A stretch of 37,247 bases of DNA from Deltaproteobacteria bacterium (lineage in GTDB: Bacteria > Myxococcota_A > Polyangia > DRWM01), in assembly GCA_019310245.1 (NCBI GenBank), contig JAFDER010000002.1:1-37247 (forward strand), given 5' to 3'. Positions 1-37,247 of the stretch are shown here, piece after piece. Under the pieces are notes generated by a model. It saw nothing but the letters and a program-made list of their open reading frames with translations. It was not told the origin of the DNA and searched no databases. The position numbers and the translations under genes were made by a program. How positions within the stretch are numbered: position 1 is the stretch's first letter; each line of letters begins with the position of its first letter.

Positions 1-240
1 CTCCACCGTCACGAGTGGAAGCCCCATGTCCTTGAGCAGCCTCTTGTCCCGCTCGAACATCTTGCGGAGCGTCTCCGGCTCCGGCTCGGCCGAGCCGAGC
101 GGCACGTACAGCTCGCGCAGCCGCTCCATGATCTCATCGCGCGTGAGCGGCTTGCCCGCGGCGAGCAGAGTGGCCACGAGGCTGAACACCCTCTCCGCGG
201 GCAGCGGCCGCGCCGCTCCCGCCCTGCTGCGTACCGACAT
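1..240 (-). CDS. WYL-domain family (PafB/PafC-like) HTH transcriptional regulator, N-terminal part only (runs off the window)
   Basis: Reverse translation from ATG at 240: MSVRSRAGAARPLPAERVFSLVATLLAAGKPLTRDEIMERLRELYVPLGSAEPEPETLRKMFERDKRLLKDMGLPLVTVE. The 'LLAAGKPLT.DEI...FERDK..LKDMGLPL' pattern is typical of PafC/WYL N-terminal HTH domains. The ORF track shows other frames here. Confidence 0.72.
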   Translation of the reverse strand, partial: MSVRSRAGAARPLPAERVFSLVATLLAAGKPLTRDEIMERLRELYVPLGSAEPEPETLRKMFERDKRLLKDMGLPLVTVE

Positions 241-303
241 CCTATGAAACCTCGACCGCGAACATCATACAGGGACGCTGGGACAATCAGCCACCCCCGG
301 AAC

Positions 304-2766
304 CTAGCGCATGAGCCTCGAGAGCAGGGCCACCACCGCGAAGGCGCTGTCGAGCCTCTGGCGGTGGTCCACCAGATCACGCCCCACGCCTCCGGCGGCC
401 TTGCCCGGCACGGGCAGGAAGTGGTCATTCACGCCCGGCGTCACCACGAGCCGGAGCGCGAGGTGCCTTCCGAGCTCGAGGGCCAACTCGTGGACGCGCT
501 CGTTCCCGTCGCCTCCGGGCCCGAGGCGCAGCGCCTCGACCGAGGCCGCGGCCGAGAGCACGTCCCTGGCTCCCGGCATCCCGCCGCCAAGATGGCCTCC
601 GGCCAGACCGTGCGACAGGGCCTCCGCCTCCGTGATCAGGCACCCGGAGGCCAGCAGCCGCGCACCATCGCTCGCCGCAGCCTCGGCGGCGTGGCCGGGC
701 ACGAGGTCCCTCGCATCCGACGCGGCGAACGCCACCCAGGGGACGTAGCCGGCGAGCCTCGTGCACGCGGTCGGCGTGCGCCACGTACCGGACAGGACTT
801 TTTCGACGAACACCGCATGCGCGGCGAACCCGCGCTGAAGGGCCGGCCCGATGCGCGGATCGTCGATGAGTGAAGAGGCACGCGACAGCGCCAGGAGGGC
901 CATCCCGGTGTCCTCGGGCTCGTCGAACGCGTGGAGGCCGTGATCATTGATCACGAAGTGGGATTGGAACGATCCGTCCTCGCGCTGCATCATGAGGATG
1001 AAGCCGACGAGCCCCTGGACGAGGGGCCCGAGCCGGGCCCGTCTCCCCGACCCGGGATCGCGGCCGATGTGCTCGACGAGGCCGAGGAGGGCGAGAGAGG
1101 CGGTCCCGAGGCGGGCCGTGCCGCCGTGGACCACGAACACGAGCCCGTCGGGCACCGCGGTCTCTTCCTGACCGCCGGGCCTCCAGCCGCTCACGGCCAC
1201 CGGCCTGCCCGTCACGTCCACGGGGCCGCAGTGCGTCAGGACCTGGTCCCGTCCAATCGGAGGCAGCTCGGGAGGCTGCGTCTCGGTGGGATCGAGCCCG
1301 GCCCCAGAACAGGCACGCAGCCACCTCATCATGCGGCCCAGGGCGCGGTCCGCGGCCTGCGCGAGCGCGCCGTCCTCCAGGGCCCGGGCCGCCTCGTTCA
1401 GCGCCTCCATGCCCAGCCCGTGCAGGTGTGCATCCTCCGCGGCGCCGTCCTGCGCCTTGCCGAGCCGGAGCTGATCGCGGACCGGATAGTAGCTCTGCCT
1501 GAACGCGCCGCCGGCTGACATGTCGGAGGCGATCTTCGCCGCGACGCGGGCGAGGAGCGCGGACGGATCCTCGCGCGGCGGCTGCGCGGCGATGCCCCGG
1601 CTCATCCGCATCGTTCCGCCCCCGGGCTCCTTCTCCATGACGTGGATGGACCTGAACACATCGAGGGACACATACGGCCTCTTGCCCAGATCCTCGATCT
1701 TGCCCAGGCGCGCATCCAGAAGCACGCGCTCCACCATCCGCACGCCGCCCTTCCTGGACCAGTAGATCGCGTCGGACGGCAGCCTGATCCGGAAGCCCTT
1801 CCGGCCGATCGCCCGGCCCTTCTGCGGAGGTCTCCAGCCCAGGGCCAGGCCGGTGACGCCGGGATCCAGCACACGGTCGAGGAACGCACGGAACGTCTCC
1901 GCGTCCACGTCCTCGCCGAGGTGATCGATGAGGGTGAAGGAGTGCAGCACGTGGAGCTCGATCCGGAAGCGCTTCAACGCCCCGGCGAGCGGCCCCTCCC
2001 GAGCGGCGTGCGCGCGCTCGAAGCGATCGGCGATCCCGTCGGCCGCATCCAGGACGGCATCGAGGAGCGAGAGGCCGACGCCCGTCGCGGAAAGGTCCTG
2101 CCGGATCTGGTTCGCCCTGGCCGTCCTGACGGGCTTCGGCTTCAGCCCCTCGATCTGGAGCGCAACCTCGACGCCGTCCGGCCCGTGCTCGGCGAGAGCA
2201 CCCCGAGGAGCCCGGGCGCCCGAGGCTTCGCGGGTCGCTCCCGCGAGCCTCAGCCGAGCCGCGCCGACGAGGAAGTCCAGCACGTCGTCGTCCACCCGCG
2301 GCGCGGCGCGCGGCGCGTACAGACCTGCTCCGGGTCGGAGCATGAGCGCGTGGAAGTGGAGGCCGGGCCTGAACCCGGCGAGTCTCGCCTGGACCGAGGG
2401 CGGTCCGGGAGGCTGCCCCGCGTCGAGATCCGCTTTCACGACCACGCCTCCGTAGCCTCCGGCGCGGAGCGCCCGTGCGAAGGCCTCCTCGTCCGTCCCG
2501 CGCGCCAGCTCGAGCAGGGCCGGCTCCTCGTCCGCGAACACGATCTCGAGCGGCTCCACCCTCGTCGTCCCGAGATCTCCGCGATCGGACAGCACGAGCA
2601 CCTTGCCCGCGGCCCTGAGATGGAACTCCCACTCCGAGAGCTTCTCGAGGGTCTTCTGCCTCTGGCACAGGGACAGAAAGGCCACGACGGCGCCGGTCCC
2701 GACCAGGAACCAGGTGATGAAACGCGAACGGAGCTGCCCGTTCCTGTGCTCAGGCCTGTCGGTCAC
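304..2766 (-). CDS. Uncharacterised ~820-aa membrane-anchored protein with C-terminal alpha/alpha-toroid-like (six-hairpin-like) segment
   Basis: Long ORF starting 9 bp after the aminotransferase stop. N-terminal hydrophobic anchor (FITWFLVGTGAVVAFLSLC). C-terminal 'MMQREDGSFQSHFVINDHGLHAFDEPEDTGMALLALSRAS' resembles helical-toroid repeats. Confidence 0.7.
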   Translation of the reverse strand: MTDRPEHRNGQLRSRFITWFLVGTGAVVAFLSLCQRQKTLEKLSEWEFHLRAAGKVLVLSDRGDLGTTRVEPLEIVFADEEPALLELARGTDEEAFARALRAGGYGGVVVKADLDAGQPPGPPSVQARLAGFRPGLHFHALMLRPGAGLYAPRAAPRVDDDVLDFLVGAARLRLAGATREASGARAPRGALAEHGPDGVEVALQIEGLKPKPVRTARANQIRQDLSATGVGLSLLDAVLDAADGIADRFERAHAAREGPLAGALKRFRIELHVLHSFTLIDHLGEDVDAETFRAFLDRVLDPGVTGLALGWRPPQKGRAIGRKGFRIRLPSDAIYWSRKGGVRMVERVLLDARLGKIEDLGKRPYVSLDVFRSIHVMEKEPGGGTMRMSRGIAAQPPREDPSALLARVAAKIASDMSAGGAFRQSYYPVRDQLRLGKAQDGAAEDAHLHGLGMEALNEAARALEDGALAQAADRALGRMMRWLRACSGAGLDPTETQPPELPPIGRDQVLTHCGPVDVTGRPVAVSGWRPGGQEETAVPDGLVFVVHGGTARLGTASLALLGLVEHIGRDPGSGRRARLGPLVQGLVGFILMMQREDGSFQSHFVINDHGLHAFDEPEDTGMALLALSRASSLIDDPRIGPALQRGFAAHAVFVEKVLSGTWRTPTACTRLAGYVPWVAFAASDARDLVPGHAAEAAASDGARLLASGCLITEAEALSHGLAGGHLGGGMPGARDVLSAAASVEALRLGPGGDGNERVHELALELGRHLALRLVVTPGVNDHFLPVPGKAAGGVGRDLVDHRQRLDSAFAVVALLSRLMR

Positions 2767-2775
2767 CCGGGGCTC

Positions 2776-3981
2776 CTATGGGGCTGCAAGCCTCTCCACG
2801 GCCCTCGCGAGCCGCGCGACTCCCTCCTCGACGTCCTGCATGGCCGTGGCGAACGAGAGCCGGAGATGGCCTTCCGCTCCGAAGGCCGACCCGGGCACCG
2901 TGGCCACGTGCTCCTCCTCGAGGAAGTAGCGCGCCAGGGCCTTGGAGCTCCCGACCGGGCTGCCGTCGGGCAGGAGGCGTTCGAGAAGAGGCGAGGCGTC
3001 GACCCAGAGGTAGAAGGCGCCCCTGGGAACGTGGGGGCTCATGCCCTCAATGCGTGAGATTCCCTCGATCATCACGTCCCGCCGCGCCCGGTACTGCTCG
3101 ATCCAGCCGTCGAGGAAGCCCCGGTCGCCCTTCAGCGCGGCCACCGCGGCCTTCTGCGCGAAGGTGGCGGGACCCGAGGTGGTCTGTCCCACGATCTTGG
3201 CCATGGCCTTGACGAGCTCGGGCGATCCGATGAGCCACCCGATGCGCCATCCCGTCATGGCGTACGTCTTGCTCACGCCGGTGACGACGGCGAAGTCATC
3301 GAGCCTGTCGGGATGGAGCGAGAGCGGCGAGACGTGCCCGGCTCCGTCGAAGAGCAGGTCCTCGTAGATCTCGTCGGACAGCACGGCGATGCCGAGCTCG
3401 AGCGCCCTGTCCACGAGGGCGGACATCTCGTCGCGCGAGTAGACCGAGCCGGTGGGGTTCGACGGGGAGTTCACGATGACCGCCCTCGTTCTCGGCGTGA
3501 CGCTGCCGGCCAGGGCATCCGCCGACAGGAGGTATCCCGCGTCCGCGGGGCACTCCACGATCACGGGGCGCGCCGAGGCCGACCGGACCATCGTGGGGTA
3601 GGAGACCCAGTATGGCGCCGGCACCACGACCTCGTCGCCGGGATCGAGGGAGGCCTGGAAGAACACGCCCAGGGCGTTCTTAGCTCCCACCGTGACGACC
3701 ACGTTGGAAGGCGTGAGCGCGAGGCCGAGCCTCTCGGAGTAGACCTCGGCCACCGCAGACCTGAGCTCCGGCAGGCCGGCGGTCGCCGTGTACCCGGTGA
3801 AGCCGTCCCTGACGGCCTGGAACGCCGCGTCGCAGATGTGGCCGGGCGTGCCGAAGTCCGGCTGGCCCGCGGCAAAGGCCACCACGCTGTGGCCCGCCGC
3901 CTTGAGCTCCGCGGCAAGGGCGGAAATCTCGAGAGTTGGCGAAGACTCCATCTCGCGGATCTTCTTCGAAACCCGGATCAT
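2776..3981 (-). CDS. aspC: Pyridoxal-phosphate-dependent class I/II aminotransferase (aspartate aminotransferase type)
   Basis: MIRVSKKIREMESSPTLEISALAAELKAAGHSVVAFAAGQPDFGTP...; motifs NSPSNPTG, SDEIYEDL and GVSKTYAMTGWRIGW (PLP lysine). Alternative GTG start at 4008. Confidence 0.93.
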   Translation of the reverse strand: MIRVSKKIREMESSPTLEISALAAELKAAGHSVVAFAAGQPDFGTPGHICDAAFQAVRDGFTGYTATAGLPELRSAVAEVYSERLGLALTPSNVVVTVGAKNALGVFFQASLDPGDEVVVPAPYWVSYPTMVRSASARPVIVECPADAGYLLSADALAGSVTPRTRAVIVNSPSNPTGSVYSRDEMSALVDRALELGIAVLSDEIYEDLLFDGAGHVSPLSLHPDRLDDFAVVTGVSKTYAMTGWRIGWLIGSPELVKAMAKIVGQTTSGPATFAQKAAVAALKGDRGFLDGWIEQYRARRDVMIEGISRIEGMSPHVPRGAFYLWVDASPLLERLLPDGSPVGSSKALARYFLEEEHVATVPGSAFGAEGHLRLSFATAMQDVEEGVARLARAVERLAAP

Positions 3982-4048
3982 GACGGTGCACCCATTCCCG
4001 AACGGCACCTATCGAGGAAGATCGTGAAGGGAGTTTCGCCGGACGGGA

Positions 4049-4246
4049 TCAGTCGGAATCGTCCTCGTCCCCCGACTCGATCTTCTTCTTGCCCTCGTCC
4101 TCGTCGCCGCTCTTCTTGAGGCCTTTCTTCAGGTTCCTGACTCCCTCTCCGATGCTGCGACCGAGAGCGGGGAGCTTGCTGGGACCGAAGAGAAGGAGAA
4201 TGACGGCGATGATGGCAAGGATCTCCCAGTGTCCAAATCCGAACAT
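4049..4246 (-). CDS. tatA: Sec-independent protein translocase TatA/TatE family
   Basis: MFGFGHWEILAIIAVILLLFGPSKLPALGRSIGEGVRNLKKGLK: classic TatA TM + FGPxKLPxLGRsIGEG. SD-like GGAG upstream. The ORF track start at 4273 is also possible. Confidence 0.92.
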   Translation of the reverse strand: MFGFGHWEILAIIAVILLLFGPSKLPALGRSIGEGVRNLKKGLKKSGDEDEGKKKIESGDEDDSD

Positions 4247-4322
4247 CGATCTGTCTCCGCCCTCTCGGGGCACTCATAGCACATAAGGCCATGGACAGGA
4301 AGGGCAGCGGCCTCCGGCTGTC

Positions 4323-4351
4323 TTGATGGGGCGGGGGCCGCGCGATACACT
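4323..4351 (+). promoter_or_regulatory. Sigma70-like promoter of nadE (TTGATG-N17-TACACT), -10 only 7 nt from ATG
   Basis: TTGATG 4323-4328, 17-bp spacer, TACACT 4346-4351, ATG at 4359. Confidence 0.55.
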
Positions 4352-4358
4352 CCACGGC

Positions 4359-5996
4359 ATGAAGATCGCTCTCGCACAGGTCAATCCGCTCGTGGGGGAC
4401 GTGGCCGGCAATGCCTCCCTCGTGCGCGAGACGATCGCCCGGGCGGGGGGCCGCGGCGCCCGGCTCGTCATCTTTCCCGAGATGGTGGTCTGTGGGTACC
4501 CGCCGAGGGACCTGCTGGAGCGGCCTGCCCTCGTCGAGCGGAGCGAGGAGGCGGTACGGGATCTCGCGCGGGCCACGGCGAACGGACCCGCGGCGCTCGT
4601 CGGACACCCCGCACGCAACGAGGTGGACGGCCAGAAGCCTTTCCTCAACGCCGTCTCGCTGCTCGCCGGCGGACGCGTGCAGTCGCGCTACGTCAAGCGC
4701 CTCCTGCCGAGCTACGACGTGTTCGACGAGGACAGGTGGTTTGCCGCCGGAGACCGGCCGGGGATCATCGACCTGGAGGGCCGGGCCCTGGGCATCGCGG
4801 TGTGCGAGGACATCTGGAATCACGGCACGCACGTCCCGCGTCCCCTGTACGCCCAGGATCCCCTGGAGGACCTGGCGGGAGCCAAGATCAGCGTGATCCT
4901 CAACCCGAGCGCCTCCCCGTTTGCCCTGGGAAAGCCTGCGCTGCGCGAGAAGATGCTCGCGGACGTCGCCCGCAGCGTCGGGTCGGGCGTGCTGTTCGTC
5001 AACCAGGTGGGAGGAAACGACGAGCTCGTCTTCGACGGGGGCAGCCTGGCCGTGGACGCGCAGGGTCGGACCCGTGCGCGGGGACCCCTGTTCGAGACAT
5101 CGCTCCTCGAGGTCACGCTGGACGAGGACGGCGGACTCGGTGGCGAGGCGTCCGAATGGCCCCAGAGGCGCGAGGAGATGCTCAGGCTCGCCATCGTGAC
5201 GGGGCTTCGCGACTACGTACGCAAGTGCGGCTTCGAGGACGTCGTCATCGGGCTGAGCGGCGGCATCGACTCGGCTCTCGTGGCGTGCCTGGCCGTCGAC
5301 GCCCTGGGGAGCAGGCACTTGACCGCTGCGGCGATGCCCTCGCGATTCTCGTCGCAGGGAAGCCTCACGGACGCACGGGATCTCGCCGGGAGGCTGGGCA
5401 TCCGCCTCGAGGAGATCTCCATCGAGCCCGCCTTCGAGGCCATGCTCGAGATGCTCGCTCCCCACCTCGAGGGCTCTGGTTCCGGACTCGCGCAGGAGAA
5501 CCTGCAGGCACGCATCAGGGGAACGATGCTCATGGCCCTCTCGAACAGGCACGGGAGCCTGGTGCTGGCGACGGGCAATAAGTCCGAGCTGGCCGTGGGC
5601 TACTGCACGCTCTACGGTGACATGGTCGGCGCCCTGGCGCCCATCGGAGACATCCTCAAGACCGACGTCTACACGCTGGCCCGGCACCTCAACCGCGGGG
5701 AGGAGATCATCCCTTCCGCGATCATCGACAAGGCGCCGAGCGCGGAGCTCAGGCCGGACCAGACGGACCAGGACGCGCTGCCTCCGTACGACGAGCTCGA
5801 TCTCGTCCTCAGGCAGGTCCTCGAGCAGGAGCCTCCGCAGGGCGCAGACGTGAGCAGGGACACGCAGGAGAGGGTGCGCGCGATGGTGCGGGCGGCGGAG
5901 CACAAGCGCCTCCAGGCGCCGATCGTGCTCAAGGTGTCCAGCCGTGCCTTCGGGCCGGGGCGCCGCTATCCAGTGGCCCAGGGCTTCAGGCAGTGA
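4359..5996 (+). CDS. nadE: Glutamine-dependent NAD+ synthetase (nitrilase domain + NAD synthase)
   Basis: MKIALAQVNPLVGDVAGN...; GLSGGIDSALVACLAVDALG; LATGNKSELAVGYCTLYGDMVGALAPIGDILKT; DKAPSAELRPDQTDQDALPPYDELD. Confidence 0.96.
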   Translation: MKIALAQVNPLVGDVAGNASLVRETIARAGGRGARLVIFPEMVVCGYPPRDLLERPALVERSEEAVRDLARATANGPAALVGHPARNEVDGQKPFLNAVSLLAGGRVQSRYVKRLLPSYDVFDEDRWFAAGDRPGIIDLEGRALGIAVCEDIWNHGTHVPRPLYAQDPLEDLAGAKISVILNPSASPFALGKPALREKMLADVARSVGSGVLFVNQVGGNDELVFDGGSLAVDAQGRTRARGPLFETSLLEVTLDEDGGLGGEASEWPQRREEMLRLAIVTGLRDYVRKCGFEDVVIGLSGGIDSALVACLAVDALGSRHLTAAAMPSRFSSQGSLTDARDLAGRLGIRLEEISIEPAFEAMLEMLAPHLEGSGSGLAQENLQARIRGTMLMALSNRHGSLVLATGNKSELAVGYCTLYGDMVGALAPIGDILKTDVYTLARHLNRGEEIIPSAIIDKAPSAELRPDQTDQDALPPYDELDLVLRQVLEQEPPQGADVSRDTQERVRAMVRAAEHKRLQAPIVLKVSSRAFGPGRRYPVAQGFRQ

Positions 5997-6673
5997 GCCG
6001 CAAGAGGCGACAGGACCCTCCTCCACCCGGTAGACACAGGCCGTTCGAGAACCTCGAGGTTGCCCGGAGGGAGCGGACCCGGACGGAGCGGACCCGGACG
6101 GAGGCGCAGACGCCCCGCGGCGGTGCGGGCGCAGGGGCATCCGGAGACGACGATCTCTTCCTGGAATCCGTCGAGGGGGTCACGCCGCTCGTGGACGCCG
6201 CCGGCAGACCTCCCTCACCCGAGCCCAGGCCGGCGCGCCTGCCGGACGAGGACGGCGAGTGGCACACGTTCGCTCGCGATCTTCTCAAGGGCAACGTGGG
6301 GTTCGACATCCGGTGGTCGGACGAGTTCGTCGAGGGCTGCATCCAGGAGGTGAGCCGGGAGACCATGCGCAGGCTGCGGCGCGGCGAGTTCGCATGGCAG
6401 GATCACCTCGACCTGCACGGCATGACCCGCCAGGAGGCCAGACTGGTCATCGAGGACTTCATCGAACGTGCGCGCAGGAGGAGCATGCGCTGCGTGCTCA
6501 TCGTCCACGGCAGGGGAAAGGGCTCGCACGGAGGCCTGCCCGTGCTCAAGGAGAAGCTCGTGGCCTGGCTCGCACGTCAGGGAGGCATCGGCTCGAAGGT
6601 CCTGGCGTTCACGTCCGCGCGGCCGTGCGACGGGGGGTACGGCGCGATGTACGTGCTGCTCAGGAGTGGATGA
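5993..6673 (+). CDS. Smr-domain protein (MutS2 C-terminal-like nuclease domain)
   Basis: GTG start overlapping the nadE stop (GTGA). 'DLHGMTRQEARLVIEDFIERARRRSMRCVLIVHGRGKGSHGGLPVLKEKL' is a Smr signature. Confidence 0.9.
   Translation: MSRKRRQDPPPPGRHRPFENLEVARRERTRTERTRTEAQTPRGGAGAGASGDDDLFLESVEGVTPLVDAAGRPPSPEPRPARLPDEDGEWHTFARDLLKGNVGFDIRWSDEFVEGCIQEVSRETMRRLRRGEFAWQDHLDLHGMTRQEARLVIEDFIERARRRSMRCVLIVHGRGKGSHGGLPVLKEKLVAWLARQGGIGSKVLAFTSARPCDGGYGAMYVLLRSG
6070..6099. repeat. Two perfect 15-bp tandem copies of GGAGCGGACCCGGAC in frame within the Smr gene (encodes ERTRTERTRT)
   Basis: 6070-6084 and 6085-6099 are identical. Confidence 0.9.
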
Positions 6674-6709
6674 GATGAAACCACCCGGCACGGCGGACGC
6701 ACAAAAGTG

Positions 6710-6737
6710 TTGAAATCGAGGTCAAGCTCCCTATACT
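6710..6737 (+). promoter_or_regulatory. Sigma70-like promoter (TTGAAA-N16-TATACT) for the lipoprotein gene
   Basis: TTGAAA 6710-6715; TATACT 6732-6737; SD GCGGAGG before the ATG at 6777. Confidence 0.6.
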
Positions 6738-6776
6738 AGAGCAGTTTCGAGAATACCACCCGACGCGGAGGTTGCC

Positions 6777-7331
6777 ATGAACGCCAGTGTGAAGCTCCTC
6801 GTGCCAGGCCTTGCAATGGCCCTGCTGCTGGCCGGCTGCGGCGGCAACGGATCGTCCCCGACGGACACCGCCACCGAGGACATGGGCACGGATCTCAGCG
6901 ATGCGGCCGACACGGCGGTGGAGCCCACGCCGGATGTGACGCCCGAGGTGACACCGGATCCAGCGCCTGACTCCACGAGCGATCCCGCCGTGGACACGAG
7001 CACGGGAGGCATCGTCGGCGATTCATGCTACTCCTCGACCGACTGCTCCGAGGTTCCCGGGGCCGGCAGGCTGTGCATGAACACCATCGGCGGCATTCTC
7101 AGCTTCCCGGGCGGCTACTGCTCGGCCGTGTGCACCAGCTCAGCGGACTGCGGAGCCGGTGCGGCCTGCGTGGATCTCTACGGCATCAACAACTACTGCC
7201 TCAAGGAGTGCTCCGCCCCCTCGGATTGCAGGATCTCGGAGGGCTACGATTGCACCACCCTGCCGAGCGTCACGGGGGGCCCCTACTGTGCGCCTCCCTC
7301 CCCGGACCCCGAGTCCACCACCGACTACTAG
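6777..7331 (+). CDS. Cys-rich secreted lipoprotein with Thr/Asp/Pro-rich linker
   Basis: Signal peptide + lipobox (MALLLAGCGGNGSSPTDT), acidic linker, Cys-rich C-terminal domain (DSCYSSTDCSEVPGAGRLCMNT...). Confidence 0.85.
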   Translation: MNASVKLLVPGLAMALLLAGCGGNGSSPTDTATEDMGTDLSDAADTAVEPTPDVTPEVTPDPAPDSTSDPAVDTSTGGIVGDSCYSSTDCSEVPGAGRLCMNTIGGILSFPGGYCSAVCTSSADCGAGAACVDLYGINNYCLKECSAPSDCRISEGYDCTTLPSVTGGPYCAPPSPDPESTTDY

Positions 7332-7334
7332 TCT

Positions 7335-7350
7335 GCCGCGGATCCGCGGC
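7335..7350. repeat. Perfect 16-bp palindrome GCCGCGGATCCGCGGC between convergent genes
   Basis: Equals its own reverse complement. Sits directly after the lipoprotein stop (7331) and before the stop of the convergent HTH gene (7368). No T-tract. Confidence 0.85.
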
Positions 7351-7367
7351 GCGAAGTCCTGGATGGA

Positions 7368-7961
7368 TCAGGTCTTGAGGAGTGCCTCGAGCGTGGACCT
7401 GAGCTCCTTCATCGAGGACTTGGCGATCCATCCGTCCACGCCCATCTTGCCGGAGTCTCCCGGGCCCGGCTGCCTGTCGGAGCACAGGATGACCCGGCAG
7501 TTCTCGGTCGCCGTGAAGCCGCGCAGGGACTGGACGATTCCTCCGGCACCCTGGGGCACGGCATCCGCATCCAGCACGATCACATCCGGAGGCACCTGGC
7601 CGGCCCGGAGACCGAGATCCATCATGCTCTCGAAGACCTCCACCTCCATGTCCGGCCCGCAGGCGCGCCGGACCGCTCCGGAGAGCGGGGTGTCCAAGAC
7701 CAGCGCGTACACGGCGGGCCTCCTGGGCAGCAGCTCGTCGGGAACGGGGTAGCTGAAGCGCCTGAGAAAGTCGATCACGTCGGCCCTCCTGAAGCGCAGG
7801 TGTCGGCCCGGCGTTCGAAAATGCTCGATCTGCTGGCGATCGACCCAGTTATGGATGGTCTTGAGGTCGACCTTGCAAAAGCAAGCCACCTCCGGGGCCG
7901 TGAACAGATCATCGTCAGACATGGGAAAGGCCTTCTGATCCTTGGGCTTCTTCTTTCTCAT
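7368..7961 (-). CDS. Excisionase/MerR-type HTH DNA-binding domain fused to a response-regulator-like receiver domain
   Basis: 'LFTAPEVACFCKVDLKTIHNWVDRQQIEHFRTPGRHLRFRRADVIDFLR' HTH_17-type; C-terminal 'PPDVIVLDADAVPQGAGG...VDGWIAKSSMKEL' receiver-like. SD GGAGG upstream of ATG 7961. Confidence 0.82.
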   Translation of the reverse strand: MRKKKPKDQKAFPMSDDDLFTAPEVACFCKVDLKTIHNWVDRQQIEHFRTPGRHLRFRRADVIDFLRRFSYPVPDELLPRRPAVYALVLDTPLSGAVRRACGPDMEVEVFESMMDLGLRAGQVPPDVIVLDADAVPQGAGGIVQSLRGFTATENCRVILCSDRQPGPGDSGKMGVDGWIAKSSMKELRSTLEALLKT

Positions 7962-8065
7962 GGGGCGCCTCCGACGTCAAAAGCGTGTCCATTCTCGCCA
8001 CCACCCCGAGAATCCCGCCCTATATTCCCGATAGCAACCAAGAGTGCAGTCCCTCCGCCATTTCA

Positions 8066-8095
8066 ATAGTATCCGATTATTACACCATCTGTCAA
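8066..8095 (-). promoter_or_regulatory. Sigma70-like promoter (TTGACA-N18-TACTAT) for the HTH-receiver gene
   Basis: Reverse strand: TTGACA (8095-8090), 18-bp spacer, TACTAT (8071-8066), in an AT-rich intergenic stretch. Confidence 0.65.
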
Positions 8096-8211
8096 GGGAA
8101 ATCTCTTTACTTTCAAGGAGTTCTTGCTCCGAGGGTATTTGAAGATATCGTAATATTTTAAGGTCATTAGAAGACAGGCGTCCGCGACGGATGAAAATGG
8201 GATGCCGGCGA

Positions 8212-9393
8212 TCAGGCGTGACGGAGCAGATCCCGGAGCACGCCAGCCATGACGGCCTCGGTGTCGGGCGCCTCGGCGGCGGCGAGCAGACGCCTGACGT
8301 CGTCGATGTGGGCAGGCTCGTCCACCATGGAGCGCACCATCCGGGAGAGCGCCCCGTGCGGGAGCCGCTTGTACCCGGTGCAGTGGGGGTCGTCCTCCTC
8401 GCGGATCAGCCACCCGCAGCCGCTGGACTCGATCTCGAGCGCGTTGGCCAGCTGGTGCTCGTGCGGCAGTCCGAGCTTGGGGATCAGCACAGCGGGCAGG
8501 GAGGCGGCGCGCAGCTCTGCCAGGGTTCCCGCCCCCGTCCTGCAGACGGCGAGATCGGAGGCCGCGTACGCCCCTGCCATGTCCTCGATGTAGGGCAGGG
8601 GATGATACCTCGAGAGGACGTCCCGCTTCAGGCAGACCGAGTCGACGAGCTTGGCCGTGTCCGCCTCGGGATCGTAATCCGCGGAGAAGTAGCGCCCGGT
8701 TCCGTGGATCACGTGCACGTGGCCGGGCCCGAGAATGTCCGGAAGAGCCAGGGCGAGGCCCCTGTTGAGGCTCCTCGCACCGCCAGATCCACCGAACGCG
8801 AGAACCGTGAACGCATCGTCCGGGATGTTCAGGCTCCTCCTGGCGGCGGCCCTGTCGCCCTTTCCTATCCCTTCCCTCACGGGGTAGCCCGTGTGAACCA
8901 CCTTCCCTGCCGGGAAGTACCTGGACGAGCCCTCGAACGAGACGCCCACGCGGTCGGCGAGCCTCCCGGCCACGCGGTTCATGCGTCCCGGAACGGCATT
9001 CTGCTCGTGCACGAAGAGCGCGGGTCGTGCTGCACCGCGCATGGTGGCGGCCGCGAACACGGCCGGAGCGGACGAGAATCCTCCCGTGCTGACGAGGATG
9101 TGCGGCCTGAAGTCGCCCATGATGCGACGGGCTTTCAGCCACCCGCGAGAGAGGGTGGAGACAAAGCCCGGCATCGCGAGAGGGCTGCGGGAAAGTCCGG
9201 TGCCCTCGACGTACTCGATGGGGATCCGCGCCGCGGGAACGATGTGCTCCTCCGCGCGGCCGCGCACGCCGATGAACAGCAGCTCCACGGATCCGAGGCA
9301 GTGCCTCGCGATCTCCGAGATGGCGATGGCGGGGTAGACGTGCCCGCCCGTTCCGCCGCCGGCAAGGACGATGCGCACAGGGCTCACGGTCAT
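8212..9393 (-). CDS. murG: UDP-N-acetylglucosamine--N-acetylmuramyl-(pentapeptide) pyrophosphoryl-undecaprenol GlcNAc transferase
   Basis: VLAGGGTGGHVYPAIAI, HEQNAVPGRMNR, VHTGYPVRE, FGGSGGARSLN, CRTGAGTLAELRAASLPAVLIPKLGLPHEHQLANA: MurG family motifs. Confidence 0.93.
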   Translation of the reverse strand: MTVSPVRIVLAGGGTGGHVYPAIAISEIARHCLGSVELLFIGVRGRAEEHIVPAARIPIEYVEGTGLSRSPLAMPGFVSTLSRGWLKARRIMGDFRPHILVSTGGFSSAPAVFAAATMRGAARPALFVHEQNAVPGRMNRVAGRLADRVGVSFEGSSRYFPAGKVVHTGYPVREGIGKGDRAAARRSLNIPDDAFTVLAFGGSGGARSLNRGLALALPDILGPGHVHVIHGTGRYFSADYDPEADTAKLVDSVCLKRDVLSRYHPLPYIEDMAGAYAASDLAVCRTGAGTLAELRAASLPAVLIPKLGLPHEHQLANALEIESSGCGWLIREEDDPHCTGYKRLPHGALSRMVRSMVDEPAHIDDVRRLLAAAEAPDTEAVMAGVLRDLLRHA

Positions 9394-9399
9394 GGGAGC

Positions 9400-9429
9400 A
9401 GGCTAGGAGATAATAACGTGCGCGGTCAA
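9400..9429 (-). promoter_or_regulatory. Sigma70-like promoter for murG (TTGACC-N18-TAGCCT), -10 6 nt from ATG
   Basis: Reverse strand TTGACC 9429-9424, TAGCCT 9405-9400, ATG at 9393; no SD. Confidence 0.45.
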
Positions 9430-9470
9430 AAAACGGAGACCGGTGAGACCGACCCGGCTCGTCCGGGGAG

Positions 9471-9695
9471 CTACTTCGAGGAACAGCTCGAGCACGCGCT
9501 CGAGGACGAGGAGCAGGACGTGCACGCCGAGGGGCTGCCGGTGCCGCCCGAGCCCGACCAGGAAAACGTGCTCATGAGCCTGTGTGTGCGGGAATCGCTG
9601 CAGGAGGGACAAGGGACCGGATCCTCGCGGTTTCCAAGCACAATCTCCTCGAAACGCTCCCCGCAACCATCACACTGAAACTCGTAGATCGGCAT
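9471..9695 (-). CDS. FmdB-family zinc-ribbon protein with Ser/Cys-rich tail
   Basis: MPIYEFQCDGCGERFEEIVLGNREDPVPCPSCSDSRTHRLMSTFSWSGSGG...CTSCSSSSSACSSCSSK. Confidence 0.93.
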   Translation of the reverse strand: MPIYEFQCDGCGERFEEIVLGNREDPVPCPSCSDSRTHRLMSTFSWSGSGGTGSPSACTSCSSSSSACSSCSSK

Positions 9696-9702
9696 CCTGG
9701 GT

Positions 9703-9732
9703 CCAATATGACGCTGAGGTGGAAAGTGTCAA
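9703..9732 (-). promoter_or_regulatory. Putative fmdB promoter (TTGACA-N18-TATTGG; alternative CATATT with N16)
   Basis: Reverse strand TTGACA 9732-9727; TATTGG 9708-9703; ATG 9695 lies 7 nt downstream. Confidence 0.45.
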
Positions 9733-9747
9733 CCCCCACCTTGACAC
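9726..9747. promoter_or_regulatory. Perfect inverted repeat GTGTCAA-N8-TTGACAC spanning the two divergent -35 boxes of fmdB and lon
   Basis: GTGTCAA 9726-9732, CCCCCACC, TTGACAC 9741-9747. Confidence 0.8.
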
Positions 9748-9769
9748 GGCGATCTCTCGTCCATATTTT
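9741..9769 (+). promoter_or_regulatory. Sigma70-like promoter for lon (TTGACA-N17-TATTTT)
   Basis: TTGACA 9741-9746, TATTTT 9764-9769, lon ATG at 9788. Confidence 0.65.
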
Positions 9770-9787
9770 ATCAGATATCCGGACGCA

Positions 9788-12202
9788 ATGATCATGCCGA
9801 AGACAAAGAAGGAACCTGAGAACGCGGAAGAGCGCCTGCCCATCCTGCCGCTGCGCAACTCCGTGCTCTTTCCACACGCCATCGTCCCGATCGACGTGGG
9901 CCGGGCCAAGAGCGTCAAGCTCATCGAGGAGCTGAGCAAGCAGGAGTCCCAGGTCCTGGGCGTGCTGAGTCAGCGCGACCCGGAGACCAGCGATCCGGCC
10001 TGGAACGAGATGTACCCCGTGGGTACCGTGGCGCGGGTCCTGAAGGTCATCAAGCTCGACCGCGGCGGCTACAGGGTTGTGATCCACGGGATCGTCCGCT
10101 TCTCGACAGTCCGGACGGTGACCACGGATCCTTACCACCAGGCCGTGATCCAGAGGCTGCAGGACAGCCAGTCGCGCGACATCGAGATCGACGCGCTGCT
10201 GGGGTCCATCTTCGACACCCTCGAGCAGGTGGTGGCGCTGCTGCCGAACTTCCCGAGGGACATCGTCGAGAGGCTCCACTCGAGCAAGGACCCCTCCCTG
10301 ATCTGCGACCTGGTGGCCGCGAACATCCCGATCTCCGTCGAGGAGAGGCAGAACATCCTCGAGATGCTGGACATCAAGCCGAGGCTGCGCCTCACCCTCC
10401 AGTTCCTCATGCGCCAGCTGGAGGTGCTGAAGGTGAAGAAGGAGATCTCCTCCATGGTCCAGGAGGAGATGGGCAAGAGCCAGCGCGAGTACTTCCTCAG
10501 ACAGCAGATGAAGGCCATCCGGGACGAGCTCGGAGAGAGCGAGGAGGACGAGGACGACCTGGAGGAGCTGCGACAGAAGATCACGGACGCCGGCCTGCCG
10601 GAAGAGGTGGACAAGGTCGCCCGCAAGCAACTCTCACGCCTCAAGCAGATGCAGCCGTCGAGCGCGGAGTACACCGTGGTGCGCATCTACCTCGACTGGC
10701 TTCTCGAGCTTCCCTGGACGCACGCCACGCAGGACCATCTCAACGTGGCCGAGGCGAGGAAGATCCTCGAGGAGGATCACTACAACCTCAAGAAGGTCCA
10801 GAAGCGCATCCTCGAGTACCTCGCCGTGCGAAAGCTCAAGGAGGACAAGAAGGGACCCATCCTGTGCTTCGTCGGACCGCCGGGAGTGGGAAAGACGAGC
10901 CTGGGCAAGAGCATCGCGCGCGCCATGGGCCGCAACTTCATGCGCATCAGCCTCGGTGGCGTCCGGGACGAGGCGGAGATCCGCGGGCACCGGCGCACGT
11001 ACGTCGGGGCGCTGCCGGGCCGCATCATCCAGTGCATGAAGAAGGCCGGCTCGATCAACCCCGTGTTCATGCTCGACGAGGTCGACAAGCTGGGCACGGA
11101 CTTCAGGGGTGATCCCAGCTCGGCATTGCTCGAGGTGCTCGACCCGGAGCAAAATGACAGCTTCTCCGACCACTACGTGGAGGTGCCGTACGATCTGTCG
11201 CGCGTGCTGTTCATCGGTACGGCCAACGTCCAGGACACGATCCCGCCTCCCCTCCTCGACAGGATGGAGGTCATCGAGATCCCGGGCTACACACGCGAAG
11301 AGAAGAAGAAGATCGCGCGCCAGTTCCTCATCCCCAAGCAGCTGGAGGAACACGGTCTTCACGACTACCGCTTCGAGTGGACCGAAGGTGCGCTGGATCT
11401 CGTCGTCGACTCCTACACGCGCGAATCGGGCGTGCGCAACCTCGAGCGCGAGATCGCCTCGATCTGCCGCCACATCGCCGTCCTCGTTGCCGAGGACGGG
11501 AAGATCCCCGAGACGGTGGACGAGGCGCTCGTCGAGAAGGTGCTCGGCCCCGTCAAGTACTACTCCGAGGTGGCGGAGATGAAGGGTGAGCCCGGCGTGG
11601 CCACCGGCCTGGCCTGGACGCCCACGGGAGGCGACATCCTCTTCATCGAGGCGACGAAGATGCTCGGCAAGGCCAAGCTCAACCTCACGGGCCAGCTCGG
11701 CGACGTCATGAAGGAGAGCGCCCAGGCGGCGCTGAGCTACGTACACGCGAACGCGAAGGAGCTGGGATTCGACGACGAGGTGTTCGAGAAGAACGAATTC
11801 CACATCCACGTCCCGGCAGGGGCGATTCCCAAGGACGGGCCGTCGGCCGGCATCACCATGTACGTGGCCATCGCGTCCCTGCTCATGGGCAGGTCCGTGC
11901 GTCCTGACGTGGCCATGACGGGAGAGATCACGCTCCGTGGGATGGTCCTGCAGGTGGGAGGCATCAAGGAGAAGGTGCTCGCAGCGCACCGCGCGGGCAT
12001 CAAGCGCATCGTCATGCCCAAGCGCAACGAGAAGGACCTCCAGGAGATCCCGAAGGAGATCCGCGAGGAGATGAGCTTCTCCTTCATCAAGCACATGAGC
12101 GACGTCCTCGAGTTCGTTCTCGTGGACGAGGGCGAGGAGAGGATTCCCGGCACCACACCGAGCAAGGACTCCCTGCCACCTCGACCCCAGCCCGCCATCT
12201 AG
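9788..12202 (+). CDS. lon: ATP-dependent protease La (Lon, LonA type)
   Basis: LPILPLRNSVLFPHAIVPIDVG; FVGPPGVGKTSLGKSIARAMGR; RGHRRTYVGALPGRIIQ; DGPSAGITMYVAIASLLMGRSVRPDVAMTGEITLRG. Confidence 0.98.
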   Translation: MIMPKTKKEPENAEERLPILPLRNSVLFPHAIVPIDVGRAKSVKLIEELSKQESQVLGVLSQRDPETSDPAWNEMYPVGTVARVLKVIKLDRGGYRVVIHGIVRFSTVRTVTTDPYHQAVIQRLQDSQSRDIEIDALLGSIFDTLEQVVALLPNFPRDIVERLHSSKDPSLICDLVAANIPISVEERQNILEMLDIKPRLRLTLQFLMRQLEVLKVKKEISSMVQEEMGKSQREYFLRQQMKAIRDELGESEEDEDDLEELRQKITDAGLPEEVDKVARKQLSRLKQMQPSSAEYTVVRIYLDWLLELPWTHATQDHLNVAEARKILEEDHYNLKKVQKRILEYLAVRKLKEDKKGPILCFVGPPGVGKTSLGKSIARAMGRNFMRISLGGVRDEAEIRGHRRTYVGALPGRIIQCMKKAGSINPVFMLDEVDKLGTDFRGDPSSALLEVLDPEQNDSFSDHYVEVPYDLSRVLFIGTANVQDTIPPPLLDRMEVIEIPGYTREEKKKIARQFLIPKQLEEHGLHDYRFEWTEGALDLVVDSYTRESGVRNLEREIASICRHIAVLVAEDGKIPETVDEALVEKVLGPVKYYSEVAEMKGEPGVATGLAWTPTGGDILFIEATKMLGKAKLNLTGQLGDVMKESAQAALSYVHANAKELGFDDEVFEKNEFHIHVPAGAIPKDGPSAGITMYVAIASLLMGRSVRPDVAMTGEITLRGMVLQVGGIKEKVLAAHRAGIKRIVMPKRNEKDLQEIPKEIREEMSFSFIKHMSDVLEFVLVDEGEERIPGTTPSKDSLPPRPQPAI

Positions 12203-12211
12203 GACCGGGCC

Positions 12212-14497
12212 ATGCTCCTCGAAGCGCTCAGGGACTGTGCCCGTCGTCCCGGTTTCTGGCTCTGGAGCATCGCGCAGGTGGCCGGTGCCGTCGTCTGCGC
12301 GGCCGTCGCCATCTCGGCACGGCCCGGGTACGAGTCTTCCCTCGTCCTGGCCCCTGTGGCCGCGCTGGCAGCGGGGATGATCGCGGCGGGGACGGTCGTC
12401 CGGCTCAGGCGGGAGGCAAGCCCCGTCGCGTTCTCCGCGCTCGTGCTGCGCGTCCTCGCGGCCATCGCCCCCGGCCTCGTCGCAAGCCTCGCCGTCCTGC
12501 TCGCGGCCGGATCCGTGCGCGGCCTGTGCGACCCGCTCCAGGGGCTGGGCTTCTTCATCATGGGCCCTGTCTGCTCGGCCCTGGCATCCGCCGCTCTTGC
12601 CAGCGTCATCGCCCTGGCCCTGCCGGGACGCCGCACTGCGTTCGCAGTGCTTGCCGCGGTCCTGGCAGCGAGCCTGGCATGGGACGGCGCGCTCCTCTAC
12701 TACACGCCCCAGGTGTTCGTCTTCGACCACCTGCTCGGCTTCTTCGGAGGCCCTCTCTACGACGAGGCCGTCGGCCTGCAGTGGCGCCACGTCGTCTTCC
12801 GTCTGATCACGGCCGGGAGGATCGCGCCGATGCTCCTTCTCGCCGCCGCGCTCCACGACCCGGACCGCCTGCGCCTCGACACCTCGAGGCTGAGCCGCCG
12901 CACCGCCAGGGCGGCCCTCTCGGCCTGGCTGATCGTCCTGACCGGCACGTTTCTCGCGGAGCCGACCCTGGCCCTGCGCGCGAGCCAGGCGGAGATCGGA
13001 CGCAGGCTGGGAGGCCAGCGCATGACGCGGCATCTCATCATCCACCACCCCGCCGAGCTCGACGACGCACAGGTCTCCTTCCTCGAGGCCGAGGCGGAGC
13101 TCCGGTGGCGCGAGCTCGAGGCGTTCTTCGGCGGCGGTCCCGAGCGCAGGCTGAGCCTGTACTTCTTCCGCAGCGCGGCGGAGATGCGCCGACTGACGGG
13201 AACGGGGCCGACGAACGTGGCCAAGCCGTGGCTCGGGGCCGCGTTCATGGTCTACAGCCGTCCACCGAACAGGGTGCTCAAGCACGAGATGGCCCACCTG
13301 TTTGGCGCAACATGGGGGAGGGGGCCGCTACGCATGCCCGGAAAACTGATGGGGATCCTCGCCGATCCCCTGATCCTCGAGGGAACGGCGGTGGCGGCGG
13401 ACTGGAGCGGCGACCCGCTGGACCCGCACATGCGCAGCGCCGCGATCCTGGAGGCGGGCCTCGTGGAGAATCCAGCCTCGCTCGAGGGGATCGTGGGCTT
13501 CTACACCCACCAGGGAGGCCTGGCCTACGTGATGAGCGGGAGCTTCGTGCGCTTCCTGTGGAGCAATCACGGACCGCAGTCCCTGGCCGCGTGGTACGCC
13601 GGAGGCTCGTTCGAGGAGGCCTTTGGCACGACGCGCTCCGAGGCCTACGAGGCCTGGGTCGACCACCTGGAGGACCTGAGCGTGCCCCGGCCGTGGCTGA
13701 CCGCACTCGAGCGGCGCTATGCCTCGCCTTCCCTCTTCGGCAGGCCGTGCCCGCACCAGGTCGCCCTCCTGCTCGGCGAAGCGGCTCTCGTGCGGGCGCA
13801 GGGTGATGCCGACCTGTCCGGCGAGATCCTCGATCGCGTCTGCGACATCGCCCCGGAGGACAACGCGTTGAAGATCCTCAGGCTCCGTCATCTCGTGTCG
13901 ACGGGAATGCTCGAGCGCGCGCGCACACAGGTGAACGGACTGATGGCCGATACCGCGGCCCTCGGCGGTTTCTACCCCATGGTGCTCGAGCTCGCGGGAG
14001 ACGTGGCGTGGCTCGAGGGGGACGGGGCCGCGGCGACCAGGAGCTACTCCCTCGCACGGGGACTGAGCGCGGAGGACGGACCGGTCCGGATGCTCACCGT
14101 GAAGCTCTGGGCTTCATCGCACCACGAGGCGGGTCACGACGTCCTCGAGTACCTGATCCGGGGCCCCGTCGAGCCCGGGGGGGCGGTGGAGCGTCTCGAG
14201 CGCATCGCGGATCGCACGGACGAGCCCATGGTCCACTACCTGCTCGGAAGGGCGCGCTTCAACGCGGCCAGGTGGAACGAGGCGGCCTCCAGTCTCGAGC
14301 GAGCCCTCGAGGGTCCGCTCGCCGCACCCATCCTCAAGGGCGAGGCCCTGAGGCTGCTCGCCGCAGCGCTGCTCTGGGCCGGTGAGCGCAGGGCATCGCT
14401 CGTCGCCTCTCGGACCCTCGAGAACTTGCCTCCTCCGACGCCCGCGCTGGGATATCATGCACGCGAGCTCAGGGCCCTGGCAGAGGCCGTGAAATGA
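12212..14497 (+). CDS. Polytopic membrane protein with HExxH gluzincin-type (peptidase-MA-like) domain and C-terminal TPR-like region
   Basis: Multiple N-terminal hydrophobic segments; 'RVLKHEMAHLFG...ADPLILEGTAVAADW' gives HExxH (H358-E-M-A-H362) plus E390; helical repeats after that. Starts 9 bp after the lon stop, ends overlapping the obgE start. Confidence 0.78.
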   Translation: MLLEALRDCARRPGFWLWSIAQVAGAVVCAAVAISARPGYESSLVLAPVAALAAGMIAAGTVVRLRREASPVAFSALVLRVLAAIAPGLVASLAVLLAAGSVRGLCDPLQGLGFFIMGPVCSALASAALASVIALALPGRRTAFAVLAAVLAASLAWDGALLYYTPQVFVFDHLLGFFGGPLYDEAVGLQWRHVVFRLITAGRIAPMLLLAAALHDPDRLRLDTSRLSRRTARAALSAWLIVLTGTFLAEPTLALRASQAEIGRRLGGQRMTRHLIIHHPAELDDAQVSFLEAEAELRWRELEAFFGGGPERRLSLYFFRSAAEMRRLTGTGPTNVAKPWLGAAFMVYSRPPNRVLKHEMAHLFGATWGRGPLRMPGKLMGILADPLILEGTAVAADWSGDPLDPHMRSAAILEAGLVENPASLEGIVGFYTHQGGLAYVMSGSFVRFLWSNHGPQSLAAWYAGGSFEEAFGTTRSEAYEAWVDHLEDLSVPRPWLTALERRYASPSLFGRPCPHQVALLLGEAALVRAQGDADLSGEILDRVCDIAPEDNALKILRLRHLVSTGMLERARTQVNGLMADTAALGGFYPMVLELAGDVAWLEGDGAAATRSYSLARGLSAEDGPVRMLTVKLWASSHHEAGHDVLEYLIRGPVEPGGAVERLERIADRTDEPMVHYLLGRARFNAARWNEAASSLERALEGPLAAPILKGEALRLLAAALLWAGERRASLVASRTLENLPPPTPALGYHARELRALAEAVK

Positions 14498-15507
14498 AGT
14501 TCATCGACGAGGTCGAGATCGACGTTGCCGGGGGCGACGGAGGCAATGGCTGCGTGGCATTCCGCCGCGAACGCTACAGGCCCAAGGGCGGACCGGCCGG
14601 CGGAAACGGCGGCCGGGGAGGCAGCATCGTCCTGGAAGCGACCGAGCGCATGGCATCGCTCCTGGACCTGCGCTACCACCCTCACTGGAAGGCGGAGAAG
14701 GGAAGAAACGGACAGGGCAGCGATCGCCACTGCAGGAGCGGAAAGGACGTGATCCTCCACGTGCCCTGCGGCACCGTGATCACGGATGCGGACACGGGCG
14801 ATCAGCTGGCGGACCTGGACCTTCACGGCAAGACCGCGGTGGCCGCACGCGGCGGACGCGGCGGACGCGGCAATCTCCGCTTCAAGTCCGCCACGCGGCA
14901 GACGCCCGACATCGCCGAGCCAGGCGGGGAGGGCGAGAAGAGGCGGCTGAAGCTGGAGCTGAAGCTGATCGCGGACGTCGGCGTACTGGGCTTTCCGAAC
15001 CTGGGCAAGTCCACCCTGGTGCGCCGGGTCTCGGCGGCCCGTCCGCGCGTCGCGGACTACCCCTTCACGACTCTCGTCCCCTCCCCCGGCGTCGTCAGGC
15101 TCGACGACGTGCGCGAATTCGTGATCGCGGACATGCCGGGGCTCGTCGAGGGTGCGAGCAACGGAGTGGGCCTGGGCATCCGGTTCCTCAAGCACGTGGA
15201 GCGCACGCGCGTGCTCTGTCACCTCGTCACGGTCGGGCGGGAGCCCGGATCGGACCCAGTGCGGGACTACCGGATCATCAACGATGAGCTGGCCGGATTC
15301 TCCTCGGCGCTCGCGGACAGGCCGCAGGTCGTGGCGGTCAACAAGGTGGATCTTGGCGACGTTCGCGAGGCGCTGCCGGAGACGTGCCGCCGCCTCGAGG
15401 AGGCGGGGGCGCAGCGGGTTCTCGCCGTGTCCGCCGCAACGGGCGAGGGAGTCACGGAGCTCCTCGAGGAGCTCTGGTCGGTCCTGTCCGACACCGGCGA
15501 CGGCTGA
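14494..15507 (+). CDS. obgE: GTPase Obg/CgtA
   Basis: MKFIDEVEIDVAGGDGGNGCVAFRRERYRPKGGPAGGNGGRGGSI (Obg fold); GFPNLGKSTLVRRVSAARPRVADYPFTTLVPSPGVV; ADMPGLVEGAS. Confidence 0.97.
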   Translation: MKFIDEVEIDVAGGDGGNGCVAFRRERYRPKGGPAGGNGGRGGSIVLEATERMASLLDLRYHPHWKAEKGRNGQGSDRHCRSGKDVILHVPCGTVITDADTGDQLADLDLHGKTAVAARGGRGGRGNLRFKSATRQTPDIAEPGGEGEKRRLKLELKLIADVGVLGFPNLGKSTLVRRVSAARPRVADYPFTTLVPSPGVVRLDDVREFVIADMPGLVEGASNGVGLGIRFLKHVERTRVLCHLVTVGREPGSDPVRDYRIINDELAGFSSALADRPQVVAVNKVDLGDVREALPETCRRLEEAGAQRVLAVSAATGEGVTELLEELWSVLSDTGDG

Positions 15508-15598
15508 ATACGTCCTCGTCGGTCCGCTACACTCAGCATGTGAGCCGCGAACAACGTCCACGGCGGGATGACGCTCACTTCGCCCCGCGCCAATCACG

Positions 15599-15612
15599 CC
15601 CTGACAACAGGG
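15599..15612. terminator. Short hairpin CCCTG-ACAA-CAGGG between convergent obgE and carB; possible weak terminator
   Basis: 5-bp perfect stem, 4-nt loop, flanking partial extension; no T-tract. Confidence 0.25.
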
Positions 15613-15643
15613 TGCCGCGGACCCATGCAAACGTTTCAGGCGA

Positions 15644-18600
15644 TCATTCGAGGTAGGAGCGCCAGGGCTTGATCTTGAGATCCTCCTCGGAGAGCCGGTC
15701 GAGGGCCGCGATGATGAGATCGGCGAGCCGCAGGTTGGTGATGAGCGGCACGTCGTGATCCACGGCGGTGCGGCGGATGAGGTAGTCGTTGCGTATCTCG
15801 CGCTTCTGGTGGTTCTTGGGGATGTTGATGACCAGACCCACGTCGCCCGAGCGGATGAGGTCGAGGGCGTTGGGCTCTCCGCTCTCCAGAGGCCACCTGA
15901 CGTCCCTGGCATCCACGCCGTGCAGCCTGAGGAAGCGGGCCGTGCCCCTGGTGGCGAAGATCGGGTGGCCCCGCGCAGCCAGCCGGCGCGCCGATGGCAG
16001 GAAGTCTGTCTTGCGCTCGAAGGGGCCGGCGGAGACGAGCACGGCGGACCCCTCCGGCGGAGGCCTGAACCCGACGGCCATCATGCTCTTGAGCATCGCC
16101 TCGTACAGATCGTCCCCGAACGTGGCCACCTCGCCGGTCGATGCCATCTCCACGCCGAGCACCGGATCGGCGCCGCGAAGGCGGTGGAACGAGAACTGGG
16201 CGGCCTTCACGCCCACGTAGTCGAGGTCCACGGTCTGGTAGCGTCGATCGGGCGGCCGGTCGAGGATGGCCAGCGCCGCCACCTCGATGAAGTCCACGCC
16301 CGTGACCTTGGAGACGAACGGGAAGGACCTCGACGCCCTCAGGTTCGCCTCGATCACCTTGATGACGTTGTCGCGCGCCAGGTACTGGATGTTGAACGGA
16401 CCACTGATGCCAAGGTTCGAAGCGATCTTCTTCGTGATCTTCTTCACCCTGCGGATCGTCTCGAGGTAGAGCCTCTGGGGAGGGAGGACGATCGTGGCGT
16501 CGCCCGAGTGCACGCCGGCGTTCTCCACGTGTTCCGAGATGGCGTAGAGGATCACGCGGCCGTCGTGGGCCACGGCGTCCACCTCGATCTCCTTGGCGTT
16601 CTCCTCGAACTTCGAGATCACGACCGGGTGCTCGGGCGTGACGAGGGCGGCCCGCTTGAGGAACGCCCTGAGCTGGGCGCCGTCGACGCACACCCTCATG
16701 GCGGCCCCGCTCAGGACGTACGACGGCCGGATGAGCACGGGATAGCCCACCTCCCGGGCGAAGCCCTCGGCCTTCTCCACGTCGGTGAAGGCGCTCCAGC
16801 GAGGCTGGTAGACGCCGATGGAATCCAGGAAGTGGGAGAACTTGTTCCTGTCCTCGGCGCGGTCGATGACCTCCGGAGGAGTGCCGAGGATGTTGAGACC
16901 ATGGCTCGCGAGCGGAAGCGCGAGGTTGTTGGCCGCCTGGCCACCGGTGCACAGCACGTACCCGAACGGCCTCTCCTTCTCGGCGATGTCGAGGATGCGC
17001 TCGAGCGTCAGCTCCTCGAAGTACAGCCTGTCGCTGACGTCGTAGTCCGTGGACACGGTCTCGGGATTGTTGTTCACGACGACCGTCTCGTATCCCTCCG
17101 AGCGCAGGACGTTGACCATCGAGACCGTGCACCAGTCGAACTCGACGCTCGAGCCGATGGAGTAGGGTCCGGAACCCAGCACCACCACCTTGCGCCTGAA
17201 GCTCTCTCCCGGGAGCTCGTCCTCGGTGCCGTGGTAGGTGAGATAGAGGTAGTTCGTCTCGGCCGGGAACTCGGCGGCCAGCGTGTCGATCTTCTTGACC
17301 ACGGGCGTGATGCCGGCCTCGACCCGGCGCCTGCGCACTTCGTCCTCTGAAAGACCCCTGGCCCGGCCGATCTCCACATCGGAGATCCCCCTCTTCTTCG
17401 ACTCGAGGATCAGCTCGTTCCCGAGCTCACGGGCCTTCTCGAGGCGCTTGCGCGTCCGGACGATCGCATCGATGCGCCCCACGAACCACGGATCGATGGA
17501 GCTGCAGGCGGCGACCTTCTTGATGGACCAGCCCCGCTTCAAGGCCTCCGCGACGGCGAACAGGCGCAGAGGGGTGGGCCTCTCGAGCTCCTTCGTGAGC
17601 GATCCGAGCCGGAAGGGGTGCTCCGTCACGCCCGACGCCCCCGTGCCCAGCATGCGCACCCCCTTCTGCAAGGCCTCCTCGAAGCTCCGGCCGATCGCCA
17701 TCACCTCGCCCACGCTCTTCATCTCGGTGCCCAGGGCCTCCTCGACCTTCGGGAACTTCGAGAGGTCCCAGCGCGGGATCTTCACGGCAAGATAGTCGAG
17801 CGCCGGCTCGAAGAAGGCGCAGGTGCGCTGGGTCACCGCATTCGTCAGATCGGCCAGACACGCACCCAGGGCGAGCTTTGCGGCCACGTAGGCCAGTGGG
17901 TAACCCGTCGCCTTCGAGGCCAGGGCGGACGACCTGCTGAGCCGCGCATTGACCTCGATCACCCTGTAGGCGCGCGATCCGGGATCAAGCGCGAACTGGA
18001 TGTTGCACTCGCCCACGATCCCGAGATGCTCGATCACCTTGAGGGCGAGGGCGCGGAGCATGTGGTACTCGTCGTTGTCCAGGGTCTGAGACGGCGCCAC
18101 GACGATGGACTCGCCTGTGTGGATGCCGAGCGGGTCCATGTTCTCCATGTTGCACACGGTGATGACGTTGCCCGCCGCGTCGCGCACCACCTCGTACTCC
18201 ACCTCCTTCCACCCGTAGAGGCTCTCCTCCACGAGAACCTCCGGACTTCGCGCGAAGGCGATGGATGCCAGCGCGGACAGCTCGGCATCGTCGCGCACCA
18301 CGCCCGAGCCCTGTCCGCCCAGCGAGAAGCCGGCGCGCATGATCACCGGGTAGCCGATGGACCGGGCCGCTGCCACGGCCTCGTCGATCCCGGCGCACGA
18401 GACGGACTCCGGCGTGTCGACGCCGATCGACTCGAGAACGGAGGCGAAGCGCTTTCTCTCCTCGGTCATGCGGATGGACTCGATGGGCGTGCCCAGGACC
18501 CTCACGGAGTGCCGCGCCAGAACCCCCTCGTCGTAGAGGGCGAGGCCGCAGTTGAGTGCCGTCTGTCCGCCGAACGAGAGCAGGATCCCCTCGGGCCTCT

Positions 18601-18838
18601 CCCTCTCGATGACGCGCGCGACGAAGTCCGGCGTGGCGGGCAGGAAGTAGACCTCGTCGGCCAGGTCCAGGCTCGTCTGGTTCGTCGCGATGTTCGGGTT
18701 GACGAGGACCGTGCGCACCCCCTCCTCGCGCATCGCCTTGAGCGCCTGGAAGCCGGAGTAGTCGAACTCGCCCGCCTCCCCGATCTTCAGGGCCCCTGAA
18801 CCCACGACCATGACCTTGGAGGGCAGGGACCGGCTCAC
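15644..18838 (-). CDS. carB: Carbamoyl-phosphate synthase large subunit
   Basis: KVMVVGSGALKIGEAGEFDYSGFQALKAMREEGVRTVLVNPNIATNQT...; YEVVRDAAGNVITVCNMENMDPLGIHTGESIVVAPSQTL; VLGSGPYSIGSSVEFDWC. Confidence 0.98.
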   Translation of the reverse strand: MSRSLPSKVMVVGSGALKIGEAGEFDYSGFQALKAMREEGVRTVLVNPNIATNQTSLDLADEVYFLPATPDFVARVIERERPEGILLSFGGQTALNCGLALYDEGVLARHSVRVLGTPIESIRMTEERKRFASVLESIGVDTPESVSCAGIDEAVAAARSIGYPVIMRAGFSLGGQGSGVVRDDAELSALASIAFARSPEVLVEESLYGWKEVEYEVVRDAAGNVITVCNMENMDPLGIHTGESIVVAPSQTLDNDEYHMLRALALKVIEHLGIVGECNIQFALDPGSRAYRVIEVNARLSRSSALASKATGYPLAYVAAKLALGACLADLTNAVTQRTCAFFEPALDYLAVKIPRWDLSKFPKVEEALGTEMKSVGEVMAIGRSFEEALQKGVRMLGTGASGVTEHPFRLGSLTKELERPTPLRLFAVAEALKRGWSIKKVAACSSIDPWFVGRIDAIVRTRKRLEKARELGNELILESKKRGISDVEIGRARGLSEDEVRRRRVEAGITPVVKKIDTLAAEFPAETNYLYLTYHGTEDELPGESFRRKVVVLGSGPYSIGSSVEFDWCTVSMVNVLRSEGYETVVVNNNPETVSTDYDVSDRLYFEELTLERILDIAEKERPFGYVLCTGGQAANNLALPLASHGLNILGTPPEVIDRAEDRNKFSHFLDSIGVYQPRWSAFTDVEKAEGFAREVGYPVLIRPSYVLSGAAMRVCVDGAQLRAFLKRAALVTPEHPVVISKFEENAKEIEVDAVAHDGRVILYAISEHVENAGVHSGDATIVLPPQRLYLETIRRVKKITKKIASNLGISGPFNIQYLARDNVIKVIEANLRASRSFPFVSKVTGVDFIEVAALAILDRPPDRRYQTVDLDYVGVKAAQFSFHRLRGADPVLGVEMASTGEVATFGDDLYEAMLKSMMAVGFRPPPEGSAVLVSAGPFERKTDFLPSARRLAARGHPIFATRGTARFLRLHGVDARDVRWPLESGEPNALDLIRSGDVGLVINIPKNHQKREIRNDYLIRRTAVDHDVPLITNLRLADLIIAALDRLSEEDLKIKPWRSYLE

Positions 18839-19935
18839 AGCGACCTCGCGAAGTCGGACAGCAGGAAGGACGTGTCGACGGGGCCTGGCCGGGCCTCGGG
18901 ATGGAACTGCACGGCCCGGAACGGCTTCGTGCGGTGGCGGATGCCCTCCACCGTGGAGTCATTGAGGTTCTCGAACCACACCTCCCAGCCGCGAGGCAGG
19001 CTCGATCCGCGCACGGCGAACCCGTGGTTCTGGCTCGTGATGTAGCAGCGGCCCGACGAGCGATCCACGCACGGCTGGTTCTGGGACCTGTGACCGAAGG
19101 GCAGCTTGTAGGTCTGCGCACCGGCGGCCAGGGCCAGGATCTGGTTGCCCAGGCAGATGCCCAGGATCGGCGTGCCGCGCTCCATGAGAGCCCGCGTCAG
19201 CTCGATCGTGGGACCGCACCGCTCGGGATCGCCCGGGCCGTTGGACAGGACGACCCCGTGGAACGCGCCATCGAGGTCCTTCACGTCGGCGTCCCAGGGC
19301 ATGACCGTCACCTGAAGCCCCTGATCCAGCAGGCCCTTGAGGATGGACCTCTTCAGGCCGCAGTCGACGAGCGCCACCTTCTTGCCTCCGCCGCCGTACG
19401 TCCTGACCTCGCGGGAGCAGACGGAGGGAACGAGATCCCCGGCCAGGGGATCGACGATGTCCACGCGTCCGCCGCCCCGCGGCCTCGCGTGCACGATGCG
19501 GCCGGGAACGGTGCCGTGGCTGCGGAGCCTGCGCACGAGCGCCCGCGTGTCCACGCCCTGGATCCCGGCGACGCCCTCGCCGCGCAGCCAGTCGTCGAGA
19601 GTCATCCTGCTCCTGTGATGGGAGGGGCCGGAAGGCGCGCTCGAGACGACCACGCCTCTTGCATGGATCCGGGCCGACTCGAAGCCCCCGTCGGGCGCGT
19701 CCGGGCGGCCCGCACGCGGCACGCCGTAGTTGCCGATGAGCGGACTCGTGAAGATCAGGATCTGGCCCGCGTATGAGGGATCCGTCAGCGATTCGACGTA
19801 GCCCACCATGCCCGTGGTGAACACCACCTCTCCCTCGGCCGCCTCGGCAGCGCCCAGTGATCGGCCTTCCCATGCCGACCCGTCCGCCAGCACGAGCCAG
19901 GCCCGCCTCTCCCGCACTCTTCTCCCTCTAGCCAT
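18835..19935 (-). CDS. carA: Carbamoyl-phosphate synthase small subunit (glutamine amidotransferase)
   Basis: WLVLADGSAWEGRSLGAAEAAEGEVVFTTGMVGYVESLTDPSYAGQILIFTSPLIGNYGVP; GNQILALAAGAQTYKLPFGHRSQNQP. ATG at 19935 with GGAGG SD; overlaps carB by 4 bp. Confidence 0.97.
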   Translation of the reverse strand: MARGRRVRERRAWLVLADGSAWEGRSLGAAEAAEGEVVFTTGMVGYVESLTDPSYAGQILIFTSPLIGNYGVPRAGRPDAPDGGFESARIHARGVVVSSAPSGPSHHRSRMTLDDWLRGEGVAGIQGVDTRALVRRLRSHGTVPGRIVHARPRGGGRVDIVDPLAGDLVPSVCSREVRTYGGGGKKVALVDCGLKRSILKGLLDQGLQVTVMPWDADVKDLDGAFHGVVLSNGPGDPERCGPTIELTRALMERGTPILGICLGNQILALAAGAQTYKLPFGHRSQNQPCVDRSSGRCYITSQNHGFAVRGSSLPRGWEVWFENLNDSTVEGIRHRTKPFRAVQFHPEARPGPVDTSFLLSDFARSL

Positions 19936-19995
19936 CGATGCCTCCGCGATCCGTTCCGTCCGATCTATGGCATGGCGGCGCGGGAGGCAAGAGGG

Positions 19996-20001
19996 TAAAA
20001 T
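19996..20001 (+). promoter_or_regulatory. Candidate -10 (TAAAAT) for the GHL10 lipoprotein gene, 7 nt from ATG; -35 weak
   Basis: gagggTAAAATcaactccATG; start codon at 20009; no SD. Confidence 0.4.
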
Positions 20002-20008
20002 CAACTCC

Positions 20009-21292
20009 ATGCCGATCCCGCTGACGCACGTCCCGACGGGCCACTGCGCCGCGGCGCTGCTGTTGCTCGTATCCGGGTGCAGGACGGTGTGCGACTGCGG
20101 TGATACGGACGATGCCCCGCTCGAGGCCGCGGCCACGGACGGAGTGGAGGCGGCCGGCGACCCGACCGCAGACCCGGACGACGCGGACGCGTCGGCCGAC
20201 CCCGGGCTGGAGCTGCCGCCGGGAGGCAGGGAGGCCCGCGGCGTGTGGGTGACGCGCTGGGACTACTCGAGCCCGGGGGACATCGCGTCGATCATGTCCA
20301 GTGCCGCCTCGGGCGGCTTCAACCAGGTCTACTTCCAGGTCAGGGGCACGGCCGATGCCTTCTACGCCTCGAGCCTCGAGCCCTGGAGCGCGGACCTGGG
20401 CGCGCTGGGAGAGGATCCGGGGTGGGATCCGCTGCTCGAGGCCGCTCAGGAGGCGCACGCGCAGGGGCTCGAGATCCACGCCTGGCTCAACACGTTTCCG
20501 CTGTGGTCGGGATCCAGCCCTCCCCCGTCGAGCACGCCCGAGCACATCTACAACGCCCACCCCGACTGGATCTGCGCGGACTCGAGCGGCACGCCCATGC
20601 CGCTGGGCGACGGCTACGTGTTCGGCTCGCCAGGCAACCCCGACCTCCAGGACCACGTCGCGGCGGTCGCGGCGGACATCACGCGCAACTACCCGGTGGA
20701 CGGCATCCACCTCGACTACATCCGCTACCCCGGGATCGGGTACTGCTACGATGCCGTGAGCGAGTCGCGCTTCGCGGCCGCCCTGGCGGCAGACCCTTCG
20801 CTGAGCAGGGACGACTGGCAGAGGGACCAGGTTTCCGCCACGGTGCAGAAGGTGTTCGAGGCCGTCAAGGCACAGCGGGCCGGGGCGGTGCTGTCGGCTG
20901 CCGTGTGGTTCATCTGCCGCAACGTCTGGGACTGGTCCTCGGTGAGTCAGGGGTACGTGGAGTACTACCAGGATCCGAGAGCCTGGGCCGCGGCGGGCAC
21001 CATCGACGCCGTGATCCCGATGATCTACTTCGACATCGAGGAACCGTACGGGACGCGCCTCGACTTCCGTGCCATGCTCGATGACCACGTCTCCGGCATG
21101 TGGGGAGTAGCGGTGTACGCGGGCATCAACGGCGACGAGACCGACTTCGGGAACATCACCGCGGAGATCGAGTACACCCGCTCGAGCGGGGCCGCAGGCT
21201 ACGTGATCTTCGCCTACAGCACCATCGTGGATCACGACGCGTTCGACGACTTCTCGGCCGGGCCGAACGCCGAGGAGGCCTGGCCTCCATGA
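20009..21292 (+). CDS. Lipoprotein with family-10-like glycosyl hydrolase domain (GHL10/DUF187)
   Basis: Lipobox LLLLVSGC, acidic linker, then ARGVWVTRWDYSSPGDI...FNQVYFQVRGTADAFYASSLEPWSADL...EIHAWLNTF...VDGIHLDYIRYP. Confidence 0.88.
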   Translation: MPIPLTHVPTGHCAAALLLLVSGCRTVCDCGDTDDAPLEAAATDGVEAAGDPTADPDDADASADPGLELPPGGREARGVWVTRWDYSSPGDIASIMSSAASGGFNQVYFQVRGTADAFYASSLEPWSADLGALGEDPGWDPLLEAAQEAHAQGLEIHAWLNTFPLWSGSSPPPSSTPEHIYNAHPDWICADSSGTPMPLGDGYVFGSPGNPDLQDHVAAVAADITRNYPVDGIHLDYIRYPGIGYCYDAVSESRFAAALAADPSLSRDDWQRDQVSATVQKVFEAVKAQRAGAVLSAAVWFICRNVWDWSSVSQGYVEYYQDPRAWAAAGTIDAVIPMIYFDIEEPYGTRLDFRAMLDDHVSGMWGVAVYAGINGDETDFGNITAEIEYTRSSGAAGYVIFAYSTIVDHDAFDDFSAGPNAEEAWPP

Positions 21293-21639
21293 TCCGCAGA
21301 CGCAAGCTCTCCATCTATCCGCCCGGACGCGCCGGCCTCAAGCTCGAGGGTCACTGCATCGAGACCGCGGCGCGCATCGAGTGCAGGAGGCTCGAGTACC
21401 TCATGTTCGACCTGCACGAGGGGGACCCGGACCGGCCTCCCGTGGCCGACCGGCTCGGGATCATCCAGCGGTTTCTCGAGAGGACCGACTTCCGGGCCCT
21501 CAGGACCCAGCGGCCCGAGCTCGACGGGAGGACGAAGATGAATATCGTCGTGTGGGAAAGGCAGGACGGCACCTTCGCCCTCGAGGACGTGATCCCCGTG
21601 ACGGATGACGGGGAGAAACCGGCGCCGCACGGCAAGTGA
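21289..21639 (+). CDS. Uncharacterised ~116-aa protein, translationally coupled to the GHL10 lipoprotein gene
   Basis: ATGA overlap with upstream stop: MIRRRKLSIYPPGRAGLKLEGHCIETAARIECRRLEYLMFDLHEGDPD...; stops immediately before the queG stop on the other strand. Confidence 0.6.
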   Translation: MIRRRKLSIYPPGRAGLKLEGHCIETAARIECRRLEYLMFDLHEGDPDRPPVADRLGIIQRFLERTDFRALRTQRPELDGRTKMNIVVWERQDGTFALEDVIPVTDDGEKPAPHGK

Positions 21640-22572
21640 TCAGCCGAGCGCCGACGCGAGATTCTGCCTGAAACGAGCGACCCCCGTGCTCGAGATGGAC
21701 GTGTCCTCGATGAGTGCCTCCGCCCTCTCCCCGTCGAGGGCGAGGAATTCCCGAGCCGACATCTCCTTCATGAACGACAGGGGTTCGAACTCGGGATCGC
21801 CGTCGGGCAAGGAGTCGTTGTGGGGACACGCCTCCTGGCACAGATCGCAGCCAAAGGCGCTCCGCCCGGCCAGCCGGGCGGAGAGGTCCACCCCGCAAGG
21901 CACGTCCTGTTCGGATGTCAGCCTGGACAGGCAGGCGCGCACGTCCACGAGCCTGTCGCCCGAGATCGCGGCGACGGGGCAGGCCTCCACGCATGCCCGG
22001 CAGTCGCCGCAGCCGTCCTCCGCCGGCTGGTCGGGCTCGACCTCCGCATCGACGGCGATGCCGCCCAGCACCGTGAAGGAGCCGTGCGCCGGCTGGACGA
22101 GCAGTCCGTTTCGTCCGATCCAGCCGAGCCCCGCCCGCTGGGCCCAGACCTTCTCCATGACCGGCGCGGTATCCACGAACACGCGCCCGTGGATGCCGCC
22201 CGCCCGGACCTTGAGACCGGAGAGGATGGAGCGCAGGCGCCTCGCCACGACCTCGTGGTAATCCAGCCCGCGCACGTGCCGGGCCACGCTCATGCCGAGG
22301 CTCCCGCGGGGAGGATCGGGCCTCGCGATCGAGAGGGAGATCATGATGACGGATCGGGCTCCGTCCAGGAAGTCGGGATGGTCGGGGCTCAGCAGGATGT
22401 CCGCCCGCCGCTCGAGATAGGTGCACGAGCCGTGCCTCCCGCTCCGGATCCAGCTCAGGAGCCGTCGGTGCTCCTCGACGAGGGGCTCGACCCGGGACAC
22501 GCCCCAGGAGGCGCAGCGCGCATCGCCGGCCAGATCGTTGACGGCCTGCCTGAGGGCCGCTGGAGAGGTCAC
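21640..22572 (-). CDS. queG: Epoxyqueuosine reductase
   Basis: GTG start overlapping the map stop. RVFVDTAPVMEKVWAQRAGLGWIGRNGLLV; 4Fe-4S motifs CGDCRACVEACPVAAI and CDLCQEACPHN. Confidence 0.95.
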   Translation of the reverse strand: MTSPAALRQAVNDLAGDARCASWGVSRVEPLVEEHRRLLSWIRSGRHGSCTYLERRADILLSPDHPDFLDGARSVIMISLSIARPDPPRGSLGMSVARHVRGLDYHEVVARRLRSILSGLKVRAGGIHGRVFVDTAPVMEKVWAQRAGLGWIGRNGLLVQPAHGSFTVLGGIAVDAEVEPDQPAEDGCGDCRACVEACPVAAISGDRLVDVRACLSRLTSEQDVPCGVDLSARLAGRSAFGCDLCQEACPHNDSLPDGDPEFEPLSFMKEMSAREFLALDGERAEALIEDTSISSTGVARFRQNLASALG

Positions 22573-23363
22573 CCGGCCGTATCCTCGGAATTGACGAGCA
22601 CGGCCGGGCGCGCGGTGAGCACCTCGCACCCGTCGGCCGTCACGGCAATGGTGTGCTCGAACTGCGCGGACAGCTTCCCGTCCACCGTGACGGCCGTCCA
22701 GCCGTCATCCAGCACGCGGGCCCTCCACGTGCCCAGGTTGATCATGGGCTCGATGGTGAACGTCATGCCCTCCCGGAGCCTGAGATTGTCGCCGGAAGAC
22801 CGGAAGTGCGGTACCTGCGGACCCTCGTGGAAGCTCCGGCCGATGCCGTGGCCCACGTACTGCCGCACCACCGAGCAGTCCTGCCCCTCCGCGTGATCCT
22901 GGATCGCCGCTCCGATGTCACCGATCCGACCCCCGGGCCGGACCACGGCGATGCCGCGCTCGAGGCACTGGCGGGCCACCTCGACGACATGGCGGGCCTT
23001 CTGCGAGCTCGGACCCACGTAGAACGTGGCCGACGTGTCGCCGTGCCAGCCGTCGAGGATGACCGTGACGTCCACGTTGATGATATCGCCCCTCTTGAGC
23101 CTCTGCTTCTTCGAGGGAATCCCGTGGCAGACCACGTCGTTGACCGACGTGCACACGCTCTTCGGAAAGCCCATGTAATCGAGCGGAGCCGGAACGCCGC
23201 CGTGTGAAACGATGTACTCGTGCACGACCTCGTTCAGATCCTCGGTCGTCACGCCTTCCCTGACGAGCGGCCCGGAGTACATCAGGGTCTCGGCGGCCAG
23301 GTGGCCCGCGTTGCGCATGGAGTCAAGATCGGCAGGCAACTTTATCGTTATCGAACGGGCCAA
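22569..23363 (-). CDS. map: Methionine aminopeptidase type I
   Basis: MRNAGHLAAETLMYSGPLVREGVTTEDLNEVVHEYIVSHGGVPAPLDYMGFPKSVCTSVNDVVCHGIPS; YVGHGIGRSFHEGPQVPHF; FTIEPMI. TTG start at 23363 inferred, 4 nt after the upstream TPR stop. Confidence 0.94.
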   Translation of the reverse strand: MARSITIKLPADLDSMRNAGHLAAETLMYSGPLVREGVTTEDLNEVVHEYIVSHGGVPAPLDYMGFPKSVCTSVNDVVCHGIPSKKQRLKRGDIINVDVTVILDGWHGDTSATFYVGPSSQKARHVVEVARQCLERGIAVVRPGGRIGDIGAAIQDHAEGQDCSVVRQYVGHGIGRSFHEGPQVPHFRSSGDNLRLREGMTFTIEPMINLGTWRARVLDDGWTAVTVDGKLSAQFEHTIAVTADGCEVLTARPAVLVNSEDTAG

Positions 23364-23367
23364 TGGG

Positions 23368-26300
23368 TCAGCGGCGCTTCTTCTTCGGTGGACGCGGCGG
23401 TGCAGAGAGCTTCTGCCCGCGCTTGCGGACTGGCGGCGGCGGCGGCGGCAGGGAATCTCCCGAGTCCCTGGACTTCTCCGCCTTCGGCGGCAGGGGTGGC
23501 GGCTGGGAGGGGGCGTGATCGCCCCCGGCCTCGGCGAACTCGTCCACGGCGTATTCCTCCTCCAGCATGTCGCTGAGGGAATCATCGTCGAGAACGTAGG
23601 CGGCGCTCTCGGGCACTGCGGCGGCCTCGTCGTCGGGAGGCGTGTGCTCGTCCTCCTCGATCTCCGGAACCGCGGCCTGCTCCGGCTCGGGCTCCGTGGC
23701 GTCGGACCCCTCCGCTTCCTCCAGGTCCTGCAGGGCCTCGTCCCGCGGCTCCTCAGCCGCACCCTCACCGGGAGGCAGTGCTTCCTCATCCGCATCGGCC
23801 CCGTCATCTTCCTCCCCGGCCTCCTGTACGTCCTCCCCGGCCTCCTCCGCGTCCTCCCCGGCCTCTTCGAGGCCGATCTGATCGCCTGCTGCCTGCACCT
23901 CGGGCGGGACGTCGTCCGCTTCACCGGCAGACGGCTCCGGCTCGTCGTCCCCGTCCTCGCGGCTCATTGCGAGCAGCTGGGAGACCTTCTGCAGGGGCAC
24001 CTCGCCGGTGTCCACGGCATCCTCCCAGTCGGGCAGCTCGTCGCTCTCGGCCGGAGGCGCGGCAGGGGCCTTGATGTCGGACAGGTCCTCCGCGAGCAGG
24101 GAGCGCCGGAGCTCCTCCACGTCCACCTCTTCCTCTTCCTCCTCCTCGTCGTCCCCGCCAAGGCGAGCGGCCAGCCCGAGCTTCGATTTCTGGAGCCTCT
24201 CGACGGACTCGAGGGCCTCCTCGTCCTCGGGCAGGTCCTTGAGGATCTTCTTGTAGGCATCCAGGGCCTCGAACCGGTTGCCGAGGTCCTGGTCCCAGAT
24301 GTGGGCGGTCTCGCGCTGAAGCGCGATCCTCTGCTCCTCGTCCTCGACGCGCTCGATGGCGGACTCGAGGATCACGAGCAGGTCGTTGTACCGTCCCACG
24401 CTGCGGTAGAACTCGGACAGCTTCCTGAAGGCCGTGGGATGCTCCGGATTCATCTGGATGAGCTGCCAGTAGTGGTCCGCGGCCTCGTCCGGCCTGCTCA
24501 GCTCCTCGACGAGGATGCGGGCGCGCCTGTCGTGGATGATCTCGGCGGCCTCCATCTTGAGCGAGAGCCTGAGGATGCCGCCGTAGTGACCCGCGAGCGC
24601 CTCCCAGAAGTTCTCCTTCTCTGCCAGCACCTCGAGCCTCTCGAGGATCACGAGGTCGGACGGGCTGAGCCTGTGAGCCTCCCTCAGGGCGTTGAACGCC
24701 GAGGCGGCATCGTTGAGCCCGTTGCCGTAGATGCGGGCGATCTGCCTGAGGAACAGGACGCGCACGGGATCGGAGGCCTCGTAGCTCTCGGAATGGGCCT
24801 GGTAGGTCTTCAGCAGCCAGGAGTAGACGTACCCCTTGTCCCTCTCCGACAGGTTCTCCTCCACGCCTTGAGCCGCATCGAAGATCAGCCGGCCGAACCG
24901 CTCGTTGGCCGGATCGACCTCGACGGCATCCTGGATGATCTTGATGGCGCCGTCCACGTTCTGCAGGTGCTCGGCCATGATGCGGGCCATCCGGAGCTTG
25001 ATCTCGATGCGCTCCTCGTTGTCGCTCGATGAACGGAACTTCTTCTCGAACGCACCGAGGAGCTCCTGGTACTCGCCGGCCTCGAGCGCGGCCTCGTGGA
25101 AGTGCTCGAACAGCTCCGCGTCGTCGGGCATCTCCTCCACGGCCCTGAGCAGCGGCATCACCGCTCCACGCGCGAATCCACCCTGCTTCCAGACGACGTC
25201 GGAGAACCTCTTGAGGAGCATGGTGCGCCCCTCCTCGTCGTCGATGCCGCGCGAGATCCTCTCGTAGATGCCTCCGAGCCGCTCCCAGTCCTTGCACCCC
25301 AGCGCCGCCCTGTCGGCATCGTCAAGGAGCGTGACCTCGTCCGGATCCGCGATGACGGCCTGATTGACCACGTACAGGGCTCGCGTGTGGTCCTCGAGCT
25401 TGTCGAAGTACAGCTCCGCAGCCTGGCGCCACTTCTTGACCTGCTCCTCCTTGTCCTCCTCCCTGGGAGCGAGGTCCTCGTACATGGCCGCGAGGTCACC
25501 CCACTGCTCGAGCCTGTGCGCAGCCTCCTCGAGCACCGTCATCACGTCCTCGTCGACGGTGATGCGGCTGAAGATCTCCTTGAACCAGCTCCATGCACGC
25601 GATCCGTCCTCGAGCTCCACCTCGCAGACCTTCGCTCCCTTGAGCAGGAGGCCCAGCTTCTCGGCCTCGTTCTCCTCGGCCTTGGTCTTGGAGCGGATGA
25701 GCCTCAGGAGCTTCTCCCACTCGCCTTCCTTCTCGTACAGCTCCTCGAGCGCACTGATGGCCTGGAAGTCTCCCGGCGCCGAGGCAAGCACCTTCTCGTA
25801 GGCCGCGATCGCCTTGAGCTGGTCCTCGAGCTTCTCCTGGTACCAGGAAGCGAGCTGGAACAGCAGGGGCCTCTCCTCATCGGGCTCGATCGGCAGGCGC
25901 AGCTCCCTCTCCAGTGTCTCGGCCGCGAGCCGGAAGTCCTCGATGTCGGCGTGGATGACGCGCAGCAGGGTGAGGGTGCCCCGATCCTCGGGAAGGTCCT
26001 CGAGGATCTCGTCGAGAGCCTCGACGGCGTTCTTCGGCTCGTGGAGCCTCTCGTAGAGCACGTCTGCGAGCTTTCTGAGGATCTCTGCCTTCTCCTCCGG
26101 GCTCTCCGCCAGGTTCGCCTGCCGCCTCAGGTTGTCCTTGAGCTCGGGCCAGCGCTCCTTCTCCTCGTCCCACGCGGCGAGGGTCCTGAGCGCCTCGATG
26201 TCGTCGCCGCCCTCGAGCAGCTTGCGCCACACCTCCATCGCCTCGTCGCGGCGATCGACCTGCTCGCTGCTCAGCAGCAGTCCCAGCCTTCTCATGAAGA

Positions 26301-28737
26301 ACCTGTGGTGCTCCTCGAGTGAGCTCTCCTCGATCAGGCGCCGGTACAGGGAGATGAGATCCTCTTGCCGGTCCTGGCCCTCGAGGAGCTCGCCGAACCG
26401 CTCGTAGGCCTCGATGTCCCCGGGCACCCGCTCGAGGTACTTCTCCCAGTAGGCCGCCGACATCTCGGCATCGTCGGCCAGGTCCCACGTGTAGATGGCC
26501 ATGCTCTTGAGCGACGAGTTCTTCTCCTCCTCGTCGTCCGAGAGCTCGAAGAGCTTCACAAGAGAATCCAGCAGGGTCTGCGCCCCGCCCTGGCCTTCCT
26601 CGAGCTTGACGAGCCTGCGCAGGTTCTCGACGCTGTCGGGGAACTCCTCGAAGCAGGACCTGCAGGTCTCGAGGGCGGCGCCAGCGTCCTCCATGTCCTC
26701 TTCCTGGACCGCAGCGAGCCTGTGGTAGAGCGCGAGCTTCTTCTCCTCGTCCTCCTCCTTGTCCAGGTGCAGTCTCACCACCCTCGCCAGCTCCTCCCAG
26801 TCGCGCATGCGCAGCGCCAGCTCGTCGAGCTTGCCCAGGACGGTGGCGTCATCCGGCTTGACCTCCAGCGCCCGCCACCAGACCTCGTACGCCGAGCGCG
26901 GATCGTCCCTCCTGAGCAGGTGGATGTCCGCGATCTTCTGGCACAGGTCGAAGCGCTTCTCGGTGTCCGTGATGCGGTAGAAGTCCTCATCGAGGAAGGC
27001 GACGTACTCGTCCCAGCGCTTGGACGACGTGAGGATCCGCTCGAACGCCTTGCGGGCATCGTCGTTGTCCGGATCGAGCACGACCATCCGCTTGTAGATG
27101 TCGATCGAGGAGTCCACGTCCCGGAGCCTCGTCTCGCAGATGGCAGCGGCCTCGCGGAGTCGCTGGAGCCTCACGTCGTGTGAGAGACGCGGTGAGTCCG
27201 CGGACCGTATGAGCAGATCCTTGAGCTCCTCGAACCGGCTGGTGCTCCTGAACCTGCGCTCGAGGAAAGCCCAGGCTGCGGTCTCGTCGGGTGCCATCTC
27301 GATGACCTGCAGCATCTTGGCCTCGGCCTTCTCGATCATGCCGAGCTTCTGGAGCTTCTCTCCGTCGCTGCGGAGCTTGCGTACGAGCTCCTCGTCGATG
27401 GGAGGCAGCTCCGGCTCGGGCTCCGGCTCGGGCTCGGGCTCCGGGGCTACTTCCGCCGCGTCCCCGGCCTCGGGCTCCTGCTGCGGTGCAGCCTCTTCCC
27501 CGCCTGCCACGGGCTCATCGAGAGCCCCCTCTTGCTCGCCGGCATCGGGTGCCTCGGCCGGCGGCGCGGGCTCGGGCAGATCGGGAACCTCTCCGCTCCG
27601 GAGCTGCTTGAGCATGTCGAGATCCGACGGGTCGCCGTGCTCCTCGAGCCTCTCGAAGTAGCTGAGCGCCTGCTGGGGATCGTCGAGCCGCTGGACGTGG
27701 AGCCTGCCGAGCCGCCGGATGAGGGGGAGCCTCTCCTGCTCGTCGTCGATGGCGTCGAGGCAGCGCTCCAGCCGCAGCTTGAGGTCGGTCCACCTGCCCT
27801 CGCGCGCGCAATGGCTCTCGTACTCCTCGATGCAGCCCTCGTGCGTCGGCATCATGTCGAGCGCCGTCTCCAGGTACTGCACCGCGATGTCCAGCTCCGA
27901 GAGCTGGGCCAGCCTCTGGAAGGCATCGACGCCCACCTTCCGGTCGTCGGCCGCCTCCTGGCCCGCCTCGACGCGCCGCATGACCGCCGTTCCCAGCTCG
28001 TACAGCACGTCGGGATTCGTGGGAGCCAGGGCCTGGGCGTGCTTGAGCGTCACGATGGATGCTTCCAGATCCCCCAGCTGCTGCTCCCTGAGGATGGCGA
28101 GCTCGCGGTAGAGAGCCACCTTGCGCTCTGGATCGGGCTCGGCGTTGATCTCCATCTCGTAGAGCCGCGCCGCCGTGTCGGCGTTGCCGGCGTTGACGTA
28201 GATCTCGCGGGCCAGATAGATCGCCATCACGTTGGTGGGATCGGCCTGGGTCGCGCGCTTGTAGAAGGAAACCGCAACGTCGGAGCGCTGGTAGTACGAT
28301 CCCCAGATCTCCCCGATCTGCTGGTAGAGGGAGGAACGCAGCGCCGCGGACTCCTTGCCGGGCTCGTATGTCTCGAGGCCCTCGACCCAGCGGGTCAGGA
28401 TCTGCAGGAGGGCCTCGTAGTCCCCGCCTTCCCGGTAGATGGCCTCGAGCCTCTCGGCGCTCCCCCTGTGGTTGGGCGCCACCTCCATGGCCCTGAGCAG
28501 CGTCGCCGTGCCTCGCGGCACGTCACCGATCTTGTCGAGCCACAGCTCGCCCGATCGGTGAAACAGATCCGCGGCTTCCGCCTGACCGCCGAGATGAGTT
28601 GCGCGAGCCTCCATGAGCTCTGCGAGCTCGAGGAACATCCCGCCTTTCATGAAGTGATTCCTGAGTGCGGAAAACGCCGATATATCAAGGGGATCCGTTG
28701 CTAGCTTCTGCTTGTAGATCTCGATATCCGACGACAT
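23368..28737 (-). CDS. Giant tetratricopeptide-repeat protein (~1789 aa) with internal Pro/Glu linker, acidic low-complexity region and proline/Lys-Arg C-terminal tail
   Basis: Long degenerate helical repeats of the form (LY..LA.....L.D...A...Y..VL...P.....A...L..LY...), EPEPEPEPEPE linker, C-terminus PPPPPPVRKRGQKLSAPPRPPKKKRR. Start assigned to ATG 28737 rather than 28773 because of the promoter position. Confidence 0.9.
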   Translation of the reverse strand: MSSDIEIYKQKLATDPLDISAFSALRNHFMKGGMFLELAELMEARATHLGGQAEAADLFHRSGELWLDKIGDVPRGTATLLRAMEVAPNHRGSAERLEAIYREGGDYEALLQILTRWVEGLETYEPGKESAALRSSLYQQIGEIWGSYYQRSDVAVSFYKRATQADPTNVMAIYLAREIYVNAGNADTAARLYEMEINAEPDPERKVALYRELAILREQQLGDLEASIVTLKHAQALAPTNPDVLYELGTAVMRRVEAGQEAADDRKVGVDAFQRLAQLSELDIAVQYLETALDMMPTHEGCIEEYESHCAREGRWTDLKLRLERCLDAIDDEQERLPLIRRLGRLHVQRLDDPQQALSYFERLEEHGDPSDLDMLKQLRSGEVPDLPEPAPPAEAPDAGEQEGALDEPVAGGEEAAPQQEPEAGDAAEVAPEPEPEPEPEPELPPIDEELVRKLRSDGEKLQKLGMIEKAEAKMLQVIEMAPDETAAWAFLERRFRSTSRFEELKDLLIRSADSPRLSHDVRLQRLREAAAICETRLRDVDSSIDIYKRMVVLDPDNDDARKAFERILTSSKRWDEYVAFLDEDFYRITDTEKRFDLCQKIADIHLLRRDDPRSAYEVWWRALEVKPDDATVLGKLDELALRMRDWEELARVVRLHLDKEEDEEKKLALYHRLAAVQEEDMEDAGAALETCRSCFEEFPDSVENLRRLVKLEEGQGGAQTLLDSLVKLFELSDDEEEKNSSLKSMAIYTWDLADDAEMSAAYWEKYLERVPGDIEAYERFGELLEGQDRQEDLISLYRRLIEESSLEEHHRFFMRRLGLLLSSEQVDRRDEAMEVWRKLLEGGDDIEALRTLAAWDEEKERWPELKDNLRRQANLAESPEEKAEILRKLADVLYERLHEPKNAVEALDEILEDLPEDRGTLTLLRVIHADIEDFRLAAETLERELRLPIEPDEERPLLFQLASWYQEKLEDQLKAIAAYEKVLASAPGDFQAISALEELYEKEGEWEKLLRLIRSKTKAEENEAEKLGLLLKGAKVCEVELEDGSRAWSWFKEIFSRITVDEDVMTVLEEAAHRLEQWGDLAAMYEDLAPREEDKEEQVKKWRQAAELYFDKLEDHTRALYVVNQAVIADPDEVTLLDDADRAALGCKDWERLGGIYERISRGIDDEEGRTMLLKRFSDVVWKQGGFARGAVMPLLRAVEEMPDDAELFEHFHEAALEAGEYQELLGAFEKKFRSSSDNEERIEIKLRMARIMAEHLQNVDGAIKIIQDAVEVDPANERFGRLIFDAAQGVEENLSERDKGYVYSWLLKTYQAHSESYEASDPVRVLFLRQIARIYGNGLNDAASAFNALREAHRLSPSDLVILERLEVLAEKENFWEALAGHYGGILRLSLKMEAAEIIHDRRARILVEELSRPDEAADHYWQLIQMNPEHPTAFRKLSEFYRSVGRYNDLLVILESAIERVEDEEQRIALQRETAHIWDQDLGNRFEALDAYKKILKDLPEDEEALESVERLQKSKLGLAARLGGDDEEEEEEEVDVEELRRSLLAEDLSDIKAPAAPPAESDELPDWEDAVDTGEVPLQKVSQLLAMSREDGDDEPEPSAGEADDVPPEVQAAGDQIGLEEAGEDAEEAGEDVQEAGEEDDGADADEEALPPGEGAAEEPRDEALQDLEEAEGSDATEPEPEQAAVPEIEEDEHTPPDDEAAAVPESAAYVLDDDSLSDMLEEEYAVDEFAEAGGDHAPSQPPPLPPKAEKSRDSGDSLPPPPPPVRKRGQKLSAPPRPPKKKRR
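23811..23873. repeat. Three 21-bp imperfect tandem repeats (cctccccggcctcct...) within the giant TPR gene, encoding EEAGEDA/EEAGEDV/QEAGEED
   Basis: Core cctccccggcctc at 23811, 23832 and 23853. Confidence 0.85.
27410..27446. repeat. Hexanucleotide-like GGCTC(G/C) repeat encoding (EP)n linker of the giant TPR protein
   Basis: ggctcgggctccggctcgggctcgggctcc on + strand; EPEPEPEPEPE on reverse translation. Confidence 0.8.
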
Positions 28738-28744
28738 GGGATCG

Positions 28745-28773
28745 AATCTACCACCCGCGTTTTTACCATTCAA
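28745..28773 (-). promoter_or_regulatory. Sigma70-like promoter for the giant TPR gene (TTGAAT-N17-TAGATT), -10 7 nt from ATG 28737
   Basis: Reverse strand TTGAAT 28773-28768, 17-bp spacer, TAGATT 28750-28745, CGATCCC, ATG. Confidence 0.55.
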
Positions 28774-28865
28774 GCACTTTGTATGATTTTTGATACGAGG
28801 GGAGCCGGCGCGATATGGTCACATGATCGGGTGCCAATCGAGGACCCGAGAACGATCTCAGGACG

Positions 28866-29846
28866 ATGGTCGACACACACGTATCCGGTCGGTGGATGTA
28901 CAAGGCGGCACGCATGCTGGGGGGCGGCCTGCTCACGATCTGGGGCGTGGCCACCTGCGTGTTCTTCGCGATCCACCTGCTCCCCGGCGATCCGGTCGAC
29001 CAGATCCTCGGGGACGATGCTCCGCCGGAGGCGCGAGCCGAGCTCCGCACGCGCCTCAACCTCGACCGTCCGCTCGTGGAGCAGTACACCATCTACATGG
29101 GCGACCTCGTGACGGGGAAGCTGGGACACAGCTTCAACCGACCGGACAGGTCAGTGGGATCGCTCCTTGCAGAGAGCTTCCCGCACACGGTCGTCCTGGC
29201 CCTTGCGGCCATGGCGGTCGCCCTGGCCCTGAGCATCCCCCTCGGGGTGATCGGAGCCGTGCGCCGCGGCAGGCCCGAGGCCGGACTCCTGAGCGTTGGT
29301 GCCCTGCTGGGCCTGGCGATCCCTAACATATGGCTCGGACCCGTTCTTCTCGCTGTTTTTTCCATCGCACTGAAAGTGACCCCCCTCCCGGGCGAGGACC
29401 CCATGGATCCCGCCGGCCTCATCCTGCCCGCGGTCACACTGGGCACGGCGCTCATGGCCATCCTGTACCGCCTCACGCGCTCGAGCATGGAGGAGGTGCT
29501 GGCCAAGCCGTTCGTGCGCACGGCCGCGGCAAAGGGCCTCTCGCCGGCCCGCGTCCTGATGTGGCACGCGCTGCCGAACGCGCTGCTTCCCGTGGTGAGC
29601 GTCGGCGGCCTCCAGCTCGGAGCGCTGCTCACCGGAACGGTGATCACGGAGAAGATCTTCGAGCGGCCCGGACTCGGCTCCCTCTTCCTCGAGGCGTACT
29701 ACGCGAGGGACATCCCGACCGTCCAGGGTTGCGTGCTCACGATGGCGGCCGTTTATGTCATCGTCAACGCCCTGACCGACGCCACCTATTACGCGATCAA
29801 TCCACGCCTCCGCCGTTCCTCGTCGCCGTCGGAGGCCGGGCCGTGA
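28866..29846 (+). CDS. dppB: ABC transporter permease, DppB/OppB family
   Basis: LLTIWGVATCVFFAIHLLPGDPVDQILGDDAPPEARAELRTRLNLDRPLVEQY; RTAAAKGLSPARVLMWHALPNALLPVVSVGGLQLGALLTGTVITEKIFERPGLG (EAA loop). Confidence 0.93.
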   Translation: MVDTHVSGRWMYKAARMLGGGLLTIWGVATCVFFAIHLLPGDPVDQILGDDAPPEARAELRTRLNLDRPLVEQYTIYMGDLVTGKLGHSFNRPDRSVGSLLAESFPHTVVLALAAMAVALALSIPLGVIGAVRRGRPEAGLLSVGALLGLAIPNIWLGPVLLAVFSIALKVTPLPGEDPMDPAGLILPAVTLGTALMAILYRLTRSSMEEVLAKPFVRTAAAKGLSPARVLMWHALPNALLPVVSVGGLQLGALLTGTVITEKIFERPGLGSLFLEAYYARDIPTVQGCVLTMAAVYVIVNALTDATYYAINPRLRRSSSPSEAGP

Positions 29847-30634
29847 AGGTGCTACGCGCCATCCCGCTCGTGGTCGTTGCGGCCTTCTTCTGCGTGGCGC
29901 TCGTCGGACCCCTGCTGGCCCCGTACGGCCATGGGGAGCTGGACATCGCGCAGGAGTTCGCCTCCCCCTCGGCCTCTCACGTCCTGGGAACCGGCGAGAA
30001 CGGCATCGATCTCCTCTCCGCCCTGCTGCGCGGTACGCGCCTGGCCTTCGTGGTGGCCGCGAGCGTCGTCCTCGTCTCCGTGGTCGTTGGAGTTGGAGTG
30101 GGCATCGCGGCCGGCTACCTGGGCGGGACGATCGACCGCGCGGCCTCCGCCGTCATCACGCTCCTGCTCGCCTTTCCATCCATCCTCCTGAACATGGCGA
30201 TCGTCGCCCTCGTGGCACGTCCGGGGGTGGGACACATCATTTTCGCCCTGTGCGTCAACGGATGGGTGTCCTACGCCCGCGTGGCCCGGGGGGAGACGCT
30301 GGCCATCAGGAGCCAGGAGTACGTCAAGAGCGGTGTGAGCCTCGGCCTCCCGCTGTGGCGCATCGCGCTCGGGCACATCCTGCCGAACCTTGCGGGGCCC
30401 GTGATCATCCAGGCCACATACGGTTTCGGAGGCGTGATCCTCGCGGAGTCCTCCCTGAGCTTCCTCGGCCTCGGGCCGGCCAGGGCCGACAGCTGGGGAG
30501 CGCTGCTCGATCAAGGAGCGAGCTACCTCATGGTGAGCCCCTGGGTGGCGTTGGTGAGCGGGGCGGCCATCTTCGTCTGCATCCTCTCGTTCAACCTCCT
30601 GGGAGACGAGATCAAGCGACGCGTCACCGGCTAG
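29843..30634 (+). CDS. dppC: ABC transporter permease, DppC/OppC family
   Basis: GTG start overlapping the dppB stop. VALVGPLLAPYG; LGTGENGIDLLSALLRGTRLAFVVA; SGVSLGLPLWRIALGHILPNLAGPVIIQATYGFGGVILAESSLSFLGLG. Confidence 0.92.
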   Translation: MKVLRAIPLVVVAAFFCVALVGPLLAPYGHGELDIAQEFASPSASHVLGTGENGIDLLSALLRGTRLAFVVAASVVLVSVVVGVGVGIAAGYLGGTIDRAASAVITLLLAFPSILLNMAIVALVARPGVGHIIFALCVNGWVSYARVARGETLAIRSQEYVKSGVSLGLPLWRIALGHILPNLAGPVIIQATYGFGGVILAESSLSFLGLGPARADSWGALLDQGASYLMVSPWVALVSGAAIFVCILSFNLLGDEIKRRVTG

Positions 30635-30657
30635 TCCGGGACGGATCCGGGCATTGC

Positions 30658-30686
30658 TTGACGCCCGCGGCCCGAAGTGGAAACCT
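30658..30686 (+). promoter_or_regulatory. Weak candidate promoter for uvrD/pcrA (TTGACG-N17-AAACCT), 7 nt from GTG
   Basis: TTGACG 30658-30663; AAACCT 30681-30686; GTG at 30694; -10 match is poor. Confidence 0.3.
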
Positions 30687-30693
30687 TTGCGCC

Positions 30694-32901
30694 GTGCGCG
30701 ACGATGACGAGAAGGTGACGCTTCAGCCTCCCCTCCCGGACTGGACGAGCGAGCTCAACGCGGAGCAGCGCGAGGCCGTTACCTGGGCGGACGGGCCGCT
30801 GGTGGTGTTCGCCGGTGCGGGAAGCGGCAAGACGCGCGTCATCACGTACCGCATCCTCCACCTGATCAGGGAACGATCGGTGAGACCCGCGCGCATCCTC
30901 GGGCTCACGTTCACGAACAAGGCAGCGGGCGAGATGCGCGAGCGGGTCAAGGCCCGCATGCCTGCCCACGAACGCCCCCCCCTGCTCGGAACGTTCCACG
31001 CCTTCTGCGCGCGGCTGCTCAGGATCCACGGCCAGCTCATCGGCATACCGAACACGTTCTCGATCTACGGGGAGAGGGACCAGATCGCGGTGCTGCGCAG
31101 CGTGATCGGCGAGCTGAACCTGGACGCGGCACGCTTCAACCCGAAGGCGATCAGGGGCCGGCTGGACGCCTTCAAGCGCGAGGGCGCGAAGGACGTCGAG
31201 GAGGAAGGCCGGGCACGGGGAGAGGAGGATGTCTTCGCCCGGATCCACCGGGCCTACGACGACCGCCTCGCCCGGCAGGGAGCGCTCGACTTCAATGATC
31301 TCCTGCTCAAGACCGTCGACCTGCTCGAGCAGGAGAAGTCCCTGAGAGACGGGCTGGCCCGGCGCTACGTCCACGTCCTCGTCGACGAGTTCCAGGACAC
31401 CAACCGCGTCCAGATGAGACTGCTCGAGCTCCTGGCGCCGCCGCCGGACGCCTCTCTGTGCGTCGTGGGTGACGACGACCAGTCCATCTACAGGTGGCGG
31501 GGAGCGAACGTGAGGAACATCCTGGACTTCACCAGGCTCTACCCGGCGGCTCACACGGTCAAGCTCGAGAGGAACTACCGATCGGTCGCGAACGTCCTCG
31601 AGGCCGCCCACGCCGTGATCGAGAAGAACCCCACGAGGGCCCCGAAGAAGCTCTGGACCGACAGGGGGGCAGGCGATCCGATCTCGGTCTACGTCGCCTC
31701 GTCCGAGGCGGACGAGGGCCGGTACGTGGCCCGCAGGGCGGGACGACTCCGGGATCGAGGCATCCCGCTCGCGCGCCAGGCGGTGCTCTACAGGATCCAC
31801 GCCCAGTCGCGCGCCATCGAGGAGGCGCTCCGCTCGGCAGGGCTCCCCTACCGCATCGTGGGAGGCACCCGCTTCTTCGACCGGGCCGAGATCCGCGACC
31901 TCGTGGCCTACCTGCGCCTGGCCCGGAACCCGTCCGACGACGTGGCCTTTCAGCGGGTCATGAACACTCCCCCGCGCGGCCTGGGCGCCCGGGCCCTCGA
32001 GGCCATCAGCGAGGAGGCCGGCCGCGGCTCGTCCTCCCTGTTCGAGGCGGCCCGCCGGCTCGCGGCCCGGTCCGAGACGCCGCGCAGACGAGCTTCCGCG
32101 CTCGAGGCACTCACGGCCTCGATCCGCGCGTGGCACGCGGCCTCGACGCACGAGCCGCCGTCCGGGATCCTGACGGACATCATCGAGAAGACATCGTTCC
32201 GCGACCACCTCGAGAAGACGCACGGCCGCGAGGCCGAGCCGCGGCTCCTCAACGTCCAGGAGCTCGAGGCGAGCATTCGCGAGTTCGAGACGGAGCAGAC
32301 CGACGCGAGCATGGAGGCCTTCCTCGAGCGCATCGCCCTGCACTCGGACGTCGACGAGCACGACGGGCAGGAGGACGCCATCGTGCTCATGACGGTCCAC
32401 TCGGCAAAGGGCCTGGAGTTCGATTCGGTGACCGTCACGGGGCTCGAGGAGGACCTGTTCCCCTACCAGAGCCGCGCGATGCGCGAGACGCTCGCGCCGC
32501 GTGAGCAGGACGAGGAGCTGTACGAGGAGCGCCGGCTGTTCTACGTGGCGGTCACCCGTGCGCGCACGCACCTCGCCCTGACCAGCTCGAGGAAGCGGAG
32601 GCTCTTCGGAGGATCGGCCAGGTACCGTGCCCCGTCGATCTTTCTCGACGACATCCCCGGGCGTCTGGTCCACGAGGAGAGCTGGATCCAGCACCGCGCG
32701 GGCACGGCCGGCGAACCGACCGGCGGGAAGGCCGGGCCGCCGCCGGTTGACGGCTCGCCGGCCGGCACATGGGTGAAGCATGCGCGGTTCGGAAAGGGCC
32801 GGGTCCTCAGGGTCGAGGAGGGGGTGAGGCGCAAGCTCGTCATCCGGTTCGAGGATGGACGCACGAGGAAGATCATCGAGGGCTTCGTCGAGCCCGCATG
32901 A
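30694..32901 (+). CDS. pcrA: UvrD/PcrA-family ATP-dependent DNA helicase
   Basis: LNAEQREAVTWADGPLVVFAGAGSGKTRVITYRI (motif I); LVDEFQDTNRVQ; VVGDDDQSIYRWRGA; VHSAKGLEFDSV; C-terminal GTWVKHARFGKGRVLRVEEG (PcrA Tudor-like). Confidence 0.96.
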   Translation: MRDDDEKVTLQPPLPDWTSELNAEQREAVTWADGPLVVFAGAGSGKTRVITYRILHLIRERSVRPARILGLTFTNKAAGEMRERVKARMPAHERPPLLGTFHAFCARLLRIHGQLIGIPNTFSIYGERDQIAVLRSVIGELNLDAARFNPKAIRGRLDAFKREGAKDVEEEGRARGEEDVFARIHRAYDDRLARQGALDFNDLLLKTVDLLEQEKSLRDGLARRYVHVLVDEFQDTNRVQMRLLELLAPPPDASLCVVGDDDQSIYRWRGANVRNILDFTRLYPAAHTVKLERNYRSVANVLEAAHAVIEKNPTRAPKKLWTDRGAGDPISVYVASSEADEGRYVARRAGRLRDRGIPLARQAVLYRIHAQSRAIEEALRSAGLPYRIVGGTRFFDRAEIRDLVAYLRLARNPSDDVAFQRVMNTPPRGLGARALEAISEEAGRGSSSLFEAARRLAARSETPRRRASALEALTASIRAWHAASTHEPPSGILTDIIEKTSFRDHLEKTHGREAEPRLLNVQELEASIREFETEQTDASMEAFLERIALHSDVDEHDGQEDAIVLMTVHSAKGLEFDSVTVTGLEEDLFPYQSRAMRETLAPREQDEELYEERRLFYVAVTRARTHLALTSSRKRRLFGGSARYRAPSIFLDDIPGRLVHEESWIQHRAGTAGEPTGGKAGPPPVDGSPAGTWVKHARFGKGRVLRVEEGVRRKLVIRFEDGRTRKIIEGFVEPA

Positions 32902-32908
32902 GCCCTGC

Positions 32909-32937
32909 TTGAGCAGCACATCCGACTCAGTTATACT
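32909..32937 (+). promoter_or_regulatory. Sigma70-like promoter (TTGAGC-N17-TATACT) for the TPR/PEGA gene
   Basis: TTGAGC 32909-32914; TATACT 32932-32937; SD GGGAGG before ATG 32959. Confidence 0.6.
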
Positions 32938-32958
32938 GTCGTCAAGGGAGGTTACCTG

Positions 32959-34017
32959 ATGAGTAGGATCCTGGCCGCACTGGCCATCGCCCTGTCCATC
33001 GCCGCCTACGGGGCATACGCGAGCGCCCAGGAGGTGAGCGACGCGGACAAGGCCAAGGCCAAGGAGCTGTTCATTGCGGGCGTCAAGCTCTTCAAGAAGG
33101 ACCAGCACGCCCAGGCACTCGAGAAGTTCCAGGCCTCCTACGAGCTCAGGCCCCACTGGCGGCTCCACCTGAACATCGGGCTGTGCTTCAAGGAGCTGTC
33201 CATGTACACGAAGGCGAAGGCCGAGTTCGACTCCTTCCTCCAGAAGGGGGCGGACAAAATGGACGATGCCGCCCTCGAACAGGTCTTCTCCGAGCTCGAG
33301 AAGCTCAAGGAGATCATCGCCGTGCTCAGCATCGACGTCCTGACCCCGGGCGCCACGGTGAAGCTCGACGGCAAGGAGGTGGGCACCTCGCCGATCCTGG
33401 GACCCATCGAGGTCAACCCCGGCTCGCACGTCCTCGAGGTGCTCATGGAGGGCCACGAGCCCTACAGGGTGGAGTTCCTCCTGTCCAAGGGCGAGCAGAA
33501 GGACTTCACCATGACGCTGGAGGCGCTGCCCGAGGAGAAGCCGGTCACGCCCGTCGGTCCCTTTCCCGAGGACGAGAAGAAGAAGACGCGCGGCAAGGCC
33601 GCACCGGCCTTCTGGGCCATGGGCGGGCTCACGCTCGCGCTCGCCGGCGGCGCGACCGCCATGGGAATCCTCACGATCAAGAAGAAGCAGGAGCTCGACG
33701 ACCTGGACGAGAGCACGCAGGACAGCTACCCCGGCGGCTACACCCCGGCGGGACATTCGGACTACCTCGACGAGCGCAAGGAGATCCAGGACGACGGCAA
33801 GCTCTTCGGCATCCTGACCACCTCCCTCATGGCCGCGGCCGGGGCCGCGCTCGTCGCCACGGTGGTGGCGGGCGTCATCACGCACCCGTTCGCCCCCAGG
33901 GAGGGGCAGCCGGAGGGCGAGCCGCCGCCCGAGACGGCAACGCCCGGCGTGGCCCTGCAGATCGCGCCCGTGCCGATCAACGACGGCGCCATGCTCATGG
34001 TCGGCGGCACCTTCTAG
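32959..34017 (+). CDS. Exported TPR + PEGA-domain protein with one TM segment
   Basis: Signal peptide ...AYGAYASAQEVSDADKAKAKELFIAGVKLFKKDQHAQALEKFQASYELRPHWRLHLNIGLCF (TPR); LSIDVLTPGATVKLDGKEVGTSPILGPIEVNPGSHVLEVLMEGHEPY (PEGA). Confidence 0.88.
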   Translation: MSRILAALAIALSIAAYGAYASAQEVSDADKAKAKELFIAGVKLFKKDQHAQALEKFQASYELRPHWRLHLNIGLCFKELSMYTKAKAEFDSFLQKGADKMDDAALEQVFSELEKLKEIIAVLSIDVLTPGATVKLDGKEVGTSPILGPIEVNPGSHVLEVLMEGHEPYRVEFLLSKGEQKDFTMTLEALPEEKPVTPVGPFPEDEKKKTRGKAAPAFWAMGGLTLALAGGATAMGILTIKKKQELDDLDESTQDSYPGGYTPAGHSDYLDERKEIQDDGKLFGILTTSLMAAAGAALVATVVAGVITHPFAPREGQPEGEPPPETATPGVALQIAPVPINDGAMLMVGGTF

Positions 34018-34047
34018 CCCCGGACCGCCCCGCGCCTGATAGCCGGG

Positions 34048-34111
34048 GCCCTTCGACAGGCTCAGGGCAGCGGGAATGTCAGGGCAGCGGGAGGCTCAGG
34101 GCAACGGAGGG
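34048..34111. repeat. REP-like element GCCCTTCGACAGGCTCAGGGC plus ~3 degenerate 16-18 bp direct repeats (CTCAGGGCAGCGGGA) between convergent genes
   Basis: GCCCT(34048-34052)...AGGGC(34064-34068) hairpin; repeats at 34061, 34079 and 34095. Confidence 0.65.
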
Positions 34112-34121
34112 AGGGCTGCCC

Positions 34122-35354
34122 CTAGCGGGAAAGCTTGGTGGCGGCCCACGCGATGATGTGCCGCGCCAGCTCCGGCTTCACGGCGGGACCCACCTCGATG
34201 GGCTTGGAACGCGGCGCCACGAGGGTCACCTTGCCCTCTTTTGTGCCCAGGTTCTCGGAGGCCACGTTGGAGACCACGAGGTCGCAACCCTTCCTGCGGA
34301 TCTTCTCGCGCGCGGCGTCCACGGCCCGCGCGGCGTCTGTCTCCAGGCTGAAGCCCACGAGCAGGGGTCGGTCCCCCTTGCGCCGCGCGGCGCAGTCGGC
34401 GAGGATGTCTTGCGTGCGGATGAAGTGCATCTGCAGCGTGTCGCCGGTCTCCTCCTTGCGCAGCTTGCCCTCGGAAACGCTCCTCGGCCGGTAGTCGGCA
34501 ACCGCTGCGGCCATGAACACGACGTCCATTCGCTCGAGCCTCTCGCTCACGGCCGCGTGCATCTGCTCCGTGGTTCGTACGGGGATCACCTTGACACCGG
34601 GCGGATCGTCCACGTACACGGGCCCGCGCACGAGCGTGACCGATGCACCCTCGGCGGCGGCCTCGGCGGCGATGGCGTGGCCCATCCGGCCGCTGGAGCG
34701 GTTCGTGATCACGCGCACGGGATCGAGAGGCTCCTCTGTCGGGCCGGAGGTGACGAGCACGCGCCGTCCCCTCAGGATCCCGTCGCGCTTGAGCAGACCG
34801 AGCGCGAAGCGCGCGATGTCGTCGGGCTCGGCCATGCGGCCCGGGCCCGTCCACCCGCAGGCCAGATCGCCCTCGAGCGGGCCAATCTGGTGAATCCTAC
34901 CGTAGCCCTTGAGCACGGCGAGGTTGCGCTGCGTGGCCGGGTGCTCCCACATCCGCGTGTTCATGGCCGGCGCGATCACGACCGACGCGCGGGTGACGAG
35001 CATCATGGCGCCGAGCAGGTCGTCGGCACGACCCTCGGCCGAGCGGGCGAGAAAGTCGGCGGTCGCGGGCGCCACGACGAACAGGTCCGCCTCCTCAGCC
35101 TGGGTCACGTGGGCAACGGCCCCGGCATCGCCGCCTTCGAACATGTCCGTGAGCACGGGACGGCCCGACACGGCAGAAAAGGTCAGCGGCGTGACGAAGC
35201 GCCGGGCGGCCTCGGTCATCACGACGCGCACATCGGCCTCCGCGGACAGGAGCCTCACGATCTGCGGCGACTTGTAGGCGGCGATCCCTCCGGTCACACC
35301 GAGAACGATCCTGGGCCTGTCACCAGTTGGCGATGATCTTCTGATATTTTCCAT
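34122..35354 (-). CDS. coaBC: Bifunctional phosphopantothenoylcysteine decarboxylase / phosphopantothenate--cysteine ligase
   Basis: RIVLGVTGGIAAYKSPQIVRLLSAEADVRVVMTEAARRFVTPLTFSAVSGRPV; PAMNTRMWEHPATQRNL; VTSGPTEEPLDPVRVITNRSSGRMGHAIA. Start at ATG 35354 or 35360, overlapping the upstream gene. Confidence 0.95.
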   Translation of the reverse strand: MENIRRSSPTGDRPRIVLGVTGGIAAYKSPQIVRLLSAEADVRVVMTEAARRFVTPLTFSAVSGRPVLTDMFEGGDAGAVAHVTQAEEADLFVVAPATADFLARSAEGRADDLLGAMMLVTRASVVIAPAMNTRMWEHPATQRNLAVLKGYGRIHQIGPLEGDLACGWTGPGRMAEPDDIARFALGLLKRDGILRGRRVLVTSGPTEEPLDPVRVITNRSSGRMGHAIAAEAAAEGASVTLVRGPVYVDDPPGVKVIPVRTTEQMHAAVSERLERMDVVFMAAAVADYRPRSVSEGKLRKEETGDTLQMHFIRTQDILADCAARRKGDRPLLVGFSLETDAARAVDAAREKIRRKGCDLVVSNVASENLGTKEGKVTLVAPRSKPIEVGPAVKPELARHIIAWAATKLSR

Positions 35355-36777
35355 TTTCATCCATGTAGAATTTGATTCTCTTGTCCGCCTGGTAGGGCTT
35401 GTGCGTGTCGCCGGGGGGAGGAGTGAAGCCCTTGGTGGACAGGCTCTTGTTCGTTCCCACCTCGACGAGCTGGGGGGTGGGCGGATAGACGTCCTCGGTG
35501 ACCTCCCGCCAGGCACGGCTCCCCTCCCACTGGATGCGATAGCGCCTGACGCGGTAGCCGTCAACACCGAGCTGCACGACCACGCGCACTCCGGCCGGCC
35601 AGTCCTGCTTCTCGACGATCTTCTCCTTGTACGGCGTTCGCTGGGTGATGCGGCGCACGAAGTGCACCATGCGATCGCGAGCGCGGCCCAGGATCTCGAC
35701 GCGCATCTTCCCGTCACCGACGACGTAGTGGATGACCACGGGGAAGTCGTGGGGGTTGCGCATGCGCAGGTTGACCTCGGGGTACGAGACGGTCGCATCC
35801 AGGCCCAGCAGGATGTAGCCCGAGGGCCTCGAGTGCGGCCTCCTGCCGAGGATCTCGAGCCCCGCGAAGAAGGAGGCCGCGTAGAGGGTGCTCGCGGTCT
35901 GGCAGGTCCCACCACCCGGCGTGGGCACGAGGACGCCGGCCTCGATCGTGGGCGCCAGCCGGAAGCCCCTGGCCTCGCTGCGCTCCCCCAGGACCTCGTT
36001 GAAGTCGAGCGTCTCGCCCGGACCGATGATCGTGCCGTCGAGGAGATCGCCGCCCAGCTCGAGGTTGTGGTTGCGATCCCAGCACCTCTTCATCAGGCAG
36101 TACGGCGTCTCGAACCACGCGAGCACCGTGCTGATGTCCACGTCCTCGAGCTCGGCGGTGGTGGACTCCGGCGCGAGGACCACGCGAGCCAGCTCCACGG
36201 ACTGGCCGCCCGCATTGAGGGCCTGCTCGAGCTTGTGCAGGGTCTCGTCCACCATCAGCAGCCGACCGTCCTCGTGGGGGATGATCTTGCGCGTCTCCAT
36301 GTCCAGCCGGGCGGGCGCGGGATCCCGATCATAGGCGTACTTGATGGAGAGGACGCTCTGGCGGGCGAGATCTGGATCGAGCCTCACCGGCAGGCCGAGA
36401 CGGACCTGCTCGAGCGTGGACTCCTCGTGCGATCGCAGGAACGCATCCAGGTCCGTGCGGTGGGTGACAAGGTACCTGATCCTGCGCTCCAGCATCCCGT
36501 AATCCACGTAGGCACCCAGCTCGCGGCGCTCGACGGAGCTCTCGAACTCCCCGTCGCTCAGGATCACCGTGCCGCGCAGGTACTCGCGGCCGATGCGCGC
36601 GAGCTGCGGATGGAGCGGCACGTCATAGCTCACCGGGACGTCGGCGACCGTGATCCCGGGAAGGGGCACGTCCGACCGGCCGGGCTGGTACAGCAGCGTC
36701 ACGCCCAGGACGACCCCGGTCAGCAGATAGGCGGCGCCGATGCCCAGGAGCACCGGGATGCGGAGGGATCTCGTCAT
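35320..36777 (-). CDS. VanW-family protein, membrane-anchored
   Basis: N-terminal TM (VLLGIGAAYLLTGVVLGVTLLY); GETLDFNEVLGERSEARGFRLAPTIEAGVLVPTPGGGTCQTASTLYAASFFAGLEILGRRPHSRPSGYILLGLDATVSYPEVNLRMRNPHDFPVVIH. Confidence 0.93.
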   Translation of the reverse strand: MTRSLRIPVLLGIGAAYLLTGVVLGVTLLYQPGRSDVPLPGITVADVPVSYDVPLHPQLARIGREYLRGTVILSDGEFESSVERRELGAYVDYGMLERRIRYLVTHRTDLDAFLRSHEESTLEQVRLGLPVRLDPDLARQSVLSIKYAYDRDPAPARLDMETRKIIPHEDGRLLMVDETLHKLEQALNAGGQSVELARVVLAPESTTAELEDVDISTVLAWFETPYCLMKRCWDRNHNLELGGDLLDGTIIGPGETLDFNEVLGERSEARGFRLAPTIEAGVLVPTPGGGTCQTASTLYAASFFAGLEILGRRPHSRPSGYILLGLDATVSYPEVNLRMRNPHDFPVVIHYVVGDGKMRVEILGRARDRMVHFVRRITQRTPYKEKIVEKQDWPAGVRVVVQLGVDGYRVRRYRIQWEGSRAWREVTEDVYPPTPQLVEVGTNKSLSTKGFTPPPGDTHKPYQADKRIKFYMDENGKYQKIIANW

Positions 36778-36793
36778 GTGAACCCAGCGAGCC

Positions 36794-36822
36794 AGTGTAG
36801 AAACGCGACCTTAGGCTGTCAA
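36794..36822 (-). promoter_or_regulatory. Sigma70-like promoter (TTGACA-N17-TACACT) for vanW-like/coaBC
   Basis: Reverse strand TTGACA 36822-36817; 17-bp spacer; TACACT 36799-36794; ATG 36777. Confidence 0.7.
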
Positions 36823-36844
36823 GAAAGGCGCGGCCCGGCTCCGA

Positions 36845-37247
36845 TCACTCGGTGAAGTCCACGACGTTTGAGTAGACCGTGGGGATCCCCCGCAGGTTGA
36901 ACTCCTGCTGGGCCTTGGTGACCTTCTGGCTCGAGACCTGCAGGAGGTACTTGTGGTTCGCCTTGAACTCGGGCCTGTAGATCTTGATGTTCTGCATGAG
37001 GATCTTGTCCCCCTTCTTGTAGAGCATCATGGCAAAGGAGTTCACGTGGTGCCTGGGGAAGACCTCGACGTCGTAGAAGCTGATCGTGAGCTCGAGGTCG
37101 TTGAGCGGCTTCTTGAGGTGGATGCAGATGTGGAAGTGCCAGCCGGACTCCTTCTTAGTGCACTTCTCGTGGCACTTGGCGTTCTTCTCCTCGCTCCCTT
37201 CTTCGGTGCACCTCTTGTCGCACTTCGCCTTGACCTCATCGGTGTCC
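36845..37247 (-). CDS. Uncharacterised Cys-containing protein, 5' end outside window
   Basis: One open frame to the window edge: DTDEVKAKCDKRCTEEGSEEKNAKCHEKCTKKESGWHFHICIHLKKPLNDLELTISFYDVEVFPRHHVNSFAMMLYKKGDKILMQNIKIYRPEFKANHKYLLQVSSQKVTKAQQEFNLRGIPTVYSNVVDFTE. The track's 66-aa ORF is the C-terminal part. Confidence 0.72.
   Translation of the reverse strand, partial: DTDEVKAKCDKRCTEEGSEEKNAKCHEKCTKKESGWHFHICIHLKKPLNDLELTISFYDVEVFPRHHVNSFAMMLYKKGDKILMQNIKIYRPEFKANHKYLLQVSSQKVTKAQQEFNLRGIPTVYSNVVDFTE

Follow-up and report, generated by a model that had tools for sequence, protein, structure and literature searches.

The gap between fmdB and lon

The window analysed here, a stretch of 37,247 nucleotides from a metagenome bin (70% complete, 679 contigs), carries a divergent gene pair coding for an FmdB-family zinc-ribbon protein and the Lon protease. 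The gap between them (9696–9787, 92 bp) runs exactly from the ATG of fmdB (9695, minus strand) to that of lon (9788, plus strand). The features of the locus are as follows:

9471..9695, minus strand: fmdB-family zinc-ribbon protein, 74 aa (NCBIfam TIGR02605, 60.8 bits, cut-off 31.3; Pfam PF09723, 51.7 bits)
9705..9710, minus strand: -10 box CATATT of the predicted fmdB promoter, spacer 16, with a start at ~9698 expected from the spacing (consensus scan)
9727..9732, minus strand: -35 box TTGACA of the predicted fmdB promoter, core of the left arm (sequence, consensus scan; TTGACA-16-TAnnnT at many fmdB loci of the class)
9726..9747, no strand: perfect 7+7 inverted repeat GTGTCAA-N8-TTGACAC, made of the two -35 boxes and one outer pair
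9741..9746, plus strand: -35 box TTGACA of the predicted lon promoter, core of the right arm (sequence, consensus scan; TTGACA-16/17-TAnnnT at relatives' lon loci)
9764..9769, plus strand: -10 box TATTTT of the predicted lon promoter, spacer 17, with a start at ~9775–9777 expected from the spacing (consensus scan)
9788..12202, plus strand: lon, ATP-dependent endopeptidase La, 804 aa (NCBIfam TIGR00763, 997 bits, cut-off 608; Pfam Lon domains)

Direct reading confirmed the inverted repeat of the original prediction, GTGTCAA-CCCCCACC-TTGACAC, in both sequence and coordinates. Its arms occupy 9726–9732 and 9741–9747 around an 8-bp spacer (9733–9740), and the symmetry stops after the seventh pair, where 9725 is A and 9748 is G. 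Both predicted starts are downstream of the repeat, which is thus part of neither transcript, and an Rfam search for RNA structures matched no family. Directly after the fmdB stop codon and before murG (9393–8212), the minus strand carries a terminator-like hairpin of eight pairs, several of them G-T, followed by a T run (9455–9437). Elsewhere in the genome, a second fmdB paralogue (contig C195, 24057–24251) lies ~0.9 kb from a sigma-70-family gene (25175–25942).

Both arms are perfect TTGACA hexamers belonging to predicted sigma-70 promoters, each of which matches the -35/-10 consensus at 10 of 12 positions; the fmdB -10 box, CATATT, lacks the first T of the consensus. A consensus scan of 901 bp returned these two promoters, compared with a shuffle mean of 0.1. 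When the 92-bp gap was dinucleotide-shuffled 5,000 times, a promoter at a threshold of at least 10/12 appeared on either strand in 1.5% and on both strands in none (0/5,000). The pair of -35 boxes therefore exceeds chance. No significance attaches to the palindrome as such: perfect inverted repeats of 6+6 are present in 27% of the shuffled gaps and those of 7+7 (spacer 3–20) in 7.5%, and the window as a whole holds 104 repeats of the 7+7 type with spacers in this range. Two divergent consensus -35 boxes generate a 6+6 repeat automatically, so that the seventh pair alone is extra. Given the base that follows TTGACA at 77 promoter-like sites of the genome (G 27, C 21, T 16, A 13), a match at this seventh pair has a probability of ~0.27.

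Besides its imperfect -10 box, one further point tells against the predicted fmdB promoter: the transcript would be nearly leaderless, with ~3 nt between its start (~9698) and the ATG, unlike that of relatives' fmdB genes, where the leader is longer and includes a ribosome site of the GGAGG type. Such short leaders do not appear unusual in this genome, since the start codon lies within 10 nt of the -10 box in 5 of 19 sampled TTGACA promoters with a clear downstream gene.

The promoter motif in this genome and at relatives' loci

We then examined the distribution of these promoter elements using pattern searches with reversed-pattern controls. Genome-wide, TTGACA-N15-19-TANNNT was found 78 times, compared with four matches for the control, and the sites include those upstream of dnaK, dnaG and a groES copy, among others. 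Judged by this distribution, the motif is the housekeeping promoter of the genome.

For comparison with relatives, we assembled 79 other lon loci from the same order, the class and named GTDB genomes such as Polyangium and Sorangium. The closest relatives compared belong to the same order but to other families; there are four such genomes, with Lon proteins 57–58% identical to that of the window. At none of the 79 loci does fmdB lie beside lon within the retrieved flanks, which vary in length, and the palindrome was absent from the 200 bp upstream of lon at all other loci with enough upstream sequence. The individual promoter types do recur. Relatives in the class whose Lon proteins are 59–61% identical carry TTGACA-17-TAnnnT upstream of lon (loci L107, L112, L117 and L120), or the same boxes with a 16-bp spacer (L106), with no fmdB nearby. 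Likewise, TTGACA-16-TAnnnT precedes fmdB at seven loci of the class (L017, L018, L022, L023, L024, L026 and L033) and at a paralogue in the same genome (L192), and none of these loci emerged as a lon neighbour. The spacers in the window, 17 bp for lon and 16 bp for fmdB, fit those of the relatives, and each arm of the repeat can thus be explained separately. Gene order around lon varies within the class and, as far as can be seen from these loci, the lon-fmdB pairing is specific to this lineage. The original prediction had named a lack of conservation of the palindrome in relatives as refuting it; at the loci compared, the palindrome is indeed not conserved, whereas the individual promoter types are. 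The proposal that the arms are two divergent -35 boxes is borne out by the promoter scan, the shuffles, the genome-wide motif and the occurrence of the same boxes at relatives' separate lon and fmdB genes.

Polymerase occupancy at the predicted back-to-back promoters

Taken together, the gap very probably holds two divergent housekeeping (sigma-70/SigA-type) promoters in a compact arrangement specific to this lineage, and the inverted repeat would be the product of their two -35 boxes and one chance pair. In this arrangement, lon and fmdB would each bring their own TTGACA-type promoter, as their orthologues do elsewhere, and a juxtaposition peculiar to the lineage would place two consensus -35 boxes back to back, 8 bp apart. 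The locus resembles other divergent sigma-70 promoter pairs, in which two TTGACA/TATAAT-type promoters on opposite strands share a short gap between divergent genes and the polymerase sites overlap. It displays the same elements, namely near-consensus hexamers 16–18 bp apart on each strand that conform to the genome's housekeeping motif, with the divergent genes just downstream. We see no material difference from such pairs; here, the -35 boxes are both perfect and so closely spaced that they read as a palindrome.

RNA polymerase holoenzyme covers DNA from about -55 to +20. With predicted starts at ~9776 and ~9698, the two footprints would overlap by ~30 bp, and simultaneous occupancy is therefore unlikely. 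This part of the original prediction, that two polymerases could not sit there together, is geometrically plausible. Both promoters are probably constitutive, and two holoenzymes would keep one another off the upstream DNA that the promoters share, which might couple lon and fmdB weakly if either promoter became very strong. The further suggestion, that the two genes might be expressed in a mutually exclusive manner, does not follow from the overlap. In E. coli, basal transcription at five bidirectional promoters is too low for competition, which appears only when one direction is strongly activated (PMC12825309). At lon/fmdB, competition would likewise matter only at high promoter activity. 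The bidirectional promoters described by Warman and Grainger have in common with the lon/fmdB gap that transcription is divergent and that polymerase can bind in either orientation (PMC12825309, PMC10268837). However, they possess a tighter geometry, built on a shared pseudo-symmetrical -10 element with starts 7–25 bp, mostly 18 bp, apart (PMC10268837), whereas ~78 bp separates the predicted lon and fmdB starts, with the -10 boxes on the outside and 53 bp from each other. We therefore do not count the locus as a member of the shared -10 class.

A stronger version of the occupancy argument would make the overlapping polymerase sites a physiologically relevant occlusion switch that sets lon and fmdB reciprocally, for example with lon rising and fmdB falling under stress. 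The overlap of the predicted footprints is consistent with such a switch, as is the competition seen at E. coli bidirectional promoters once one direction is activated. Nevertheless, at basal activity none of the five tested E. coli promoters showed competition (PMC12825309), the lon-fmdB arrangement is not conserved, and a literature search found neither a functional link between FmdB and Lon nor a paper on the pairing of their genes. On balance, we consider a switch of this kind unlikely.

Heat-shock and operator readings of the repeat

The lon promoter could also be read as a sigma-32 (RpoH) heat-shock promoter (CTTGAc...tCCATaT), which would leave the left arm of the repeat incidental. Indeed, CTTGACAcggcgatctctcgTCCATAT fits the order and spacing of the elements of E. 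coli groE, and the genome encodes an RpoH-like sigma factor with the RpoH box QRKLFFNL (contig C223, 2909–3712, locus L177; NF005143, 277 bits, cut-off 241). When tested against CTTGAA plus CCCCATNT, however, the lon promoter fits in spacing and matches CCCCATNT at only 6 of 8 positions in the -10 element. Genome-wide, CTTGA-N15-17-CCATNT occurs 25 times against 9 for the control, and CTTGACA...CCATAT precedes rplS, TetR, LysM and yceD genes, which are not heat-shock genes, whereas the TTGACA-type promoters of dnaK and groES lack CCATNT. In view of these comparisons, we consider a sigma-32 promoter unlikely and prefer the housekeeping assignment for lon. About ten genes of the sigma-70 family are present in the genome, the RpoH-like gene among them, yet dnaK, groES and lon all show TTGACA-type promoters.

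The original prediction also raised the possibility that a dimeric repressor binds the repeat as its operator and silences both genes. The repeat's perfect 7+7 symmetry and the fact that it is the sole perfect copy of GTGTCAA-N8-TTGACAC in the genome would suit such a role, as would the recurrence of the N8 spacing. With at most one mismatch, TGTCAA-N8-TTGACA was found four times in the genome (control 0) and eight times in the order (control 4). The -35 boxes already account for the symmetry, however, and what remains beyond them is one pair, expected by chance in ~27%. The order-wide excess is small when set beside its controls (for the N9 spacing, five against four), and we do not find in these counts convincing evidence of an operator family. 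A genome-wide search for the repeat that allowed mismatches gave 39 matches against 19 for the control, mostly codon-like GTCAAG/CTTGAC. No repressor regulon emerged from the mismatch search of the genome or from the N8/N9 search of the order, no regulator gene lies adjacent to the pair, and a literature match to GTGTCAA that at first seemed promising turned out to be a primer.

The same back-to-back boxes were found elsewhere. TGTCAA-N1-30-TTGACA occurs at five sites in the genome (control 0), with spacers of 12 (contig C182), 9 (C235), 8 (C533, the lon/fmdB gap), 8 (C581) and 24 bp (C591). Of the remaining four, three are flanked by divergent genes which, by our reading of their translations, encode a response regulator and an unknown protein, an FKBP isomerase and an unknown protein, and RnfA-like and NifU-like proteins; the C235 site falls in a gap without a clear left-hand gene. 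Similar TTGACA pairs are present in relatives of the order, for example upstream of dapF. The N8 spacing is shared by two of the five pairs in the genome and by three in the order, two of which are one orthologous site. This is slightly above the prediction for even spacing, and the genes beside these other exact N8 sites are unrelated. In view of such pairs at unrelated genes, and of the absence of the palindrome at the other lon genes examined, the repressor proposal is not supported, and we regard an operator at lon/fmdB as very unlikely. A longer perfect palindrome of 11+11, GTCTGTCAAGT-TTCCG-ACTTGACAGAC, overlaps a TTGACA-16-TACCCT promoter on contig C235 (~7367–7393; locus L133, 1498–1524); it makes a stronger candidate for an operator than the lon/fmdB repeat does.

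The CIRCE operator of HrcA, TTAGCACTC-N9-GAGTGCTAA, and the HAIR operator of HspR, CTTGAGT-N7-ACTCAAG, are likewise inverted repeats near heat-shock genes. Compared with these consensus sequences, the lon/fmdB repeat differs in sequence, arm length and spacer, and direct reading of 9696–9787 agrees with the original prediction in finding neither. Upstream of fmdB in several relatives of the class (L017, L026, L028, L029, L030 and L033), TTAGCACTC or TTGGCACTCTC, resembling one CIRCE half, stands shortly before TTGACA; no second half was seen there.

Finally, an assembly artefact of the metagenome bin at the fmdB-lon junction, which the lack of an fmdB neighbour at the other lon loci might suggest, is very unlikely, given a gap of normal size, an intact promoter for each gene, two open frames and the variable gene order around lon in the class.

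It is improbable that the repeat is a true two-gene control element, whether one that makes Lon and FmdB reciprocal under stress by polymerase exclusion or one at which a dimeric regulator binds a TGTCAA-N8-TTGACA operator over the -35 boxes at several loci of the order. If the gap is instead a compact pair of housekeeping promoters, it illustrates how two consensus -35 boxes alone can produce a conspicuous palindrome between divergent genes. In genomes of this kind, a palindrome that sits midway between divergent TTGACA boxes would need a further test before being labelled an operator. For measuring how two strong back-to-back promoters compete, the site itself would be a clean natural construct.
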